From NCBI GenBank assembly GCA_014190235.1, contig BJGC01000010.1, positions 1 through 64,000 on the forward strand: 64,000 nt of DNA, given 5' to 3'. Positions within the stretch are counted from its first letter, which is position 1; each line of letters starts with the position of its first letter. Source of the stretch: Actinomycetes bacterium. Its GTDB lineage: Bacteria; Actinomycetota; Acidimicrobiia; Acidimicrobiales; Ilumatobacteraceae. A program made the translations under genes and the position numbers. Below the pieces are notes generated by a model, which saw only the letters and a list, made by a program, of their open reading frames with translations, had not been told where the DNA came from and did no database searches. Shown here piece after piece: positions 1 through 64,000 of this stretch.

Positions 1-164
1 GCACCACCGATCAATAATCCCAAAGCCACAGCATCAGCTCCATTTTGTGCTGTTGTATTACGCACAATGCGCGAACCAATTGCAACGATGCCACTCATGC
101 TTGATAAGCCAATGACGCAACACAAAGTGAAAAGAACAAGTGCATTACCGCGTTGCGCGCGCAC
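1..164 (-). CDS. TadE/TadG-like pilus-assembly-associated protein (partial)
   Basis: The minus strand opens with a GTG at 164-162, three bases after the gyrA stop, and stays open to the window edge, so the 3' end is missing. The visible 54 codons read as a short basic N-terminus (VRAQRGNAL), one hydrophobic segment, and then NTTAQNGADAVALGL. An RG-start, one membrane helix and an A-Q-x-G/A-A-D-x-x-A-L motif are the signature of the TadE/TadG-like proteins of the actinobacterial Flp-pilus/helicase neighbourhood (Rv3654c type). These are membrane-anchored minor pilin-like proteins. An in-frame stop (the gyrA TAA) lies just upstream, so the start cannot be further out. The family call rests on a short fragment. 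Confidence 0.55.
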   Translation of the reverse strand, partial: MRAQRGNALVLFTLCCVIGLSSMSGIVAIGSRIVRNTTAQNGADAVALGLLIGG

Positions 165-167
165 GAC

Positions 168-2621
168 TTACTCGTCGTCGTCGTCGGTGCTTAAAATAGG
201 AGCAACTGATGCAACAACTTGACCTTCGTCAACGCTCATCAATCGCACTCCGGTGGCTGCTCGACCTTGGCTAGAGATTTGTCTCACGGCCGTACGAATA
301 GTGACACCGTTAGATGCCACTGCCACGATTTCGTCTTCGATGCCCACCATAAAAGCAGCAACAACTTTGCCTTTTTTGCTGGTGATTTTGACGCCGATCA
401 CGCCTTGACCACCACGGTTTTTGCGTGGGAACTGCGCTATTTGTGTGCGCTTGGCGTATCCGGCGTCAGTGACAATGAGCAATGCATCATCATTGCGTCC
501 GCAGTCAGCCGATACGACTTCGTCGCCAACCTTGAGTTTCATTCCGCGCACGCCTGCAGCAGTTCTGCCCATTGGGCGTACTTGTTCTTCGGTGAAGCGC
601 ATCACTTGGCCACTGTGACTGACAACAAAGATGTCATCGCCACCGGTCGTCTCAAAAACGCGCACAAGTTCGTCGTCGGCATGCAAGTTGAGAGCGATGA
701 GCCCATCGCGACGACTTGAGTTATATGCGTCATACACGGTCTTTTTGACTTGGCCTTTGCGCGTGACGAAGAACAGATAGCGCTCACCCGGAAACTCACG
801 CGTGTCAATAATGGCTTGAATTGTTTCGCCTGCTTGCAATGGCAAAAGGTTCACAATGGGCATGCCTTTGGCTGTGCGTTCGCGCTCTGGAATATCGGCT
901 GCGCGCAATTTATAGACACGACCACGATTAGAAAAGAACAACAAATACGCGTGTGATGTGGTGAACAAAACGCGTCGCACAATGTCGTCTTCTTTGAGTG
1001 TTGCGCCCTTGACGCCGCGACCACCACGAGACTGCGTGCGGAATGATGCTGCAGGAACTGCCTTAACATATTGCGCCTGCGTCATGACAACAACAAGTTC
1101 TTTGTCGTCGGTGAGATCTTCGAGGCTCATTTCTCCGGCATCGTGCGCCATTTTGCATATTCGTGGAGTGGCGTAATCTTTTCTGACTTGCAAAAGATCT
1201 TCTTTGATCATGGCGCGCAATTTAGGATCTGATTGCAGGATTTCTTCGTACTCTTTGATGCGCGCCTGTACATCGGCAAGTTCTTTTTCGATGTCGATTC
1301 GCGACAACCGAGTGAGTTGACGCAATTGCATATCAAGAATGTCGATGGCTTGGCGCTCGCTGAACTCAAAAGGCGCGAGCATTAGGCCCTCTTTGGCTTT
1401 GCCGGCGTCTTCGCTCTTGCGAATAAGCGCGATGATCTTGTCAATGACATTGAGTGCCTTGAGTCGTCCTTCAAGGATGTGTCCGCGTTCACGAGCTTTT
1501 TCGAGACGGAAAGTTGTGCGGCGAGTAAGAACTTCGATTTGGTGCTTGACGTAGCCGTTGAGAGCGTCGAGCAATGTGAGTGTGCGCGGAACACTGTCCA
1601 CTAGCGCCACCATGTTGATCGGGAAACTGGATTGCAACTGCGTGAGTTTGAATAAATTGTTCAGCACGACATTTGCATTGGCGTCGCGCTTGAGCTCGAT
1701 GATCATGTTTGTCTTGCCGCCCGACGATGCGTCGTTGACGTCTGCAATGCCGTCTAGTTCGCCACCATCAACGAGTTCTTGAATGCGCGCAGCAATTGAC
1801 GAACAACTTGCCTGATATGGCAACTCTGTCACCACGATTTCCATGCGGCCTTTTTTGTTTTCTTCGATCGTTGCTGTTGCGCGCATCTTGACACTGCCGC
1901 GTCCGGTGCGATATGCCTCGATGATGCCGGCGCGACCCAAGATTGATCCGCCTGTCGGAAAGTCTGGTCCCTTGACAAACTCCATCAAATCGTCAATGGA
2001 GGCTGCTGGATTATCAAGCAAGTGAATAGATGCATCAATGACTTCGCCAAGGTTGTGAGGCGGGATACTCGTTGCCATACCGACGGCGATGCCTTGACTG
2101 CCATTGACCAACAGGTTTGGAAACCGCGCTGGCAAGACACTGGGTTCTTCGATAGTGCCGTCATAGTTGGGCCGCATGTCGACGGTGTTTTCGTCAATGT
2201 CAAGCAACAACAACATTGCAAGTGAATGCAAACGTGTTTCTGTGTAACGACTCGCCGCTGGGCCAAAGTCTGGCGAGCCGTAGTTGCCATGAAAATCAAT
2301 CAGGGGATGGCGAAGTGAAAACGGTTGCGCCATACGCACAAGAGCGTCGTAAATTGCGCTGTCGCCGTGGGGGTGATAGCGCGCCATTGTGTCGCCAGTG
2401 ACACGAGCACATTTCACGAACGGTCTGTCTGGACGGAATCCCTGTTGATCCATGTCCCAAATAATGCGGCGGTGAACTGGTTTTAGGCCATCGCGCACGT
2501 CTGGCAATGCGCGCGACATGATGACCGACATTGCATAATCGAGAAACGAGCGCTCCATCTCGTCTTGCAATGTGACGGGCTGAACTGCGTCTCCGGCTGG
2601 TGGTGTGGTGGTGTCGCTCAT
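168..2621 (-). CDS. gyrA: DNA gyrase subunit A
   Basis: Breakage-reunion subunit of DNA gyrase (A2B2), which introduces negative supercoils in the cytoplasm. The catalytic tyrosine is Tyr126 in AASRYTETR. The quinolone-determining region reads HPHGDSAIYD, with Ser88 and Asp92 in the usual wild-type positions. The C-terminal DNA-wrapping domain carries a GyrA box variant, QSRGGRG, at residues 530-536. At 817 residues the length is normal, and the protein ends in an acidic DDDDE tail. It lies 11 bp downstream of gyrB, so the two are almost certainly co-transcribed. A partial TadE-like gene follows immediately. Confidence 0.98.
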   Translation of the reverse strand: MSDTTTPPAGDAVQPVTLQDEMERSFLDYAMSVIMSRALPDVRDGLKPVHRRIIWDMDQQGFRPDRPFVKCARVTGDTMARYHPHGDSAIYDALVRMAQPFSLRHPLIDFHGNYGSPDFGPAASRYTETRLHSLAMLLLLDIDENTVDMRPNYDGTIEEPSVLPARFPNLLVNGSQGIAVGMATSIPPHNLGEVIDASIHLLDNPAASIDDLMEFVKGPDFPTGGSILGRAGIIEAYRTGRGSVKMRATATIEENKKGRMEIVVTELPYQASCSSIAARIQELVDGGELDGIADVNDASSGGKTNMIIELKRDANANVVLNNLFKLTQLQSSFPINMVALVDSVPRTLTLLDALNGYVKHQIEVLTRRTTFRLEKARERGHILEGRLKALNVIDKIIALIRKSEDAGKAKEGLMLAPFEFSERQAIDILDMQLRQLTRLSRIDIEKELADVQARIKEYEEILQSDPKLRAMIKEDLLQVRKDYATPRICKMAHDAGEMSLEDLTDDKELVVVMTQAQYVKAVPAASFRTQSRGGRGVKGATLKEDDIVRRVLFTTSHAYLLFFSNRGRVYKLRAADIPERERTAKGMPIVNLLPLQAGETIQAIIDTREFPGERYLFFVTRKGQVKKTVYDAYNSSRRDGLIALNLHADDELVRVFETTGGDDIFVVSHSGQVMRFTEEQVRPMGRTAAGVRGMKLKVGDEVVSADCGRNDDALLIVTDAGYAKRTQIAQFPRKNRGGQGVIGVKITSKKGKVVAAFMVGIEDEIVAVASNGVTIRTAVRQISSQGRAATGVRLMSVDEGQVVASVAPILSTDDDDE

Positions 2622-2632
2622 GCGTGGGTCCT

Positions 2633-4603
2633 TTAGAAGTCCAGGTTGCGCACGTCTCGTGCATTCGTGGTGATGAACGCCTTGCGACTTTCGACGTTGT
2701 CGCCCATTAAGACGCTGACGATGTCGTCAGCAATTGCTGCTTCTTCGACGGTGACTTGGAGCAATGTTCGTGTTGCAGATGACATTGTTGTTCCGCGCAA
2801 TTCTTCCCAGTCCATTTCGCCGAGACCTTTAAGACGTTGAAAATCTTTTTTGTGATTTGGTTTGTCTTTCAAAAACTTGGTTTTGGCCATGTCGTCTTTG
2901 AGATAGATCTTCTCTTTGCCAACTTCTGTCGAGAACAACGGTGGTTGAGCAATGTAGATAAAACCTGCCTCAACCATGGGGCGCATCTGGCGGTAGAAAA
3001 ATGTCAGTAGCAGTGTGCGAATGTGGCTACCGTCAACATCGGCGTCGGCAAGCGCAATAATTTTGTGATACCGAGCTTTGCTGACATCAAACTCGTCGCC
3101 CACTCCGCCACCAATGGCCGTAATTAGTGCTTGTATTTCAGTGTTTTTGAGCATCTTGACAAGTGCCGCACGCTCGACGTTAAGAATTTTTCCGCGAATC
3201 GGAAGGATCGCTTGTGTTCGTGGATCACGTGCATCAACTGCGGTGCCGCCAGCACTGTCGCCCTCAACAATGAAGAGTTCTCCCTCGGAAGGATCTTTGG
3301 TGCTGCAGTCTTTGAGTTTGTCTGGCATACCAGCACCAGCGAGTGCAGTCTTGCGGCGTACAGCGTTGCGAGCATTTTTTGCGGCAAGTCGGGCTTGCGC
3401 TGCAGCAACTGCTTTTTTGATGATTCGGTTTGCCTCTGCGGGGTTTTCTTCAAGCCATTCAGCCAAACACTTATTAGTGGCTTTTTGCACGAACGAACGC
3501 ATTGCCACATTGCCCAACTTGGCTTTGGTCTGGCCTTCAAACTGGGGCTCACCGAGCCTCACCGAAATGATGGCCGTGATGCCCTCGCGGATGTCTTCCC
3601 CTAGGAGATTGTCGTCTTTTTCTTTGAGCGCGCCTCGATCTTTGGCATATTTATTGATCACCGATGTGAGAGCTGTCTTGAAGCCTTCGACATGCATTCC
3701 GCCTTCTGTGGTGGAGATGCCGTTGGCATAGCCGTGAATACCCTCGTAATACCCAGTGTTCCATTGCAGGGCGATGTCGAGTTCTTGGTTTTCGGCCTCT
3801 TCGCGCTCTTCGTAGTGCGCAATCTTGGTGAAAAGTGCGTCTTTAGACAAATTGAGATGGCGCACGAAATCGACGATGCCGCCTTTGTATTGGAAAGTGA
3901 CGTTTTGTTCTTTGCCGACACGCTCGTCATTAAAAATGACTTCGATTCCCTTGTTGAGAAATGCCATCGTTTGCAAACGTTCAAGCACTGTGCGTGCCAC
4001 AAACTCTGTGCCTTCTGCTTCAAATACGGTGGGGTCTGGCCAGAACTTGACGGTTGTTCCGGTCTTGCGACCACGCGCTGGGGTATCACCTGTCATCGCT
4101 AGTTTTGCTTTTGGTTTTCCGCCGTCAAGAAATGTTTGGCTGTACCGTTTTCCGCCACGATCAACTTCGATCACAAGTTGCGAAGACAGTGCATTCACGA
4201 CGCTGACGCCGACACCGTGCAACCCGCCAGACACTTTGTAGCCTTCGCCACCAAACTTGCCACCGGCGTGCAACACGGTGAGCACAACTTCGACAGCGCT
4301 CTTGCCTTTGTGTGGGCCGCTCGGGTATGGATCGACAGGAACACCGCGACCGTTGTCTTCGACCATGCACCCGCCATCGGAAGACAAAGTCACCACGATT
4401 CGCGTACAAAAGCCTGCCATTGCTTCGTCGATTGAGTTATCGACGACTTCCCAGATGAGGTGATGTAACCCCGTGAGCCCGGTGGACCCGATGTACATTC
4501 CGGGTCGTTTTCTTACGGGATCGAGACCTTCAAGAACCTGGATATCTGCTGCGTTGTAGTCGGCAGAAGGGGTCTTGGAAGGTGCTTTTTTTGTCGCAGC
4601 CAT
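2633..4603 (-). CDS. gyrB: DNA gyrase subunit B
   Basis: ATPase subunit of DNA gyrase. The GHKL ATP-binding fold shows EVVDNSIDEA (Asn56, Mg binding), EDNGRGVP at about 82-89 and GGLHGVGVSVVNALS. The TOPRIM metal site is formed by EGDSAGG (447-453) and DADVDG (520-525). At 656 residues it has the usual length of non-proteobacterial GyrB, without the large insertion of the E. coli protein. The lysine-rich N-terminus (MAATKKAPSK) is unstructured. It follows dciA by 32 bp and precedes gyrA by 11 bp, in the standard actinobacterial dnaA-dnaN-recF-dciA-gyrB-gyrA order. Confidence 0.98.
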   Translation of the reverse strand: MAATKKAPSKTPSADYNAADIQVLEGLDPVRKRPGMYIGSTGLTGLHHLIWEVVDNSIDEAMAGFCTRIVVTLSSDGGCMVEDNGRGVPVDPYPSGPHKGKSAVEVVLTVLHAGGKFGGEGYKVSGGLHGVGVSVVNALSSQLVIEVDRGGKRYSQTFLDGGKPKAKLAMTGDTPARGRKTGTTVKFWPDPTVFEAEGTEFVARTVLERLQTMAFLNKGIEVIFNDERVGKEQNVTFQYKGGIVDFVRHLNLSKDALFTKIAHYEEREEAENQELDIALQWNTGYYEGIHGYANGISTTEGGMHVEGFKTALTSVINKYAKDRGALKEKDDNLLGEDIREGITAIISVRLGEPQFEGQTKAKLGNVAMRSFVQKATNKCLAEWLEENPAEANRIIKKAVAAAQARLAAKNARNAVRRKTALAGAGMPDKLKDCSTKDPSEGELFIVEGDSAGGTAVDARDPRTQAILPIRGKILNVERAALVKMLKNTEIQALITAIGGGVGDEFDVSKARYHKIIALADADVDGSHIRTLLLTFFYRQMRPMVEAGFIYIAQPPLFSTEVGKEKIYLKDDMAKTKFLKDKPNHKKDFQRLKGLGEMDWEELRGTTMSSATRTLLQVTVEEAAIADDIVSVLMGDNVESRKAFITTNARDVRNLDF

Positions 4604-4635
4604 CGGTTGTATATCCTAGCAATTTGAAGTGGTGT

Positions 4636-4953
4636 TTAGCGGTAGCGGCGCACTCGAATATCAATACTTTCGATGGCATCTCCGAAGTGTTGCTGAAGTG
4701 TGTGCAGCAGATCTTTTTCGAGGAAACGTAGTTGTGTTGCCCATGCCTGATCGGCTACTTCGACCGTGAGTTTTTTCCCTTCAATGCGCACGGGTGTCAC
4801 ATTGTCGGCAATTGACTCGCCCACAACTTCGCGCCAACGACCAAAAACTCCACCGACGATTTCGACATCAGCAGACTTCAGGCGCTTCATCATGGCATTG
4901 AGAACATTGCCCAATAATCGCGGATCTTTCGGTGTTGGTTTTTGGCTCGTCAT
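4636..4953 (-). CDS. dciA: DciA-type helicase loader / DUF721 protein
   Basis: A 105-residue DUF721 (DciA) protein. The family is the ancestral loader or operator of the replicative helicase DnaB in bacteria without DnaC/DnaI, and is the Rv0004-type gene between recF and gyrB in mycobacteria. The conserved core is visible from about residue 35: GGVFGRWREVVGESIADNVTPVRIEG, then LTVEVADQAWATQL and LRFLEKDLL, the KH-like fold typical of the family. The gap to recF is 8 bp. A dnaB gene is present at 27.8 kb and no dnaC-like loader is visible here, which fits the proposed role. Assignment is by motif and synteny. Confidence 0.9.
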   Translation of the reverse strand: MTSQKPTPKDPRLLGNVLNAMMKRLKSADVEIVGGVFGRWREVVGESIADNVTPVRIEGKKLTVEVADQAWATQLRFLEKDLLHTLQQHFGDAIESIDIRVRRYR

Positions 4954-4961
4954 GATGGTGG

Positions 4962-6062
4962 TTATTTGGCGATCTTGATTGATGTGACCACTTCGCCGTT
5001 TTCTATCGTGATCATGGCATCGGGGTGGGCTGCTTCAGGCAGCGCACTGGCTGTTGTAATAATCACCTGACCTGCTGGCAAATGCCTCAAGAGCGCTGTG
5101 CTTCGGCTTGGGTCGAGCTCGGACAGGACATCGTCAAGCACCAGCAGGGGCGCGGCCCCGACGTGCTGTGTGATGAGACGGTGGACGCCTAGACGGATTG
5201 CCAGGGTGAGGGTCCGGCATTCGCCCTGTGAGGCGTGTGAGCGCGCTGGCATGCCGTTAATGCCAAGCACCAGGTCGTCGCGGTGCGGACCCACCGTGCT
5301 GATGCCGCGGCGCACGTCGTCGTTGCGTGCAGCCAGCAGGGCAGGCCCCAGGCCGATGGTTCGCCATTCTGGTTCGTATGCAAGATCAACTCGGGTTGGT
5401 TCACCTGCCAGCACCTCATAGGCCTCGCACACATACGGCGTGACTTGGGCTACCAGCCGAGCGCGCGCTTCACCAAGGCGAGTGCCCACTTCGACAAATT
5501 TTTCATCCCACACGTCAAGCGTGCTTGCAATGTCGGCACTCATGCGCCCACCTGATTGTTTGAGTAAAACATTTCGTTGACGCACGATGCGGTCGACTTC
5601 TAGACGCAGTCCGTCGTTGTGGGTTGATAGTGCAACCAATGCATCGTCAAGCAATTGGCGCCGTTGTGTTGGTCCTTCGTACACAAGTTGCAGATCGCTC
5701 GGTGCGAACACTGTCGTGCGAACAACTCCGAGTAAATCGCGCACGCGAGCAAGGCGTTGTTTGTTCACCTGCACTCGATTTCTGCCGCTTCGATTTATCT
5801 CTGCTTCAACTAATACTTCGCGGCCGTCGTCATGGCGAATGTTTGCCCTGATGTAGGCCGTGTCGGCTCCAAGACGAACTAGCGCGTCGTTTGGCACCCC
5901 TCGAAAACTTTCGAGGGTCGCTAAATAACTCATCGCTTCGGCCAGGCTTGTTTTGCCTTGTGCGTTGCGCCCAATCACAGCCGTGACACCTGGCTCAATC
6001 TCAATAATGGCGTGTTTATATACCCGAAAATCAATGAGTTCGATGCGGTAAATCAGCACCAA
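4962..6062 (-). CDS. recF: DNA replication and repair protein RecF
   Basis: SMC-like ABC ATPase that helps load RecA at gapped DNA with RecO and RecR. The Walker A motif is GRNAQGKT (31-38), a variant of the usual GxNGxGKT with Ala in place of the second Gly. The signature is SQGECRTLTLA and the Walker B is PLLVLDDVLSELD. The 366-residue length is normal. The first codon is TTG at 6062. An AAGGGGG ribosome-binding site lies only 3 nt before it but 6 nt before the following GTG at 6059, so the GTG may be the true start. It is 13 bp downstream of dnaN. Confidence 0.95.
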   Translation of the reverse strand: MVLIYRIELIDFRVYKHAIIEIEPGVTAVIGRNAQGKTSLAEAMSYLATLESFRGVPNDALVRLGADTAYIRANIRHDDGREVLVEAEINRSGRNRVQVNKQRLARVRDLLGVVRTTVFAPSDLQLVYEGPTQRRQLLDDALVALSTHNDGLRLEVDRIVRQRNVLLKQSGGRMSADIASTLDVWDEKFVEVGTRLGEARARLVAQVTPYVCEAYEVLAGEPTRVDLAYEPEWRTIGLGPALLAARNDDVRRGISTVGPHRDDLVLGINGMPARSHASQGECRTLTLAIRLGVHRLITQHVGAAPLLVLDDVLSELDPSRSTALLRHLPAGQVIITTASALPEAAHPDAMITIENGEVVTSIKIAK

Positions 6063-6075
6063 GCACCCCCTTGGC

Positions 6076-7167
6076 TCAAACGCGCTGGGGCATCAACAAA
6101 TATGTGAACGTGTCGTCACCAACACCACGAATAACTGCCGGTTGATTCGGCTCATTCATCTCAATTGTTATTTCATCCCCCACTGTCGCTTCGATCCCTT
6201 CGCGCACGTAGTCGGGGTTGAATCCGGCAGTGAGTTCTGCGCCGACCATCTGGCCTTCAACGTCTTCGGTGCTGGTTCCTTGATCGTTTGTTTGCACTTC
6301 GATGCGCATTCCGTCGGCGCCCATTGTGAGTTTGACCGGTGTGTTTTCGCGAGCCAACACTCGGCTGCGTCGTAATGCTTCAATAAGTGGTTCGCGCGGA
6401 GTTGTGAACTTGTTGGCGTACACAGGTTTTATAAACGATTGAACGTTCGGGAAGTTGGCGTTGATTAATCGTGTTGTGAGTTGCAATCGCGGTGTTTCAA
6501 AAGTTGTGTCTATTTCTCCGAATCGGATTGCGATGTCTTCGTTGGCTTCAAGCAATCGCTGTAGCTCGCGCAGCGCTCGACTCGGGATCAGATACGACTG
6601 GCCAAAAGTTAAGACATCAACCCCTGGAAGATTCTTGATCGCCATCCGATAACTGTCTGTGGCGGCCATGCACAAACCAGTTTCCCCTGCGGATAACTGC
6701 ACCGCGGTGAGATGTTGTTTGGCTGGTTCTTTGCTTGCTGCCCCAACAACTTGAGCCAACGCATGACCCAACACGGCGGCTTTCATTGAGACGGGGTTTG
6801 CAGACGCTGGCACGTTTCGAGGGAAATCCATGGCGTTCATTACCGGCACACTGAATTGTGCTTTGACACCTGTGATGTTGGCTGAATCTGCACCGAGATC
6901 AAGGGTGACTTTTCCGCTTGGTAGTGACCGCACAATGTCGTTGACAAGTGTTGCTCCAATAAGACCGTCACCGTTTCTTTCGCCGCCAACTGCGAGAGTG
7001 AATTGTAAAGAGAGATCTAGATCAGTGCTTGACAGTGTGAGCACATCGTCTTGCAACACAAAACGAATTCCGGCGAGCGCTGGTGATGCTGATCCTCGAG
7101 ATGATGCAATTCGTGCCAAAGATCCAAGTGCTTCGGAAAGCTCGGCTTGTTCGCTTCGAAATTTCAT
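6076..7167 (-). CDS. dnaN: DNA polymerase III beta subunit (sliding clamp)
   Basis: The ring-shaped processivity clamp that tethers DNA polymerase III and many repair factors to DNA. The protein shows the three-fold repeated clamp architecture: MKFRSEQAELSEALGSLAR at the start, the second domain with a DSYRMAIKNLPG-type motif near residue 170, and the C-terminal TFTYLLMPQRV that ends nearly all DnaN proteins (usually TYLLMPVRL). The length of 363 residues is close to the family norm. It lies between dnaA (254 bp upstream) and recF on the same strand, the standard origin arrangement. Confidence 0.97.
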   Translation of the reverse strand: MKFRSEQAELSEALGSLARIASSRGSASPALAGIRFVLQDDVLTLSSTDLDLSLQFTLAVGGERNGDGLIGATLVNDIVRSLPSGKVTLDLGADSANITGVKAQFSVPVMNAMDFPRNVPASANPVSMKAAVLGHALAQVVGAASKEPAKQHLTAVQLSAGETGLCMAATDSYRMAIKNLPGVDVLTFGQSYLIPSRALRELQRLLEANEDIAIRFGEIDTTFETPRLQLTTRLINANFPNVQSFIKPVYANKFTTPREPLIEALRRSRVLARENTPVKLTMGADGMRIEVQTNDQGTSTEDVEGQMVGAELTAGFNPDYVREGIEATVGDEITIEMNEPNQPAVIRGVGDDTFTYLLMPQRV

Positions 7168-7421
7168 GGGTCTCTCGGTCTGTGTGGGTTATAAACAGTG
7201 GTAGGTGTCTAATGAATAATAACTGTAATAAGGGCTGTGGATTGTGGAAAAGGGGCTTAAAACCCTTGTGATTGATAAAAAATGGGTGTGTATGAAAAAC
7301 CGCAATAAGACACATCTACAACGCGTGTAATTTGCCTCAATGTGTACAACCGTGCGACAACAAACACCACTCCACAACAACTCCACAACAACAACCCCAC
7401 GTTATACACAGCAGTATCGCC
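7168..7421 (-). other. dnaA-dnaN intergenic region, possible oriC
   Basis: A 254-bp non-coding spacer between dnaA and dnaN, the usual place of oriC in actinobacteria. It holds imperfect DnaA boxes (consensus TTATCCACA): TTATAAACA at 7189, TGTGGATTG at 7236, TGTGTACAA at 7341 (inverse of TTGTACACA) and TTATACACA at 7402. It also has an AT-rich stretch around 7253-7300, a small inverted repeat AAGGG/CCCTT near 7250-7270 and a tandem ACTCCACAACA repeat at about 7369-7390. No box here is a perfect match. Better matches lie upstream of dnaA, downstream of parB and upstream of dnaB, so the exact origin cannot be fixed by reading alone. Confidence 0.45.
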
Positions 7422-8789
7422 CTACGCCTTTAGTCTGGCAATGATGTCGGTGACCTGGTCGTACACCTGCTTGCGCTCGCGCATCAGCCGCTGTGTTTTG
7501 TCAACACCGTGAATGATTGTGGTGTGATCTCGACCACCAAATAACCGAGCAATGGCGGGATAGCTCAGTTCGGTGAGTTCGCGAAAAATGTACATTGCGC
7601 TCTGGCGAGCCGATACCAATGGACGTTGGCGACTCTTGCCTTTCATGGCGTCAACAGAAAAGCCCATATACAACGAAATTTCAGCAAGAAGTTCTTCGTC
7701 GGTGCGGTGTTTGGGCGCTCGCACGGTGAGCAAGTCAGTGAGCTGGGTTTGAGCCATCGCGACAGTTGCTGGCTCACGGGTGAGGTGTGCGTAGGCAGCC
7801 ACTCGAATGAGGGCCCCTTCGAGTTCACGAATGTTGGACGTGATGTTGGACGCAATGAACTCCAGGACATCCGCTGGTAATGGGGTGTTGTCGCGCTCGG
7901 TCTTGTTGCGCAAAATCGCCAAACGGGTTTCCATGTCTGGCGGCTGGATGTCGGTGATGAGACCCCAACGAAACCGACCACGCAGACGATCCTCAAGTGT
8001 GGGGATGGCGTCGGGCACCCGGTCGGACGAGATGACGATCTGCTTATTTGCTCCGTGGAGACTGTTGAAGGTGTGGAAAAACTCCTCTTGGAGTCCTTCT
8101 TTTCCTTCCATAAATTGAATGTCGTCAATCAACAAGACGTCGATGTCGCGGTAGCGACGCTTGAACGCCGTTGTTGTGTTGGTGCGAATTGCGTCAACGT
8201 ATTCATTCAAAAAAGTTTCTGTTGAAACGTAGCGAACTTCATGATGTGCGTAATGCGCATGCACATACCAACCGATTGCTTGCAAGAGATGTGTCTTGCC
8301 AAGACCTGCAGAGCCGTAAATAAAAAGAGGGTTGTATGAGCGGCCAGGTGTTTCGGCAACACGCAAAGCGGCAGCCAATGCGAACTGGTTTGAGGCTCCT
8401 TTAACAAACGTGTCAAAGGTGTATCGCGGGTTGAGCCCGACGGCTAATCCCTTGCCCTGATTAGGTTTTTTGATGGTTTCTGGACTCAATGCCGCATTGT
8501 CAACAGCTACCTGCGTCGGGGAATCATTTGTGCTGTCTTGGGATTCGCCAACCTCAACAACAAGTGCGCGGTCACTCTCTCCAATTTCATCAAGTGCATC
8601 TAAAACAAGTGGGCGATAGCGAGAGATAATTCGGTCGCGGACATGTGCATTAGGAACCTGCAAACGCAACGATGATTCGTCACTCGCAAGTGCAACAACA
8701 TCATTGAATGTCGAGAACCACACGCCCTCAGACACCTGCGCTTTTAAGAGTTGTTGTGTTGCATTCCACACTGATTCATGGTCACTCAT
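7422..8789 (-). CDS. dnaA: Chromosomal replication initiator DnaA
   Basis: AAA+ initiator that binds DnaA boxes and melts the origin. Domain I covers roughly residues 1-80, followed by a variable linker. The AAA+ domain has Walker A GSAGLGKT (159-166) and Walker B VLLIDDIQF. The C-terminal DNA-binding domain has the signature GGRDHTTIIHGVDK. At 455 residues it is a compact DnaA with a short domain II. The ATG is preceded by GAAGGGGC. Several DnaA boxes lie in its upstream region, which suggests autoregulation. The gene is transcribed away from rpmH, marking the divergence point of the origin region. Confidence 0.98.
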   Translation of the reverse strand: MSDHESVWNATQQLLKAQVSEGVWFSTFNDVVALASDESSLRLQVPNAHVRDRIISRYRPLVLDALDEIGESDRALVVEVGESQDSTNDSPTQVAVDNAALSPETIKKPNQGKGLAVGLNPRYTFDTFVKGASNQFALAAALRVAETPGRSYNPLFIYGSAGLGKTHLLQAIGWYVHAHYAHHEVRYVSTETFLNEYVDAIRTNTTTAFKRRYRDIDVLLIDDIQFMEGKEGLQEEFFHTFNSLHGANKQIVISSDRVPDAIPTLEDRLRGRFRWGLITDIQPPDMETRLAILRNKTERDNTPLPADVLEFIASNITSNIRELEGALIRVAAYAHLTREPATVAMAQTQLTDLLTVRAPKHRTDEELLAEISLYMGFSVDAMKGKSRQRPLVSARQSAMYIFRELTELSYPAIARLFGGRDHTTIIHGVDKTQRLMRERKQVYDQVTDIIARLKA

Positions 8790-8801
8790 GGCGCCCCTTC
8801 C

Positions 8802-8883
8802 CCGTCCACAGCGCTATCCACAGGGTGTGGATGGGCTCCCTACAATCGCTGTAGGACTTACGACCATAACAGGCTGTGGACAA
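8802..8883. promoter_or_regulatory. DnaA-box cluster upstream of dnaA
   Basis: The 280-bp divergent spacer between dnaA and rpmH carries several DnaA-box-like 9-mers within 82 bp. They are CCGTCCACA (8802), CTATCCACA (8814), TGTGGATGG (8826, inverse) and a perfect inverse TTGTCCACA, TGTGGACAA (8875). Between the last two is a 6-bp inverted repeat, CCTACA/TGTAGG (8839-8855). The boxes lie 13-96 bp upstream of the dnaA start codon, so they probably autoregulate dnaA. They could also be part of the origin. Confidence 0.6.
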
Positions 8884-9020
8884 CACTAAAAACTGAGCGC
8901 AAACTCTGTGCCCGCCGGCGACAAGATCTCGGGCAACATTGATTGGCAGGTTGCCGACGGGCGTTTGCGAGCCGTAGCCTGACACGACTGCTTCTCATGT
9001 GGGTCACCAACAGGAGCACA

Positions 9021-9026
9021 TAGAAT
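9021..9026 (+). promoter_or_regulatory. Candidate -10 box for rpmH
   Basis: TAGAAT matches the sigma-A -10 consensus at five of six bases and lies 43 bp before the rpmH start. I see no convincing -35 element at the right distance. A GC-rich palindrome (CCCCCGGGGG) between this site and the gene could form a leader hairpin. Confidence 0.3.
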
Positions 9027-9069
9027 TTGTCCGCCATTGCCCCCCGGGGGCCCAGTACAAGGATCCGCC

Positions 9070-9204
9070 ATGAAGCGCACCTTTCAACCAAACAACCGCC
9101 GCAGATCCCGTAAGCATGGGTTCCGACACCGTATGAGCACCCGCGCAGGTCGTGCCATCCTCAAGTCGCGCCGTGCCAAGGGCCGTCATCGCCTGAGCGC
9201 TTGA
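9070..9204 (+). CDS. rpmH: 50S ribosomal protein L34
   Basis: A 44-residue, strongly basic protein starting [18 protein letters not shown] and continuing with the L34 signature [19 protein letters not shown]. It is a structural protein of the large ribosomal subunit. The ATG has an AAGGA ribosome-binding site 7 nt upstream (9058-9062). It heads the plus-strand rpmH-rnpA-yidD-yidC-jag-rsmG run, as in most bacteria. The stop codon overlaps the TTG start of rnpA. Confidence 0.97.
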
Positions 9205-9539
9205 TCGGGCGCATTCAGAGCCGGAGCGCCTTCGTGCGAGTTCGCCACGAAGGCGCCCATTTTCGTTCTGGGCCATTGTCTTGCACCATGCTTCTTGATT
9301 CTTCGTTAGCCCATCCCCACGTGGGGTATGCCCTCGGCAAACATGTGGGTATCGCCGTTCGCCGCAATCGGCTCCGTCGCCAGTTGAGAGTGTTGCTCAA
9401 AACCCACGAAACCCTTCTACAGCCAGGGTTTTATGTTTTTGGAGCAAGTCCGCAGGCAACAAAAGCGACTGCTCAGCAGTTGGCCACAGCAGTGGAAAAC
9501 ATCGCGCAATCGTGTCACGCGAAAGCGAGTCAGTCGTGA
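9201..9539 (+). CDS. rnpA: Ribonuclease P protein component
   Basis: Protein subunit of RNase P, which matures the 5' ends of tRNAs together with the RnpB RNA (not in this window). The 112-residue product has the RnpA signature [16 protein letters not shown] at about residues 48-63, preceded by PHVGYALGK. The N-terminus ([17 protein letters not shown]) matches the usual basic start of the family. It supports the TTG start at 9201, which overlaps the rpmH stop in a TTGA junction. Translation is therefore likely coupled to L34, a common arrangement. Confidence 0.92.
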
Positions 9540-9799
9540 CTCCGATGGCGCGCCGTTTGTCGCGAGCAATCGGGTGGTACCAGCAGGCTCGACAAGGTCG
9601 CCCGTCTCCGTGTCGCTTTTATCCGTCATGTTCGTCGTATGCCCTAGAAGCAGTTGCCGAACACGGGACCAAGCGCGGCCTGTGGCTCGCATCGCGTCGG
9701 TTGTTGCGGTGTCGGCCATTTGGCAAATCTGGCTACGACCCAGTTCCGTTCGCCCACGAGCACAGTGTTTCGTGTTCAGTTCCACGTGAGAGTTTTTAA
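9536..9799 (+). CDS. yidD: Membrane protein insertion efficiency factor YidD
   Basis: A small protein assisting YidC/Sec insertion of membrane proteins. The family core is clear: [25 protein letters not shown], then [20 protein letters not shown] and GYDPVP, including the conserved cysteines. The start is taken as GTG at 9536, which overlaps the rnpA stop (GTGA). An ATG nine bases later (9545, MARRLSRA) is an equally good choice. It lies between rnpA and yidC as usual. The C-terminal tail is encoded by a degenerate parS-like sequence (9779-9792). Confidence 0.9.
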
Positions 9800-9811
9800 G
9801 AAAGGCAAATT

Positions 9812-10786
9812 ATGTTTCAAGCCGCCGCCTGGTTAGTCGCCACTTTTTATTCATGGATTGATAGTTATGCAATTGCAATTGCACTCGTTGCGCTTGCAAT
9901 TATGTTGCTCATCACACCGCTCACTTTGAAGAGCACCAAAGGCATGCTCGAGATGCAACGTCTGCAGCCCGAGATGAAAAAATTGCAGAATCAGCACAAA
10001 GGTGATCGGCAAAAACTCAACGAAGAAATGATGAAGTTGTACCAAGCGCACAAAGTGAATCCGCTTGCTTCTTGCTTGCCTCTGTTGGCTCAAATGCCTG
10101 TTTTTTTGATCATGTTCCGGGTGCTACGAGGGCTTACAACCGAGACGGACAAAGGCTTTGCGCCTAAATACATCTCCAAGACATCGGAGCTATATACATC
10201 GCTAAAGGGCTCATTTAAGATGAATTCTTTTGGCCTGGATTTGGCAGTTTCTCCTGCCAAGGCATTGTCTGACAACTTTGCTCACGGGTTGTGGTACGTG
10301 CTGTTAGTGGTGGCGATGGCGGGTCTGTTTTTGGTACAACAAAAAATGATTGCAAGTCGCGCAGCGAGTCCAACGATGTCCGATACACAAGCAAAAATTA
10401 TGCAGTACATGCCAGTGGCATTTGCTCTGTTTCAAGTATTTTTGCCGACAAGTTTGGTGATCTATTACATGACACAAGCGATCGTGCGCATTATTCAGCA
10501 GTACTACATCACGCGCCGATTTTATGGTCACGATGGCTCCATCGGCCGACAAGCCCAAGCAGCAAGTCAGACTGCTCGCGAGATGACTGATGACAGCGGC
10601 AAAAATGCTTCAAAGAACGATAAATCGACTAAAAAAGATCTCGACGGCCCAACTTCGGCGCCGATTGTGAGCAAGCGGGTGACACCGCCCAAGAACCGAC
10701 CAACCCCGAGTGGACGGCCGAACCGGCCGACTCCCCCAGGTAAAAATCGCAGCGGCAACGTTCGGCGCGATAAATCTGGCGAATAA
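9812..10786 (+). CDS. yidC: Membrane protein insertase YidC/Oxa1 family
   Basis: Polytopic insertase that places proteins in the cytoplasmic membrane, alone or with SecYEG. It is the short actinobacterial/Gram-positive type (324 residues) without the large periplasmic domain of E. coli YidC. Membrane segments lie near residues 17-37, 90-107, about 160-180 and 205-235. The insertase hallmarks are MLLITPLTLKS at the first helix and NPLASCLPLLAQMPVFLIMFR. The C-terminal 75 residues are hydrophilic and rich in Lys, Arg and Pro, likely a ribosome-binding tail. AAAGG lies 7 nt before the ATG. Confidence 0.95.
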   Translation: MFQAAAWLVATFYSWIDSYAIAIALVALAIMLLITPLTLKSTKGMLEMQRLQPEMKKLQNQHKGDRQKLNEEMMKLYQAHKVNPLASCLPLLAQMPVFLIMFRVLRGLTTETDKGFAPKYISKTSELYTSLKGSFKMNSFGLDLAVSPAKALSDNFAHGLWYVLLVVAMAGLFLVQQKMIASRAASPTMSDTQAKIMQYMPVAFALFQVFLPTSLVIYYMTQAIVRIIQQYYITRRFYGHDGSIGRQAQAASQTAREMTDDSGKNASKNDKSTKKDLDGPTSAPIVSKRVTPPKNRPTPSGRPNRPTPPGKNRSGNVRRDKSGE

Positions 10787-10803
10787 TAGAACAGGACATA
10801 ACG

Positions 10804-11613
10804 ATGGAATGGGTAGAAACAACAGGAACATCAGTTGCAGAAGCAAAAAGCGTTGCACTTGATCAGTTAGGTATTGCAGAAGACGATGCTGAATTCGAAG
10901 TGGTCGAAGAACCAAAAGCAGGATTATTTGGCCGGACGCGAGGAGAAGCCCGCGTTCGCGCGCGAGTTCGACCAACAATTTTGCGCGGTAAGCCAGAGCG
11001 CAGACCACGGGCCAGCGCCGAGAAGCGCAAAGAGTCGTCAGCCGGACGCACAAATGACGGACCTAAAAAGGAGCGTTCAAGAAGTGCGTCGCCAAGCCGC
11101 ACCCGCGAACGCCCAGCCGAACGAGACACAACAGATCGCCCGCCCGTTGACCCCGACAAAGTGGGCGAAGCAGCCGCAATTTTCTTGACTGGCATGATTG
11201 AATCCTTTGGCTATAAGGGTTCCGTGGCTGTCAAGCGACAAGAAGAAGACATCGAAGTCACAGTTGACGGCGACGAGTTGGGCCTCATGGTTGGTCCACG
11301 AGGAGCCACATTGCTGGCTATTCAGGATCTCACACGAGTAGTGAGTCAGCGTCGACTTGGCGATCAGGTCACACGTTTGCGTATTGACATTGCCGGATAC
11401 CGCGAACGTCGTCGCGAGGCATTGAGTCGCTTTGCGGCAAAAGTCGCCCAAGAGGTGAAGGAATCGGGCGAGGCACGGATGCTTGAGCCGATGATGTCAG
11501 CCGATCGCAAGATCGTGCATGATTCGTTGGCCGAGTTTGAAGGTGTCACAACTCGCTCGCAGGGCGAAGATGCTCAACGCCGTGTGGTTGTTGAGCCCGC
11601 CATAGCCCCCTAA
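10804..11613 (+). CDS. jag: Jag/KhpB-type RNA-binding protein (Jag_N, KH, R3H)
   Basis: A 269-residue RNA-binding protein downstream of yidC, the usual place of Jag (KhpB/EloR). The Jag_N domain covers residues 1-50 (MEWVETTGTSVAEAK and AGLFGRTRGEARVRARV). A charged low-complexity linker follows at about 60-110. The KH domain is near 150-200 (DGDELGLMVGPRGATL), and the C-terminal R3H domain has the R-E-R-R-E-A-L-SRFA and DRKIVHDSLAE motifs. Homologues in firmicutes control cell elongation and division by binding RNA. That role is inferred here from family and context only. Confidence 0.9.
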   Translation: MEWVETTGTSVAEAKSVALDQLGIAEDDAEFEVVEEPKAGLFGRTRGEARVRARVRPTILRGKPERRPRASAEKRKESSAGRTNDGPKKERSRSASPSRTRERPAERDTTDRPPVDPDKVGEAAAIFLTGMIESFGYKGSVAVKRQEEDIEVTVDGDELGLMVGPRGATLLAIQDLTRVVSQRRLGDQVTRLRIDIAGYRERRREALSRFAAKVAQEVKESGEARMLEPMMSADRKIVHDSLAEFEGVTTRSQGEDAQRRVVVEPAIAP

Positions 11614-11625
11614 GGACTGACAGTC

Positions 11626-12177
11626 GTGACACAAGCACGGCGGACCCTTGCTGATGTTCTTAAAGAGGCACAACGTCTCGGAGTTCTTGGCGACCGCCCA
11701 ATTGCTGATGTCATCGCCCATGCCCAGCAGTTTGTGCCTGCGCTGGCAGGGGTGACAGGCAGAGTTGTCGACATTGGGACAGGGGCTGGAATTCCCGGGC
11801 TGATCATCGCCCAAGCCCGTCCCGACCTTTCCTTGACCTTGGTCGACCGACGTCAGACACGAATTGATGCTTTGCAGCGCGGAGTCACTGCGCTGGGGTT
11901 GGACAACCATGTCACGGTCTTGTGCACGACGACTCAGGCGATGGCGCGTGAAACTACGCACAAAGGTGTATACGGCGCTGTGGTGAGTCGGGGCTTTGGA
12001 AGCCCCGCAGATACCCTGGAGGCCGCTCGCCCACTATTGACTCCTGGCGGTCTAATGGTTGTATCCGAACCACCCACACCTCAGCGAGCAAGGTGGTCCC
12101 CCGAGGTGTTGAAGCGGCTGGGATTCGCTGAACCCCAGTATTTACCAGGGATTGCTATGTTCCACGTGGAACATTAG
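11626..12177 (+). CDS. rsmG: 16S rRNA (guanine-N7)-methyltransferase RsmG (GidB)
   Basis: SAM-dependent methyltransferase that makes m7G527 in 16S rRNA, a site linked to streptomycin sensitivity. The SAM-binding motif is VVDIGTGAGIPGLIIAQ near residue 48, followed by LTLVDRRQTRIDAL. The start is GTG, with TAAGGACT about 9 nt upstream. At 183 residues it is shorter than typical (about 205-240), mainly in the N-terminal cap; the usual R-H-x-x-DS motif is replaced by DVIAHAQQF. The last codons spell MFHVEH and are encoded by a parS site, an arrangement seen in other bacteria. Confidence 0.92.
   Translation: MTQARRTLADVLKEAQRLGVLGDRPIADVIAHAQQFVPALAGVTGRVVDIGTGAGIPGLIIAQARPDLSLTLVDRRQTRIDALQRGVTALGLDNHVTVLCTTTQAMARETTHKGVYGAVVSRGFGSPADTLEAARPLLTPGGLMVVSEPPTPQRARWSPEVLKRLGFAEPQYLPGIAMFHVEH
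12158..12173. promoter_or_regulatory. parS centromere site 1
   Basis: A perfect 16-bp palindrome TGTTCCACGTGGAACA, matching the bacterial parS consensus (TGTTNCACGTGNAACA) recognised by ParB. It lies inside the 3' end of rsmG and encodes its last residues, MFHVEH. It is upstream of parA-parB and 30 bp from a second identical site. Confidence 0.93.
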
Positions 12178-12203
12178 GACCTGACGGACGCCCCGGGAAC
12201 GGA

Positions 12204-12219
12204 TGTTCCACGTGGAACA
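12204..12219. promoter_or_regulatory. parS centromere site 2
   Basis: A second exact copy of TGTTCCACGTGGAACA in the rsmG-parA intergenic region. The two sites are 46 bp apart centre to centre. Together they form an origin-proximal nucleation platform for ParB, and could also allow ParB to autoregulate parAB. Confidence 0.93.
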
Positions 12220-12294
12220 ATCAGGTAGAACAACCAAGCGGAACAGTCGTATGGAATACTCTTGAATATCCCCAAGACCGCAAAATGACGCCCC

Positions 12295-12300
12295 TAGAAT
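12295..12300 (+). promoter_or_regulatory. Candidate -10 box for parAB
   Basis: TAGAAT matches the -10 consensus at five of six bases, 54 bp before the parA start codon and downstream of both parS sites. No good -35 hexamer is seen at 16-18 bp. The assignment is tentative. Confidence 0.28.
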
Positions 12301-12353
12301 GCTGTCGTTGCGAACGTGGTTCTGATGCGGAGCGAAAGGTAGGAGTATTGAAT

Positions 12354-13145
12354 ATGAGCGAAACAGCCGTCATTATCGCTGTTGCCAACCAAAAAGGTGG
12401 CGTTGGCAAGACCACCACAGTGGTCAATCTGGGCGCCGCACTTGCCGAACGTGGGTTTCGAACGCTTGTAGTGGACTTTGACCCCCAGGGCAATGCCTCC
12501 TCGGGGCTCAATGTGGACACGAGCCAGCTGGAATTAACAATGTCTCACGTACTGTTGGGAACGGACTCATTAGAGAACTGCATCGAGCCCACCGCTGAAA
12601 AGAATCTCTTTATTGCCCCGTCGGACATGGATCTAGCGGATGCGGCGATGTTGGTGGGGTCAAATCAGAAGTACGCGTTCCCCCAGACCCTGTTGCGGAG
12701 GTCAATTGACGCGGTTGCTGGTGATTTTGACTACATCTTGATTGACTGCCCGCCCACGCTTGGACTACTCACCGTTAATGCTTTTGCCGCCGCTTCAACC
12801 ATTTTGGCTCCTGTGCAATGTGAGTATTACGCCCTCGAGGGCGTGCGGGATTTACTCTCGATTGTTGAGCAGGTGCAGGCCAATATCAATCCATCGCTAG
12901 AGGTCGGACACTTCTTGCTCACGATGCAACAAGCAACCAAACTGTCCAAAGAAGTCGAGGCAGATCTGCGCAACACCTTTGGTAAGAAGGTTTTTAGGAC
13001 CGCAGTTCCCCGCAATGTTCGTCTGGCCGAGGCGCCAGCGCACGGGAAATCAATTCTGAAATTTGACACCAATTCCCCCGGGGCTCAGGCCTATCGAAAA
13101 ATTGCAAAGGAGTTAAGCCATGGTTGCACGCCGCGGATTAGGTAG
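12354..13145 (+). CDS. parA: Chromosome partitioning ATPase ParA (Soj)
   Basis: Deviant Walker-type ATPase that binds nucleoid DNA and moves ParB-parS complexes during origin segregation. The deviant Walker A motif is KGGVGKTTT starting about 13 residues into the protein (VANQKGGVGKTT). The A' and B motifs are VVDFDPQGNAS and YILIDCPPTLG. The start is set at the ATG preceded by AGGAG 8 nt upstream. The open frame extends 23 codons further, but that part does not look like ParA. The 3' end overlaps parB by 26 bp in another frame. Confidence 0.96.
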   Translation: MSETAVIIAVANQKGGVGKTTTVVNLGAALAERGFRTLVVDFDPQGNASSGLNVDTSQLELTMSHVLLGTDSLENCIEPTAEKNLFIAPSDMDLADAAMLVGSNQKYAFPQTLLRRSIDAVAGDFDYILIDCPPTLGLLTVNAFAAASTILAPVQCEYYALEGVRDLLSIVEQVQANINPSLEVGHFLLTMQQATKLSKEVEADLRNTFGKKVFRTAVPRNVRLAEAPAHGKSILKFDTNSPGAQAYRKIAKELSHGCTPRIR

Positions 13146-14055
13146 GGGACTGGGTCATCTGATTCCCCAAGAGCCCAAAAATCAAGACACGCCAACACAG
13201 ACGCCTTCGCCCGTGCTGGCTCCTGCTGGCGTACTGCCCGAATCTGCGCTTCGGGATGTGCCTGTCGGAAGCATCCAACCTAATCCACATCAGCCCCGAG
13301 CGCATTTTGACGAGGCCGCGCTGGCCGAATTAGCCGCGTCTATCAAGGAGATTGGCGTACTGCAGCCTCTGCTTGTGCGTCAAAAAGATGACAAAACATT
13401 TCAATTGATTGCAGGAGAACGCCGTTGGCGTGCCGCTCAACAGGCAGGTTTACGTGTTGTTCCGGTTGTTGTGCGCGAAGCAGACGAACTGGCGTCAGTG
13501 GAGCAGGCGTTGGTTGAAAACCTGCATCGTGCCGATCTCACCGCGCTCGAAGAATCATCGGCGTATCAGCAACTTGTCGACGATTTTGGTCTGACGCACG
13601 AAAAAGTCGCAAAGCGAGTCGGCAAGGGTCGTTCTGCAATCACGAACTCGCTTCGATTACTGACATTGCCCCCCATGGTGCAGGGATATCTAGCAGACGG
13701 TCGTCTCAGCGCAGGTCACGCCAAAGCGATTTTGGCACTGCCGGATCGCGCGTCGCAAGAACGTATTGCGACGTTGGCCGTCAAGGGTGGGTGGTCTGTT
13801 CGCACAACTGAAGATGCTGTGAAAGGTGATTCGGGTCGCATAGATACGGGTCGTGGGGCAGAGGGCAAGCCGCTCACCACGACAGCGTTGCGCCCACCTG
13901 GACTTTTAGAACTAGAGAGATTGCTTGGAGAATTTTTATCAACGTCAGTGTCGGTGACGCAAAGCGGCAAACGAGGCCGTATTGGCATTGAATTTGCGGA
14001 TTTCGAAGATCTGGAGCGGATCTATCGGCGAATGATTGAGAATTCGCATGATTGA
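13120..14055 (+). CDS. parB: Chromosome partitioning protein ParB
   Basis: CTPase and parS-binding protein. The basic N-terminal start is MVARRGLGRGLGHLIP, the region that stimulates ParA. The ParB/Srx CTP-binding domain has IQPNPHQPRAHFD at about 50 and AGERRWRAAQQAGL near 100 (the GERRxR motif). The helix-turn-helix region (ALVENLHRADLTALEESSAYQQL, KVAKRVGKGRSAITNSLRLL) is intact, and a C-terminal dimerisation segment ends the 311-residue protein. It partners the two parS sites about 0.9 kb upstream. Confidence 0.96.
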   Translation: MVARRGLGRGLGHLIPQEPKNQDTPTQTPSPVLAPAGVLPESALRDVPVGSIQPNPHQPRAHFDEAALAELAASIKEIGVLQPLLVRQKDDKTFQLIAGERRWRAAQQAGLRVVPVVVREADELASVEQALVENLHRADLTALEESSAYQQLVDDFGLTHEKVAKRVGKGRSAITNSLRLLTLPPMVQGYLADGRLSAGHAKAILALPDRASQERIATLAVKGGWSVRTTEDAVKGDSGRIDTGRGAEGKPLTTTALRPPGLLELERLLGEFLSTSVSVTQSGKRGRIGIEFADFEDLERIYRRMIENSHD

Positions 14056-14064
14056 GGCACTGGA

Positions 14065-14080
14065 CTAAATCTTTATTTAG
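14065..14080. other. AT-rich hairpin after parB
   Basis: CTAAAT, a 4-nt CTTT loop, then ATTTAG: a perfect 6-bp inverted repeat 10 bp after the parB stop. It is too AT-rich for a strong intrinsic terminator. It could help end the convergent parB transcript or serve as an easily melted element beside the DnaA boxes that follow. Confidence 0.3.
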
Positions 14081-14081
14081 G

Positions 14082-14156
14082 TTGTCCACAGCCTTGACAA
14101 TAGATGCAGAGTAGAAGCCTGCATTAAAGAATGAACTGTGGACAGCCTGTGGATAA
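14082..14156. promoter_or_regulatory. DnaA-box cluster between parB and the CwlM-like gene
   Basis: Three DnaA boxes in 75 bp of the 105-bp convergent intergenic region: TTGTCCACA (14082, forward), TGTGGACAG (14137, inverse, near-consensus) and a perfect inverse TTATCCACA, TGTGGATAA (14148). The last ends 4 bp before the stop codon of the minus-strand gene. The region has no start codon to regulate, because both genes point into it, so an origin-type or DnaA-titration role is more likely than promoter control. Confidence 0.6.
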
Positions 14157-14160
14157 CTTT

Positions 14161-15102
14161 TTATGCTGATCCAACACCTGTGTCAAGGGGTCGTTCTAAC
14201 CAACTCACAACGGCAGTGAGGATTGCGTCTGCGGCTGCCTGCGAGCGTTGAAGCACAAGGTTTTGAGGTCCGAGTGAACACAGAACAGCGGGCATTTTTG
14301 TTTCGCGCAAGATCGGAATGCGCAAACCGTGCGCACGCGCTCGTACTTCTGGAAGTCGTTGATCGAGATGTTGAACGATGCGATTTGCCAGGCTTTGTCC
14401 GCCGACACTTGTGAATGTGGGCACCTGATAAAAATAAATTGTGCATGCGTCATCAGGCGATGGCTCGACGCCGACATACACATCAGCCCCCCACGTGTTT
14501 GCGGCCCGGGCTTGTTCGTTGGCATCGCCCGCAAGAGTGATTGCCAAAGGCTGACTTAGGCGCAGCATTCGACCAACTGCATGTCCAATATGGCTCATGG
14601 AGCCGAATTGACCAGTCACGACACGCCGATCTGCCCTATTTGCTTGGCTGACAAGCTCCTCGGCTTCGCGCACAGCGGAGATCCCGGCACCTGTTCCGCC
14701 GTGGCCGCCAACACCGGCAAGTGCTTTGACTACTTCTGGACCACAGATTTCGTTTTCAGTCAGGCCGCAGTTTTGCTGAAATGCTTTTACGGACCGAGCA
14801 GTGCGAGGACCAAAAATGCCGTCCACTCGGCCACAGTCAAAACCCAAGCGCGACAACGAAGTTTGCAGTTCGGCAACATCGTCTCCGCGCAAGTGAGGGG
14901 AGCGCAGATAGAGCAGTCGATCCCCGAGGTGCCACGACGCCTCATGAAGAAGCGACCATGTCAATTCATCACATTCACCAGTGGTTTTGAGCCCGTAGGC
15001 ATCTTGAAATGCGATTAATGCAGCATGTGTGACGCGACAAAACTCAGATGATTGCGCTGTGTGCGGTGCAAGAAATCCAGCAGTCGACAAATGGCGCTGC
15101 AA
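14161..15102 (-). CDS. CwlM-like peptidoglycan-binding / degenerate amidase protein
   Basis: The protein has two N-terminal PG_binding_1-type repeats (residues about 1-55 and 65-125, the latter with VDGIFGPRTARSVKAFQ) and a C-terminal amidase_3-like domain. The amidase zinc and catalytic motifs are lost: the D-P-G-H-G-G stretch reads TGQFGSMSHIG, and the S-I-H-A-N position reads VGVEPSP. There is no signal peptide. Position and architecture match mycobacterial CwlM, a cytoplasmic non-enzymatic activator of MurA controlled by Ser/Thr kinase phosphorylation. A regulatory role is inferred. The first canonical start is TTG at 15102, but homology (GQRGEAIRDLQ) continues in frame upstream to about 15129 without ATG, GTG or TTG. 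It follows trxA by 32 bp. Confidence 0.72.
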   Translation of the reverse strand: MQRHLSTAGFLAPHTAQSSEFCRVTHAALIAFQDAYGLKTTGECDELTWSLLHEASWHLGDRLLYLRSPHLRGDDVAELQTSLSRLGFDCGRVDGIFGPRTARSVKAFQQNCGLTENEICGPEVVKALAGVGGHGGTGAGISAVREAEELVSQANRADRRVVTGQFGSMSHIGHAVGRMLRLSQPLAITLAGDANEQARAANTWGADVYVGVEPSPDDACTIYFYQVPTFTSVGGQSLANRIVQHLDQRLPEVRARAHGLRIPILRETKMPAVLCSLGPQNLVLQRSQAAADAILTAVVSWLERPLDTGVGSA

Positions 15103-15134
15103 ATCACGGATTGCTTCACCCCGTTGGCCGGGTG

Positions 15135-15473
15135 TTAGTGGGAAGACGGAAGAAATTCTGATAACTCCTGAAGAAGTCGCCCTTTTCCGAGCGCACCAAC
15201 AAGTGTTTTTTGCAATTCGCCTTTATCAAACACCAATAATGTCGGAATACTCATCACGCCAAAACGTTGCGCGATGTCTCCGTGATCATCAACATTTAAT
15301 TTTGCAATTGCAAGATGACCAACTTGCTCGACTGCAATATCAGCAAGTACCGGTGCAATTGCTTTGCACGGTGCGCACCATTCGGCCCAGAAATCAACCA
15401 AGATCGGAGTAGACGATGATTGCACTACCTCGTCAAATGTTGCGCTCGTGAGTGTGACAATTCCTTCGGCCAT
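15135..15473 (-). CDS. trxA: Thioredoxin
   Basis: A small cytoplasmic disulfide reductase, recycled by the thioredoxin reductase just upstream. The active site is WAEWCAPCKAIAP, a CxxC with Ala in place of the usual Gly, and the cis-proline loop is VMSIPTLLVF. The start is the ATG at 15473 (MAEGIVTLTSATFDEVV), preceded by AAAGGGA 6 nt upstream, giving 112 residues, a normal length. The frame continues upstream, but that part contains the ribosome-binding site itself. It lies between trxB and the CwlM-like gene, as in mycobacteria. Confidence 0.95.
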   Translation of the reverse strand: MAEGIVTLTSATFDEVVQSSSTPILVDFWAEWCAPCKAIAPVLADIAVEQVGHLAIAKLNVDDHGDIAQRFGVMSIPTLLVFDKGELQKTLVGALGKGRLLQELSEFLPSSH

Positions 15474-15518
15474 GATTGGTCCCTTTCGCTCGCTCAAACT
15501 CTACCGAGAACGCACCCG

Positions 15519-16466
15519 TTAGTCGTGTTCAGCCTCAAGCCAACGCTCGCAATCGATGGCAGCCATGCAACCCGAACCAGCCGCTGTAATGGCTTGGCGA
15601 TAGGTGTGATCTTGCACGTCTCCGCAGGCAAAAACACCAGGAATATCGGTGTAACTCGACCCAGGCTTGGTGATCAGATAGCCAGAATCTTCCATGTGCA
15701 GGATTCCTTTAAAGAGGTCCGTATTTGGTCTGTGCCCGATGGCCACAAATACACCAGTGACATCGAGGGGGCGAGATTCTTTCGTGATCGTGTCAATAAG
15801 TGTGGCCCCCGTCAGATGAGTTTCGCCGTGCAGCGCAGTGATTTGAGAGTTCCACACGATTTCGATTTTTTCATTAGCGATAGCACGGTCTTGCATGATG
15901 CGCGATGCGCGCAACGCATCTCGACGCACAATGAGATAAACCTTCGAAGCAAACTTTGTAAGAAAAGTTGCTTCTTCAATCGCTGAGTCACCACCACCAA
16001 CAACGGCAATTTCTTGATTGCGAAAAAAGAATCCGTCACAAGTTGCACATGTTGAGAGACCATGCCCGATGAGGCTTTCTTCTTCTGGCAGTCCCAGCAT
16101 GAGTGATTGGGCACCAGTGCTGACAATGATCGAATTGGCCGTGTATTCAGTATCGCGGATATATACACGAAAAGGCCGAGCACTAAAATCAACACGCGTG
16201 GCTTTGTCCGTGATGAACTCGGTGCCAAAGCGTTCTGCCTGATCTCGAAAATTGGACATGAGCTCTGGCCCCATAATGCCAGTCGGAAAACCGGGGAAGT
16301 TTTCTACTTCAGTGGTGAGCATGAGTTGGCCACCTGGTTGATCAGACGTGGACGATAATTCTCCCTCGATCACTAACGGAGCAAGAGATGCGCGAGCCGT
16401 ATATATAGCGGCAGTCAGCCCTGCTGGGCCAGATCCAATAATTATGACGTTACGAGCAGTGCTCAT
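15519..16466 (-). CDS. trxB: Thioredoxin-disulfide reductase
   Basis: FAD- and NADPH-dependent reductase of thioredoxin. The FAD motif IIGSGPAGLTAAIYTARA is at the N-terminus. The redox-active disulfide is in STCATCDGFFF, the NADPH-binding motif is VVGGGDSAIEEATFL, and the C-terminal FAD motif is GVFACGDVQDHTYRQAITAAGSG. The start is the ATG at 16466, with AAAGGAA 7 nt upstream, giving 315 residues. The ATG overlaps the stop of the upstream membrane-protein gene (ATGA), so the two are translationally coupled. Thioredoxin follows 45 bp downstream. Confidence 0.96.
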   Translation of the reverse strand: MSTARNVIIIGSGPAGLTAAIYTARASLAPLVIEGELSSTSDQPGGQLMLTTEVENFPGFPTGIMGPELMSNFRDQAERFGTEFITDKATRVDFSARPFRVYIRDTEYTANSIIVSTGAQSLMLGLPEEESLIGHGLSTCATCDGFFFRNQEIAVVGGGDSAIEEATFLTKFASKVYLIVRRDALRASRIMQDRAIANEKIEIVWNSQITALHGETHLTGATLIDTITKESRPLDVTGVFVAIGHRPNTDLFKGILHMEDSGYLITKPGSSYTDIPGVFACGDVQDHTYRQAITAAGSGCMAAIDCERWLEAEHD

Positions 16467-16789
16467 GACGGGTTCCTTTCGTGTCGACGTTTCATGAGCA
16501 CGATCCCTGCAATAAACAAGAGTGCACTCAAAATAAAATATGAAATCCAAACGCTTGCATCGTGGGTGACGACGGCATCAAGTGCGGATTGAAGACCACG
16601 TGTGACAGCAATACAAAACAGCACAAAAAGGCTCACTGCGCCAATGCCCCCAAGCGTGCCAAAAACCACGACACGCGCAGACTTCACTAAAGGTCGCGTG
16701 GTGTGGTCACGAATAAAAACCACAATGCGGTCAATAAAGTCAACGCTTCGCTGAGCCCAATTTGGGTCTGTCAGTGGGTTTGATGGCAT
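16463..16789 (-). CDS. Small two-helix membrane protein
   Basis: A 108-residue protein with two predicted membrane helices, at about residues 40-64 (VVVFGTLGGIGAVSLFVLFC) and 82-100 (WISYFILSALLFIAGIVLM). The N-terminus is charged (SVDFIDRIVVFIRDHTTRPL) and the C-terminus basic (KRRHERNPS). I do not recognise the family securely. Such proteins are common beside trxB/sigM in actinobacteria. The start is the ATG at 16789, which has AGG 8 nt upstream; a TTG two codons earlier is less likely. It overlaps trxB by 4 bp (ATGA) and follows the anti-sigma gene by 28 bp. Confidence 0.6.
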   Translation of the reverse strand: MPSNPLTDPNWAQRSVDFIDRIVVFIRDHTTRPLVKSARVVVFGTLGGIGAVSLFVLFCIAVTRGLQSALDAVVTHDASVWISYFILSALLFIAGIVLMKRRHERNPS

Positions 16790-16817
16790 GGGCAAAGCCT
16801 AACGCTGAGCCCCGCAA

Positions 16818-17297
16818 CTACGGCGTTGTGCTTGAAATGTCAAGGCTCGCAATTTCAGTGCAGTCAGCGATTCGCACAGCGAGCAATGAATTATTGGTAT
16901 TCAAGAACAGCGCAAGGTCAACGCCATTTACTGTGGCCGTAGAAAGATACGTGGCATTTTTCATAGTGGTAATGCATGCAGCGAGCGCTGGTGTTGGAGC
17001 AATCGTTGTGCCAACAGCAGAGTTACGTGTGATCTGCTGGCCGGGTTGATCTGAGCCGTTGCTGAACGCACGACCGGCGAGTCCTCCTCCGGCGACAAGG
17101 ACCACTGACGCTGCAGCAATACTCAGCCACTGTGGCGGGCGGCGTCGCGCAGTGGCCGTGAACGCGCCGAGAGCCGCCGAAATATGTGCGTCACGAACGG
17201 CGTCAGTAGCGCGCGGTACTGAGCGCAGCGCATCGATCACAGCGCGTTCTTGGGCTAGATCAGATGACTCTGGAGTGTCATTGGGGGGAGTCGTCAT
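16818..17297 (-). CDS. Putative anti-sigma factor of the SigM-like sigma
   Basis: A 159-residue protein with a soluble N-terminal part (1-55), one membrane helix (about 57-76, WLSIAAASVVLVAGGGLAG) and an extracytoplasmic C-terminal domain of about 80 residues containing two cysteines (ACITTM, IADCTEI). The N-terminal helix-rich region (AQERAVIDALRSVPRATDAVRDAHISAALGAF) lacks the HxxxCxxC zinc motif of ZAS anti-sigmas. The start codon overlaps the stop of the ECF sigma gene (ATGA), the typical sigma/anti-sigma coupling. It corresponds in position to Rv3912 next to sigM. Function is inferred from topology and coupling. Confidence 0.7.
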   Translation of the reverse strand: MTTPPNDTPESSDLAQERAVIDALRSVPRATDAVRDAHISAALGAFTATARRRPPQWLSIAAASVVLVAGGGLAGRAFSNGSDQPGQQITRNSAVGTTIAPTPALAACITTMKNATYLSTATVNGVDLALFLNTNNSLLAVRIADCTEIASLDISSTTP

Positions 17298-17767
17298 GGA
17301 GAACCTTCTGTCATTATCTGGGCTAGTTGTTGTCGTCCTCGTGCAATTCGTGATTTCACAGTTCCTACTGGAATATCAAGAGTTCGTGCAATCTCTTCGT
17401 AGTCCATATCGGCGACGTGGCGCAACACAACAGGGATGCGAAAGTCTGGGTCGACCTGTTGCAGGGCGTCAGAGATCAAGAGTTGGTCATCGAGGTTGGC
17501 CATGTCGTCCATTGTGACGGATATGGCGCCCATTTTTTGGTCAGCAGGGTCCATTGGCAGGGGCCGACGACGGGTGCGACGCACTTCGTCAAGGGATGCG
17601 TTGACGGCAATGCGGTACATCCAGGTCGTGATACTCGAGCGATTGTCAAAAGCATGAATCCCTCGCGCTATTGCGATGAGTGCATTTTGCGTGGCATCAT
17701 CGGCGCCGCCATTATCGATGATAATGCGATGACATACTGCCCGAATGGTGTCGTAGTGCCGTCGCAA
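17294..17767 (-). CDS. ECF RNA polymerase sigma factor, SigM-like
   Basis: Extracytoplasmic-function sigma-70 factor. Region 2 reads DDATQNALIAIARGIHAFDNRSSITTW with the promoter-melting MYRIAVNASLDEVRR. Region 4 is the helix-turn-helix VADMDYEEIARTLDIPVGTVKSRIARGRQQL. The first canonical start is TTG at 17767, but this would cut off the first helix of region 2. The in-frame sequence upstream (DDRSLVAAAHQNDTGALDILL, about 17768-17830) is clearly sigma-like, yet contains no ATG, GTG or TTG back to the TAA of the kinase gene in the same frame. The true start may be non-canonical (ATT 17845 or ATC 17836). It sits between a Ser/Thr kinase and its likely anti-sigma. Confidence 0.85.
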   Translation of the reverse strand: MRRHYDTIRAVCHRIIIDNGGADDATQNALIAIARGIHAFDNRSSITTWMYRIAVNASLDEVRRTRRRPLPMDPADQKMGAISVTMDDMANLDDQLLISDALQQVDPDFRIPVVLRHVADMDYEEIARTLDIPVGTVKSRIARGRQQLAQIMTEGSP

Positions 17768-17881
17768 CAGGATGTCAAGTGCACCAGTGTCGTTCTGGTG
17801 GGCCGCAGCTACAAGAGATCTATCGTCGCGATTGATGTGCCTAATGTAGCCAACGTCAGCAAGCAGTGCGACGGCAACGAG

Positions 17882-19570
17882 TTACGACGCCGTGAACCCA
17901 ATGTCTCGAATAACCCCTTTGAACGGGTTCGATGTACTACACGATGGGCTCGAACCGATTTCTCTCAGCAGCAGTAAAATATATGTCCCCGACGTTGACA
18001 CATTGAACGTGGCGACGCCCTCCTGCGTGGCGTAACCGTTCGTCACTCGCGGACCCCACCCCTTGATGCTGTCTGGAATACCTGCATCAGATGAAAAGAT
18101 CTCGGCGCTCCATGGCGCGCTACCCATGTCGACTGTCATTTGCCCTGCACTCGAGCGAGATAGTTGCATCACAATTCCGACGCCGCGTTTTGACCCAAAG
18201 TATTTGTCGCCGTAGCAGACCGTGGTCCAAATAGTTTGAGGATTGTTATCTGAGAGTGCACCGACCATTGCTTCGTTCTCTGATTTGTCGTCACCGTTGG
18301 GGTCGTAACTTTTGAGAGAAACAACAGTGACAGGAGAAGTGTCAACAGGGGTAACTGCGCCTGGCGCTTCTTGCGTTTGCCCCGGGATGACAGGCGCCTT
18401 GGTATCGCGAAGCCCTCGCCATAAAAACACGACCATGACGGCGGCGATCGCCACCAAAATAATTGCTGGCGCCAAACTTCGCAGGGTTGACGAACGCCGC
18501 GGTGGCGGTAGTCCCTTGTCGACCTTGACGGTTTTCTTGGGAGTCGGGTCACGCACTGGCTCGCGACGCGAGTCTTCCTTTGGGGCAATGACTTGTGTTT
18601 GTTTTTGCCCCATCAGAGGGTCTCGCCCAGCGCCTGGACTTGGACCAGTTCGACCGTTACCTAGGCCTACTGCTGGCGTCTGTGCATCGGGTGAACCAGC
18701 CAAACTTGCCTGCAGCGCCATTGCTACATCCGCGCCGTTTTCGTATCGATGTTCTGGTCTGCGTTGCAACATTTTATGAATGACTGCAGTCAACGCAAAA
18801 GGCACATGGGGACACAATGTATTGAGCGGCGTTGGGTCGCGCTGGAGACGACCAATTGCAATCGCTTGATCGTTGGCGCCGTTGAACGGAACATCGCCAG
18901 AAAGGCATTCATACAACACAAGGCCAAGTGAATAAATATCTGCGCGGCCAGTGAGTGCACGTCCCTGCACCAATTCTGGCGATAAGTATTTTGCAGTGCC
19001 CATCATGATGTTGTCGTTGGTGAGATCTGGGACATCTACAGTAGACCCGTCTTCATCTGTATCTTTTGCAATACCAAAATCCGCCAACAAGATGCTGCCA
19101 TCATTATCAATCATGATATTGCCAGGCTTAATATCTCGATGAACAATGTTGTTGTCGTGTGTATGTTTGAGCGCAAATGCAATTGAACGGCCGATATGCA
19201 CTGTCAGTTCAGGGGAGATTGCACCTTTGCTTAAAGGATTGCGAACACGATTTTCATCGAGAGTCTCGCGCAAACTTTTTCCTGCAAGATATTTCATCAC
19301 AACATAAAGTCGTTGATGTTCTTCGACGATGTCGTAGATCATCACAATGTTTGGATGTGCAAGTCTTGCGAGCGCGTGCGCCTCGCGTCGAAATCTTTCG
19401 GCAACAACGGGATCATCAACTGTGTGGCTGCGCAAAAGTTTGATTGCAACCAGGCGATTAAGTTGCTGGTCAAAAGCAAGCCACACTTCGGCCATGCCGC
19501 CGTGCGCAAGAGATCTTCGCAACTCGTATCGATCACCGATCAAGGTCTGGGGTTCAAGTGGCGCAACCAT
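17882..19570 (-). CDS. Membrane Ser/Thr protein kinase with extracytoplasmic sensor domain
   Basis: PknB-type (Hanks) kinase of 562 residues. All catalytic elements are present: glycine loop LAHGGMAEVW (21-30), Lys44 in VAIKLL, HRDIKPGN (145-152, Asp146 region), DFG at 164-166, and SPEL/APE-like and DIYSLGLVLYE motifs. A Pro/Lys-rich juxtamembrane linker (about 290-360) leads to one membrane helix (366-386) and an extracytoplasmic region. That region has a discoidin-like look (SLKSYDPNGDDKSENEAMVG, IWTTVCYGDKYFG), like the C-terminus of mycobacterial MviN (Rv3910). There the fused kinase domain is inactive and MurJ precedes it; here the kinase looks active and MurJ is absent. It may phosphorylate cell-wall regulators such as the nearby CwlM-like protein (inference). 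Confidence 0.9.
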   Translation of the reverse strand: MVAPLEPQTLIGDRYELRRSLAHGGMAEVWLAFDQQLNRLVAIKLLRSHTVDDPVVAERFRREAHALARLAHPNIVMIYDIVEEHQRLYVVMKYLAGKSLRETLDENRVRNPLSKGAISPELTVHIGRSIAFALKHTHDNNIVHRDIKPGNIMIDNDGSILLADFGIAKDTDEDGSTVDVPDLTNDNIMMGTAKYLSPELVQGRALTGRADIYSLGLVLYECLSGDVPFNGANDQAIAIGRLQRDPTPLNTLCPHVPFALTAVIHKMLQRRPEHRYENGADVAMALQASLAGSPDAQTPAVGLGNGRTGPSPGAGRDPLMGQKQTQVIAPKEDSRREPVRDPTPKKTVKVDKGLPPPRRSSTLRSLAPAIILVAIAAVMVVFLWRGLRDTKAPVIPGQTQEAPGAVTPVDTSPVTVVSLKSYDPNGDDKSENEAMVGALSDNNPQTIWTTVCYGDKYFGSKRGVGIVMQLSRSSAGQMTVDMGSAPWSAEIFSSDAGIPDSIKGWGPRVTNGYATQEGVATFNVSTSGTYILLLLREIGSSPSCSTSNPFKGVIRDIGFTAS

Positions 19571-19596
19571 TCGTGTTGCAAACGCTAGTTGGGCAA

Positions 19597-20436
19597 CTAG
19601 GCGCGAACGCGGAATGCCACTCCAATTGTTCCGCTGCCGGCATGACTGCCGATCACGGGACCGATGTCGCCAACAACAATTTCGCCGTCGTATACGTCTC
19701 GCAATGACGCTGTAAATGCATCAATGTCACCGCATTGGGCGTGTAAGACAGCAAGACTTTCAATGGGCCCAGAATTTTTGACGGTATCGCGCAAAAAGTT
19801 CAGAGCCTTCGTGCGAGTACGTTGGCGTCCGCCTTCTTCGACAAGGCCATTTCGCACTTCAATAATGGGCTTAATTGAGAGCACGCTCGCCATGAGAGCT
19901 TTTGCCCCGCCAATGCGGCCACCCTTTTTCAGATTGTCGAGTGTGTCAAGGGCACCAAAGACCCGAGTACGCGGAATGATGTCATTGGCATGGGCCACGA
20001 TGTCATTGAGCGACCCGCCTGCGCGGGCGCGTTGGGCGCAGGAGACCGCAATGAGTCCAAGCCCTAGCGAGACTGTGCGACTGTCAATCACGACAATTGG
20101 TATTTCTGGAGTAGTGACACTTTTGGCCGCTAATTCTGCACTTTGCATGGTTGCCGACAGTGAAGATGACAGGCTGACGACCACGATGCCAGTGGCTCCC
20201 TCGGCAATCAGACGTCGATAGGTGGTTTCAAATTGTCCAGGAGACGGGGCAGTGGTTTCAGGCAACACGGGTGATGCCCCACATTGTTCCCAGAACTGTC
20301 GGGGTGGAATTGTTGTGCTGTCAACAAAATCTCCATCACCGAAACGAACGCTCAAGGCAACAACAGAAATACCCCACTGGGCGACCAAGTCAAGGGGTAG
20401 GTCAGAGGAACTATCAGTGACAATGCGAATGCTCAT
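19597..20436 (-). CDS. DegV family fatty-acid-binding protein
   Basis: A 279-residue DegV protein. The N-terminal signature is IRIVTDSSSDLPLDL, followed by the conserved VVSLSSSLSATMQSA loop and a C-terminal VIGSHAGSGTIGVAFR. Family members bind a fatty acid between two domains; some (FakB) deliver it to a kinase for phospholipid synthesis, but no FakA partner is visible here. The start is the ATG at 20436, one base after the DUF6049 stop. The longer frame upstream runs through the end of that gene and does not look like DegV. It occupies the place where murJ lies in the mycobacterial block. Confidence 0.9.
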   Translation of the reverse strand: MSIRIVTDSSSDLPLDLVAQWGISVVALSVRFGDGDFVDSTTIPPRQFWEQCGASPVLPETTAPSPGQFETTYRRLIAEGATGIVVVSLSSSLSATMQSAELAAKSVTTPEIPIVVIDSRTVSLGLGLIAVSCAQRARAGGSLNDIVAHANDIIPRTRVFGALDTLDNLKKGGRIGGAKALMASVLSIKPIIEVRNGLVEEGGRQRTRTKALNFLRDTVKNSGPIESLAVLHAQCGDIDAFTASLRDVYDGEIVVGDIGPVIGSHAGSGTIGVAFRVRA

Positions 20437-20437
20437 G

Positions 20438-22393
20438 TCACAAAACCGTAGTCGTTGGTGGTGAGGTCTTGGTTCGTCGAGCGGATCGCCATGACAGGGC
20501 CCACCAGAGCAGCAAGCCAATCAGCATGACGAGGCTGATGGGTTGTCCAAGTCCAGCCAAAAGATTCACCCGCGCCGTCAAAAGCGTCGGTGAGGTTAAT
20601 TCGATTTTTCCGTCAGGTGTAGTGAGGCGCAAAATAATGTTTGAAACGCCTTTTGACCGCACAACAGTGCGAACAACGACCTCTGTGGTGCTCTGTGCCG
20701 CAAGCACGATTACAGGGGGTTCGCCTGGAAATTTTAGTTTCGGGCTACTAAGAACAACTCGCACGGTTAATGGCGACGACGATGTGTTTCTTAGTTGGAG
20801 GCGAATATCTGCTTTTGTACTGCCCAGCGTAAATTTATTTCTGGTGGGACGGCTTACCGCTGAGGTCACTTCTTGCTGTGATGCTCGAAGGCCTGAGATG
20901 TAGGGGTTACTTGCTTTGACGGTTGTCGCCAAAATCGCCGAGATGTAGTTGTCCCACAGTTGGATCCGAGGGTCGGCGGCGTCCAGCATCGTGGTGAGTG
21001 AGATTTGTTCGGTGATGAGCTCATCAAGTGCAGATACTTTGGACGGGCGAGGCAAAACCTGTGAAGAAAAATCAACAGAGGGTGTTGTTGAAAGTGGAGC
21101 AGCGCGAGTGGATAAATCACTCCACGTGATTCCGGGGACAGAGCTAAGCGCAGTTGCAAGAGTGGCGACTGTTTGTTGATCCGGAGCCGCACCAGTTGTT
21201 GTCGCAAGAACGAGCGCAAGGTCCTGCACGGGCGTTGCGTCGGCTAAAAGGTCACGTCTCGCCGCAAGTACCTCCGCGGCAACCAATATCCCCGTGCGTA
21301 CTGGATTGGTGGTGGACCCATCAAGCAAAGTGCTAATGGCAGAGTCTGCACGGCGCACTGAGAAAAGCGAGTTATCTGATAACTGACTGTGTGCAATCGT
21401 CGCGGTCTCGCGCATTTTCAAGGCGCGGTCTTCTGCTTGGGCCAACAGTAAAACTGAGTCAATGCCCAGAGAACCAAGCAGTGCCGCGCCACTGCGGGTG
21501 ATCGCGTGATGAGCAATCCAGAGCGTGTGAGCGCTGGCAGCAGGAGGCATTATTTTTTGCAATTCATCGACACCCCGTTTCTGTTGACGCTCAAAGAGCG
21601 CACCTTGCTTCTTGTCAGCAGAAAGAGATGGATTCATCGGAACATATGTATCTCTGATGATGTTGCGCTTCGCTAATGCAGTTTGTAGGTCAGTCAAGAG
21701 CGTCGCGTCGCCAGAATCGTCTGACAACGCCAGGGAGGCAAGGGTTTCTGGCTGGATTGAAATTGCCAAGGGCGCCTGAAACGAATTCATGATGTCCAGT
21801 AGACGCCGCATTGCCGAACGCGTTTCTTTGGATACAAGAGTCGTGCCGTTTGGCTGAAGAGAAGGCGGTGCCTCCTCTGCAATGACCAATGATGTTGTGA
21901 GGCTTTGCGATGTGTCGGCAGGGTCGACTCTGGCAATAAACGTGAGCGTTGATGCAAGAGTCCCTGAATCGTCTCGCGCAGTGATGCTGACAGGAAAAAC
22001 GCCGTACGCCTTGAGATCAAGGCCCGCTGTTGTTGCTTGACCAGGAGACAACAGTATCGGCAGCACCAAATCATCACCTCGAGTCAAAATCGCGGACGTG
22101 TTGTATGTGACGGTGTCGATCATTTTTGGAGTAAGACCACCTTGTGAAATTGCTTGCAGGGAATCACGCGAGTTGACACGGCGATGAAGGCTGATATCGA
22201 TTGTCGTGGCCCGCGCGGCAACTGATGGCAATGTAATAACGAACTCACTCGAGATAAAACTAACGACTGCAAAAGGCTGACTGACAATCAGAATCGTGTT
22301 TGTAAAGTCGTTTTCTGCAGATGATTTTTGGTTGTTAAACGGCACCACTACCAAAAACGCGACGGCAAAAATGAGTGCACTAAACCGCTTCAT
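20438..22393 (-). CDS. DUF6049-type secreted/membrane-anchored protein
   Basis: A 651-residue extracytoplasmic protein with an N-terminal signal peptide or anchor (FSALIFAVAFLVVVPF), a long beta-rich region with many Ser/Thr/Ala, and a single C-terminal membrane helix (about 620-640, ISLVMLIGLLLWWALSW) ending in a short basic tail. Length, topology and the LLAGLGQPISLV-WW tail match DUF6049 (Rv3909-type) proteins. These are found next to the sigM/mviN locus in actinobacteria and have no established function. Its ATG overlaps the GNAT gene stop (ATGA). A cell-envelope role is inferred only from location. Confidence 0.72.
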   Translation of the reverse strand: MKRFSALIFAVAFLVVVPFNNQKSSAENDFTNTILIVSQPFAVVSFISSEFVITLPSVAARATTIDISLHRRVNSRDSLQAISQGGLTPKMIDTVTYNTSAILTRGDDLVLPILLSPGQATTAGLDLKAYGVFPVSITARDDSGTLASTLTFIARVDPADTSQSLTTSLVIAEEAPPSLQPNGTTLVSKETRSAMRRLLDIMNSFQAPLAISIQPETLASLALSDDSGDATLLTDLQTALAKRNIIRDTYVPMNPSLSADKKQGALFERQQKRGVDELQKIMPPAASAHTLWIAHHAITRSGAALLGSLGIDSVLLLAQAEDRALKMRETATIAHSQLSDNSLFSVRRADSAISTLLDGSTTNPVRTGILVAAEVLAARRDLLADATPVQDLALVLATTTGAAPDQQTVATLATALSSVPGITWSDLSTRAAPLSTTPSVDFSSQVLPRPSKVSALDELITEQISLTTMLDAADPRIQLWDNYISAILATTVKASNPYISGLRASQQEVTSAVSRPTRNKFTLGSTKADIRLQLRNTSSSPLTVRVVLSSPKLKFPGEPPVIVLAAQSTTEVVVRTVVRSKGVSNIILRLTTPDGKIELTSPTLLTARVNLLAGLGQPISLVMLIGLLLWWALSWRSARRTKTSPPTTTVL

Positions 22394-23178
22394 GCTGCTT
22401 GCTCAGACGTTGTGCGTTCCAGCACATTGAGTTGATAGGGCATTACTTGAAATCCAAACTTTTTATATAAACCCAGTGCTGGTGCATTGCTTGACTCGGT
22501 ATTCACCACCACATGCTCACAGTCTTGTCGTTCAAGCCAGCGCAGTCCATGAGCAAGCAGCAGGCTGCCAAGACCCGTATGCCACAAGTGTGGTTGCACT
22601 GCTAGACGTTGTACAAACCCAGCCGCCCCCGTGTGAGCCACGACAATGAACCCCTCGCATGTGTCAGTGCCAACAGAGAAAAGGCGAGCCCGCTGAGTGG
22701 CCAGCAGGGCGTCTCGAAGCGATGTGGCATCCAGCGCCCACAATGGTCCAAACGCAGCAGCATCGGTGCTCAGGATTTTTGTCCGTGCGCTTTCTTTGAG
22801 GCGTCCGCCAAAATGACGCATTGTGCGTAGTTGCAGATCCGAGACTCGCGCAGGGGCGATCTGCAACGGCGACTTTGCTCGCAACAAAGAGAGTTCTTGA
22901 CACACCTCAAATCCAGCATCTTGTAAAACGCGTTGCATTGACGGAGCAACGGCACTCGTGCGGACACGGCTGTAGCCTCGCTGAGCGACCTCAGGAAGCC
23001 ATGTTGATACGACATCGCATGACGGAAGCGATCGACTGTCATCGTGGGCACCGGTCATGACTAAAAATGCCGTAGCAGGATCCCCTGGCCAACTGCGCAG
23101 GCTCACCGTGATGGAGCCGTTCCACAACACATGACCAGGTTTTTGAGACGCTCCCCCAGGGTTCACCGTTTCTGCCAC
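22390..23178 (-). CDS. GNAT family N-acetyltransferase
   Basis: A 262-residue protein whose C-terminal half is a GNAT domain. The acetyl-CoA-binding motif A is VQRLAVQPHLWHTGLGSLLLAHGL (the GxG/A pyrophosphate loop reads HTGLGS). Motif B is VVNTESSNAPALGLYKKFGFQ. The N-terminal half is poorly conserved and may be a degenerate second GNAT fold. The substrate is unknown. The start is GTG. The stop is coupled to DUF6049 (ATGA), so they form an operon. In mycobacteria this position next to the CCA-adding enzyme holds a Nudix gene instead. Confidence 0.85.
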   Translation of the reverse strand: MAETVNPGGASQKPGHVLWNGSITVSLRSWPGDPATAFLVMTGAHDDSRSLPSCDVVSTWLPEVAQRGYSRVRTSAVAPSMQRVLQDAGFEVCQELSLLRAKSPLQIAPARVSDLQLRTMRHFGGRLKESARTKILSTDAAAFGPLWALDATSLRDALLATQRARLFSVGTDTCEGFIVVAHTGAAGFVQRLAVQPHLWHTGLGSLLLAHGLRWLERQDCEHVVVNTESSNAPALGLYKKFGFQVMPYQLNVLERTTSEQAA

Positions 23179-23204
23179 GCAATGACCGTAGCGTTAGGTC
23201 TGCC

Positions 23205-24668
23205 ATGTCCATCATCCCACCACGCTTTGCCCCTGTTTTTCAAGAAATGGCACCGGTTGCGCAACGCTTTCGAGACGCAGGTCATCGTCTGTATCTTGTG
23301 GGCGGAACCGTGCGCGACCTGTTGATGTCGTCAGGTTCACTCGACGATTCTGCAACGATGGATTTTGACGCCACCACAACGGCCAGACCTGCCGAGATTA
23401 AGACTCTTATTTCTGGACTAGCCGACGCTGTCTGGACCCAAGGCGAGCGTTTTGGCACAATCGGCATGAAGATCGGCGAACGTGCCTATGAAATCACCAC
23501 GCATCGTGCCGAAGCGTATTCACCTGATTCACGCAAGCCCGATGTCGCCTTTGGCGACAGCATTGAAACAGATCTCTCACGACGTGATTTCACAATTAAT
23601 GCAATGGCTCTTGAACTGACGAGTGATGCTCCGGAACTTGTCGATCCTTTTGGAGGCATGGCAGACCTTGTCGGCCGTGTTTTGCGAACTCCGCTCTCAC
23701 CAGAAGAAAGTTTTAACGACGATCCATTACGCATGATGCGCGCTGCACGGTTTATTTCTCAACTCAAGGTCACTCCAGATGACGCGCTTGTCGCTGCAGT
23801 TCGGGCGATGGCGTCTCGTCTCGAGATTGTGTCAATGGAGCGCATTCATCACGAACTAGACAAGCTATTAGTCACAGATTCGCCAACGGCTGGATTGTGG
23901 TTTTTGATGGACACAGGTTTGGCAGAAATATTTTTTCCAGAATTGCCAGCGATGCGCTTAGAACAAGATCCAATCCATCGACACAAGGATGTTCTCACGC
24001 ATACATTTGCAGTGGTAGAAAATGTTCGGCCTGATGCATCTCCAACATTTGATTTTCGTTTGACACGACTTGCTGCGTTGTTTCATGACATTGGCAAACC
24101 TCGTACTCGCGCTGTGAAAGACGGCAAAGGCGTGACGTTTCATCACCACGAAGTCGTCGGAGCTCGAATGTCTCGCGATCGTTTACGTGCGCTGAAGTAT
24201 TCCAACGAAGATGTCACCGCTATCACAGAGTTAGTTGCGCTGCACCTGCGGTTTCATACGTATCAAATGGGCTGGACAGATAGTGCGGTGCGCCGTTACG
24301 TGCGTGATGCCGGGAGTCTGTTGGCAGAACTGAATGTTTTGACACGTTGTGATTGCACAACGCGCAATGAGCGCAAAGCACGAGTGTTATCTGAACGAAT
24401 GGACGAACTCGAGGCCCGCATTGCAGTGCTGTCTGCTCAAGAAGAACTCGCTATGTTGCGTCCAGAACTAGACGGTCTGCAGGTCATCGAGATCTTAAAT
24501 GTGCCGGCTGGACGAATTGTGGGTGCGGCACTCGATCATCTCATGGAAATTCGACTCGAAGAGGGAGTTCTTGGGGATCACGAAATCCGTTTGCGACTTA
24601 TTGACTGGTGGGAAAAAAATAAAAACGATGCTGCATCGATGAAAGGGTCATCGCGCCCGCGGCGTTAA
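23205..24668 (+). CDS. CCA tRNA nucleotidyltransferase / poly(A) polymerase family
   Basis: Adds or repairs the 3' CCA of tRNAs. The nucleotidyltransferase head has LYLVGGTVRDLLM (28-40) and the metal-binding DFDATT. The family motif SRRDFTINAMAL and the arm NDDPLRMMRAARF are present. A C-terminal HD domain carries HRHKDVLTHT and LFHDIGKP. At 487 residues it is the HD-containing actinobacterial type (Rv3907c, usually named pcnA). Two of the four tRNA genes of this window I checked lack an encoded CCA at their ends, so such an enzyme is needed. It is divergent from the GNAT gene (26 bp apart). Its stop TTAA is shared with the convergent methyltransferase. Confidence 0.93.
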   Translation: MSIIPPRFAPVFQEMAPVAQRFRDAGHRLYLVGGTVRDLLMSSGSLDDSATMDFDATTTARPAEIKTLISGLADAVWTQGERFGTIGMKIGERAYEITTHRAEAYSPDSRKPDVAFGDSIETDLSRRDFTINAMALELTSDAPELVDPFGGMADLVGRVLRTPLSPEESFNDDPLRMMRAARFISQLKVTPDDALVAAVRAMASRLEIVSMERIHHELDKLLVTDSPTAGLWFLMDTGLAEIFFPELPAMRLEQDPIHRHKDVLTHTFAVVENVRPDASPTFDFRLTRLAALFHDIGKPRTRAVKDGKGVTFHHHEVVGARMSRDRLRALKYSNEDVTAITELVALHLRFHTYQMGWTDSAVRRYVRDAGSLLAELNVLTRCDCTTRNERKARVLSERMDELEARIAVLSAQEELAMLRPELDGLQVIEILNVPAGRIVGAALDHLMEIRLEEGVLGDHEIRLRLIDWWEKNKNDAASMKGSSRPRR

Positions 24669-25285
24669 GACCCCAATTTTCGGGCGCGCAACAACAATGC
24701 AGTTGGTGCGATTGCCCGCGGCCGACGCACAGAAGACAACTCATACATTGTGTCGATCGCAAAGTTTGCTCGTTGTAAGGCCATCACGAGTTCGCCAATG
24801 GCAGGAGATCTTGATCCATATTGTCGTTGCGCTGTTGGGTTTTCGCCGTCAAAGATTGCAGCGGCTGGATGCTCCGAACAAAAAACAAAACCAGCTTCTG
24901 GTTTTAAGATGCGATGCACTTGACGAAAGAGTCGTGAATAGTCGTCATCGCGGCCTAAGGCATATACGCATAACGCCAAATCAAGTGACGAACTCATAGC
25001 GAATCCAAGGTCAGCAATATCGCCAGTATGAAACTCAACTGCAACCCCTGCAACATCTGCGGCGCGGCGCGCAGCGGTAATTGAGTCAGCGGACGGATCA
25101 ACAGCAATAGAACGGGCGCCGTGCTGAGCGAGTGCGATGCAATTAGGGACTGCCCCAAAGAGACCTAGTTCAATTGTGCGCTTTGCTCGGATATCGCCGC
25201 AGAGCCGCAACTGACCATCAGTGCTGACATCTGCGCCGTACGAAACGTCATGAATAGATGAATTTGTGCCGTGTGTATCGGACAT
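24665..25285 (-). CDS. Class I SAM-dependent methyltransferase
   Basis: A 206-residue Rossmann-type methyltransferase. Motif I is TIELGLFGAVPNCIALAQHGA (degenerate: ELGxFGxxP), followed by the acidic SIAVDPSADSI and FHTGDIADLGF. Motif IV is LDLALCVYALG and post-I LFRQVHRILKPEAGFVF. The substrate is not evident. Its 3' end overlaps pcnA by 4 bp in a palindromic TTAA, so each strand uses it as a TAA stop. It is divergent from the DUF5318 gene. Confidence 0.8.
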   Translation of the reverse strand: MSDTHGTNSSIHDVSYGADVSTDGQLRLCGDIRAKRTIELGLFGAVPNCIALAQHGARSIAVDPSADSITAARRAADVAGVAVEFHTGDIADLGFAMSSSLDLALCVYALGRDDDYSRLFRQVHRILKPEAGFVFCSEHPAAAIFDGENPTAQRQYGSRSPAIGELVMALQRANFAIDTMYELSSVRRPRAIAPTALLLRARKLGS

Positions 25286-25315
25286 GGGTCAAGTCTATGA
25301 CTATTGTCCGTACCA

Positions 25316-25720
25316 ATGAGTTTCTCCGCCGACATGCTGACCGGAACATCGGGTGTTGTTGATCATCGTCTTGAGCGACGTGCGGTTATCAACGAATACA
25401 AACGTGGACGCATCTCTCGAGATTCTGTCTGCGATGCCAACTCTGAATTAATCCGTGCGGCGCGCAATCTTGGCGAGCCAACATCAGTGCGTTGTCCGAT
25501 CTGCGAAGAAGTCAATGTTGTTTTGTTGACATACGTATTTGGTCACGGACTTCCCAAACATGGGCGTTGCGTGACAGAGCGCAAAGAGGTGGAGCAGTTG
25601 CAGCGCACCGACCACGACTACGCGGCCTATGTGGTGGAGGCCTGCCCTGGCTGTTCCTGGCACCATCTGTTGCGGGTGTTGCCCATTTCGGGTCGGCGTC
25701 GGCGGTCTGCTGCCCAATAG
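25316..25720 (+). CDS. DUF5318 zinc-ribbon-like protein
   Basis: A protein of about 134 residues with two Cys pairs, CPIC (near residue 60) and CPGC (near 113), which likely hold a zinc ion. The N-terminal segment (VVDHRLERRAVINEYKRGRIS) and the C-terminal SWHHLLRVLP match DUF5318, an actinobacterial family found near ponA/rpsF (Rv0049 in mycobacteria). The function is not established. The ATG at 25316 is chosen; a TTG four codons earlier and an ATG six codons later are alternatives, and no start has a clear ribosome-binding site. It lies upstream of rpsF with 190 bp between. Confidence 0.75.
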   Translation: MSFSADMLTGTSGVVDHRLERRAVINEYKRGRISRDSVCDANSELIRAARNLGEPTSVRCPICEEVNVVLLTYVFGHGLPKHGRCVTERKEVEQLQRTDHDYAAYVVEACPGCSWHHLLRVLPISGRRRRSAAQ

Positions 25721-25735
25721 GCACCCTAAACAACA

Positions 25736-25785
25736 GCGTTTCCACGGACGCCAAGCGATTCCCACATTGCTCCCAATGGAAACGC
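25736..25785 (+). promoter_or_regulatory. Long-range stem in the rpsF leader (candidate S6:S18 autoregulatory element)
   Basis: A perfect 9-bp inverted repeat, GCGTTTCCA (25736-25744) and TGGAAACGC (25777-25785), spans a 32-nt loop about 125 bp before rpsF. A second small hairpin, GCCCC-TTCG-GGGGC, lies near 25852-25866. There is no T-run, so an intrinsic terminator is unlikely. Many bacteria have an S6:S18-binding structure in the rpsF leader. I cannot confirm its conserved core here, so the role is inferred. Confidence 0.35.
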
Positions 25786-25910
25786 TACGAACAACACCCC
25801 CGTGTGGCGAGTCCATGTTTGCCCGATACGCTTCAGGGGTCATATTCACCCTGCCCCTTCGGGGGCTCCAAGAGCATTTGCGACTTGGAACCGAAGGGAG
25901 CTCACACGTT

Positions 25911-26237
25911 ATGCGTGCCTACGAACTCATGGTCATTATCAGCGGCGATCTCGATGAGAACACCGCTCATGGTTGGCTTAAAAACATTTCTGCGTCTGTC
26001 ACCGCTGCGGGCGGAACAGTGCATGGCAATCCTGATTGGTGGGGCAAGCGCCGTCTTGCCTATTTGATCAACAAGAAGTCCGATGGCTTCTACGCCGTCT
26101 TCAATGTCTTGGCTCCTGGTGGAGCACTTGACGAGATGGAGCGCGGATTGCGCATTTCAGAAGACATTATTCGACACAAGCTGATGCGTCTTCCAGACCA
26201 CGAAGCACAACGTCGCGGAATGCTCGCAGCGGCCTAG
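25911..26237 (+). CDS. rpsF: 30S ribosomal protein S6
   Basis: Structural protein of the 30S platform that pairs with S18. The product starts MRAYELMVIISGDLDE and has the conserved KRRLAYLINKKSDGFYAVF core. The ATG at 25911 has AGGGAG upstream and gives 108 residues, close to the norm. The open frame runs much further upstream without S6 similarity. The order rpsF-ssb-rpsR-rplI-dnaB is the common bacterial arrangement. Confidence 0.96.
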   Translation: MRAYELMVIISGDLDENTAHGWLKNISASVTAAGGTVHGNPDWWGKRRLAYLINKKSDGFYAVFNVLAPGGALDEMERGLRISEDIIRHKLMRLPDHEAQRRGMLAAA

Positions 26238-26312
26238 TCCGCTCTATTGGTTTTTCAACCCTGGCACACGTAGTCGTCACACTGTTACGACACAGCAAAG
26301 AAGGACAAAAAA

Positions 26313-26768
26313 ATGGCAGATAACAACATCACACTCGTCGGAAACCTCACCAGGGATCCCGAACTACGTTTCACCGCCACAGGCCGTGGCGTCGCCTCGT
26401 TTGGCATTGCAGTCGGTCGTCGCTATCAGGTCAACGGCGAATGGAAAGAAGACACTTCATACTTCAATGTCACAGCGTGGGGTCAACTGGGAGAAAACGC
26501 TTCGGCAACTCTCAGCAAAGGCATGCGTTGCGTCGTGAGTGGCCGCCTCGAACAACGCGAGTACAACAACCGTGAGGGCGAAAAGCGCTCCGCAATCGAA
26601 GTTGTGGCCGACGAAATCGGACCGAGCCTCAAGTGGGCAACCGCTCAAGTAGAGCGCAATCCACGCGATGCGAGTGGTCAAGGTGGCGGTGCGAGCAATC
26701 GTGGTCAAGGCGGTCAATCTGCCGGCGGCGACGAAAACCCGTTCGGCGGCGAAGAAGAACCGTTCTAA
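26313..26768 (+). CDS. ssb: Single-stranded DNA-binding protein
   Basis: OB-fold protein that coats single-stranded DNA during replication and repair. The N-terminal fold is clear: NNITLVGNLTRDPELRFTATG, FGIAVGRRYQVNGEW, FNVTAWGQLGENA and GRLEQREYNNREG. A Gly/Gln/Ser-rich linker (about 118-138) leads to the acidic tip GGEEEPF, which docks partner proteins (usually DDDIPF). The length is 151 residues. AAGAAGGAC lies shortly before the ATG. Confidence 0.96.
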   Translation: MADNNITLVGNLTRDPELRFTATGRGVASFGIAVGRRYQVNGEWKEDTSYFNVTAWGQLGENASATLSKGMRCVVSGRLEQREYNNREGEKRSAIEVVADEIGPSLKWATAQVERNPRDASGQGGGASNRGQGGQSAGGDENPFGGEEEPF

Positions 26769-26808
26769 ATATTCATAATTTTTCCTTCACACAAAGGCAA
26801 GTAACACC

Positions 26809-27264
26809 ATGGTAAGTAAGACAAACAAAATTCGTAATGCGAAGATGAAAATTCGCAAGTTCAAGAAGAAGGCCAACCCCTTCAAGATTGACAAGGTTCC
26901 CTACATCGACTACAAGGACATCACCTTGTTGCAAAAGTTCATGTCGGACCGCTCCAAGATTCGTGGACGGCACATGAGCGGTACCAACGTTCAAGAGCAA
27001 CGCGATCTCGCTAATGCCATCAAGAACGCCCGCGAAATGGCTCTTTTGCCTTATACCAAGCGAGTTTCCAGTGTGAAGGCCCCTCGCTCTGGTGAAGGTC
27101 GTGGCCGTGACGGTGACCGTCGTGGCGTCGAAGAAGCTTTGCTCCAACTCGATGACGCTTCGATTGCTTCAAGCACAGTGTTCGCCGATGACAACATCTC
27201 CATCGAGGCAACCGACGACGTCACACAGACAGCGGTCGTCGAAGCAGAAACAGTAGAGGCCTGA
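26809..27264 (+). CDS. rpsR: 30S ribosomal protein S18 with long acidic C-terminal extension
   Basis: The S18 core occupies residues about 20-85: [19 protein letters not shown], then [16 protein letters not shown] and [13 protein letters not shown]. It is the zinc-free type, lacking the Cys ligands. After the core come a basic Gly/Arg stretch (86-103) and an acidic tail to residue 151 (e.g. [14 protein letters not shown]), making the protein about 65 residues longer than usual S18. The role of the extension is unknown. rplI starts 2 bp after the stop. The first ATG (26809) has AAGG 9 nt upstream; an ATG at codon 13 is possible. Confidence 0.9.
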
Positions 27265-27266
27265 TC

Positions 27267-27710
27267 ATGAAAGTTATTCTTCGAGAAGACATTGCTGGTG
27301 TCGGACGTCGTGGCGACATCCTGACAGTTGCCGACGGATACGCCCGCAATTTCCTCTTGCCTCTTGGCAAGGGATTAGTGGCCACCGATGGTGCAATCAG
27401 TCAAGCAGCCGCTATGCGCAAAGCCCGTGACCTGCGCGAAGCAGCAGATCGTGGCGCTGCTCAAACAATTGCAACTGAACTCGCCAGCAAGACAATCATC
27501 ATTAAGGCTAAATCTGGTGCCGAGGGTCGTTTATTTGGCTCTGTCACAACAGCAGACATTGCGTCAGCCCTTGCGGCGCAGATCAATCTCACTATTGACC
27601 GCAAAAAAATCGTGACCAAGCCCATTCGCACCACCGGTGCGCATTCGGCAAAAGTGCGACTTCACGCCGATGTCGAATGTGCTGTCACGCTCAGCGTGAT
27701 CCCTGGTTAA
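27267..27710 (+). CDS. rplI: 50S ribosomal protein L9
   Basis: Large-subunit protein with the typical two-domain shape. The N-terminal MKVILREDIAGVGRRGDILTVADGYARNFLLPLGKG is the L9 signature. A connecting alpha-helix and a C-terminal RNA-binding domain (LFGSVTTADIASAL, IDRKKIV) complete a normal length of 147 residues. The ATG follows the rpsR stop by 2 bp, with AGAGG in the end of rpsR as ribosome-binding site. Confidence 0.96.
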   Translation: MKVILREDIAGVGRRGDILTVADGYARNFLLPLGKGLVATDGAISQAAAMRKARDLREAADRGAAQTIATELASKTIIIKAKSGAEGRLFGSVTTADIASALAAQINLTIDRKKIVTKPIRTTGAHSAKVRLHADVECAVTLSVIPG

Positions 27711-27717
27711 TTTCAAG

Positions 27718-27768
27718 TTATCCACAGTTGTCCACAGGATGCCGCCCCTGTCCACAACGGTATCCACA
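27718..27768 (+). promoter_or_regulatory. Array of four same-strand DnaA boxes upstream of dnaB
   Basis: The 120-bp rplI-dnaB spacer holds four DnaA boxes within 51 bp, all in the same orientation. They are TTATCCACA (27718, perfect), TTGTCCACA (27728), CTGTCCACA (27748) and GTATCCACA (27760). Start-to-start distances are 10, 20 and 12 bp, so the first three lie on one helical face. This is the densest DnaA-box group in the window. It may let DnaA control dnaB, titrate DnaA, or act as an initiation element. Confidence 0.75.
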
Positions 27769-27830
27769 GTGAAATCGCAGGCTTATCCCCTAGCGATTCA
27801 CAGGCATTTGCAGGCATAGTAAGAGCCTTC

Positions 27831-29207
27831 ATGGCAAACAATCCTGCGCCCGACAACAACGTTCGTCGTATCACGCCGTTACAACGTGTGCCACCGCATA
27901 ATCTCGATGCCGAAGCATCGCTATTGGGTGCAATGTTTTTGTCAGAAGAGGCGATCAGTCTCACAGTTGAGCGACAACTACGCGCTGAAGATTTTTATAA
28001 ACCAGCGCATCAGTCGATTTACGAAGCGATGCGTTCGTTAGTTGGTTCGGCTCAAGCTGTTGACCCCATCACTGTTGGTGACGAATTACGTCGTTCGAAA
28101 ATGCTTGATGAACTCGGCGGTATGGATTATTTGCTGGAGCTTCAAAACTCAACACCATCGGTCACGAGCGCTGATCGTTATATCAAGATTGTGCGTGACA
28201 CTGCCCGCTTGAGGCGATTGATTCAGACCGCAACACAAATCGCGGACATCGGATACGGCGAACCAGACGATGTGATTAAAGCAATTGATGATGCTGAACA
28301 AATGGTTTTTGATATTGCCGAAGAAGACGTCTCTGATTCGTTACACAAACTCAATGTTCTCACTCAAGAAGTGTCAGACATTTTGCAGGAGCGCTATGAC
28401 AAGAAGCAAAATATCACCGGAGTTGCGACGGGCTTTTACGAACTCGACAACCTGCTTTCGGGACTACAGCCCGGAACTCTCAATATCGTCGGTGCGCGTC
28501 CCGCCATGGGAAAGAGTGCGTTCGCACTCGCAATCGCCGTCAATGTGGCCAAAAAAACTCGTCAACCAGTGGTCTTTTTCTCATTAGAAATGAGTGCGAC
28601 CGAACTCACGCAACGAATTTTATCTGCAGAGTCCCAGGTGGACTCAGACCGTTTGCGCTCGGGCCGTTTGACGGAGCCTGATTGGACAAAAATTAGCGAA
28701 GCCATTGGGCGACTTGATGTGCCGTTGTATATCGACGACAACTCTGCAATTAGCGTCACGCAGATTCGCCAAAAAATTCGTCGTATTGTGCAACGTGACG
28801 CAGCACCAGCACTCATTGTCATTGACTATTTGCAATTGATGGGTGGCAGTAATAGCGGAGAAAGTCGCCAGCTAGAGGTCAGCGAAATCAGTCGTAAATT
28901 AAAGCTGCTTGCGCGTGAATTTAATATCCCTGTCATTGCGCTGAGCCAATTGAGCCGAGGGCTTGAATCCCGAACAGAAAAACGACCACAATTATCAGAC
29001 TTGCGCGAATCAGGTGCTCTCGAGCAGGACGCAGACGTCGTCATGTTTATTTATCGTGACGAACTCGTCAACCCTCCAACGGACGAAACACGTGGTTGGG
29101 CTGAAATCATCGTGGGCAAACATCGTTCAGGGCCAACGGGTATTAAGAAACTGCTCTTCTTGGGACACCTCACAACATTTGCCAACCCCGCTCGCGGCGA
29201 GGTGTAG
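27831..29207 (+). CDS. dnaB: Replicative DNA helicase DnaB
   Basis: Hexameric helicase that unwinds DNA at the replication fork. The N-terminal domain (VPPHNLDAEASLLGAMFLS) is followed by a RecA-like motor with Walker A GARPAMGKSA (221-230), FFSLEMSATELTQRI, Walker B LIVIDYLQLM and ALSQLSRGLESR. The C-terminus (DVVMFIYRDE, KHRSGPTG) is complete, and there is no intein. The length of 458 is typical. A DnaA-box array precedes it. DciA (4.8 kb) is the probable loader. The next gene is convergent, starting its stop codon at the very next base. Confidence 0.97.
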   Translation: MANNPAPDNNVRRITPLQRVPPHNLDAEASLLGAMFLSEEAISLTVERQLRAEDFYKPAHQSIYEAMRSLVGSAQAVDPITVGDELRRSKMLDELGGMDYLLELQNSTPSVTSADRYIKIVRDTARLRRLIQTATQIADIGYGEPDDVIKAIDDAEQMVFDIAEEDVSDSLHKLNVLTQEVSDILQERYDKKQNITGVATGFYELDNLLSGLQPGTLNIVGARPAMGKSAFALAIAVNVAKKTRQPVVFFSLEMSATELTQRILSAESQVDSDRLRSGRLTEPDWTKISEAIGRLDVPLYIDDNSAISVTQIRQKIRRIVQRDAAPALIVIDYLQLMGGSNSGESRQLEVSEISRKLKLLAREFNIPVIALSQLSRGLESRTEKRPQLSDLRESGALEQDADVVMFIYRDELVNPPTDETRGWAEIIVGKHRSGPTGIKKLLFLGHLTTFANPARGEV

Positions 29208-29744
29208 TTACACGGTCGCAGAAACTTTGGTCGAAGGCCAGATCGTGAGTTTGGCGTCTTTATCTGCGGCGGGTGCGTCCTGCATCATCAACTCGTAGGC
29301 ATCACGTTTTTCGTCTTCTGCAAACTCTCGCAATGTATGGCAGAACTCGACCGTATTGCCATCGGGATCAGATGTGTAAATGCTGATGCAGAACTCGTGA
29401 TCAACCTCGGCGACCGTATGACCGCCCGCACACCAAACAGCGCGACGCTCATCTAAAAACTCACGCGTTGGTGCGTCGTATGCGAAATGGTTCACCCAAC
29501 CAGGCAAGCCCGCTGTGGCGTTGAGATTGGTGGGGTAGTTGGCTCCGATTGTTTTGTCGTGCAGTTCCCAAAAAGCGATCATGCCATCTGACCCGGTGTC
29601 GTAAAAATAATGTCGCGACCAGCCATCAGACCCCGGAACAGGGGCGACGACGGTTTTGACGAGAGAGAAACCCATCAGGTCTGTGTAGAAGCGATGAGTC
29701 GCGGCTGTGTCGTGTGTGGCAAGTGCAACGTGATGAAACCCCAT
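29208..29744 (-). CDS. VOC (glyoxalase/dioxygenase superfamily) protein
   Basis: A 178-residue vicinal-oxygen-chelate fold protein. Two beta-alpha-beta-beta-beta modules are visible: GFHHVALATHDTAATHRFYTDLMGF at the N-terminus and VNHFAYDAP ... SIYTSDPDGNTVEFCHT in the second half. The likely metal ligands are His4 or His5, the His in VNHFAY and the Glu in NTVEFC. The substrate cannot be told; glyoxalase, dioxygenase and resistance proteins share this fold. It is convergent with dnaB (stops adjacent) and divergent from a small membrane-protein gene. Confidence 0.82.
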   Translation of the reverse strand: MGFHHVALATHDTAATHRFYTDLMGFSLVKTVVAPVPGSDGWSRHYFYDTGSDGMIAFWELHDKTIGANYPTNLNATAGLPGWVNHFAYDAPTREFLDERRAVWCAGGHTVAEVDHEFCISIYTSDPDGNTVEFCHTLREFAEDEKRDAYELMMQDAPAADKDAKLTIWPSTKVSATV

Positions 29745-29774
29745 GGGGCTGAGTGTAGCGATAAGTATGTAGAG

Positions 29775-29984
29775 GTGTTCTTAGGCGAAGATCTTTTGGC
29801 GTGGATGGTGCTGGCGTTGGGTGGCGCATTAGCGATTGGCAACCTATTGGCAGTGTTGCGACCACCCCCATCGGCCCACGATGACGGGGACCTTGAAAAA
29901 GCACCAATTGCTCGAACAGTACTGATGATTGTGGTCGGAAGCATTGCGTCGATATGGGCAATTGCAAGTTTGCTTGCGGGTTAA
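29775..29984 (+). CDS. Small two-helix membrane protein, function unknown
   Basis: About 69 residues with two membrane helices: EDLLAWMVLALGGALAIGNL and RTVLMIVVGSIASIWAIASLL. A short polar loop with RPPPSAHDDGDLEKAP joins them. The even hydrophobicity and intact reading frame between two other genes support a real gene. The GTG at 29775 is chosen; an ATG ten codons later is possible, and the frame also extends upstream. Its stop overlaps the acyltransferase stop in a palindromic TTAA. I do not recognise the family. Confidence 0.55.
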   Translation: MFLGEDLLAWMVLALGGALAIGNLLAVLRPPPSAHDDGDLEKAPIARTVLMIVVGSIASIWAIASLLAG

Positions 29985-31936
29985 CGGGGCACGGCGTGTT
30001 CGAGCAAATCTAAAAACCGCGGAGCAACCCATGTAGGGCCGTCTCCTGCAAAATGACCTCCGTCGCGAGGTCGCAATGTGACACCACCCACCTGCGCGGG
30101 GCAAGGCGTATAGGGGCACACGATAGATGCAAGGTCGACGATGGCTGCTTGAGTTGGATGCGCTGCAACATAGTCCCGATAAATGTCGTTGAGATCTTCT
30201 TCAAGCTTGTCGATAAGTGGATCAGAAAAATGTAATGAGTTCTCGTTGGCGCGCGGAGAGTTTGTGACGAAATAGACCATCGCACCGTTCGCAGTGATGG
30301 TGGATATCTGTTCCTCAAGACGGTCAAGAATATGTTGGTGAAATTCAGGTGTTGCTGGCTGGTACAAGACACCGTTATAAAAGCGTGGGCCTGCTTCCCA
30401 CGAACTCAACCAGATAATTGTGTTGGGTGCGCTATTAATGACGGCCTTTTTCATATATTCAGGTGTGAGGTCCGAACATAATTGTGACCAAGAAAAAAGT
30501 TTGCCTTCACTAGTGGCGGGCGCGCCAATCAGCACGCCACATCCAGGACGCGTGTGGGCCATAAATTTCAGACCACGCTTTTTGGCTTCGATGTTGAGAG
30601 CAGTTTGCAATGACGCAGCAACGGAGTCGCCGATGAAAACAGTTCGACCAAGTGCGCGCCACGATGGCATAGATGAAACAGGTGTCACTACTGTGCCTAT
30701 AGTGCTCGACGACGGCACAGAATCAAGATCAAAATCACCAACGGACAACACGTCACTTTGCGGTGCGGTCAAATAATCAGGCGGTGCTTTTGCTCCAGTT
30801 GTTGCAGCAATGCTTAACCCGGCAACAACAATGACTGAAGTGGCTGCAAAAGCAAGTCCACGCTGTCGAGTCAAGACCCCCCAACTGGTGCGAAATCTAA
30901 TGGGTGATTCGATGAAATGAAATGAAATCGCAGAACAAGCAAATGTGACGAGAACTTGTGCAACGCGAAGCGGCACGCCGTTTAATGACGTACGCGAGTC
31001 TGAAATAGCAATTTGTACTGGCCAATGCCACAAATATAATCCGTATGAAATTCGGCCAACGTAGCGCAACCCTCCTGACGCAAGAAGTCGATACAGAATG
31101 CCATGTGTTGTGCGAGTAGATGCAAGAACGCCGACGCCCGCGATGAGTGCGAAAGCTAAAAATCCGCCATGGTAGAGAAATGATTCTTGATCATCGACGA
31201 ATAAAAACGCCGCTGCAATCGCAATTGCAGAAGCGGTCAGTACTTGTGAGGCAACAGTTGGCGACCACGCCTTGGGGTGGCGAACCGCTAATACCGCGAG
31301 GCCTGCGCCAACAAGTAATTGTGCAGCACGCGTGTCGGTTCCGTAATACGACCGAGATGGGTCTGCTTGTGAATACAACACAGACATCAAAACCGTTGAT
31401 GCCGCTCCGGCCACTACGCAAAACGCCAGCAACCCGCGTTCGCCGAGTTTTGTTTTGCGCAGAATCAGCCAAACAATGAGTGGCCACACCACGTAGAACT
31501 GTTCTTCAATCGCGAGCGACCAAGCGTGCCTTAGAGGCGAGGCTTCGCTAAAGAGATCAAAATATGATTGACCAGAGGCGATGAAGCGCCAGTTGGCGAC
31601 ATACCCAAGGGTGGCCATCAGATCCATTCGCAACGAGCGCAATTGAATTGCTTCTACTTGAGACCATGACCAAAGAGAGACCGTTGCCAATACGAGCAAG
31701 GATGCAGGCATGAGTCGTCGAAATCGGCGCACCCAAAAGGCCCTGAAGTTGATGTTGTCTGAGCTGCGGTGCTCATTCACGAGGAGCGACGTAATCAAAA
31801 AACCAGACAGAACAAAAAACAAATCAACGCCTAAGAACCCTCCACTCAAATGGAGCATGTCGTAGTGGTAGCCGATAACAGCCAAGACCGCGACTCCTCT
31901 GAGACCATCAAGGGCGGGGATGTGTTGAGCCTTCAC
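29981..31936 (-). CDS. Membrane acyltransferase with C-terminal SGNH domain (OafA/OatA type)
   Basis: A 651-residue protein. The N-terminal acyltransferase_3 domain (1 to about 360, roughly ten helices) starts IPALDGLRGVAVLAV and has GGFLGVDLFFVLSGFLIT, FWVRRFRRLMPA and RHAWSLAIEEQFYV, with the family His/Glu residues. The extracytoplasmic SGNH hydrolase-like domain (about 430-651) has VFIGDSVAAS and a late DGGHF-type block. It likely O-acetylates an envelope polysaccharide. The GTG start lies only 3 nt after the tRNA-Gly and has no ribosome-binding site, so tRNA processing could yield a nearly leaderless mRNA. It overlaps the small membrane gene by 4 bp at the stops. Confidence 0.9.
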   Translation of the reverse strand: MKAQHIPALDGLRGVAVLAVIGYHYDMLHLSGGFLGVDLFFVLSGFLITSLLVNEHRSSDNINFRAFWVRRFRRLMPASLLVLATVSLWSWSQVEAIQLRSLRMDLMATLGYVANWRFIASGQSYFDLFSEASPLRHAWSLAIEEQFYVVWPLIVWLILRKTKLGERGLLAFCVVAGAASTVLMSVLYSQADPSRSYYGTDTRAAQLLVGAGLAVLAVRHPKAWSPTVASQVLTASAIAIAAAFLFVDDQESFLYHGGFLAFALIAGVGVLASTRTTHGILYRLLASGGLRYVGRISYGLYLWHWPVQIAISDSRTSLNGVPLRVAQVLVTFACSAISFHFIESPIRFRTSWGVLTRQRGLAFAATSVIVVAGLSIAATTGAKAPPDYLTAPQSDVLSVGDFDLDSVPSSSTIGTVVTPVSSMPSWRALGRTVFIGDSVAASLQTALNIEAKKRGLKFMAHTRPGCGVLIGAPATSEGKLFSWSQLCSDLTPEYMKKAVINSAPNTIIWLSSWEAGPRFYNGVLYQPATPEFHQHILDRLEEQISTITANGAMVYFVTNSPRANENSLHFSDPLIDKLEEDLNDIYRDYVAAHPTQAAIVDLASIVCPYTPCPAQVGGVTLRPRDGGHFAGDGPTWVAPRFLDLLEHAVPR

Positions 31937-31939
31937 GAG

Positions 31940-32010
31940 AGCGGGTGACGGGAATCGAACCCGCGTTCTCAGCTTGGGAAGCTGATGTTCTGCCTCTGAA
32001 CTACACCCGC
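31940..32010 (-). tRNA. tRNA-Gly (anticodon CCC)
   Basis: A 71-nt cloverleaf. The acceptor is GCGGGTG/CACCCGC with discriminator T (U in RNA, standard for Gly). The anticodon stem is TCAGC/GCTGA around loop TTCCCAA, giving anticodon CCC. The T arm is GCGGG-TTCGAAT-CCCGT. The CCA end is not encoded. The 3' end is 3 nt from the GTG of the acyltransferase on the same strand. Confidence 0.95.
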
Positions 32011-32059
32011 AGATTGCTGTGCCTTAGATTATCAGCGCTGCGTTGACTATGGTTTTGAG

Positions 32060-32623
32060 GTGATCTTGTCCGACCGAAGCATTCGCGAGCAACTAACAGC
32101 AGGGCGAATTGTCATCGACCCCTTTGATGAGTCCTGTATTCAGCCGTCATCGATTGACGTCAAGGTCAGCAACCTATTTCGCGTATTTCGAAACCATACA
32201 GCCAGCGTTATTGACGTAAAAAAAGACATGGCATCAATGACTGAGTTAGTTGAAATCGCCGATGGTGACGCGTTCATGTTGCACCCCGGTGAATTTGCAC
32301 TTGGCAGCACGCTTGAGCGAATAGTTGTACCGGACGACCTTGTGGCGCGCGTCGAAGGAAAAAGTTCGCTTGGTCGACTCGGTTTGTTGATTCACTCAAC
32401 AGCCGGTTTCATTGACGCGGGGTTTGACGGGCACATCACGCTTGAGTTATCCAATGTGGCAAACCTGCCCATCACGCTGTATCCAAATATGAAAATCGGT
32501 CAAGTGAGTTTCATGATGATGACCACGCCCGCCGACCAGCCATACGGCAAAGGTGCGCGCGGATCAAAATATCAAGGACAACGCGGTCCGACTCCAAGTC
32601 GATATTTTGAAAACTTTAAGTAA
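32060..32623 (+). CDS. dcd: dCTP deaminase (probably bifunctional dCTP deaminase/dUTPase)
   Basis: Trimeric pyrimidine-metabolism enzyme converting dCTP to dUTP, and in actinobacteria on to dUMP. Motifs are ILSDRSIREQLTAG, CIQPSSIDVKV, VARVEGKSSLGRLGLLIHSTAGFID and GFDGHITLELSNVANLPI, ending GSKYQGQRGPTPSRY. The HSTAG segment matches the bifunctional mycobacterial enzyme rather than the E. coli type. The start is GTG (VILSDRSI). The stop is 4 bp from that of the convergent EtfD-like gene, and the tRNA-Gly lies upstream on the other strand. Confidence 0.95.
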   Translation: MILSDRSIREQLTAGRIVIDPFDESCIQPSSIDVKVSNLFRVFRNHTASVIDVKKDMASMTELVEIADGDAFMLHPGEFALGSTLERIVVPDDLVARVEGKSSLGRLGLLIHSTAGFIDAGFDGHITLELSNVANLPITLYPNMKIGQVSFMMMTTPADQPYGKGARGSKYQGQRGPTPSRYFENFK

Positions 32624-32627
32624 TCAA

Positions 32628-34898
32628 TTATTCGCCAGCAGTGACAACTGGCGCTTGCTGCTCACGAAATAGTCGCTCACCGTTTTCGAGCGCATCCAGA
32701 ACATGGATGGCAATGTCTGCGACTTTGACGTCGCTCTCTTCTTTGCCTGCTGCCTTTACGCCATCGTCCATCATGATGTAGCAAAACGGACACGCCGTTG
32801 CTACACGCGTGGCGCCAGTGCTGATCGCTTCTTGGGCGCGCTCATCATTGACCTTGGTTCCGATGCTTTCTTCCATCCACATCCGTGCACCGCCAGCACC
32901 GCAGCACATTCCCTTTGTGCCGTTGCGCGGCATCTCAATGATTTGCAAGCCTTTGATCGAGCCAACCACTTTTCGTGGGGCGATATAGATGTCGTTGTGT
33001 CGACCTAAGTAGCACGAGTCGTGATACGTGATGCGGTCATCTAATGAAGCGTTGCGCATGTCAAGTTGTCCGCTATCAATGAGTTGTTCCAACAACTGAC
33101 TGTGATGGATGACTTCGTAGTTGCCGCCAAGCTGCGGGTATTCATTAGCCAAAGTGTTGAAGCAATGGGGGCATTGTGTGATGATCTTGCGAACGCCCAT
33201 GCCATTGAGCATTTCAACGTTGGGCATTGCCAACATCTGAAACAGATACTCATTACCGCTTCGGCGTGCACTGTCGCCCGTACACATTTCGCTTGGTCCA
33301 AGAATTGCTACATCGATGCCAGCACGCCTCAATAACTTTGCCATTGACTGCGTTACTTTTTTATTTTTGTCATCGAAACTTCCGGCACACCCGACCCAGT
33401 AGAGGTATTCGTGGTTGAACGCCGAGCCGGGATCGATGATGTCTACGTCAAGGTCTTTGGCCCAGTCGCCGCGTTCGCCTTGGTTCATTCCCCATGGGTT
33501 TCCTTGGTTCTCCATTGCTCGAAATGCATTACCAAGTTCTGCCGGAAAATCACTTTCCATCAATGTCAGATAACGACGCATGTCAAGGATCTTGTCCAGA
33601 ATCTCAATGTTGACAGGACAGATTTCGTCGCATGCTTTGCAACTCGTGCAAGCCCACACTTCTTCGGATGTGATGCGCTCAAAGACTGAGTTGGAGCCGA
33701 TTGTGATGTCGGCGTCGGTGCCGATGGGTGGTGACACTTTGCCACCTGTTGCATGAGCAGCGGTGGCCGCCATGACTTCACCAACCTTGAGAACAATTTC
33801 GCGCGGGTCAAGAGGCTTGCCAGTTGCATGCGCCGGACACACACTTGTGCACCGACCACACATTGTGCATGCATCTGTATCAAGAAGTTGTTTCCAAGTG
33901 AAATCTTCAACAACCGATGCACCAAATGTTTCGAGTGATGTCTCGGTGAGATTCGGCATTGCCTTCATCGCACCCTTTGGTCGCTCGCGATCTTTGAGGT
34001 ACATATTCAGTGGTGACGTAAAAATATGACGCAACATTGTGATGGGCAATAGTGCCAGGAACACAATGAAGGAAATGACATGCGTGCTCCACATGATCTG
34101 ATGCCAGAACTGCAATCTTGAAACCGATGAGCCATTCACCAGTTGCGAAAGGGGATACCCAATGAAGCTCCATTTTTCGTATGACAAGTCAACTCCGCTT
34201 GCTTGCTGCCACGCCATACGAAACATCTCTGATGTAAAGCCTGTGACCCCGATTATCAGCATTGTTGCCAAGATGATTGCGTGTTCTGGTTTTGTTTTAA
34301 TGCGAATGCGATAGGGGCGTTGTACGTATCGGCGTAGTATTGCCCACACCACACCACCAACAAAAACAGCACCTGCTAGATCACCGATAAAGACGTATCC
34401 CTGATACACGCCACCGTGCAAGAACTTCAGGCTCTCTGGCATCTGGTGATCGATTTCAAGAACAGTGGTGACGCCAAGCAATACTAAGAATCCGAAATAC
34501 ATCATTGAGTGCATTAAGCCCGCTGCGCTGTCGCGCAGAAGTGTGCGCATGTAGACGCCAGCACGGTAATCAGCAAGTCGCTTCTTTATATTTTTAGGAG
34601 TTGTGCGACGACGATCGGGCGCACCACGCTCCCAGTTGCGCATGCGGTCTGCAAATCGAAATGATCCCCACAGCAACATCACGGGGATTACGGTGTAAAA
34701 AGCAATCTGCAGCGGACCAGGGATTCCGACAAAAACTTCACGCGTCATTTCAGATGTGCTGTGCCACTTTGTAATCTGTGGGATGATCCCCGACACCGCA
34801 GTAAAGGCTGCGATTCCGAGTCCGAGTCCGATCGAAAGTTGGTAGGGACGCAGCCGTTTGGGTGCCGATGTTTCTGAGGTAACAAGAGGAGTGCTCAT
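32628..34898 (-). CDS. EtfD-like membrane iron-sulfur oxidoreductase (NarI-like + 4Fe-4S + CCG domains)
   Basis: A 756-residue integral membrane oxidoreductase. The N-terminal half has about six helices, with histidines in helices that could bind haem (e.g. SAAGLMHSMMYFG, FWHQIMWSTHVISF). Two 4Fe-4S motifs follow, CTMCGRCTSVCP (344-355) and CTSCKACDEICP (417-428), then two CCG (heterodisulfide-reductase D-type) domains with GMCCGAGGARMW. The architecture matches mycobacterial Rv0338c (EtfD), which passes electrons from ETF during beta-oxidation to the quinone pool. The same role is inferred. No etfAB is nearby. It is a single gene with dcd convergent. Confidence 0.85.
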   Translation of the reverse strand: MSTPLVTSETSAPKRLRPYQLSIGLGLGIAAFTAVSGIIPQITKWHSTSEMTREVFVGIPGPLQIAFYTVIPVMLLWGSFRFADRMRNWERGAPDRRRTTPKNIKKRLADYRAGVYMRTLLRDSAAGLMHSMMYFGFLVLLGVTTVLEIDHQMPESLKFLHGGVYQGYVFIGDLAGAVFVGGVVWAILRRYVQRPYRIRIKTKPEHAIILATMLIIGVTGFTSEMFRMAWQQASGVDLSYEKWSFIGYPLSQLVNGSSVSRLQFWHQIMWSTHVISFIVFLALLPITMLRHIFTSPLNMYLKDRERPKGAMKAMPNLTETSLETFGASVVEDFTWKQLLDTDACTMCGRCTSVCPAHATGKPLDPREIVLKVGEVMAATAAHATGGKVSPPIGTDADITIGSNSVFERITSEEVWACTSCKACDEICPVNIEILDKILDMRRYLTLMESDFPAELGNAFRAMENQGNPWGMNQGERGDWAKDLDVDIIDPGSAFNHEYLYWVGCAGSFDDKNKKVTQSMAKLLRRAGIDVAILGPSEMCTGDSARRSGNEYLFQMLAMPNVEMLNGMGVRKIITQCPHCFNTLANEYPQLGGNYEVIHHSQLLEQLIDSGQLDMRNASLDDRITYHDSCYLGRHNDIYIAPRKVVGSIKGLQIIEMPRNGTKGMCCGAGGARMWMEESIGTKVNDERAQEAISTGATRVATACPFCYIMMDDGVKAAGKEESDVKVADIAIHVLDALENGERLFREQQAPVVTAGE

Positions 34899-34926
34899 GG
34901 CACTATGACGCTAGTCGGACGACGCG

Positions 34927-35352
34927 TCAGCCGTAGTGGGCACGGTCAAGTTCGCGAATACGACCAGCAAGCGCTGCCAATAATTTGTGCGATAGTGCGG
35001 GAACTTTTTCGAGGACTCCGTACAAATTGCGTTGGCTAATCACCAACATTTGACATTCTGTGTCAGCAGTGACGCTCGCAGTGCGCGGACCATGGTCGAG
35101 AAGTGATAGCTCCCCAACAATTGCTCCAGCCCCCACGGTGGCAACTTTTTTGCCGTTGCGGCGCACTGTTGCGGTGCCTTCTAAAATGACAAAGGCCTCG
35201 CGACCGGTCTGCCCTTGATCAATGATCAGAGTGCCAGCCTTGACGGTGACTTCGTCAGCGGCCTTGGCAATGCGTTCAAGATCTTTGCCAGAACACGATG
35301 CGAAAAGTGAGATATTACGGAGATGTCCGAGTGATGCTTTCATAGATGCCAT
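34927..35352 (-). CDS. Stand-alone cyclic-nucleotide-binding domain protein
   Basis: About 141 residues, nearly all one Crp-like cNMP-binding domain: NISLFASCSGKDLERIA, GTLIIDQGQTGREAFVILEG, and the phosphate-binding cassette region AIVGELSLLDHGPRTASVTA. There is no DNA-binding or enzyme domain, so it is a sensor or partner protein with unknown target. The ATG at 35352 is chosen because the domain starts there; the frame is open far upstream into gpmA without meaningful similarity. An ATG three codons later is possible. It lies 28 bp upstream of the EtfD-like gene on the same strand. Confidence 0.75.
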   Translation of the reverse strand: MASMKASLGHLRNISLFASCSGKDLERIAKAADEVTVKAGTLIIDQGQTGREAFVILEGTATVRRNGKKVATVGAGAIVGELSLLDHGPRTASVTADTECQMLVISQRNLYGVLEKVPALSHKLLAALAGRIRELDRAHYG

Positions 35353-35413
35353 GCTCAAAGTGTACGACAGTTTGTATGGCTCTCGCGCAGTAGGGGCTGT
35401 TACTTCTGGCTCG

Positions 35414-36187
35414 TTACGGCTGGCGGGTCGCCTGTCGAGCGACAGCATCGGTCGCCGCCGCAATTGCATCAGCATCGCCGAGGTAGTGGGCCGACTTGAC
35501 GCTGAGGTCATCTCGGAGCGCATAGAGACGAGGAACACCCGTTGGGATATTGAGTTCTGAGATCTCTGTCTCCGAGATATTTTCCAAAAACATCACCAGT
35601 GCACGCAGCGAGTTTCCGTGGGCAGTCATCAGAACGGTCTTTCCGGCCTGCAGTTGAGGCAGTACCTGTTGACGAAAGTACGGAACCACTCGGGCGACGA
35701 CATCTTTGAGACACTCTGAGGCGGGCAAATCAGATGGCGCAACGTATCGATAGCGCACATCATTGGCCGGATGCTCTGGGCTCAGGGAGTCAACAGGTGG
35801 TGGCGCAATGTCGAAACTGCGTCGCCAGATCTTGGTTTGTGCGTCGCCATGCTGAGCAGTGGTGGCTTTTTTATCAAGTCCTTGAAGGGCGCCGTAGTGC
35901 CGTTCGTTGAGTTTCCATGACCGTTGCACGGGCAGCCACACTTGCCCCATTGCAGTGAGAGCAAGGTGTTGGGTGACCACCGCTCGCGTGAGAACTGAGG
36001 TATGAGATGTGTCAAACACCAGCCCAGATTGCGCCATCGTCACTCCGGCGGCCGTTGCCTCGGCTTCTCCTTGGTCGGTCAGAGGAACGTCATGCCACCC
36101 CGTAAAGAGATTGCTCTGGTTCCAGGTGCTTTGACCGTGGCGCAATATGACGAAATCTCCAAGCACGATGCCATCGTAGGACCTCAC
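35414..36187 (-). CDS. gpmA: 2,3-bisphosphoglycerate-dependent phosphoglycerate mutase
   Basis: Glycolytic interconversion of 3- and 2-phosphoglycerate. The phosphohistidine motif LRHGQSTWNQSNLFTGW starts at about residue 15. The conserved LNERHYGALQGLDK and the second histidine in LMTAHGNSLRALV complete the active site. Length is 257 residues including a short N-terminal extension. The start is GTG at 36187, with GGGAG 7 nt upstream. It is divergent from dnaK across a 162-bp spacer that carries heat-shock control sites on the other side. Confidence 0.95.
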   Translation of the reverse strand: MRSYDGIVLGDFVILRHGQSTWNQSNLFTGWHDVPLTDQGEAEATAAGVTMAQSGLVFDTSHTSVLTRAVVTQHLALTAMGQVWLPVQRSWKLNERHYGALQGLDKKATTAQHGDAQTKIWRRSFDIAPPPVDSLSPEHPANDVRYRYVAPSDLPASECLKDVVARVVPYFRQQVLPQLQAGKTVLMTAHGNSLRALVMFLENISETEISELNIPTGVPRLYALRDDLSVKSAHYLGDADAIAAATDAVARQATRQP

Positions 36188-36235
36188 TGCCGTCTCCCAT
36201 TGAATCTTTCGGGCTGTCTCGTGGGCTTGACAAAT

Positions 36236-36256
36236 CTTTAGTCACATCCACTCAAC
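36236..36256 (+). promoter_or_regulatory. HAIR-like operator (HspR binding site)
   Basis: CTTTAGT, seven bases, ACTCAAC: 12 of 14 positions match the HAIR consensus CTTGAGT-N7-ACTCAAG bound by the repressor HspR. It lies 17 bp upstream of the candidate -35 box of dnaK, and hspR itself is the fourth gene of the same operon. Autoregulation of the operon by HspR, with DnaK as co-repressor, is therefore likely. Confidence 0.75.
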
Positions 36257-36272
36257 TTTTCTGCTGTCCAGG

Positions 36273-36301
36273 TTGACATCCAGCATATCGACCCGTAGCC
36301 T
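36273..36301 (+). promoter_or_regulatory. Candidate sigma-A promoter of the dnaK operon
   Basis: A perfect -35 hexamer TTGACA (36273-36278), a 17-bp spacer and TAGCCT (36296-36301; fits TAnnnT). Transcription would start near 36308, leaving a 40-nt leader with AAGGAG before the dnaK ATG. The HAIR-like site lies just upstream. Confidence 0.55.
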
Positions 36302-36349
36302 TGCGGCACGAGAACACCCCCGTTTCTCGTCACAGCAAGGAGAATACCC

Positions 36350-38182
36350 ATGAGCAAGGCAGTCGGAATCGACCTCGGAACCACCAACTCGGTTGTTTCT
36401 GTGTTTGAAGCAGGCGATGCAGTCGTCATCCCCAACTCAGAAGGATCACGCACCACCCCGTCAGTAGTGGCTTTTTCTAAGACTGGTGAAGTCCTCGTCG
36501 GTGAGGTCGCCAAGCGTCAGGCCATCACCAACCCTGATCGCACGTTTCGCAGCATTAAGCGCCACATGGGCAAAAACTGGAAGTCGCCCGACATTGACGG
36601 CAAGACCTACACCGCACAAGAAATCAGCGCTCGTACTCTCATGAAACTCAAGCGCGATGCTGAGGCCTATCTGGGCACCACGGTGACTCAGGCAGTCATC
36701 ACTGTTCCGGCATATTTTGACGACGCACAACGCACCGCCACCAAAGAAGCCGGAACAATTGCAGGTCTCGAAGTCTTGCGCATCATTAACGAGCCAACCG
36801 CCGCGGCTCTTGCATACGGTCTTGAAAAAAGCGCCGAAGATGAAACCATTTTGGTGTTCGACCTTGGTGGCGGAACATTTGACGTCAGCGTGCTCGAAAT
36901 CGGTGACGGCGTGTTTGAAGTTAAGAGCACCCACGGAGACACCGAGCTTGGTGGAGACGACTGGGACCAACGCATCATTGATTGGCTTGTGCAGCAATTC
37001 AAATCTGCGCACGGTGTTGATCTCAGTGCAGACCGCATGGCGACACAGAGGCTCAAAGAAGCAGCCGAAAAAGCAAAAATTGAATTGTCACAAGTCGCAC
37101 AAACGCAAATTAACTTGCCTTTCATTACTGCAAATGCAGACGGACCATTGCACCTTGACGAGTCACTGAGTCGTTCAAAGTTTCAAGAAATGACAGCCGA
37201 CCTGATTGAGCGTTGTCGCGTGGCATTCGAACAGGCGCTCAAAGATGCAAGCATCACAAAAGGACAACTTCATCACGTCATTTTGGTAGGTGGCTCAACG
37301 CGTATGCCAGCCGCTCAAGAATTGGTTTTCAACCTTACGGGCAAAGAGCCCAACAAGTCGGTTAACCCTGACGAAGTTGTTGCTATTGGTGCTGCAGTGC
37401 AAGCCGGAGTACTCAAAGGCGATGTCAAAGATGTGCTCTTGCTCGACGTCACTCCGTTGTCACTAGGTATCGAAACCAAGGGCGGCGTGATGACAAAACT
37501 CATCGAACGCAACACCACAATTCCGACACGTCGCACCGAGACATTTACAACTGCCGACGACAACCAGCCATCGGTAGAAATTCACGTCCTGCAAGGCGAA
37601 CGCGAAATGGCCAGTTACAACAAGACACTCGGAAAATTTCAACTCGTCGATCTTCCTCCTGCGCAACGCGGAATGCCCCAAATCGAAGTCACCTTTGACA
37701 TCGATGCCAACGGCATTGTGCACGTGTCGGCAAAAGATCGCGCAACAAGTAAAGAACAATCAATGACGATTACAGGGCAGTCATCGTATGACAAAGATGA
37801 AATCGCCAAGATGGTCAAAGATGCCGAGGTTCACGCCGAAGAAGACCGCACTCGTCGTGCCGAAGCAGAAGTACGAAACAACGCAGATTCGCTCGTGTAT
37901 CAAACCGAAAAAGTTTTACGCGAGCAAGGCGACAAAGTGACAGAGGAAGAAAAATCTGCTGTTGAAGGACCACTTGCTGATCTAAAAACTGCACTTGCTG
38001 GCAACGATGTTGAGGCACTCAAATCAGCAACCGAAGCACTCATTACCGTCAGTCAAGCATTCAGTCAAAAACTGTACGAAGCAGCAGCCCGTGACGAGAA
38101 TGCTGCCGGCTCATCAGCGTCAGGAGCTGGCGCAGTCAATGACGACGACATTGTCGATGCCGAGATCGTCGACGAGCAATAG
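36350..38182 (+). CDS. dnaK: Chaperone DnaK (Hsp70)
   Basis: ATP-driven chaperone working with DnaJ and GrpE. The ATPase domain starts [15 protein letters not shown] and has [30 protein letters not shown] and [15 protein letters not shown]. The substrate-binding domain has [16 protein letters not shown] and [19 protein letters not shown]. The C-terminus is acidic and ends DAEIVDEQ. Length is 610 residues. A strong AAGGAG ribosome-binding site precedes the ATG. It is the first gene of dnaK-grpE-dnaJ-hspR-clpB. Confidence 0.98.
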
Positions 38183-38192
38183 AGAAACGTTC

Positions 38193-38729
38193 ATGGACGC
38201 AGAAACAGTGAACGATCCCCCAAACTCGCAAGAAACGGCGATTGATTCTGACGACATAGGCGAAGTAAGCGACGAATCGGTTCTGCACGACGAAGGTGAC
38301 GGAGACATCATCCACGACATCGAAGCACTGTTGGCTGAGCGCGACGAGTTTAAAGACATCGCATTACGTCTGCAGGCAGACTTTGAGAACTATCGTAAGC
38401 GCGTCACGGCAACACAAAGTGATGACATTGATCGCGCCACTGGTCGATTAGTAGAAGCGCTTCTTCCTGTTCTTGATGCGTGTGAGGCGGCATTTGCGCA
38501 CGGCACTGTTGGCGTAGAACCCGTGTGGTCTGCGTTGATTGGGTGTTTGCAAAAACAAGGTCTAGTTGCACTCGATCCACTCAACAAGCCATTCGAACCA
38601 GAAAGTGCCGAAGCAGTTCTGCACGAAGAAGGTGATGGTGGTGAGTCTGTCGTGACAGAAGTATTGCGTACTGGGTATCAGTGGAAGGGTCGTGTCTTGC
38701 GAGCCGCCATGGTCAAGGTCAAAGGCTAA
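38193..38729 (+). CDS. grpE: Nucleotide exchange factor GrpE
   Basis: Releases ADP from DnaK. A disordered acidic N-terminus (1-45) is followed by the long helix with ALRLQADFENYRKRV, and then the beta domain with GLVALDPLNKPFEP and VTEVLRTGYQWKGRVLRAAMVKV, the family signature near the C-terminus. The ATG at 38193 lies 10 bp after dnaK and has AGAGAAA upstream; it gives 178 residues. The frame extends upstream within dnaK but without GrpE similarity. Confidence 0.95.
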   Translation: MDAETVNDPPNSQETAIDSDDIGEVSDESVLHDEGDGDIIHDIEALLAERDEFKDIALRLQADFENYRKRVTATQSDDIDRATGRLVEALLPVLDACEAAFAHGTVGVEPVWSALIGCLQKQGLVALDPLNKPFEPESAEAVLHEEGDGGESVVTEVLRTGYQWKGRVLRAAMVKVKG

Positions 38730-38734
38730 CTGCA

Positions 38735-39844
38735 ATGGCCCCGCAGCGAGAGTGGTTCGAAAAGGACTACTACGCCGTGCTCGGTGTCTCACAACAAGCG
38801 ACGGCCAAGGACATCACTAAGGAATATCGCCGCTTAGCCCGTGAACATCATCCGGACGCCAATGCCGGAAACGAAAAATCCGAAGAACGATTCAAAGAAA
38901 TCTCTGCGGCATACGACGTGCTCGGCGACGAAAAAAAACGTACCGAATATGACGAAGTGCGGCGCTTAGGGCCATCAGGTGGTTTTGGTGGATCGGGCGC
39001 AAGCCCTTTTAATTTCGATATGGGAGACGGTTTCGGAGACGCCATCGGTCAAATGTTTGGACGAAGCAAACGCGGAGGAAAAACGACTGGACCACAACGC
39101 GGTGCTGACATCGAAGCATCGCTCACGCTTGATTTTGTTGACGCAGTTCGCGGAATCACCACCACGTTGCATCTCACCGCAGATGCGGCGTGCTCAACAT
39201 GCGCGGGCAGTGGTGCTCGCGCCGGGACGATGCCAAAGGCATGTAGCCAATGTGGTGGTCGCGGATCAGTTGACGACAACCAAGGATTCTTTTCGTTTTC
39301 ATCTCCGTGTCCAAGTTGTCGCGGAAGCGGTTCTGTTATCGAGTATCCGTGTGCAACGTGTCGTGGAACCGGAATAGAACACAGACCTAGAGAAGTCAAG
39401 TTGCGCATTCCAGCAGGAGTGAGTCATGGTCAACGCATTCGCCTCAAGGGGCGCGGTGCACCTGGTCGCAACAATGGACCTGCAGGTGATTTGTATGTTG
39501 AATGTCATGTCACAACACACGCTCTTTTTGGTCGTGAAGGTCTTAATCTCACTACTCAGGTGCGTGTGTCGTATCCCGAAGCAGTACTCGGGGCAACTGT
39601 TCCTGTCTCAACTCTTGAAGGCGCTGCCGTGTCGCTGCGACTCAAGGCAGGCACAACGTCGGGGTCGCGCCATCGTGTAAAAGGTCACGGAATCGTGACC
39701 GAAAAAAAGACAGGCGATCTTATTGTTACTGTCGACATAGTGGTTCCCGTAGGGCTATCCGATGAAGAACAATCAGCGGTCGAGGCATTGCATGCAGTGT
39801 TACGTTCGCCGCGACAACCAACTGAAAGCGCAGGAACATCATGA
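38735..39844 (+). CDS. dnaJ: Chaperone DnaJ (Hsp40)
   Basis: Co-chaperone that delivers clients to DnaK. The J domain is at residues about 9-72 (DYYAVLGVSQQATAKDI, HHPDAN with the essential HPD). A Gly/Phe-rich region follows. The zinc-finger domain has four CxxCxGxG-type repeats (CSTCAGSG, CSQCGGRG, CPSCRGSG, CATCRGTG), then two beta domains. The ATG at 38735 is 5 bp after the grpE stop and gives 369 residues. The hspR start overlaps its stop (ATGA). Confidence 0.96.
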   Translation: MAPQREWFEKDYYAVLGVSQQATAKDITKEYRRLAREHHPDANAGNEKSEERFKEISAAYDVLGDEKKRTEYDEVRRLGPSGGFGGSGASPFNFDMGDGFGDAIGQMFGRSKRGGKTTGPQRGADIEASLTLDFVDAVRGITTTLHLTADAACSTCAGSGARAGTMPKACSQCGGRGSVDDNQGFFSFSSPCPSCRGSGSVIEYPCATCRGTGIEHRPREVKLRIPAGVSHGQRIRLKGRGAPGRNNGPAGDLYVECHVTTHALFGREGLNLTTQVRVSYPEAVLGATVPVSTLEGAAVSLRLKAGTTSGSRHRVKGHGIVTEKKTGDLIVTVDIVVPVGLSDEEQSAVEALHAVLRSPRQPTESAGTS

Positions 39845-40230
39845 GAAATGAGTTGCAAGCGGTGTATGTCATCTCTGTCGCCGCCGAACTAGCAGGGGTG
39901 CATCCTCAAACACTGCGTATCTACGAACGTCGTGGTTTGTTACAACCAGCACGCACCACAGGCGGCAATCGTCGATACAGCGAGGCTGACATCAACAGGC
40001 TCCATCGCATCGCCGAACTGGCATCACATGGCATGAACCTTGAAGGCATTCGACACGTCATGTCACTTGAAGACGAAGTTGTCAGACTACGAGCCGAGAT
40101 TCAAGAACTCCGTCGCCTTGCCAACGACGCAGTGAGCGATGCTGAACGTCGCACGCGCCGTGACTTAGTCCCAATTAGCCAAGCGGTCAGTTTGTTTGGC
40201 CAGCGCCCAAGTATTTTTCGCAACGAGTAA
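39841..40230 (+). CDS. hspR: Heat-shock repressor HspR (MerR family)
   Basis: MerR-type winged helix-turn-helix repressor of the heat-shock operon. The DNA-binding part reads YVISVAAELAGVHPQTLRIYERRGLL and TTGGNRRYSEADINRL. A coiled coil follows (SLEDEVVRLRAEIQELRRLA). The 129-residue length and location in dnaK-grpE-dnaJ-hspR match the actinobacterial HspR. Its start codon overlaps the dnaJ stop. The HAIR-like operator 5' of dnaK is its probable target. Confidence 0.95.
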   Translation: MRNELQAVYVISVAAELAGVHPQTLRIYERRGLLQPARTTGGNRRYSEADINRLHRIAELASHGMNLEGIRHVMSLEDEVVRLRAEIQELRRLANDAVSDAERRTRRDLVPISQAVSLFGQRPSIFRNE

Positions 40231-40251
40231 CCCAATCGACGGAATGCTGAC

Positions 40252-42768
40252 ATGACACTCAACCCCAAAAAATGGACAACGCGCACACAAGAAGCTGTGG
40301 CAGCCGCTGTCGAGCTTGCTAAATCTGCTGGCAATCCAGAAGTGACTCCTGATCATCTTCTGCGATGTCTGCTTGATCAACAAGACACTGTCGTACCTGC
40401 GATATTGCAAAAACTTGGACTTGCGACCGGCATGGTGCGTGACAAAACAGAGGACACGATACGCAAGTTAGTGCGCACCCAAGGTGGCAGTGAGCCTCGC
40501 ATGAGCGGCGAGCTTGTCAATATTTTTGCCAACGCTGAATCAGTGCGTAAAGACCTGCACGATGACTTCTTGAGCGTAGAACACATGTTGTTGGCCATGA
40601 ACAGCCGACTCAACATGGGTAGTGAAGAAATGCTTCAAGCACTGCGCGATGTGCGTGGTTCGCACAGAGTCACCTCACAAGATCCCGAATCACAATTCGA
40701 AGCACTAAAAAAATACGGCACTGATCTGACCGAACGTGCTCGTGCCGGCAAGATCGACCCAGTCATTGGTCGAGATGAAGAAATCCGCCGCGTGATTCAG
40801 GTGCTTTCTAGGCGCACCAAAAATAATCCAGTGCTTATCGGCGAGCCTGGTGTTGGCAAGACTGCAATTGTCGAAGGCCTTGCCCGCCGAATTGCCGATG
40901 GTGATGTTCCAGAAGGACTCAAAGATAAAAAATTAGTCTCAATCGATTTGGCATCAATGGTTGCAGGCGCAAAATATCGGGGCGAGTTCGAAGAACGCCT
41001 CAAAGCCACGCTCAAAGAAATCACCGATGCACAAGGACAAATCATCACTTTCATTGACGAGATCCACACCCTTGTAGGTGCTGGTGGTGCCGAAGGCGCA
41101 ATGGACGCGGGCAACATGATCAAACCAATGCTGGCGCGTGGAGAGTTGCGCATGGTCGGAGCCACCACGCTTGATGAGTATCGCAAATACGTCGAAAAAG
41201 ATGCTGCGCTGGAGCGCCGTTTTCAGCAGGTGTATGTAGGGGAACCATCAGTAGAAGACACAATCGCAATTTTGCGCGGCCTCAAAGAGCGCTACGAGGT
41301 GCACCATGGTGTGCGCATTCAAGACAGTGCTCTTGTGAGTGCGGCTGTGTTATCAAATCGCTATTTGACGAATCGATTTTTGCCGGACAAAGCCATCGAC
41401 CTGATGGACGAAGCAGCCAGCAAATTACGAATTGAAATTGATTCTTTGCCGACCGAGATTGACGTTATTGCGCGGCGTATTTTGCAATTAGAAATTGAGC
41501 AGGTGGCGCTTGAAAAAGAAACCGACCTGGCGTCTAAAGAGCGTCTGTCAACGCTGCAAGAAGAACTTGAACTTTTGCGTTTGCAGGTTTCAGTCATGAA
41601 AGAGCACTGGGAGGGCGAACGTCAAGCGATTGGTGCGATTCGCACCCTGAAAGAAGAACTTGAGTCTTTGCGAACAAGTGCCGAACGCGAAACGGATCTT
41701 GCCAAAGCAGCAGAAATTCAGTACGGCCGAATTCCAGAGTTAGAGCGTCGCATTGTTGAGGCCACAAGCCATCTTGATCAATTGCAATCAACACAAAGAA
41801 TGCTTAAAGAAGAAGTAGACGCAGAAGATATTGCTGAGGTCGTTTCGAAATGGACAGGAGTCCCGCTGAATCGACTCATGGAAGGCGAGATGCACAAACT
41901 CGTGCAACTCGAATCCGCACTGCATCAACGTGTGATTGGGCAAGACCAAGCAGTCACCGCAGTTGCTAATGCGGTTCGGCGCAGTCGCGCTGGTCTGTCT
42001 GACCCAAATCGACCAATCGGTTCGTTCATGTTTCTTGGCCCAACAGGTGTTGGCAAAACAGAACTTGCTCGAGCACTTGCCGAGTATTTGTTTGACGACG
42101 AAAAAGCAATGGTGCGCATCGACATGGCCGAGTATATGGAAAAGTTTTCGGTGAGTCGTCTCATTGGTGCGCCCCCCGGATATGTGGGTTATGACGAAGG
42201 TGGACAACTCACAGAAGCCGTTCGACGTCGTCCGTATAGCGTGCTTTTGCTTGACGAAATCGAAAAAGCACATCCTGATATTTTTAATGTGTTACTCCAA
42301 GTGCTTGACGATGGTCGTCTCACTGACGGGCAGGGTCGCACTGTTGATTTCACCAACGTGGTGCTGATTATGACAAGCAATCTCGCAGGTGAGCCAATCG
42401 AATATTTCCGACCAGAGTTTGTTAATCGCATTGACGAAATAGTGCGATTCCGTTCGCTCACCGCTCAAGATCTTGGCGCAATTGTTGAAATTCAGTTGCA
42501 GCACCTTGTTGACCGCATGGCTGATCGACGTATCGCATTACGTATCACACCTGCTGCTCGTGTTGCATTGGCGACGAAAGGTTTTGATTCAACTTTTGGT
42601 GCTCGACCACTGAAGCGACTGATCCAAACTGAAATCACCAATCGTTCTGCTGTGCTGATTCTGGAAGGAAAAGTAAGCGAAGGTGGTGCAATTTTGGTTG
42701 ATGTAGTTGATGACGCGTTAACCCTGGTCGCACAAGACGCGAGTTTTGAAAACGCACAAATCGTCTAG
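40252..42768 (+). CDS. clpB: ATP-dependent disaggregase ClpB with shortened NBD2
   Basis: Hexameric Hsp100 that rescues aggregated proteins with DnaK. The ClpN domain covers 1-145. NBD1 has Walker A GEPGVGKT (197-204) and IIDEIHTL-type Walker B ([10 protein letters not shown]). A coiled-coil middle domain (about 395-520) precedes NBD2 with GPTGVGKT and [12 protein letters not shown]. Between MTSNL (about 707) and [13 protein letters not shown] there are only 7 residues (AGEPIEY), where ClpB usually has about 28, which accounts for the length of 838 rather than about 860. The stop is shared with the convergent HisD-like gene (CTAG). Confidence 0.95.
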
Positions 42769-44135
42769 TCAGCAAACCTCAGGCGAATTGCATTGCCGTG
42801 TGCCGTAAAACCCTCATGATCAGAGAGTGCCAACACGCTTGACGACATGCGCTTGAGTGCGCGTTCATCCGAACTAGCAATCGCGGTGCGTTTCAAAAAT
42901 GCGTCAACCGTGATTCCGCTTGAGACATGAGCGAACCCACTAGTGGGGAGAGATGCAGGACAACCAATCACGAAATTGGCTGCACTAAATGGTGTGTGCT
43001 GACCAAGCAGAATTTCACCAGCATTTATCAGTGAGTCCACAAGTTCATCTTGATATTTTTCATCCACAGCCACTTGCAAGTGCTCTGGTGCGTAATGGTT
43101 TGCTACCTCGGCGGCCTCGGCGAGCGAGCCCACAAGAATGGCTCCACCATTGATGCCTAGCGATGCCCGCGCGGCATCTGCTCGCACCACCGGAAGTTGA
43201 GCAATCTGCGCTGTCAGTTGCGCATCAACCTCATCAATGAGTTGCATCGATGTTGAGACAAATACAACCGAAGAGTCGGTTCCGTGTTCTGCTTCGATTA
43301 ATAAATCAGCGGCAAGACGAACGGGGTCTGCGGTGTGGTCGCCAATCACCATGCTTTCAGTTGGCCCGAGCAGCATCATTGTGGCCAGACCATGTCGTTG
43401 CATCTCAACTTGAGCACACGTGACGGCTGGACTACCTGGACCTACTACTTTGCGTACTTGAGGGATGCTCTGAGTGCCAAAGCCCAGGGCTGCGATTCCG
43501 GCAGGACCATTGACTCGGAAAATATTTCGGATACCCAACATGCGACACACCACCAAGACAGCAGGGTCAACATGCCCTCCCGTATTTGGTGCAGGCGGAA
43601 CAATCAGCACTAGTTCGGGCACTCCCGCAACAACTGCAGGCACGCCAAGTTGGTACGCCACGCTCGGATAGCTTGCTTTGCCACTCGGAACAAATAATCC
43701 AGCACTAGAGATTGCTGATATTTTTTCTCCGACGTGTAGGCCGGGCTCGATCTCGATACTCCAGTTACTCGCGCGCTCAAGGAGATGTTCGTTGAATGTG
43801 CGCAAGTGTGAGATTGCGTCCTGCAGCGCAGTATGAAGCGATTCGTCAACACGCGCTGAGTCAATGTCATCGTCGGTGAGTCGCAATTGCTCGGGCGTCA
43901 GCGTGACTCCGTCAAATTTTTGTAGGGCATCACACACGGCATCGTCACCACGCAAGCGAACATCTTCAATCAGTTCACCGATCGATGACCGCAGTAGGGG
44001 ATCAAAAATCTCGTCCAGTCCACGACGACAAAGAGCGGTTCGTTGGGGCTCGCTCATGGCGGTCCACACTTGGCGTCGAAGTACCGGTGGCATAGGTGCG
44101 AAACTATCGTGTCGCGACCCATTTTGGGAGATCAT
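42765..44135 (-). CDS. Histidinol dehydrogenase family protein with altered zinc ligands
   Basis: A 456-residue HisD-fold protein. The catalytic Glu-His pair is intact (NHYAPEHLQ, Glu351-His352), as are two zinc-site histidines (His284 in EAEHGTDSS, His446 in FTAHGNA). By alignment from memory with E. coli HisD, zinc ligand Gln259 is replaced by Glu281, Asp360 by Asn387 and substrate-site His367 by an Ala in CPASLP. The NAD-site motif GPGNxYVxxAK reads [11 protein letters not shown]. It may be a paralogue with another alcohol substrate rather than true HisD. No other his gene is nearby. The start is uncertain (ATGs at codons 15 and 27 are possible). It is divergent from purA. Confidence 0.75.
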
Positions 44136-44206
44136 TAAACGAAGGACGTGGTGAATCGCCCCCGAGGCACTAGAGTTCTATTACGTCCCGTTAGTAGGAG
44201 CGTTTC

Positions 44207-45478
44207 ATGCCAGTCACCGTCGTAGTAGGTACCCAGTGGGGTGATGAGGGCAAGGCCAAAGTCATTGATCTTCTCGCCGCAGACCATGCATACGTGGTGC
44301 GATATCAAGGGGGCCATAATGCTGGTCACACGGTGGTTGTTGGCACCGAACGATATGCGCTGCAACTCATCCCTAGTGGAGTTTTGTATTCATCAGTGAT
44401 CCCAGTTATCGGAAACGGAGTCGTTGTTGATCTGCCGACATTGTTCAAAGAAATCGACACTCTTGAAGCACGCGGAGTGTCATGCGAGCGTCTCAAGGTG
44501 TCAAGTCGCGCTCAGTTAATTTTCCCATGGCATCAAGCACTCGACGCCGTGTTTGAGAACTCACTCGGTGGTGCCAAAATCGGAACAACGCTCAAAGGAA
44601 TCGGTCCTGCCTACGCCGACAAGGCACGGCGTGTTGGCATTCGCGTGGGAGATATTTTGGATGCTGAAACATTTCGCAGTGCGGTGCGCATGCGGGCGCT
44701 TGATGCGCAACGCGAAATCACTTCACTTGGCGGGATGAGTCTTGACGTTGAAGTAATTGTCGAACAGTTTTCTGTGTTAGCAGAGCGCCTGGTTCCGTAT
44801 GTCGCCGACACGGTGAATTTGTTGCATGATGCCAAAGATCGTGGTGATGGCATTTTGCTTGAAGGTGCACAAGCAACTTTCTTGGATGTCGATCACGGAA
44901 CATATCCGTTTGTTACTTCATCAAATCCCACGGCAGGTGGCGCAAGTGTTGGCTCTGGACTTGGGCCTCGTGACATTGGCAGAGTCGTCGGAATTGCTAA
45001 GGCCTACACAACTCGCGTTGGCTCTGGACCATTTCCGACCGAACTCAGCGGAGACCTCGGCGAAGCACTCGTCGACATTGGTCATGAATACGGAACAGTA
45101 ACGGGACGTCGTCGACGCGTGGGTTGGCTTGACATGGTGATGCTCAAACATGCAGTTCGCCTCAACTCGCTCACCGACATTGCGCTGACCAAACTTGATG
45201 TTCTTGACACATTCGACGAAGTCAAAGTATGCGTGAATTACACCATTGATGGTGCGCCAGTGCGTGGCTATCCGGATCGTAGTGATCTGCTCGATCAAGT
45301 TGAGCCCGTATATGAAACACTGCCAGGCTGGAAAACATCATTGGCAGGCGTGACATCATTTTCTGATTTGCCGTCTAGTGCGCAAGCATTAATTAATATT
45401 GTTGAACGCGAAACAGGGGTTCCGGTGAGTCTTGTCGGAACGGGACCAAAGCGCGACGAAGTCGTGGTGCGCGCATGA
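44207..45478 (+). CDS. purA: Adenylosuccinate synthetase
   Basis: GTP-dependent conversion of IMP and aspartate to adenylosuccinate in AMP synthesis. The N-terminal signature is VVVGTQWGDEGKAKVIDLL; the loop usually reads GDEGKGK, here GDEGKAK. Other motifs are YQGGHNAGHTVVVG, STLKGIGPAYADKA-type (GTTLKGIGPAY), EGAQATFLDVDHGTYPFVTSSN and VTGRRRRVGWLD. Length is 423 residues. A strong AGGAG lies 6 nt before the ATG. The stop overlaps the purB start (ATGA). Confidence 0.96.
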   Translation: MPVTVVVGTQWGDEGKAKVIDLLAADHAYVVRYQGGHNAGHTVVVGTERYALQLIPSGVLYSSVIPVIGNGVVVDLPTLFKEIDTLEARGVSCERLKVSSRAQLIFPWHQALDAVFENSLGGAKIGTTLKGIGPAYADKARRVGIRVGDILDAETFRSAVRMRALDAQREITSLGGMSLDVEVIVEQFSVLAERLVPYVADTVNLLHDAKDRGDGILLEGAQATFLDVDHGTYPFVTSSNPTAGGASVGSGLGPRDIGRVVGIAKAYTTRVGSGPFPTELSGDLGEALVDIGHEYGTVTGRRRRVGWLDMVMLKHAVRLNSLTDIALTKLDVLDTFDEVKVCVNYTIDGAPVRGYPDRSDLLDQVEPVYETLPGWKTSLAGVTSFSDLPSSAQALINIVERETGVPVSLVGTGPKRDEVVVRA

Positions 45479-46785
45479 TTGATCGGTATTCAATTCCAGA
45501 AATGTCTGGTCTGTTCACCGAACAAGCCAAGATGCAGCGCTGGCTTGATATCGAGCTTGCAGTCACAGATGCACTTGCAGCACAAGGAATCGTCCCATCA
45601 GCAGATGCGCAGGCCTGTCGTGTTGGTGCCCCCCAAATTACGACAGAATTTGTCGCAGAGGTAGAAGCACGCGAGCGCACCACCGATCACGATGTCGCCG
45701 CATTTGTCGACGTTGTTCAAAGTCACATCGGAGCACCACACGGCGCATGGATCCATTACGGACTCACGAGCAGCGACGTTGTTGACACCGGTTGGTGTTG
45801 GGCATTGCGTGATGCCGCCGATCTAATTATTGGTGCACAAAAAGAGTTACGGGCAGTTCTCGTTGCGTTGGCACAGCAACATCGCAATACGGCAATGATA
45901 GGCAGAACGCACGGCATTCACGCCGAGCCAACCACATTCGGGGCAAAGGTGGCGCTGTGGGCATTGCAAGTAGACCGCGATCATCAACGCATGTGCGCTG
46001 CACGCGCTGCTATTGCGGTGTGCAAATTGTCTGGTGCAGTGGGCACCTACTCCAACATTGATCCATCTGTTGAAACTGCCGTTGCCGCAACACTTGGGCT
46101 ACAACCAGTTCCTGCCACGCAAGTAATTGCTCGCGATCGCCATGCCGAATACTTGTGGGCATGTGCATCGATCGGAACAACTCTTGAGGCAATCGCTGTT
46201 GAACTTCGACATTTGCAACGCACTGAGGTCTCCGAGGTTCGTGAAGGTTTCAAGGTCGGACAAAAGGGAAGTTCGGCAATGCCGCACAAACGCAATCCGA
46301 TTTCTGCAGAAACCATTACTGGCTTATCGCGTGTTCTTCGTGCCAATCTGCAAGTAGGCCTGCAAGATGTCGCGCTGTGGCATGAGCGAGACATCTCACA
46401 CTCTTCAGCAGAGCGTGTCGTGCTTCCTGATTCTTCAGCACTCACTTTCTATGTGCTCAAACGCATGATTCGACTCATCACGACTCTTGAAGTTGATACA
46501 CAACGCATGACGACAAACCTCGACATGCTCAAAGGTCTTGTTTATTCCCAATCTGTTTTACTTGCACTCGTGCAGGGCGGCATGCAACGAGACGACGCCT
46601 ACCGAGTAGTACAAGAAGCGTCCAGCATCACGCTCACAACAGGTCAGCATTTTCGCGACGTCCTGGCTGCCGATTCACGAGTTGTGCTGTCAGCCGCCCA
46701 ACTCGACAGCGTCTTTGACCTCAGTCGTGTTCTGCGGCACGCATCCTCTGGTATCGATTCACTTAACGATTTGGCAAAGAGTTAG
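45475..46785 (+). CDS. purB: Adenylosuccinate lyase
   Basis: Catalyses two fumarate-releasing steps of purine synthesis (SAICAR to AICAR, and adenylosuccinate to AMP). The fumarase/ASL superfamily signature GSSAMPHKRNPISAE is at about residues 263-277, and GRTHGIHAEPTTFG and HYGLTSSDVVDTG are also conserved. Length is 436 residues. It is translationally coupled to purA (ATGA), so consecutive steps to AMP are co-expressed; pyrE follows 30 bp downstream. Confidence 0.96.
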   Translation: MIDRYSIPEMSGLFTEQAKMQRWLDIELAVTDALAAQGIVPSADAQACRVGAPQITTEFVAEVEARERTTDHDVAAFVDVVQSHIGAPHGAWIHYGLTSSDVVDTGWCWALRDAADLIIGAQKELRAVLVALAQQHRNTAMIGRTHGIHAEPTTFGAKVALWALQVDRDHQRMCAARAAIAVCKLSGAVGTYSNIDPSVETAVAATLGLQPVPATQVIARDRHAEYLWACASIGTTLEAIAVELRHLQRTEVSEVREGFKVGQKGSSAMPHKRNPISAETITGLSRVLRANLQVGLQDVALWHERDISHSSAERVVLPDSSALTFYVLKRMIRLITTLEVDTQRMTTNLDMLKGLVYSQSVLLALVQGGMQRDDAYRVVQEASSITLTTGQHFRDVLAADSRVVLSAAQLDSVFDLSRVLRHASSGIDSLNDLAKS

Positions 46786-46815
46786 TCGCGCTCTCGCTGC
46801 GACTACGGTAACAAC

Positions 46816-47385
46816 GTGTCCGATTTACCCCAACTCGATCCCGCTCGCAGTGCGTTGCGTCATCATGTACTAACCCATTCGTTAAAGACCGGTAGTTTCA
46901 CACTCAAATCAGGTCGGGCGAGTTCGTGGTTTCTTGATGCCAAACAGACTGCCTGTCGGGCAGACGGAATCATCTTGGTGGCCGATGTGGCATTGTCATT
47001 TTTCCCGTCAACAGTCACAGCAATTGGCGGTCTCACCATGGGTGCTGATCCAGTGGCATACGGCATCGCTGCTGTTGCGGCAACACGGGGTTTGTCATTA
47101 CGAAGTTTTAGCGTGCGCAAAGAAGCCAAAGACCATGGCGTGACTGGGCGTATCGCTGGCGCATTACAAGTCGGCGACAAAGTAGTCATCACAGAAGACA
47201 CGGTGACACGCGGAACATCAATTTTTGAAGCAGTCGAAGCCGTGCAGGCATTTGGCGCAGAAGTCGTACTCATTACCGTGATGGTTGATCGTGGCGGAAC
47301 ATGCGCCGAGATGGCGCGACAAGCCGGAATCTCGTACATTCCGATGTTGACCGCACCTGATCTTGGATACGAATTCGGTAGCTAA
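46816..47385 (+). CDS. pyrE: Orotate phosphoribosyltransferase
   Basis: Converts orotate and PRPP to OMP in pyrimidine synthesis. Motifs: FTLKSGRASSWFLDAKQT (substrate loop), GGLTMGADPVAYGIA, SFSVRKEAKDHG (the flexible catalytic loop with K-x-x-K-x-H/D) and the PRPP-binding VVITEDTVTRGTSI. At 189 residues it is a normal stand-alone PyrE. The start is GTG (VSDLPQLDPARSAL). It follows purB by 30 bp. Confidence 0.93.
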   Translation: MSDLPQLDPARSALRHHVLTHSLKTGSFTLKSGRASSWFLDAKQTACRADGIILVADVALSFFPSTVTAIGGLTMGADPVAYGIAAVAATRGLSLRSFSVRKEAKDHGVTGRIAGALQVGDKVVITEDTVTRGTSIFEAVEAVQAFGAEVVLITVMVDRGGTCAEMARQAGISYIPMLTAPDLGYEFGS

Positions 47386-47406
47386 ATTCTTTAGCCTTGT
47401 AGTTCT

Positions 47407-48216
47407 ATGTCGTTGCGCGAATTATTTCAGTTATCTCCACATGGTGCAGATACTTTTGTTGGCGAGGCGCATCCCTATAACTGGGGTGGCTTATATGGGG
47501 GCCATATTGTTGCCCAAGCCCTGCACGCCGCGCATCACACTGTGCAAGACGGTCTGCAAGTTCATTCATTGCGTGCGTATTTTATTCGCCGAGGTGACAA
47601 TGCCGAACCGATTCGTTACGAAGTAGATCGCATTCGTAACGGCCGCTCATTTTCTACGCGACGTGTTGTAGCCCGCCAAGCCACTGGTGCAATTCTTAAT
47701 CTCGAGGCTTCGTTTCAGGTGCACGAAGAATCGGCAGAGCAAACAACTGTGATGATGCCCGCAGGACTCCCTGACCCTGACACTCTCACCAACGAATCAT
47801 GGAGTCCGTATTTTGAGCGCTGCAGTGTGCCGGCCCACGTGTGGGGCAGCAGTCACCGAGATGGTGCAGGACGCTCAGGTGGTTGGTTTCGAGTCATAGA
47901 AGATCTTGGCGATGACGAAATCATTAATCGCTGTGCGCTCTCGTATATCTCTGATGATCTTCCTACTGAGGCAGTGATTAATGCGGTTCCATCATTGCAG
48001 GGTGCAGCAGAACAAAACACGCTGTTCTCCGCCAGCCTTGATCACACTGTGTGGTTCCATCGCCCAGTGCGAGCATCGCAGTGGCACTTTTATGAAATGA
48101 GTTGTCAGACCTACATCGGTGGCAGAGGCGTCACTTTTGGATACGTTTTTGCGGACGATGGCACGCATATTGCAACGACAGCACAAGAAGTGTTGGTACG
48201 TCGTCGCACCCCATAA
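47407..48216 (+). CDS. Acyl-CoA thioesterase II (TesB family)
   Basis: Double-hotdog thioesterase that hydrolyses acyl-CoA to free acid and CoA. The first hotdog has YNWGGLYGGHIVAQAL and HSLRAYFIRRGD. The second has SASLDHTVWFHRPVRA (catalytic Asp) and TTAQEVLVRRR with the conserved Gln near the C-terminus. Length is 269 residues. It lies 21 bp after pyrE and ends 3 bp before the 3' end of the convergent tRNA-Phe. Confidence 0.92.
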   Translation: MSLRELFQLSPHGADTFVGEAHPYNWGGLYGGHIVAQALHAAHHTVQDGLQVHSLRAYFIRRGDNAEPIRYEVDRIRNGRSFSTRRVVARQATGAILNLEASFQVHEESAEQTTVMMPAGLPDPDTLTNESWSPYFERCSVPAHVWGSSHRDGAGRSGGWFRVIEDLGDDEIINRCALSYISDDLPTEAVINAVPSLQGAAEQNTLFSASLDHTVWFHRPVRASQWHFYEMSCQTYIGGRGVTFGYVFADDGTHIATTAQEVLVRRRTP

Positions 48217-48219
48217 AAC

Positions 48220-48295
48220 TGGTGGTCGAGACCGGCGTCGATCCGGTGACCCCACGCTTTTCAGGCGTGTGCTCTGCCTACTGAGCTACTCGACC
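48220..48295 (-). tRNA. tRNA-Phe (anticodon GAA)
   Basis: A 73-nt cloverleaf plus encoded CCA (48220-48222). The acceptor is GGTCGAG/CTCGACC. The anticodon stem is CACGC/GCGTG around loop CTGAAAA, giving anticodon GAA. The T stem ACCGG/CCGGT is perfect, but the T loop reads ATCGACG, so position 54 is A rather than the near-universal T. Confidence 0.93.
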
Positions 48296-48338
48296 AATTC
48301 TTAGACGCGGCGATGGATGACTCCACCACCGCTTATAG

Positions 48339-48412
48339 CGGTCCCGACGGGACTCGAACCCGCGACCTCCGCCTTGACAGGGCGGCGTGAACTCCAACTT
48401 CACCACGGGACC
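48339..48412 (-). tRNA. tRNA-Asp (anticodon GTC)
   Basis: A 74-nt cloverleaf. The acceptor is GGTCCCG/CGGGACC with discriminator G. The anticodon stem is CCGCC/GGCGG with loop CTGTCAA. The T loop is TTCGAGT. CCA is not encoded. It is the middle gene of a Glu-Asp-Phe cluster transcribed on the minus strand. Confidence 0.95.
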
Positions 48413-48439
48413 ACATGTGTTGACCACATCTGATCTGCG

Positions 48440-48512
48440 CACCCCCAACGGGATTCGAACCCGTGCCGCCACCTTGAAAGGGTGGTGTCCTAGGCCACTA
48501 GACGATGGGGGC
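48440..48512 (-). tRNA. tRNA-Glu (anticodon TTC)
   Basis: A 73-nt cloverleaf. The acceptor is GCCCCCA/TGGGGGT, with a G-U first pair and discriminator G. The anticodon stem is CCACC/GGTGG around loop CTTTCAA. The T arm is ACGGG-TTCGAAT-CCCGT. It is first in the cluster. The 130 bp upstream to the DUF2017 stop hold no gene; a promoter for the cluster must lie there, but I see no convincing boxes. Confidence 0.95.
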
Positions 48513-48644
48513 AAGAACGACTCCGGTTGAGAGTGCCCAAACTTTACCAGCCAGGAATGGGTTTGAGGTCACCATATTGCCCGGAAGTACATCTAGATTT
48601 TCTGCCCACATCTCATCCGACCCGCTGACAACCAGCGTCGTTGA

Positions 48645-49139
48645 TTAATCAAGACTGTTCTGTAAGGCGTCAACAACACACTCAAGAAGCCAACCTAAAT
48701 AGGCGTAGAGGTGCATCTGAGGTGCATTGGGGTCGTCTTCGTTGATGATCTCTTGGGCTTCGTCGGTCTCTGATACGTCCAACATGGTGCCAAGGACAAG
48801 ACGCAAAGAATTAATTGTTTGCATAAATTGCATGAGGTCTCCCTCAGACAGTGCGTCATGTGAGTCGAGAACTCGACGTGAAATCTCAATTGCAGTGTGG
48901 CGTGATTGCAATAATTCGCTACGCATCAGTCTTTGATATTCGGCGTCATGGAGCGCATCATTGTGATACGCGGTCGGAAACAATCGTCGCAATCGCCCGT
49001 CATCAGTTTCTTGGTTGAGCAATGATTCCAATTCATCTAGAAAGTGATTGAAGGATTGGCGTTCGTCATCGGCGAGATTCAGAACAAACATGCCGTCAGG
49101 TGTTACATCAACGGGGCCAGATTGTTTGCGACGACGCAT
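48645..49139 (-). CDS. DUF2017 domain protein
   Basis: A 164-residue acidic, mainly alpha-helical protein. Visible family features are the basic start MRRRKQSG, NLADDERQSFNHFLDELESLL, RLFPTAYHNDALHDAEYQRLM and the C-terminal LYAYLGWLLECVVDALQ. DUF2017 genes lie directly after clpS in actinobacteria (Rv1332 beside Rv1331). A role with the ClpS/Clp system is suspected but not shown. The ATG at 49139 follows the clpS stop by 2 bp, with AGGAC upstream. Ten further in-frame codons upstream are unlikely to be used. Confidence 0.8.
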   Translation of the reverse strand: MRRRKQSGPVDVTPDGMFVLNLADDERQSFNHFLDELESLLNQETDDGRLRRLFPTAYHNDALHDAEYQRLMRSELLQSRHTAIEISRRVLDSHDALSEGDLMQFMQTINSLRLVLGTMLDVSETDEAQEIINEDDPNAPQMHLYAYLGWLLECVVDALQNSLD

Positions 49140-49141
49140 GG

Positions 49142-49468
49142 TCAGGAGTCCTGTTGCATCGTGGCCCACAGGCCATGGTCGTGCAGTCTGTAGACGTCTA
49201 GTTCTGCGCGTTCACGAGAGCCGTTGGAGACGACCGCTCTGCCTTTTTCGTGCACGTCGAGCATGAGTTCGGTGGCCTTTTCATTGGAATAGCCGAATAA
49301 TTTTTGCAGGACGAATGTGACGTACGACATCAAATTGATTGGGTCGTTCCAGACCAACACGATCCATGGAGTGTCAAGGTCAACGATGTCTGATGTATCG
49401 GGCTCGTCGGCGATAACAGGCTGTTCGACGGGTCGCACGGAGGGGCTCACAGGAACATTGTGGCGCAA
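49142..49468 (-). CDS. clpS: ATP-dependent Clp protease adaptor ClpS
   Basis: N-end-rule adaptor that hands proteins with destabilising N-termini to the Clp protease. The core is clear: [46 protein letters not shown], with the Asn-Asp substrate pocket and the family VHxxGxAVV. Length is 108 residues from the TTG at 49468, or 102 from a GTG at 49450; neither has a good ribosome-binding site. It is divergent from ctaB and overlaps its possible longer start. Confidence 0.93.
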
Positions 49469-49507
49469 TTAGGGGTTTTTGGCTACTGCTCGTACGATGA
49501 AGTCCTT

Positions 49508-50443
49508 ATGTCGATCAAAGTTCGCCCCGTTGTGCCATCGCGGCTTGTCGGCAGGGGTGGGCATGAATCGACGCGAACACCGTCATCTGTCGTGGGCGCG
49601 TATGTTGCCTTGACCAAACCGCGGATTATCGAACTACTCCTCATCACCACAGTGCCAACGATGGTGCTAGCAGAGGGTGGCTGGCCATCATGGGGTCTAG
49701 TACTCGTCACGTTGCTTGGCGGCACGTTGGCAGCCGGCGGAGCAAACGCAATCAATATGTACATCGATCGAGACATTGATGCACTGATGGAACGCACCAA
49801 AATGCGACCGCTCGTCACGGGTGTGATCGCCCCCCGAAACGCATTGATCTTTGCTATTTCGCTTGAGTTCATCGCATTTGGCGTGTTGTGGGCGGGCGCC
49901 AATCTCTTGTCCGGAATCCTGGCGATCTGTGCAACGTTGTTCTATGTGTTTGTGTACAGCCTGTGGCTCAAACGAACGAGCAAGCAAAACATTGTGATTG
50001 GCGGTGCTGCTGGTGCTGTCCCCGTGTTAGTGGGGTGGGCAGCGGTCACAAATTCAGTCAGTTGGTCGGCGGTATTGCTGTTTGCGGTCATATTTTTCTG
50101 GACACCACCCCATTTTTGGGCTCTTGCAATTCGCCACAACGATGACTACAAAGCGGCCGGAGTTCCGATGTTGCCCGCCGTGGTTTCTCTGCGTCAGACC
50201 ATCGCATCAATGGTTCGCTACTGCATCGCCGTGGTCGTGGTCAGTTTGGCGCTGATCCCTGTTGCTGATTTGGGGTGGATCTACGGCGTCGTGGCTGCAA
50301 TCGTTGGGGCGTTGTTCTTGGGAGGCACAATCGCACTAGGTCGTAGACCTAGTGAAGCAGGAGCAATGCGGCTCTTTTCTTTCTCAATTACGTATCTCTC
50401 GCTCTTGTTTTTGGCTCTCACGGTCGATGTTCTTGTGCGCTAA
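49508..50443 (+). CDS. ctaB: Protoheme IX farnesyltransferase (haem O synthase)
   Basis: UbiA-type membrane prenyltransferase that makes haem O, the precursor of haem A for cytochrome oxidase. The first Asp-rich motif is NMYIDRDIDALMERTKMRPL, and the second region contains HNDDYKAAGVPMLP. About nine membrane helices are visible. The ATG at 49508 gives 311 residues; an upstream GTG (49460) would overlap clpS. It lies 139 bp upstream of the oxidase operon, which uses its product. The haem A synthase ctaA is not in the window. Confidence 0.94.
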   Translation: MSIKVRPVVPSRLVGRGGHESTRTPSSVVGAYVALTKPRIIELLLITTVPTMVLAEGGWPSWGLVLVTLLGGTLAAGGANAINMYIDRDIDALMERTKMRPLVTGVIAPRNALIFAISLEFIAFGVLWAGANLLSGILAICATLFYVFVYSLWLKRTSKQNIVIGGAAGAVPVLVGWAAVTNSVSWSAVLLFAVIFFWTPPHFWALAIRHNDDYKAAGVPMLPAVVSLRQTIASMVRYCIAVVVVSLALIPVADLGWIYGVVAAIVGALFLGGTIALGRRPSEAGAMRLFSFSITYLSLLFLALTVDVLVR

Positions 50444-50582
50444 CAAAGATGCCCTTGTGTTGCGCAATCTGTGGAGGATTTCCTTCTGAGGCAAGGCGAT
50501 TAGGTAGTGTAATAGCCGAACTATCGGAGTTTCGTCCGTGTCATTTTTACTAACGACATTGGGCGCAGGAGACCATTAATCC
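50444..50582 (+). promoter_or_regulatory. ctaB-oxidase intergenic region
   Basis: 139 bp between ctaB and the first gene of the oxidase operon. TGTAAT near 50507 could be a -10 box, but I see no matching -35. A GCAGGAG ribosome-binding site lies near 50566-50572, about 10 nt before the ATG. A 34-codon open frame (50449-50553) exists here and is judged to be chance. Confidence 0.25.
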
Positions 50583-52196
50583 ATGACCACAATTCACACG
50601 AATGTTGATGTAACCGCGGCTGGCAGTCGCGCGGCATCTCTTGTGTCTGTCATCGCCGACTGGATCACCACGGCCGACCACAAAAAAATAGGTCGATTAT
50701 TTATTGGCTCGTCACTTGTAGCGGCTGTAGCCACTGCGGTTCTCGCTGCGTTTCTTGGACTCGAACGAATAAGTGCATCTAGTTATTCAATTCTCAACGG
50801 AGACTCCGTCGTGCAACTTTTTGCCGCGTATCAGTTTTCTCTTGTCTATGCCATTGTTGCCCCACTTTTTATTGGACTGGCCATTGCTGTTGTGCCGTTG
50901 CAGTTGGGTTCGCGTTCATTGTCGTATCCGCGTCTGGCCGCGTTTGGCTTTTGGGCGTGGGCGAGTGGCCTGATCATCACACTTGTCGCCATAGGCGCCA
51001 ATGGTGGCCCTGGTGGCGGCAACTCCAACATGGTGGATCTGTATCTCTTGGCACTCGGACTTGTCGCGCTCGGACTTAGCGCAGCATCGGTCAGCATCGC
51101 TGTGACTGTGCTGACATCACGCGCCCCCGGCATGTCGCTCTTACGAACACCAATGTTTAGCTGGTCTGCACTCATGGGTGCGATGGCCACAGTTTTGACA
51201 TTGCCTGTGTTGATCGGAACACTCGCATACCTCTACGTTGACCACACATACGGGCGTTTGGCGTTTGGTGGCAACGTAGATGTCAATAAGTGGATCGGTT
51301 GGTCTTTCAATCAGCCTCAGACTTTTATCTTTGCCGTGATGGCCGTTGGTGTCTTGGCAGAACTGGCTCCGATTGTTGCTGGTGTTCGACAACCGCTTCG
51401 ACCCGTCATGCTGATCGGCATCACACTTGTTTCGACTGCGGCGTTGGGTGCGGCAACACAAAGTACTCACGCGATGTCGTGGACCGGAACAACCTCGGAC
51501 AAAGTTCAAGAATTCATTCCGTTCGCGTTATTTAATCTTCTGCCGATTCTGGGAGTGCTCATCGTGCTAGCGCTCGGCGGACTGGCAGCAAAGGCTGGTC
51601 GAGTGAAGCCCACTGCAAGTTTCGTGTTCGCATTTCTTGGAACCGGAATGATTCTTGTCGGCATGCTTGTTCATGCATTGTCATTGATTGGCCCTGCCGC
51701 ACTGGCCGGAACAGTGGCTCAAGAATCATCAACGCTGTACGTGGTGTACGGAGCAGTCATGGTGGCGCTCGGTGCGATTATGCACTGGGGTCCCAAGTTG
51801 TGGGGTCGACGACTACCCGAAAAAGAAATGTTTGGTCTTGCCGCACTATCGCTGGGGGCGACAGTTTTAAGTTCTTTGCCCTACGTTCTTGCTGGCTTTC
51901 TTGATCAACCAGCCAATGCAGTTGCTGGATGGTCATACGACGTATCTGCACTTTTAAATACAGTCTCAACGATCGGTCATGCGCTGATGTTCATCACCGT
52001 GCTTGGTTTCATTGGCCTCGCATTCAAACATTTCACGACCGGAGCACTTGCTGGTGACGATCCGTGGGATGCCCATTCTTTGGAATGGTCAATTCCGTCG
52101 CCTGCACCTGCTGGCAACTTTGCTGATATTGCAACCGTTGGTTCTGCCGAACCATTACTCGATGTCAAACCCCCACGACAAGGAGTATCGGCATGA
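50583..52196 (+). CDS. Cytochrome c oxidase subunit I paralogue lacking haem/copper ligands
   Basis: A 537-residue, about 12-helix protein clearly homologous to the real subunit I at 55205. Shared landmarks are DHKKIGRLF, PLQLGSRSLSYPRL, RAPGMSLLRTPMFSW, WGPKLWGR and DPWDAHSLEW. Yet the working residues are gone: the low-spin haem His is Tyr83; the CuB His, proton Glu and cross-linked Tyr of HPEVY read Gln244, Gln246 and Phe248; the HH pair reads Thr295-His296; the HFH motif is deleted (LYVVYGAVMVALG); and the D-channel Asp is Ser. It cannot bind the usual cofactors. It heads the oxidase operon and is coupled (ATGA) to a subunit III paralogue. A scaffold, assembly or regulatory role is inferred. 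Confidence 0.85.
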   Translation: MTTIHTNVDVTAAGSRAASLVSVIADWITTADHKKIGRLFIGSSLVAAVATAVLAAFLGLERISASSYSILNGDSVVQLFAAYQFSLVYAIVAPLFIGLAIAVVPLQLGSRSLSYPRLAAFGFWAWASGLIITLVAIGANGGPGGGNSNMVDLYLLALGLVALGLSAASVSIAVTVLTSRAPGMSLLRTPMFSWSALMGAMATVLTLPVLIGTLAYLYVDHTYGRLAFGGNVDVNKWIGWSFNQPQTFIFAVMAVGVLAELAPIVAGVRQPLRPVMLIGITLVSTAALGAATQSTHAMSWTGTTSDKVQEFIPFALFNLLPILGVLIVLALGGLAAKAGRVKPTASFVFAFLGTGMILVGMLVHALSLIGPAALAGTVAQESSTLYVVYGAVMVALGAIMHWGPKLWGRRLPEKEMFGLAALSLGATVLSSLPYVLAGFLDQPANAVAGWSYDVSALLNTVSTIGHALMFITVLGFIGLAFKHFTTGALAGDDPWDAHSLEWSIPSPAPAGNFADIATVGSAEPLLDVKPPRQGVSA

Positions 52197-52798
52197 CACT
52201 GACACTTCCGTCTGCCGTCGCGCCAGCACCAAAACGACAGGCACTTGTTGCCACTGCGGTTGCTAGTGCTGCAATCACCATGCTGATGGCAGGCATGCTC
52301 GGCGTATGGTTGCGTTTTAGAGCCGCCGCCGACACACGCATGTCGTCAGATGGACGAAAAGTTATTAAGGACTGGTTGCCATCCGACATCAAGATTCCAG
52401 AAGTGTCTTCTAACACGATGCTGATTGGATTATTTTTTGGATGCGTCATGGCGCAATGGGCTGTGTACGCAGCGAAGCGCGATGATTCGTCACACCGCTC
52501 CGTCGCGCTAGCGGTGTGCTTGCTGATGGAAGTTGCCATTATTAATGCACAGGTCGCGGTGTATAGCCAGATGAAAATTGGTGTCACTGACGGCGTGTAC
52601 CAGACAATGTTTTACGCAATCACTGGAGTTGTCGTTGTGTTGTTAGCGGTTGGTATGGCGTTCACTTCGGTGACATGGTTTCGATCTGTTGGTGGTCGAG
52701 ATAACGACAGTCACGTAGTGGCTGCTCATGCGTTGTATTGGTATGTCCTCACTGCAGTTTTTTGTGCGGTGTGGTTTGTGGTGTACGTACAGAAGTAG
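52193..52798 (+). CDS. Cytochrome c oxidase subunit III paralogue
   Basis: A 201-residue, five-helix protein with the subunit III fold. Comparison with the genuine subunit III at 57195 aligns QVAVYSQMKIGVTDGVYQTMFYAITG with QVYEFTAFYNEGLGF and SSSFYTLTG, and ALYWYVLTAVFCAVWFVVYV with GLYWHFVDIVWIIIFTLVYL. The conserved Glu of QVYEF is Val123, and the two histidines of TGFHGVHVTVG are replaced (TGVVVVLLAVG). It starts inside the stop of the subunit I paralogue (ATGA), so the two are made together and probably assemble with each other. The function is unknown. Confidence 0.75.
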   Translation: MTLTLPSAVAPAPKRQALVATAVASAAITMLMAGMLGVWLRFRAAADTRMSSDGRKVIKDWLPSDIKIPEVSSNTMLIGLFFGCVMAQWAVYAAKRDDSSHRSVALAVCLLMEVAIINAQVAVYSQMKIGVTDGVYQTMFYAITGVVVVLLAVGMAFTSVTWFRSVGGRDNDSHVVAAHALYWYVLTAVFCAVWFVVYVQK

Positions 52799-52804
52799 GA
52801 CGAC

Positions 52805-53926
52805 ATGTTTACGACAGGATCAAAATATTGCTTCGGCATCGCAGGTCTTGGGTCGTTGGGCGCTGTTGTGTACATGGTCTTGGTGCACCCGTGCGATGTC
52901 GGTGTGCTTGCACTCCTCGGTATTGCGATTGCGATGTCACTTGTTGGTGGTGTTGCTCAGTTCACGGGTGACTTTGACGTTGATTCACCAAATGATGCCC
53001 TCACAGCAAATGCAGTTGCACCCGCAAACAGCATGTGGCCCCTGGTGCTGGCTCTTGGCGTTGTGTTGTTGCTGGTCGGGATGACAACCGATCCAATTAT
53101 TTTTATTTTAGGAATTGTCATCATTATTGCTGCCGGAGTTGAGTGGGCTCTGCAGTCATGGGCAGAGCGTGCGTCAAGCGATTCTGCTTTCAACAGATTT
53201 GTGCGCGAGCGCGCGCTAACTTCACTCGAGTTACCTATTTTTGTCGGTGGCGGTGTGGCAATCATCGCAGTGGCATTTTCGCGAATCATGTTGGCAGTGT
53301 CTCCACATAGTGGAGCAATCTTGTTCATCGTGATAGCCACTGCTGTTCTCATTGTTGGTTTCTTGGTTTCTGTCAAAACAAATATCAAGAAGAGCATGAT
53401 TGCCGCGACGTGTGTGCTTGGAGCGGTCGTGCTATTGGTATCCGGTGGTATTGCCGGATTCAACGGAAATCGCGAAGAGCTTGTGGTCGCTGCAGCAGAG
53501 GATCATTATTCTCACAAGGAATGTGAGGCTGCCGCATCGGAGCACTTCGACAAGAACTCAAATAATGCTGTCAGCATGAAGTCTGGGATATCTGCCACTA
53601 TCCGAGTCAAGGATGGCAAATTGACCGCTCAACTGATTGGCATCGATGCGCAAGTTCAGGCGGTCACGGTGCAACGCTCGAACTTAACCACTATTTTGTT
53701 TCGCAATCTAGATGATGCGCAGTATCGACTTGTTGCCAATCTGGGAACTAAAAAAATCGCTGATACTGGCGTTGAAGAAGCGATCGTAGACTGCACACAA
53801 ATGACCGGAAAAAATCAGACTCAGGCATTGATTCTCAAAATCAGTAAGCCATCGGCGTCCTCGGGTCCGTACACGCTGACCGTTCCAGGTCTTGAAGGCC
53901 AAGAGATTGCAGTGGTAGTGCCGTGA
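52805..53926 (+). CDS. Seven-helix membrane protein with C-terminal degenerate cupredoxin-like domain
   Basis: A 373-residue protein. About seven membrane helices fill residues 8-218; the pair at 78-113 (MWPLVLALGVVLLL, PIIFILGIVIIIAAG) resembles the subunit IV-like pair at the end of the real subunit I. An extracytoplasmic domain (225-373) has a cupredoxin-like ending: ILFRNLDDAQYRLVANLG and SGPYTLTVPGLEGQEIAVVV. In copper proteins the equivalent spots hold His, Cys and His; here they are Gln306/Tyr307, Val360 and about Gln366. Two cysteines (240, 330) may form a disulfide. It may stand in for subunits II and IV of the non-catalytic complex. It overlaps ctaC (GTGA). No confident family assignment. 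Confidence 0.6.
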   Translation: MFTTGSKYCFGIAGLGSLGAVVYMVLVHPCDVGVLALLGIAIAMSLVGGVAQFTGDFDVDSPNDALTANAVAPANSMWPLVLALGVVLLLVGMTTDPIIFILGIVIIIAAGVEWALQSWAERASSDSAFNRFVRERALTSLELPIFVGGGVAIIAVAFSRIMLAVSPHSGAILFIVIATAVLIVGFLVSVKTNIKKSMIAATCVLGAVVLLVSGGIAGFNGNREELVVAAAEDHYSHKECEAAASEHFDKNSNNAVSMKSGISATIRVKDGKLTAQLIGIDAQVQAVTVQRSNLTTILFRNLDDAQYRLVANLGTKKIADTGVEEAIVDCTQMTGKNQTQALILKISKPSASSGPYTLTVPGLEGQEIAVVVP

Positions 53927-55188
53927 GTCACGACAGCACATTGACAGATTCGCAGCAGAACCTGAGTACCTTCAAGAAGATGAATCAAGTAATGCCTCTG
54001 CGCCGAATTGGTTTGGGGCTTGCAGCGAGCAGTGCCATCTTCTTGGCCGGTTGTGCACGAAATGCACCGCAAGACACGTGGCAGCCCAAAGGCGAAAACG
54101 CCGAGAAGATCAACACCTTGCAGTGGATGGTGTTTCCGCTTGCCGGAATCGTCGGAGTTGCGGTCTTTGCGTTGATCGCTTACATTTTGTGGCGTTTTCG
54201 TGACAGAGGTCAGGCGATTCCTCATCAGTCGCACGGAAATCCCGCAGTAGAAATCACGCTAACTATTATTCCAGCACTCATTTTGAGCGTTGTCGGTGTG
54301 TTCACGTTCAAGGGCATTTTCGAGCTAGCGCAAACCAATGACACGCAGATGGTAATCAACGTCACCGGACAACAGTGGTGGTGGGAATATGACTACCCAG
54401 CACAAGTGGTGAACGGGGTCGAGATCACTCAGCCAATCATCACATCTGGTCAACTTGTCATACCCACTGGCACTAAAGTGTTATTGCGCGAGACAAGCCG
54501 CGATGTCATTCACTCGTACTGGATCCCGGCACTCAACGGCAAAAAAGATGCAGTTCCTGGTCGCATCAATCTCTTGCGGATTCAAGCAAACAAACCAGGA
54601 ATTTTTGCTGGTCAGTGCACAGAATTTTGTGGACTATCTCATGCCAACATGCGTATGGAAGCGGTGGCCCTTGGCCCCGAGGACTTTGCGGCATGGATCG
54701 CCAATCAGCAGCGCAACGCCGAATCACCCGCCCAAGCCACCCTTGCTCAGGAAGGCGAGGCAGTTTTTCTTAACCAATGCATTCGTTGTCACCAGGTCAA
54801 TGGACTCAAAAAGGCAGACGGCACGGCGGCCATTGCGGCCCCAGATGAAAACGTATATTCAGGCGCGGTGCCGAACCTCACCCACTTGATGAGTCGCAAC
54901 ACATTCGCTGGGGCAAAGTTTGATCTGCTGACAGCTGATTGTCGCAAGAACGTGTGGTCAGCATCGCCTGATGAATTTGGTTCTGCGTATCTCAAGGGCG
55001 TCACATCTGATTGTCTCAATCAGACCAATCTTCGTGGCTGGTTGCGTAATGCCCCCGCAATGAAACCGATGTACGCCGATCCCACCAAACTTGCAGTATC
55101 TGACGGCAAGTATCGTGGTATGCCTAATCTCGGATTATCCGAGTCCGACATCGACAAACTTGTCGCTTATCTCTCGACACTGAAATAA
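53923..55188 (+). CDS. ctaC: Cytochrome c oxidase subunit II with fused cytochrome c
   Basis: Electron-entry subunit of an aa3/caa3-type oxidase. A lipobox-like FLAGC (Cys44) is followed by two membrane helices (about 68-90 and 110-130). The CuA domain has QQWWWEYDY, HSYWIP (His197) and GQCTEFCGLSHANM (Cys232, Cys236, His240, Met243). A C-terminal cytochrome c domain has CIRCH (286-290) and axial Met400 in RGMPNLGLS, with a long insertion holding an extra Cys pair (Cys340, Cys364). Length is 421 residues. The start is GTG, coupled to the upstream gene. It is the first catalytic subunit of the operon. Confidence 0.95.
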   Translation: MSHDSTLTDSQQNLSTFKKMNQVMPLRRIGLGLAASSAIFLAGCARNAPQDTWQPKGENAEKINTLQWMVFPLAGIVGVAVFALIAYILWRFRDRGQAIPHQSHGNPAVEITLTIIPALILSVVGVFTFKGIFELAQTNDTQMVINVTGQQWWWEYDYPAQVVNGVEITQPIITSGQLVIPTGTKVLLRETSRDVIHSYWIPALNGKKDAVPGRINLLRIQANKPGIFAGQCTEFCGLSHANMRMEAVALGPEDFAAWIANQQRNAESPAQATLAQEGEAVFLNQCIRCHQVNGLKKADGTAAIAAPDENVYSGAVPNLTHLMSRNTFAGAKFDLLTADCRKNVWSASPDEFGSAYLKGVTSDCLNQTNLRGWLRNAPAMKPMYADPTKLAVSDGKYRGMPNLGLSESDIDKLVAYLSTLK

Positions 55189-55204
55189 TCGGAGCACACT
55201 GACT

Positions 55205-57202
55205 ATGGCCATTATCGAACGCCCAGCCCCCACCGCACCTATCTTGTTGCGCGCCCCCGTGACACCATCTCAGTCAATGGGCATTGTGCGTCGTCCTGTG
55301 ACGTCAACGGGCTGGAAATCATGGGTCTTCACTGTTGATCACAAAAAAATCGGCATCATGTATGGAGTCTTTGCGATGTTCTTTTTCATCGTCGGTGGCG
55401 TTGAAGCGCTATTAATCCGTTTGCAACTTGCTGCACCAGACGGCAAAATTCTCAGTGCTGACTTGTACAACCAAATGTTCACGATGCATGCAACCACGAT
55501 GATCTTTTTGTTCGCTATGCCCATGGCGGCAGCATTTGCGAACTACTTTTTGCCGTTGCAGTTAGGCGCGCGTGACGTTGCATTTCCGCGTCTCAACGCA
55601 TTAGGGCTGTGGTTGTTAGTGGCTGGCGGCCTCATCTTAAACTCATCGTGGTTTTTAGGCGGCGCTGCAGATGGTGGTTGGTTTATGTATTCACCAAACT
55701 CCGGACCAGTTTTTTCTCCAAGTAACGGTGTTGACTTCTGGACACTCGGCGTACAGATTGCCGGCTTCGGCTCGCTCATCGGTTCAATCAACTTGATCGT
55801 CACCATTCTCAACATGCGCGCACCGGGCATGACACTCATGAAGATGCCGGTATTTTGCTGGATGATTCTGGTGGTGCAGTTCTTGCTGGTGTTCTCGTTG
55901 CCTGTGATCACCGTTGCACTCGTACTACTCACCTTTCAGCGTTCTTTTGGTGCTACGTTCTTCGATGTTGCGCAAGGAGCAGACCCCTTATTGTGGCAAC
56001 ACTTATTCTGGATCTTCGGGCACCCTGAGGTGTATGTGCTGATCTTGCCGGCCTTTGGGATTATCTCTGAAGTGCTGCCGACGTTTTCTCGAAAGCCACT
56101 TTTCGGGTATCCGTTTGTGGTTTTTTCGGGAGCGTCAATCGGGCTCGTCGGTTTTGGTGTGTGGTCTCACCACATGTTTGCAACTGGTCTCGGTCCAATT
56201 TCAGTTGCAGCGTTCTCAATTGCAACGATGGCAATTGCAATTCCGACTGGTGTAAAAATCTTTAACTGGACGCTCACGATGTGGGGCGGAAAAATCTGGT
56301 ATTCAACGGCAATGAAGTTCGCCATCGGACTCATCGTGCTGTTCACAATCGGTGGCTTGTCGGGCGTTACCCATGCAGTGGCTCCGTCAGATACGCAACA
56401 AACCGACACGTATTACATCGTGGCCCATTTCCACTACGTACTTTTTGGTGGAATGGTATTTGGTCTTTTCTCCGGCTTTTACTACTGGTGGCCCAAGGTG
56501 TTCGGAAAAATGCTCAACGAAAAACTGGGTGGCTGGAATTTTTGGTTAATGGTGATCGGCATGAATATGACCTTTGGACCCATGCACATCTTGGGCCTAC
56601 AAGGTCAACCACGACGCATGTATGTCTGGACCGAAGCCCGCGCTGGTGAGGGGTTCTTCAACTTTGGTTTCTGGAACCGAGTTGCGTCACTCGGTTCTCT
56701 GATTCTGGCCATCGGAATTTTACTCTTCCTAATCAATGTGGTGCACACCACCCGCAAGGGCAAGCCTGCTCCACTCGATCCGTGGGATGCGCGCACACTT
56801 GAGTGGATCACGACGAGTCCCCCCAAAGAGCACAACTTCGATCGCATTCCTGTCGTGCACCATCTGGACGACTTCTTTCATCGCAAGTACCAAGAGGACG
56901 CCACTACTGGCACGATGGTGCAGATCGCTACGGGTGAGCAATTAGTTCGTGATGAAGAAGCAAATGCCGATGCACATATTCATCTGCCGTCTCCGTCGTA
57001 TTGGCCAATTGCGATTGCGATTGGTGTTGGCACCCTTGGCATGGGAGTGGTGTACGGAGTTCCGATCATGATTGTTGGCGTTCTCATCATCCTCGGTTCT
57101 TCTTTTGGATTCGTTCTCGAACCGTCCGTTGCAGACGACATTGATTATGACCCACCGATGTCTGGTGGCCAAGACACGAAAGAGTTGGCACCCCTTGGAT
57201 GA
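55205..57202 (+). CDS. ctaD: Cytochrome c oxidase subunit I (catalytic)
   Basis: Haem-copper oxidase catalytic subunit reducing O2 and pumping protons. All ligands are present: His95 (MHATTM), GHPEVY (His273, Glu275, Tyr277), His322-His323 (WSHHMF), HFH (408-410) and D-channel Asp124 (GARDVAFPR). About 12 core helices are followed by a C-terminal extension (about 565-665) with two extra helices (YWPIAIAIGVGTLGMGV, PIMIVGVLIILGSSFG), like a fused subunit IV, making it 665 residues rather than about 550. It is 16 bp after ctaC and overlaps ctaE by 8 bp. Confidence 0.97.
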   Translation: MAIIERPAPTAPILLRAPVTPSQSMGIVRRPVTSTGWKSWVFTVDHKKIGIMYGVFAMFFFIVGGVEALLIRLQLAAPDGKILSADLYNQMFTMHATTMIFLFAMPMAAAFANYFLPLQLGARDVAFPRLNALGLWLLVAGGLILNSSWFLGGAADGGWFMYSPNSGPVFSPSNGVDFWTLGVQIAGFGSLIGSINLIVTILNMRAPGMTLMKMPVFCWMILVVQFLLVFSLPVITVALVLLTFQRSFGATFFDVAQGADPLLWQHLFWIFGHPEVYVLILPAFGIISEVLPTFSRKPLFGYPFVVFSGASIGLVGFGVWSHHMFATGLGPISVAAFSIATMAIAIPTGVKIFNWTLTMWGGKIWYSTAMKFAIGLIVLFTIGGLSGVTHAVAPSDTQQTDTYYIVAHFHYVLFGGMVFGLFSGFYYWWPKVFGKMLNEKLGGWNFWLMVIGMNMTFGPMHILGLQGQPRRMYVWTEARAGEGFFNFGFWNRVASLGSLILAIGILLFLINVVHTTRKGKPAPLDPWDARTLEWITTSPPKEHNFDRIPVVHHLDDFFHRKYQEDATTGTMVQIATGEQLVRDEEANADAHIHLPSPSYWPIAIAIGVGTLGMGVVYGVPIMIVGVLIILGSSFGFVLEPSVADDIDYDPPMSGGQDTKELAPLG

Positions 57203-57806
57203 TGTAGCAGTTCTTACCAGTCACGAAACTGGGCACGGTCATTCCACGTCCACCGGATTATCTAATAACAAGATGGCGATGTGGCTGTTCTTGGGTTCAG
57301 AGTGCTTGCTTTTTGGCGGCTTAATTTCTACATACATGCTGTATCGCGGCCGAATCACCCAAGGGCCACGACCATCTCAGATTTTTGATATTCCGTTCAC
57401 ATCGGTCAGCAGTTTTGTCTTGCTGATGTCGTCGCTCACCATGGTGTTGGCAGTGACTTCGGCGCAACGAAAAGACAATGTACGCACAAAGTTGTGGCTA
57501 ACAATCACGGCGTTACTTGGAGCCACCTTTGTTGGTGGTCAAGTGTATGAGTTCACTGCTTTCTATAACGAAGGTTTGGGCTTCACGACAAACCTTTTCA
57601 GTTCGAGTTTCTATACTCTCACTGGGTTCCACGGAGTACACGTGACGGTCGGTGTAATTATGCTTTTGTCTCTACGGGGCATTATCAGCAAAGACAAAGA
57701 CACAGGTGATCGCCCAGAAGTTGTCGAGTTAATTGGTCTGTACTGGCACTTTGTTGACATCGTGTGGATCATTATTTTCACCCTCGTGTATCTGATCCCG
57801 GCATAA
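57195..57806 (+). CDS. ctaE: Cytochrome c oxidase subunit III
   Basis: Structural and proton-uptake-supporting subunit. A His-rich start (TSHETGHGHSTSTGLSNN) is followed by five helices: KMAMWLFLGSECLLFGGLIS, SFVLLMSSLTMVLAV, GGQVYEFTAF (conserved Glu), the TGFHGVHVTVG signature and GLYWHFVDIVWIIIF. The start is set at TTG 57195, which overlaps the ctaD stop and gives 203 residues with the expected N-terminus; ATG at 57273 would delete the conserved N-terminal stretch. ctaF follows 12 bp later. Confidence 0.93.
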   Translation: MDDVAVLTSHETGHGHSTSTGLSNNKMAMWLFLGSECLLFGGLISTYMLYRGRITQGPRPSQIFDIPFTSVSSFVLLMSSLTMVLAVTSAQRKDNVRTKLWLTITALLGATFVGGQVYEFTAFYNEGLGFTTNLFSSSFYTLTGFHGVHVTVGVIMLLSLRGIISKDKDTGDRPEVVELIGLYWHFVDIVWIIIFTLVYLIPA

Positions 57807-57818
57807 AGGAGTCTGCTG

Positions 57819-58136
57819 ATGAACGCCACCGCTACTGATACTCACGAGCAGCATGACTCTCATGCACACGGTCTGAGTGATGCAACAGCAATCAAGATCG
57901 CTCTGATCTTGGGGGTAATGACGGCGCTTGAAGTGTCAACCTATTTTGTGGATTTTGGTGCGTTTTTTATGCCAGTCCTGCTGGTGTTGATGGTCGTCAA
58001 GTTTCTGACGGTGGTGAGTTACTTCATGCATCTCAAGTTTGAGCACCAGATGTTCAAACTCTTGTTCTACACCGGCCTCGGACTGGCGTTGTTTGTGTAC
58101 TTCGTGGCATTGGCAACCTTTAAGTTCTTTAGTTAA
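57819..58136 (+). CDS. ctaF: Cytochrome c oxidase subunit IV (caa3/CyoD type)
   Basis: A 105-residue, three-helix subunit. A His-rich N-terminus (THEQHDSHAHG) is followed by ATAIKIALILGVMTALEVSTYF, MPVLLVLMVVKFLTVVSYFMHLKFE and a third helix ending in ATFKFFS. The VKFxxVxxYFMHLKFE motif is the prokaryotic COX4 signature. AAAGGAG lies 7-8 nt before the ATG. It sits between ctaE and ctaG in the oxidase operon. Confidence 0.9.
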   Translation: MNATATDTHEQHDSHAHGLSDATAIKIALILGVMTALEVSTYFVDFGAFFMPVLLVLMVVKFLTVVSYFMHLKFEHQMFKLLFYTGLGLALFVYFVALATFKFFS

Positions 58137-58154
58137 AGCAGCAGCAGTATCGCC

Positions 58155-59084
58155 ATGCTGTTCGCTGGTGCTGGAGTTTCTCTGAACCCAAATCCGTGGC
58201 GTTTTCAACCACACCCCGAAGTGTGGTTGCTGATTGTTTTTCTGATTGCAGCTTTCATCTATGCAGTGAGAGTGATTGGTCCGCGAGTCGCACCTGCTGG
58301 ACATGTCATTAGCCAACGACAGACGCGACTATTTATTCTGATGATTACGCTTCTCTGGCTGGCGACCGATTGGCCAATGCATGATATTGCCGAGGAATAT
58401 CTGTATTCCGTGCACATGGTGCAACACCTCATCTTGTCGTACTTTGTTCCGCCACTTGCTCTGATGTGTGTGCCCGAGTGGATGTTTCGACTACTGATCG
58501 GGACTGGTCGCACCTACCGAGTCGTGCGGTTTGCCACCAAGCCTGTGGCGGCGGGTCTCGCTTTCAATCTCGTAGTGATGATCACTCATATTCCTAAATT
58601 GGTAAATCTCAGCGCGAGCAAAGGCCCGCTGCACTATTCGCTTCACATCTTATTAGTGACAACTGCGCTCATGTTTTGGATGCCCGTGTGTGGGCCACTG
58701 CGCGAATGGCAGATGAAGCCTGGCGGCAAGATGATCTACATGTTCGTGTTGTCGTTTGTGCCAACGATCCCTGCAGGCTGGTTGACGTTTGCCAATGGTT
58801 CGGTATATCGCCACTACGACACGCCGATTCGTGTGTGGGGTATCTCAGTGTTGGGGGATCAGCAGGCGGCGGGTGGAATCATGAAACTTGGAGGCTCGGT
58901 TTTTATCTGGGCGATCATTATCTTTTTGTTCTTCAAACGCTTCATCGGTAATTTTCATGAACAACAGAGTTATCTCCCTGACGACAACATCCCGGACTCA
59001 GAGATTGTTGGTACTGAGGAGCCACTGTTGTACGAAGACGTCACCCGCGCATTTGCCCAAGTTCGACCCGCAAAAGAAGAGTAA
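58155..59084 (+). CDS. ctaG: Cytochrome c oxidase assembly protein, caa3_CtaG family
   Basis: A 309-residue protein with about seven membrane helices, needed for copper insertion in caa3-type oxidases. Conserved features are WPMHDIAEEYLYSVHMVQHLILSYFVPPLAL with its paired histidines, NLVVMITHIPKLVN, LHYSLHILLVTTALMFWMPVCGP and SVLGDQQAAGGIMKLGGS. It is the last gene of the operon, 18 bp after ctaF. It ends before the convergent ABC exporter, with no clear terminator hairpin in the 26-bp gap. Confidence 0.9.
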   Translation: MLFAGAGVSLNPNPWRFQPHPEVWLLIVFLIAAFIYAVRVIGPRVAPAGHVISQRQTRLFILMITLLWLATDWPMHDIAEEYLYSVHMVQHLILSYFVPPLALMCVPEWMFRLLIGTGRTYRVVRFATKPVAAGLAFNLVVMITHIPKLVNLSASKGPLHYSLHILLVTTALMFWMPVCGPLREWQMKPGGKMIYMFVLSFVPTIPAGWLTFANGSVYRHYDTPIRVWGISVLGDQQAAGGIMKLGGSVFIWAIIIFLFFKRFIGNFHEQQSYLPDDNIPDSEIVGTEEPLLYEDVTRAFAQVRPAKEE

Positions 59085-59110
59085 CTCTGGCTTTGTGTGA
59101 TTCTTTTTTG

Positions 59111-59836
59111 CTAGGACCAACGAAATAGTTGCGCCGCAACTAGTGGCGCGATACCTGCCCACAGCAACAACACCACAAGCGAAGTGCCAAGCATTGATGA
59201 CGTACCAGTAAGTGCTTCACGCATGACATCTGCAAGTGCGCTAGAGGGCAACACATGACCAACAGCCCGCAACGGTGTGGGCAATTTGTCCATCGGGACA
59301 ATGATTCCGCCTAGCAATAGCAGCACTAAATACAAGCCGTTTTGTGCAGCCAGATTAATTTCTCCACGAAGTGTGCCCGCCATCGTGAGGCCGATTCCGG
59401 CAAACGCACTAGTGCCCAGTAAGACAATAAGAATTGCCAGCAACCATGTGGCGTTCGCCGGGCGCCATCCAAGACTCAGACCTATTGGCAACAGCACAAT
59501 CATCTGCACGACTTCAACACAAAAGACGCTGATTATTTTTGCAAGTATCAGCCTTGAGCGACCAAGTGGTGTTGCACCCAAGCGCTTGAGCACTTGATAT
59601 GAACGTTCAAAACCAGTTGCGATTCCTAAACTCACCATGGCACTTGACATCACTGCAAGAGCCAGAATGCCAGGCAATAAAAACTGTGCTGGTTTATCTG
59701 TGTCGGTCGGGAGAACGTCAACAAGACCAAAAAAAACTAAGAGCAAGACCGGAATGCCAAGTGTCAGAAGCAATTGCTCTCCGTTGCGCGATACCAGTTG
59801 TAACTCTGCGCGCAGCTGGGCTCGAAGAGCACTCAT
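59111..59836 (-). CDS. ABC-2 type transporter permease
   Basis: A 241-residue permease with about six membrane helices. After a soluble start (MSALRAQLRAELQLV) come helices such as LLTLGIPVLLLVFFGLV and a PGILALAVMSSAMVSLGIA segment, with the ABC-2 block GIIVPMDKLPTPLRAVGHVLPSSALADVMREAL. It works with the ATPase encoded just upstream, whose stop overlaps its start by 4 bp. The cargo is unknown. A similar ABC exporter lies beside ctaB/ctaA in mycobacteria, so a link to oxidase or haem biogenesis is possible but unproven. Confidence 0.88.
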   Translation of the reverse strand: MSALRAQLRAELQLVSRNGEQLLLTLGIPVLLLVFFGLVDVLPTDTDKPAQFLLPGILALAVMSSAMVSLGIATGFERSYQVLKRLGATPLGRSRLILAKIISVFCVEVVQMIVLLPIGLSLGWRPANATWLLAILIVLLGTSAFAGIGLTMAGTLRGEINLAAQNGLYLVLLLLGGIIVPMDKLPTPLRAVGHVLPSSALADVMREALTGTSSMLGTSLVVLLLWAGIAPLVAAQLFRWS

Positions 59837-60750
59837 GTCTTGTTCTCCGATGCTGCAACAATGCGCGAGAACATATCCTCGAGAGACTCAAGTGAGGACA
59901 CATGATGCAGCGGTAAATTCTTCTCGTGTAGCCACGACGACAGTGCAGCAATAATTGCTGGGGTAGACACCACGGCGATGTTGTAGTCGCCGCTATTTTG
60001 CGCGCGAGTAACACTGCAGCCAAGTGCGCGAGAGAGATCTGCAATATCAAGGTTCTGATTAGAAGTGAATCGTGTGTATTCGTGTCCTTTGCGAAGTTCG
60101 CCGATTGACCCTGCTGCTGCTACACGTCCGTGATCGAAAATAACAATATGGTCGGCAACCTTTTCTGCTTCTGCCAGTTCATGTGTTGCCAGCAGCACGG
60201 TGCATCCATCGTGAGCCAACTTTGTCACGATGTCACGGATAATGAGTCGGCCGTTTACATCAACCCCCGACGTGGGTTCGTCAAGAAAAACAACATCGGG
60301 CTGTGCCGCCAGGACCAGCGCGAGCGACACTCGTTGTTGTTCGCCGCCTGATAGTCGTTTCCAAATATGTTGTCGACGTTCATCCAGGCCCACCATTGCA
60401 ATGAGTTCGTCAGCGTTGCACTGCTTGTCGTAGATGTCGCAAAATTGTTGCACTACATCGCAGACCCGGGCACTGGGGTATATGCCGCCGCCTTGCAACA
60501 TCACCCCCATGCGTGTGGTGAGTTTGTCGTGGTCATGGATTGGGTGCAATCCCAGCACCTCAACATGTCCGGAACTGCCCTTGGCAAACCCCTCACATAC
60601 TTCGATCACAGACGTCTTTCCGGCACCGTTTGGCCCCAAGATGGCGGTGACCTCGCCAGACGCGGCATGAAAAGAAACATTATTAACGGCACAAATATCG
60701 CCATATCGAACCACGAGGTTTTCTACGATGACGCCGTTCACAGACTCCAC
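59833..60750 (-). CDS. ABC transporter ATP-binding protein
   Basis: A 305-residue ABC ATPase of the drug/DrrA-like exporter type. Walker A GPNGAGKTSVIE is near residue 39, the Q-loop region is VMLQGGGIYPSA, the signature is LSGGEQQRVSLA, Walker B is VVFLDEPTSGVD and the switch is ATHELAEAE. A C-terminal extension of about 90 residues follows the nucleotide-binding domain. The start is taken as GTG at 60750; another GTG three codons later is possible. It overlaps the permease gene by 4 bp and is divergent from serS, 50 bp away. Confidence 0.92.
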   Translation of the reverse strand: MESVNGVIVENLVVRYGDICAVNNVSFHAASGEVTAILGPNGAGKTSVIEVCEGFAKGSSGHVEVLGLHPIHDHDKLTTRMGVMLQGGGIYPSARVCDVVQQFCDIYDKQCNADELIAMVGLDERRQHIWKRLSGGEQQRVSLALVLAAQPDVVFLDEPTSGVDVNGRLIIRDIVTKLAHDGCTVLLATHELAEAEKVADHIVIFDHGRVAAAGSIGELRKGHEYTRFTSNQNLDIADLSRALGCSVTRAQNSGDYNIAVVSTPAIIAALSSWLHEKNLPLHHVSSLESLEDMFSRIVAASENKT

Positions 60751-60800
60751 ACTACGAAACAGAACAGGTTCACCTAGCCTCCGAAGGTAACCTCAGTGCT

Positions 60801-62093
60801 GTGATTGATGTCCGATTATTGCGCTCCGACCCAGAGGGTGTCAGGGCCTCGCTAGCACGGCGTGGGGCGCCACTTCTTTTGCAACAAATTGACGAAGCCA
60901 CCGCGTTTGATGCTGGATTACGAGATATTTCTGCTGAGCGTGACTCCCTTCGGTCCTCGATTAACGAACTCAGCAAACAGGTCGCAGGGTTGCGCCGCGA
61001 TGGCCAAGATGCAGAGGCTGAACAAGCGATGGCTACAAGTCGTTCCCTCGGAGACACCGAGCGTGTTTTGCAGGCCGAGTTTGATCGTGTCAATGCACAA
61101 TTGCGCGATGCGCTCTTGAGCATTCCCAACTTCCCACATGTCGATGCGCCAGACGGTGCGGGTGATCATGACAATCCTGTCATCAAAGGACCAATCGGGT
61201 TGGCCAATCATTTCCCCGATCATCAACGAGTGCCACATTGGGATACTGCGACAGAACTTGGCATCCTTGACAATGAGCGTGCCACAAAAATTTCCGGTGC
61301 GATGTTCACGATGCAACGTGGTCTAGGTGCAACTTTATCGCGGGCTCTTTGTCAGTTTGCCCTCGATCAAAATGCTGAAGCATTTGAAGAAATCCGTCCA
61401 CCATCGCTCGTCACCACCGCAACTCTCACCGCCACTGGTCACTTGCCCAAATTCGCAGACGAGGCATACGCCATCGAGCGCGATGATCTGTGGACAATCC
61501 CCACTGCAGAAGTTCCGCTCACGTCTTTGCATGCCGGTGAGATTTTGGATGAAGCAGTTCTCCCTGTGCGCCTGATGGCATATACACCGTGCTATCGGCG
61601 AGAAGCGGGCGCCGCTGGGCGCGACACGCGTGGGATGTTGCGAAGTCATGAATTTGACAAGGTAGAAATCTTGGCAATATCTACACCCGAGCAAGCGCCA
61701 ACCCTATTGCAAGAACTTGTTGCGCGCGCAGAATCACTAATGGTGCAACTTGAATTGCCGTATCGCATTATTGAAATCTGCACAGGTGACATGGGCGCTA
61801 GTCATCATCGCAGTTTCGATATTGAGGTGTATGCACCCGGATGTGATGCTTGGCTTGAAGTCAGTTCTGTGTCTTGGTTCACCGACTACCAAGCCCGCCG
61901 TGCCGATATTCGCTTCAAGCGCACTGGACAAAAAGGTACCGAGATTGCTCACACGCTGAATGGTTCTGCACTTGCCGTACCTCGGGTGTGGGCAGCAATT
62001 ATGGAAAATCATCGTCAGGCCGATGGTTCGGTTCGTATTCCTGACGTATTGCGTCCGTACATGCGTGGCGCAACCGAGATTCGTCCACGCTAG
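60801..62093 (+). CDS. serS: Seryl-tRNA synthetase
   Basis: Class II aminoacyl-tRNA synthetase that charges tRNA-Ser. The N-terminal coiled-coil arm (30-100, with DSLRSSINELSKQV) grips the tRNA. Motif 2 is YTPCYRREAGAAGRDTRGMLRSHEFDKVE and motif 3 GSALAVPRVWAAIMENHRQADGS. TAEVPLTSLHAGEIL is also conserved. Length is 430 residues. The start is GTG with the normal family N-terminus IDVRLLRSDPEGVRASL. pdxH begins 7 bp after its stop. Confidence 0.96.
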   Translation: MIDVRLLRSDPEGVRASLARRGAPLLLQQIDEATAFDAGLRDISAERDSLRSSINELSKQVAGLRRDGQDAEAEQAMATSRSLGDTERVLQAEFDRVNAQLRDALLSIPNFPHVDAPDGAGDHDNPVIKGPIGLANHFPDHQRVPHWDTATELGILDNERATKISGAMFTMQRGLGATLSRALCQFALDQNAEAFEEIRPPSLVTTATLTATGHLPKFADEAYAIERDDLWTIPTAEVPLTSLHAGEILDEAVLPVRLMAYTPCYRREAGAAGRDTRGMLRSHEFDKVEILAISTPEQAPTLLQELVARAESLMVQLELPYRIIEICTGDMGASHHRSFDIEVYAPGCDAWLEVSSVSWFTDYQARRADIRFKRTGQKGTEIAHTLNGSALAVPRVWAAIMENHRQADGSVRIPDVLRPYMRGATEIRPR

Positions 62094-62100
62094 TTCTCTC

Positions 62101-62736
62101 ATGAGTATCCGCGATCGACGTATTCAGTACGAAACTGCTGGTCTTGACATTGATGACCTTCATCCAGATCCAATCACACAATTTAATCGGTGGTACACCC
62201 AAGCAGAAGAGGCACAGGTTGCTGAGCCCAATGCAATGACGGTGTCAACAGTCGGCCTTGATGGCATGCCAGATTCTCGAATCGTTCTTGCTCGAGAAGT
62301 AGAACAAAGTGGGTTTGTGTTCTACACGAACTACAGCAGCGCAAAAAGCAAACAACTCAACGAGAACTCTTCGGCGTCAGCCGTCTTTGCGTGGCTTGAT
62401 CTGCATCGTCAAGTGCGGCTTCGGGGCAAAGTACACGCAACATCCCCGCAGCAAAGCGACGCGTATTTCGCCAGCCGTCCGCGCGAGTCACAAATTGGGG
62501 CATGGGCATCAGCCCAATCAGAAAAACTGTCAAGTCGCGCCGACCTTGAGGCCCGGGTTCGTGAAGTGACCCAAACATATAGTGGTCAAGAAATCCCGCG
62601 GCCTCCGTTCTGGGGCGGGTGGTGCATCGTGCCGAGGTCAATGGAATTCTGGCAGGGTCGCCCAAGTCGGCTTCACGACAGATTTTCGTATGTCAACGAT
62701 GCCGGCATCTGGTCTATTACACGACTTTCTCCGTAA
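62101..62736 (+). CDS. pdxH: Pyridoxamine 5'-phosphate oxidase
   Basis: FMN enzyme forming pyridoxal 5'-phosphate. Conserved segments are DPITQFNRWYTQAEEA, PNAMTVSTVGLDGMPDSRIVL, GFVFYTNYSSAKSKQL, RPRESQIGAWASAQS, and the C-terminal PPFWGGWCIVPRSMEFWQGRPSRLHDRF. The ATG at 62101 gives 211 residues, the normal length. The frame extends back into serS without PdxH similarity. Confidence 0.95.
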   Translation: MSIRDRRIQYETAGLDIDDLHPDPITQFNRWYTQAEEAQVAEPNAMTVSTVGLDGMPDSRIVLAREVEQSGFVFYTNYSSAKSKQLNENSSASAVFAWLDLHRQVRLRGKVHATSPQQSDAYFASRPRESQIGAWASAQSEKLSSRADLEARVREVTQTYSGQEIPRPPFWGGWCIVPRSMEFWQGRPSRLHDRFSYVNDAGIWSITRLSP

Positions 62737-62748
62737 CACTTTGTTGTG

Positions 62749-63348
62749 TTACCCGAGCCAAGTATTTGCAGAGTGGGCGAGGGCAGTAATTAAAGACTGG
62801 GTATGTGGACAAGGAGCCGGTCCCTCCCAGTCCCAGAACATTGGTGTTGTTCCGCGAACACGCGGAGGAAGTTCGATTTGCACACCGGCGTGTTGAGCGA
62901 TGTTGACTGGATTGTTGTGGTGTTGTCCCCGAAGATCAGACGGAATATCGTCAATTGTGTCGATGATGGTGTAGGCCGGAAGTGCTGCACGCAAATGACC
63001 GCCGATGTGCGTAGCCAGTCGTCGATTTTGTCCACCAAGAAGAAGCGACGTAAAGAATCCGGCGCGACCGTATCCGTGAATAGTGATCACTGTGTCGACA
63101 TGTTGAAAAAATTTAGCCAGGAGCAAAGACTCATCGGGACGTACATGATGAGATGGAATATGCCATTGCATGTCGGGGGGTTGTAAGACGCCGTAGTAGG
63201 ACGCACCAGAAAGTTCCGCTGCGCTACTGGCGATGACGTCAGTCATTTCCTCAAGTGAACCGCCGTGGTACGCCATGAAACCGAGTGATCCACGCAACTC
63301 GCAGACTTCGCGCACTCCCTCGTGCGCCAGAATCTCAGAAAAAATCAT
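62749..63348 (-). CDS. Poly-gamma-glutamate hydrolase-like (DUF867/PGH) zinc peptidase-fold protein
   Basis: A 199-residue protein with the motif pattern of the phage-type poly-gamma-glutamate hydrolases. The motifs are MAYHGGSLEEMTDVIA (zinc HxxxxE), MQWHIPSHHV (second His region) and VITIHGYGR (third His), then LLGGQNRRLATHIGGHL. There is no signal peptide. The physiological substrate is unknown; homologues occur in phages and scattered actinobacteria. The ATG shares a base with the stop of the CcdA-like gene (TAATG), so the two are coupled. It is convergent with pdxH. Confidence 0.72.
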   Translation of the reverse strand: MIFSEILAHEGVREVCELRGSLGFMAYHGGSLEEMTDVIASSAAELSGASYYGVLQPPDMQWHIPSHHVRPDESLLLAKFFQHVDTVITIHGYGRAGFFTSLLLGGQNRRLATHIGGHLRAALPAYTIIDTIDDIPSDLRGQHHNNPVNIAQHAGVQIELPPRVRGTTPMFWDWEGPAPCPHTQSLITALAHSANTWLG

Positions 63349-64000
63349 TAAGACACGCTTTGTTTGCGTGAGGTGCGTAGATACAGAATCGCTCCCAGAA
63401 CAATAACGCTACAGATCATGGCTATCCGTAGCGCGCCTTGGCTTTGCAAAAATGTGGCTACCCGCGATTGCCAACTATCGACTTTTGACACAACACTATT
63501 AGCGCTAGTTTTTTCGGTGATCGCGTCCCACCAATAGAGCGTGAGATACACGCCTGTGATGACGACAAAAACTCCAGAGATTGTGTCCATGTAGCGCAAT
63601 CCATGTCGCAAGACACGAAGAAGGCCACCGTGTGCTGCGGCCAGTGTCAGCGTGAGCGAGGTAACGAGTAATGCCATACCGAGTCCATAGAGGGAGATGC
63701 TGATAACTCCCGTGATGAACCCATGTTTACCAACTGAGCCAAGCACGACAGTTGTGAGCAGACCAATGGTGCAGCCAATAGAGGCAACAGCGTATGCAAG
63801 ACCGAATACAAACATTGATCGCAGACTGCGGTCACGACTTATTTGTATCTGTGGCGTGAGAAGTGATGGTTTCCAGCCTGTCAGCATGGCGACGCCATAG
63901 GCGATCAGGCCAAGCCCGATTGCAAAAGAAAAATATTTGGCATTGTCTTGAATCGCCGAGCTAAAGATGCGAGTAATTACACCAACGACGATAAACAACA
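63348..64000 (-). CDS. CcdA/DsbD-like membrane protein (partial, 5' end outside window)
   Basis: The visible 217 codons encode about five membrane helices: FSFAIGLGLIAYGVAML, the hallmark SMFVFGLAYAVASIGCTIGLL, then GVISISLYGLGMALLVTSLTL, YMDTISGVFVVITGVYLTLYWW and a C-terminal helix near the basic end RTSRKQSVS. The FGLAYAxASxGCTxG motif is that of CcdA-type thiol-electron transporters; the usual Pro after GCT is not seen. The reading frame is still open at the window edge, so the N-terminus is missing. It might serve cytochrome c maturation or redox transfer; cargo unknown. The stop overlaps the next gene's start. Confidence 0.75.
   Translation of the reverse strand, partial: LFIVVGVITRIFSSAIQDNAKYFSFAIGLGLIAYGVAMLTGWKPSLLTPQIQISRDRSLRSMFVFGLAYAVASIGCTIGLLTTVVLGSVGKHGFITGVISISLYGLGMALLVTSLTLTLAAAHGGLLRVLRHGLRYMDTISGVFVVITGVYLTLYWWDAITEKTSANSVVSKVDSWQSRVATFLQSQGALRIAMICSVIVLGAILYLRTSRKQSVS

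Follow-up and report, generated by a model that had tools for sequence, protein, structure and literature searches.

In cytochrome bd, CydB is a cofactor-free structural subunit that forms a pseudosymmetrical heterodimer with CydA, placing a half without cofactors beside the catalytic subunit (PMC9846854). In M. smegmatis, the equivalent of subunit III in the III2-IV2 supercomplex consists of CtaE together with CtaF, which mediate contact with complex III (PMC8361435). The three adjacent genes described here, g1, g3 and gX, invite comparison with both systems. The g1 protein shares with subunit I of the A-type heme-copper oxidases (COX1/CtaD; PF00115, NF050116) homology over its full length, the 12-TM fold, several invariant Pro, Gly, Arg and Trp residues and a DPWxxxTLEW tail, but it lacks the ligands of heme a, heme a3 and CuB as well as the residues of the K- and D-channels, and it belongs to a separate clade. 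The g3 protein and the N-terminal half of gX resemble actinobacterial CtaE and CtaF, respectively; however, g3 lacks the HGxH motif of CtaE, and in gX the CtaF-like half is fused to a 3TM-cupredoxin module. The CydA/CydB pair can serve as a works-like model only; its protein family is unrelated to g1-g3-gX, and the partnership proposed below is putative. We file the set as a non-catalytic variant inside the heme-copper oxidase superfamily and not as an oxidase. Searches of the open-access literature yielded no description of such a set.

Layout of the locus

The window, that is, the whole 64,000-nucleotide stretch that was analyzed, comes from an actinomycetote genome of 2.02 Mb that is 96% complete and probably belongs to the Ilumatobacteraceae, in the order Acidimicrobiales. 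Its + strand carries the series ctaB, g1, g3, gX, ctaC, ctaD, ctaE, ctaF and ctaG (Table 1). The reading frames of g1, g3 and gX are all intact over the interval assigned to them in the preliminary description, which had these genes heading the oxidase operon; because ctaB lies upstream, however, they sit between ctaB and ctaC. Of the 4-bp overlaps originally reported, those of g1 with g3 (ATGA) and of gX with ctaC (GTGA) are present, whereas g3 and gX are separated by a 6-bp gap. A promoter scan gave signals at chance level only. An ABC-2 transporter pair at 59111-60750 of the window is convergent with the operon, and the same neighborhood is found at another locus, L034. Elsewhere in the genome, the only candidate for a heme A synthase (CtaA; G000:C6:40350-41168) has a weak Pfam match in two pieces.

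Table 1. Genes of the oxidase region and the evidence for each assignment (window coordinates)
Feature	Position	Strand	Evidence or remark
ctaB, heme O synthase	49460..50443	+	ORF; conserved as 5' neighbor at the loci with g1-g3-gX
g1, COX1/CtaD-like pseudo-subunit I, 537 aa, 12 TM helices, no cofactor ligands	50583..52196	+	PF00115, AF2, Foldseek, ligand comparison
g3, COX3/CtaE-like pseudo-subunit III, 201 aa, 5 TM	52193..52798	+	PF00510, PDB COX3 chains
gX, CtaF-like 4TM half + 3 TM helices + C-terminal cupredoxin-fold domain without Cu ligands, 373 aa	52805..53926	+	Profile matches, AF2, Foldseek
ctaC, genuine subunit II, CuA + cytochrome c domain	53923..55188	+	COX2, COX2_TM and Cytochrom_C domains
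ctaD, genuine subunit I, all ligands present; presumed catalytic partner	55205..57202	+	PF00115 522 bits; canonical ligand string
ctaE, genuine subunit III	57204..57806	+	PF00510 66.6 bits; ORF opens at 57072, likely start near 57204-57210
ctaF, genuine subunit IV (COX4_pro)	57819..58136	+	PF03626
ctaG, Caa3_CtaG assembly factor	58155..59084	+	PF09678 128 bits

Three subunit-like proteins and their missing ligands

The g1 protein matches PF00115 over the whole profile with 107 bits (cut-off 34.8), as against 522 bits for the genuine CtaD, and falls below the curated cut-offs for aa3-type CtaD (NF050116 and TIGR02891: 153 versus 880 and 171 versus 671 bits, respectively). Its AF2 model is a bundle of long helices like that of COX1 (pLDDT 82, pTM 0.87), which Foldseek aligns with mycobacterial CtaD at a TM score of 0.83 (E 5e-22); we infer that g1 takes the form of a heme-free bundle of 12 TM helices. 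In an alignment to CtaD, the g1 of the window has replaced the heme ligands Ha1 (H to Y), Ha2 (H to L) and Ha3 (H to S) as well as the CuB ligands CuB1 (H to Q), CuB2 (H to Q) and CuB3 (H to S). In addition, E286, Y288, K362 and D132 have given way to Q, F, V and S, respectively, and both propionate arginines are gone. When 59 g1 copies were compared with 73 catalytic copies from the loci examined, the CuB site was found to be absent from every g1, none of which has more than one of the three CuB histidines. D132 and K362 are kept in 0/59 g1 copies each and E286 in 4/59, and the heme-a histidine pair is retained in 8 of 60 copies, every one of them basal. Gaps, undetermined bases and a single RW variant aside, the catalytic copies have the canonical set. 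In g1, 10% of the cells at catalytic positions are kept, versus 47% at other COX1-invariant positions (permutation p ~1e-4). The replacement residues are themselves conserved: among 52 heme-less copies, Gln occupies CuB2 in 43 and CuB1 in 37, and this Gln pocket is joined by R38, R62, R269 and R273 as new conserved polar residues. Evolution of g1 is about 4 times faster than that of ctaD, the best-kept regions being TM3-5 and the C-terminal tail. In COX1, the face formed by TM3-5 is the one on which subunit III packs.

The match of g3 to PF00510 (COX3) scores 37.8 bits (cut-off 23.8) and extends to COX3 chains of the PDB (E 4e-7); the HGxH motif is found in 55 of 57 CtaE and in 2 of 59 g3 sequences. 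These data uphold the initial view of g1 and g3 as look-alikes of subunits I and III, of a g1 that has replaced its catalytic residues, and of a non-catalytic set that has kept its folds. The third gene had been taken for a subunit II/IV, of which only the likeness to IV stands. No significant Pfam match was obtained for gX itself. A gX profile compared with PDB sequences matched actinobacterial CtaF ("cytochrome c oxidase polypeptide 4") through its first ~118 positions (E 2e-6 to 1e-4) and auracyanin through its C-terminus (E 5e-7); PF12270 was found in 2 of 19 gX members, the CtaF homology being limited to the N-terminal half. AF2 modeled the membrane part poorly (overall pTM 0.41) and the C-terminal beta-sandwich confidently (pLDDT 81-91), from an alignment that included rows with intact cupredoxins. 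The best PDB matches of this domain in Foldseek were cupredoxins or cupredoxin-fold domains of copper enzymes (E 1e-4). The type-1 copper ligands (His, Cys, His, Met) are absent from the gX of the window and complete in six basal relatives. Since the profile matches point to CtaF and auracyanin, and a separate 3TM-cupredoxin homologue exists elsewhere, gX reads as a fusion protein whose N-terminal half, with 4 TM, resembles CtaF (subunit IV) and whose C-terminal half is a 3TM-cupredoxin. A degenerate subunit II was rejected because the basal members have a type-1 site (C-x2-H-x2/3-M) and not CuA, and because the N-terminal half is CtaF-like. Judged from their sequences, g1, g3 and gX together mirror a D-E-F-cupredoxin block that lacks a subunit II of its own.

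The separate homologue was seen in several other actinomycetote classes (L218-L234; e.g. L218:6565-7215), where a gene for three TM helices and a type-1 copper cupredoxin, homologous to TM5-7 and the cupredoxin of gX, lies directly after ctaG (or ctaF) in a genuine aa3 operon (ctaC-D-E-F-G); some of these genes encode tandem cupredoxin domains. Unlike gX, it is a gene apart, with its copper site intact and a single catalytic CtaD alongside. It is possibly an overlooked electron-donor subunit.

Distribution and ordered loss of cofactors

The order ctaB-g1-g3-gX-ctaC(-ctaD) is kept at 56 of 59 loci, the exceptions being two contig edges and one deletion. The set spans one order of the Actinomycetota, probably the Acidimicrobiales, and the same cluster is present in an Ilumatobacteraceae MAG (L188). 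In a sample of 49 genomes, mostly one per family of the order, the set is inherited together with the type-1 caa3 operon, being present in 34/34 genomes that have this operon and in 1/15 that lack it (Fisher p 2e-11, kinship and linkage ignored); part of this co-occurrence could stem from linkage in one gene cluster. In the lone exception (G059), g1, g3 and a truncated gX abut the ABC genes that are found 3' of ctaG in the window, so that ctaC through ctaG appear to have been deleted. The junction of the truncated gX with the ABC-2 transporter genes lies at ~7822-8353 of the corresponding locus, L034, where g1 and g3 are still open. Three loci of the same class but outside the order (L087, L098 and L182) have type-1 caa3 operons without the set; since these operons work without it, an oxidase of this type has no intrinsic need of the module. 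Within the order, families without the set (f22, f26, f28, f20 and f58) have only another COX1 type, of ~565 aa, with a small CtaC-like gene.

Additional genes separate gX from ctaC in a few lineages. In the most basal one (L112:6086-10565), they include a Mn/Zn-type ABC transporter, with a Fur-like gene on the opposite strand. A TlpA/ResA-like thioredoxin gene takes this place in L042 (7552-8100), L041 (7557-9137, C-terminal part), L044 (8591-9232) and L202 (9226-9798), which belong to a lineage that retains heme ligands.

In a tree of 42 representative rows, rooted on catalytic COX1, the g1 copies form one clade (support 100/100), from which L112 branches first (node support just 92/54), followed by L202/L046/L042/L041/L044, then L037, then L033 and lastly all others, among them the window. 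The eight lineages named here all keep the pair of heme-a histidines, and six of them also have a complete type-1 copper site on gX; the a3 histidine is often kept too in basal members. Parsimony places the loss of CuB on the stem and calls for two changes in copper and two in heme a. The idea that heme and copper were independently lost together was considered and dropped, the tree offering one or two independent contrasts, which leaves the heme/copper correlation without statistical weight. Because the events are so few, we speak of a sequence of losses and not of a tested correlation. Since the basal relatives keep the heme-a ligands and a type-1 copper site, the ligand-free "ghost" state of the window's family presents itself as the end of a series, one of ordered cofactor loss with the fold kept and not of decay. 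In the basal lineages, a low-spin heme and a blue copper were probably still bound to the module, which may have transferred electrons; a role in sensing or relay is plausible for these members.

Role of the module

We are somewhat inclined to regard g1-g3-gX as a pseudo-oxidase module without catalytic activity, which stems from the subunit I/III/IV-cupredoxin portion of an aa3-type oxidase and serves the caa3 oxidase as an obligatory partner in structure or assembly. We infer that it binds the genuine caa3 oxidase in this capacity, as a scaffold that would pair with it. As mycobacterial CtaE and CtaF make subunit III and touch complex III, g3 and the CtaF-like half of gX could serve g1 likewise, as its subunit-III equivalent. 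In the window's family, the role of a protein scaffold would be the only one left. Points against this reading are the share that linkage could have in the co-occurrence, the type-1 caa3 operons outside the order that lack the set, and the faster evolution of g1 relative to ctaD. More tentatively, and with distinctly less confidence, one could envision a respiratory oxidase in which a catalytic half is obligately paired with a paralogous half free of cofactors, as a heme-copper equivalent of CydA/CydB. It would have arisen by the stepwise stripping (CuB first, blue copper next, heme last) of a second oxidase once endowed with heme a and type-1 copper, and would be the norm across a widespread actinomycetote order.

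It is hardly credible that the set is a decaying duplicate devoid of function, even though its catalytic residues are gone and its evolution is faster than that of ctaD. Among close relatives, dN/dS is 0.07-0.17 for g1, 0.04-0.20 for g3 and 0.085-0.15 for gX, compared with 0.02-0.05 for ctaD and 0.05-0.18 for ctaC and ctaE, a range that the set shares. These values, far below 1, indicate purifying selection; the ORFs are intact across dozens of families, no frameshift was seen in the g1 of relatives, and the fold prediction is confident. Low dN/dS, taken with the 34/34 co-retention and the conserved synteny, rules out simple decay. The preliminary description had also read the set as selected, and conservation across an order and the COX1 fold of the g1 model bear this out. 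The main rival, which we consider unlikely but serious, is a transient assembly platform that would hold CtaC, CtaD and CtaE during the insertion of heme and copper and be absent from the mature enzyme. The location of the module between ctaB and ctaC, with ctaG downstream, would suit such a platform, as would the TlpA-like gene that accompanies it in L202 and in the copper-retaining lineages L041, L042 and L044; reduction of apo-CuA sites is a function of TlpA-type proteins (PMC9145763). However, a three-protein complex of 24 helices would be large for a chaperone, no tlpA was seen next to the operon in the family of the window, and the low dN/dS and conserved pocket replacements suit a stable partner equally well.

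Less probable still is a redox or gas sensor, or an electron relay, in which the module would continue to bind a cofactor or ligand (heme via other residues, quinone, O2 or NO) and inform or feed the oxidase. The basal members, with both heme-a histidines, often the a3 histidine and a complete type-1 copper site, speak for it, as does conservation of the Gln-lined pocket, but every known ligand is gone in the window's family, the copper ligands of gX included, and the proteins have no fused output domain. Very little weight can be given to an ion- or proton-conducting role of the metal-free COX1 bundle: COX1 folds contain proton pathways, and the four conserved arginines and the Gln pocket of g1 are new polar features, but hardly any g1 copy keeps the D- and K-channel residues D132, K362 and E286.

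If g1-g3-gX indeed partners the caa3 oxidase, in its structure or its assembly, new subunits of a respiratory complex are to be expected in a widespread bacterial group. The series of lineages shows that the metals of an entire oxidase module can disappear in order while fold and operon position are retained, and it provides natural material for telling apart what COX1 needs for its structure and what it needs for catalysis. Such a clade could be overlooked, since one published heme-copper oxidase classifier discarded sequences lacking the six histidines (PMC3084760). Homology-based annotation may, for its part, take g1 for an additional subunit I of cytochrome c oxidase and so inflate oxidase counts in metagenomes. 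Our scan of genome contigs returned mostly catalytic COX1.

Follow-up and report, generated by a model that had tools for sequence, protein, structure and literature searches.

A cofactor-free paralogue of oxidase subunit I in the caa3 operon of an Ilumatobacteraceae genome

The caa3 oxidase operon of an actinobacterium of the family Ilumatobacteraceae carries, in addition to its genuine subunit I gene, a paralogue (I′) whose product has lost its cofactor-binding and proton-path residues while keeping the fold. The gene is under purifying selection, lies in a conserved cassette, and has relatives in which the loss is intermediate. We favour, with a probability of roughly 0.55, the reading that I′ was once an electron-carrying side module devoid of CuB and has turned into a cofactor-free structural subunit that is made along with the caa3 oxidase and is probably incorporated in it.

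Membership of the haem-copper oxidase superfamily is usually judged from histidine ligands. A selected, lineage-wide family that has the fold without CuB, and in many members without haem, widens the definition of the superfamily, and in genome surveys its members would be mis-annotated as second oxidases. Here, freshwater actinobacteria conserve a dead copy of subunit I inside their own oxidase operon. Because relatives preserve halfway stages, the change of a respiratory enzyme into a probable structural part can be followed, and it becomes testable in which sequence the cofactors were lost and what a non-catalytic respiratory core does. Suitable material is offered by cultured Ilumatobacter (the genome of I. 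nonamiensis YM16-303 contains I′) and by families with the haem-type module. No account of such an I′ family was found in the open-access literature searched; as the search was largely confined to open-access papers, with subscription journals and preprints mostly outside it, novelty is provisional.

A three-gene cassette between ctaB and the caa3 genes

The window, i.e., the whole 64,000-nucleotide stretch of DNA that was analysed, contains the operon in the following order.

49460–50443, + strand: ctaB, haem O synthase of the UbiA family, first gene of the operon (Pfam UbiA, 217 bits)
50583–52196, + strand: I′, cofactor-free subunit I paralogue, 537 aa, ATG start (Pfam COX1)
52193–52798, + strand: III′, degenerate subunit III paralogue (Pfam COX3, 37.8 bits; family alignment)
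52805–53926, + strand: M, 373 aa, subunit-IV-like helices, further helices and a C-terminal cupredoxin-fold domain free of copper ligands
53923–55188, + strand: ctaC, genuine subunit II with fused cytochrome c (CoxB, 195 bits, above cut-off)
55205–57202, + strand: ctaD, genuine subunit I with all ligands (TIGR02891, 700 bits, above cut-off; COX1, 522 bits)
57072–57806, + strand: ctaE, genuine subunit III (COX3, 66.6 bits)
57819–58136, + strand: ctaF, small subunit IV (COX4_pro, 36 bits; caa3_sub_IV)
58155–59084, + strand: ctaG, caa3 assembly factor (Caa3_CtaG, 128 bits)

The I′-III′-M cassette separates ctaB from the genuine caa3 operon ctaCDEFG. Four-nucleotide overlaps join the stop codon of I′ to the start of III′ (ATGA) and the stop codon of M to the start of ctaC (GTGA), and both pairs are presumably coupled in translation; the gene spacing likewise suggests that the cassette and the caa3 genes are co-transcribed. 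CtaC carries the CuA motif CTEFCGLSHANM and the cytochrome c motif CIRCH, and the true start of ctaE is probably downstream of the annotated TTG. The 2.02-Mb genome holds only two COX1 genes, I′ and ctaD, and no cytochrome bd was found in it.

Relatives of I′ share 42–83% identity across the family of the window and also occur in many families of the same order; the nearest is from a metagenome-assembled genome (MAG), at 97% identity in I′. Those relatives that bear names put the window in or close to Ilumatobacteraceae, as a freshwater acIV-like member. A plasmid search returned distant relatives only (<60% identity), and the annotated matches shown were ordinary ctaD. The order ctaB-I′-III′-M-ctaC-ctaD is shared by the 34 genomes of the first set, the window included, wherever the region is complete; in L051 and L156, about 5 kb separates M from ctaC. 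Of 397 genomes in the order, 262 encode M at E ≤ 1e-30; among the 292 good ones the count is 195, and 126 of 204 genera are represented. In a phylum-wide sample, full-length M was restricted to this order, and within the window's family just one sampled member lacked M. Several public MAGs titled “Bifidobacterium breve” (L189, L198, L200, L203, L226, L243 and L248) carry an Ilumatobacteraceae-type I′ at 45–54% identity and look mislabelled.

When the window's genes were compared with those of three close relatives, dN/dS values for I′ were 0.073, 0.121 and 0.091, with ranges of 0.04–0.18 for III′ and 0.08–0.11 for M. These resemble the values of ctaC, ctaE and ctaG, while ctaD stands at 0.02–0.03; I′ is therefore maintained, although less tightly than ctaD.

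Lost ligands and a retained fold

Pfam COX1 (PF00115) covers I′ from end to end with 107 bits, against a cut-off of 34.8, whereas TIGR02891 gives 171 bits, far under its equivalog cut-off of 670. An AlphaFold2 model built on an alignment of 33 sequences (pLDDT 89.9, pTM 0.92) retains 12 long helices, and its best Foldseek matches in the PDB are the subunits I of mycobacterial and corynebacterial bcc-aa3 supercomplexes. Superposition on these subunits I yields TM-scores of 0.80–0.85 at 22–24% identity (0.85 for 6adq), and the I′ family profile matches chain F of 6adq with an E-value of 2.5e-113. A full-length profile match above the curated cut-off and a predicted 12-helix fold place I′ in the COX1 fold family.

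Residues were compared by aligning I′ with 54 genuine CtaD rows. None of the six histidines that bind haem and CuB is present. The low-spin haem ligand His95 is Tyr83, the CuB motif HPEVY reads Q244-P-Q-T-F248, and the D-channel Asp124 is Ser112, all as the preliminary description of this DNA had proposed. That description was correct in treating I′ as an open reading frame for a subunit I paralogue with lost ligands and kept motifs, and erred in two details that leave its substance unchanged. It had read the HH pair as TH, while the HH site aligns to Gln293-Ser294, with His296 two residues further on; and it had taken the HFH block to be deleted, while the block is substituted by Ser383-Thr-Leu385, with a short gap just upstream. 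The copper site is thus occupied by Q244, Q293 and S294, and Phe248 replaces Tyr277, the cross-linked tyrosine. Tyr83 and Leu385 stand in place of the low-spin pair, and Ser383 in place of the high-spin haem ligand. The proton channels are similarly affected: besides Asp124, Asn113 is replaced by Ile, Asn131 by Ala and Lys351 by Val. Finally, Arg470/471 are Ala/Asn. Since every ligand and channel feature examined is absent, I′ belongs to COX1 by descent and fold and not by the defining function of that family.

What remains is scaffold. The motifs PLQLGxRxxxYPRL, RAPGM and DPWDAxxLEW are retained, and among the 15 invariant residues in the 33-sequence alignment of the I′ family there is no histidine; the invariant positions are Pro, Gly, Arg, Trp, Gln and Glu in scaffold motifs common to CtaD. 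In comparison with A-type subunit I (e.g., that of mycobacterial aa3, 6adq and 8ovc), I′ shares the 12-helix fold, the scaffold motifs and the C-terminal DPW..LEW..PSPPP motif, but lacks the six metal- and haem-binding histidines and the residues of the D- and K-channels, is 20–24% identical to it, and forms a separate clade. The original statement that function was removed and architecture kept is supported by the family alignment, the confident 12-helix model and purifying selection. Nor is the loss a product of chance: a similar one is seen in each of 34 genomes in the first set, and those whose region is complete share a single gene order.

The distribution of constraint along the protein is inverted. 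Helices VII–XII are the least conserved part of I′ (0.23–0.32) as against 0.47–0.80 in CtaD, whose most conserved region comprises helices VI–X. Conservation of I′ stays high in loop II–III (0.66), loop IV–V (0.59) and the C-terminal motif (0.54). From the known topology of aa3 oxidases, we take the two loops to lie on the cytoplasmic side. In terms of pairwise distances, I′ covaries most strongly with III′ (partial r 0.39).

Partner proteins and graded cofactor loss

III′ scores 37.8 bits against a COX3 cut-off of 23.8, with the C-terminal half of the profile covered, and is a member of that family. The N-terminal half of M weakly resembles the actinobacterial cytochrome c oxidase subunit IV (PF12270), with matches below cut-off (e.g., homologue L033 against Cyt_c_ox_IV); M differs from that subunit in continuing into additional helices and a cupredoxin domain. 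In the model of the window's M, a beta domain spans residues 262–371 with a pLDDT of about 90, while the pTM of the whole chain is 0.45. The best Foldseek matches of this domain are auracyanin (2.1e-5) and a Cupredoxin_1 protein; the superpositions are loose, and the domain is predicted to have a cupredoxin-like fold. The type-1 copper loop C-x2-4-H-x2-4-M is absent from the window's M and present in 21 of 54 relatives; haem-type relatives exceed the Cupredoxin_1 cut-off and have a CDFHPNM-like loop. In many other families, the cupredoxin domain of M is wholly missing.

A homologue of the C-terminal half of M is known from other actinobacterial groups, where a helix-anchored cupredoxin protein ends ctaC-D-E-F-G operons. 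In the caa3 operons of L103–L122, for instance, a protein with several predicted helices, usually with a cupredoxin domain, follows ctaC-D-E-F-G and stands alone, without I′ or III′. In the order of the window, by contrast, the cupredoxin forms one chain with IV-like helices and its gene precedes ctaC, and in the window itself the copper is lost. The operon-closing protein of L103–L122 mostly has a plastocyanin-like copper loop; L109, L110 and L117 each carry the cupredoxin as two repeats, and L118 has lost it.

Relatives of I′ display a gradient of loss. All three CuB histidines are present in 54 of 54 genuine CtaD rows. Among 54 I′ proteins, 51 have none of the three and the other three (L035, L047 and L059) have one, never more, so a total loss in every I′ had to be dropped as a generalisation. 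The low-spin pair His95 and His410 is found in 22 of the 54, and His410 never occurs without His95; eight of the 22 also keep the high-spin His408. The copper loop of M accompanies the pair in 20 of 22 cases, as opposed to one of 32 without it (Fisher test 1e-11, a raw value that ignores kinship). In 21 of the 22 pair-bearing proteins (from the haem-type relatives L050, L068 and L153–L172), the position of Asp124 is occupied by Arg, which suggests a conserved new role for this residue in haem-type I′.

A tree was constructed with the ligand columns left out and rooted with genuine CtaD. I′ forms a single clade (100/100) in which haem-bearing rows branch first, and a cofactor-free clade of 31 rows, including the window, is nested within it (100/100). 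Within the nested clade, L040 alone has both low-spin histidines, and no row has the copper loop. Because the tree requires only about three changes per trait, the joint loss of haem and copper is a consistent history and not statistical proof. In its simplest reading, CuB would have been lost first, and haem and copper later and together. Origin of I′ as a recent tandem duplicate of the adjacent ctaD is disfavoured, since I′ falls outside all sampled CtaD, but it does so on a long stem.

Possible roles of the cassette

In the favoured explanation, I′, III′ and M would form a non-catalytic pseudo-core (subunits I, III and IV plus a copper-free cupredoxin) encoded in the same operon as the caa3 oxidase. 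The tree points to a loss of CuB from I′ as the first step. The module would then have retained a single low-spin haem (in I′) and a single type-1 copper (in M), most simply as an electron-carrying side path, and in the basal families electrons could move between the blue copper of M and the single haem of I′. In the lineage of the window, haem and copper would both have been lost and the scaffold would remain, leaving the module a purely structural task as a scaffold, docking or pairing part. The structural reading draws on the position of the cassette between ctaB and ctaC, the four-nucleotide overlaps, the spread within the order and the low dN/dS. It is opposed by the roughly one-third of the order's genomes that do without M, by other classes whose standard caa3 oxidases lack it, and by I′ evolving several-fold faster than CtaD, a constraint weaker than a core contact surface would lead one to expect.

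The pseudo-core is probably packed against the caa3 oxidase or its cytochrome-c donor arm. It would be physically associated with CtaC, CtaD and CtaE and have a scaffold or docking role. Hints that support the pseudo-core reading as a whole are the conservation of the cytoplasmic face, the covariation of I′ with III′, and inserts in CtaC of the cofactor-free clade. A more specific version, put forward tentatively and at somewhat under even odds, pairs an active core with a dead I′-III′-M core in the caa3 oxidase of this order, making it a pseudo-heterodimer; the dead core would be a CuB-free electron carrier with haem and blue copper in the early-branching families and a cofactor-free scaffold in the window's lineage. 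If true, this would document, step by step, how the core of a respiratory oxidase turned structural.

A rather unlikely alternative has I′ and III′ acting as an assembly factor, i.e., a temporary template or chaperone that helps haem A or copper into CtaD or CtaC and then leaves. The cassette does immediately follow ctaB and shares its operon with ctaG, and it has been proposed that new biosynthesis factors can arise when a duplicated gene adapts (PMC9145763); a full set of I, III, IV and, in part, cupredoxin resembles a complex more than a chaperone, and the basal members have cofactor ligands of their own. Less likely again is an independent complex in the membrane that has taken on another function (e.g., as a sensor, or in the passage of lipids or ions) and has no more than the operon in common with the oxidase. 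Its fast divergence, a clade apart from all sampled CtaD, and the gap between M and ctaC in L051 and L156 speak for such independence, but elsewhere the cassette is strongly linked to ctaB and ctaC, and no new conserved polar or catalytic motif accompanies the invariant CtaD-type scaffold residues.

Binding of haem or metal by other residues of the window's I′ is very improbable. Nine histidines are left in the protein, and L040 fills both low-spin positions despite its place in the nested clade. The preliminary description had named His296 and His364 as residues that might rebuild a site and so overturn its conclusion; these occur in just three and four, respectively, of the 31 members of the cofactor-free clade, and a site made from them is rejected on this poor conservation. 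The only histidines frequently kept in that clade are His33 (26 of 31), part of a cytoplasmic DHK motif common to CtaD, and His221 (15 of 31). A decaying duplicate or functionless pseudogene, as the loss of all catalytic residues might imply, is refuted by purifying selection and can be set aside in view of the open frame and the wide occurrence of M in the family and order.

As for the CtaC inserts mentioned in connection with the pseudo-core, a comparison of CtaC homologues from L033–L072 shows that members of the cofactor-free clade have extra segments in the cytochrome c domain, after CxxCH and before the Met region. They are absent from genomes with haem-type cassettes and partly present in the cassette-free L118 and L120, and they amount essentially to one clade-level event. 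The simple idea that the cytochrome c fused to CtaC replaced the cupredoxin fails, as caa3 CtaC has CxxCH with or without the cassette; what differs with cassette type is insert size only, and with exceptions. CtaD itself has a C-terminal extension (residues about 595–640) that resembles subunit IV (Cyt_c_ox_IV, sub-threshold) and also part of the first half of M.
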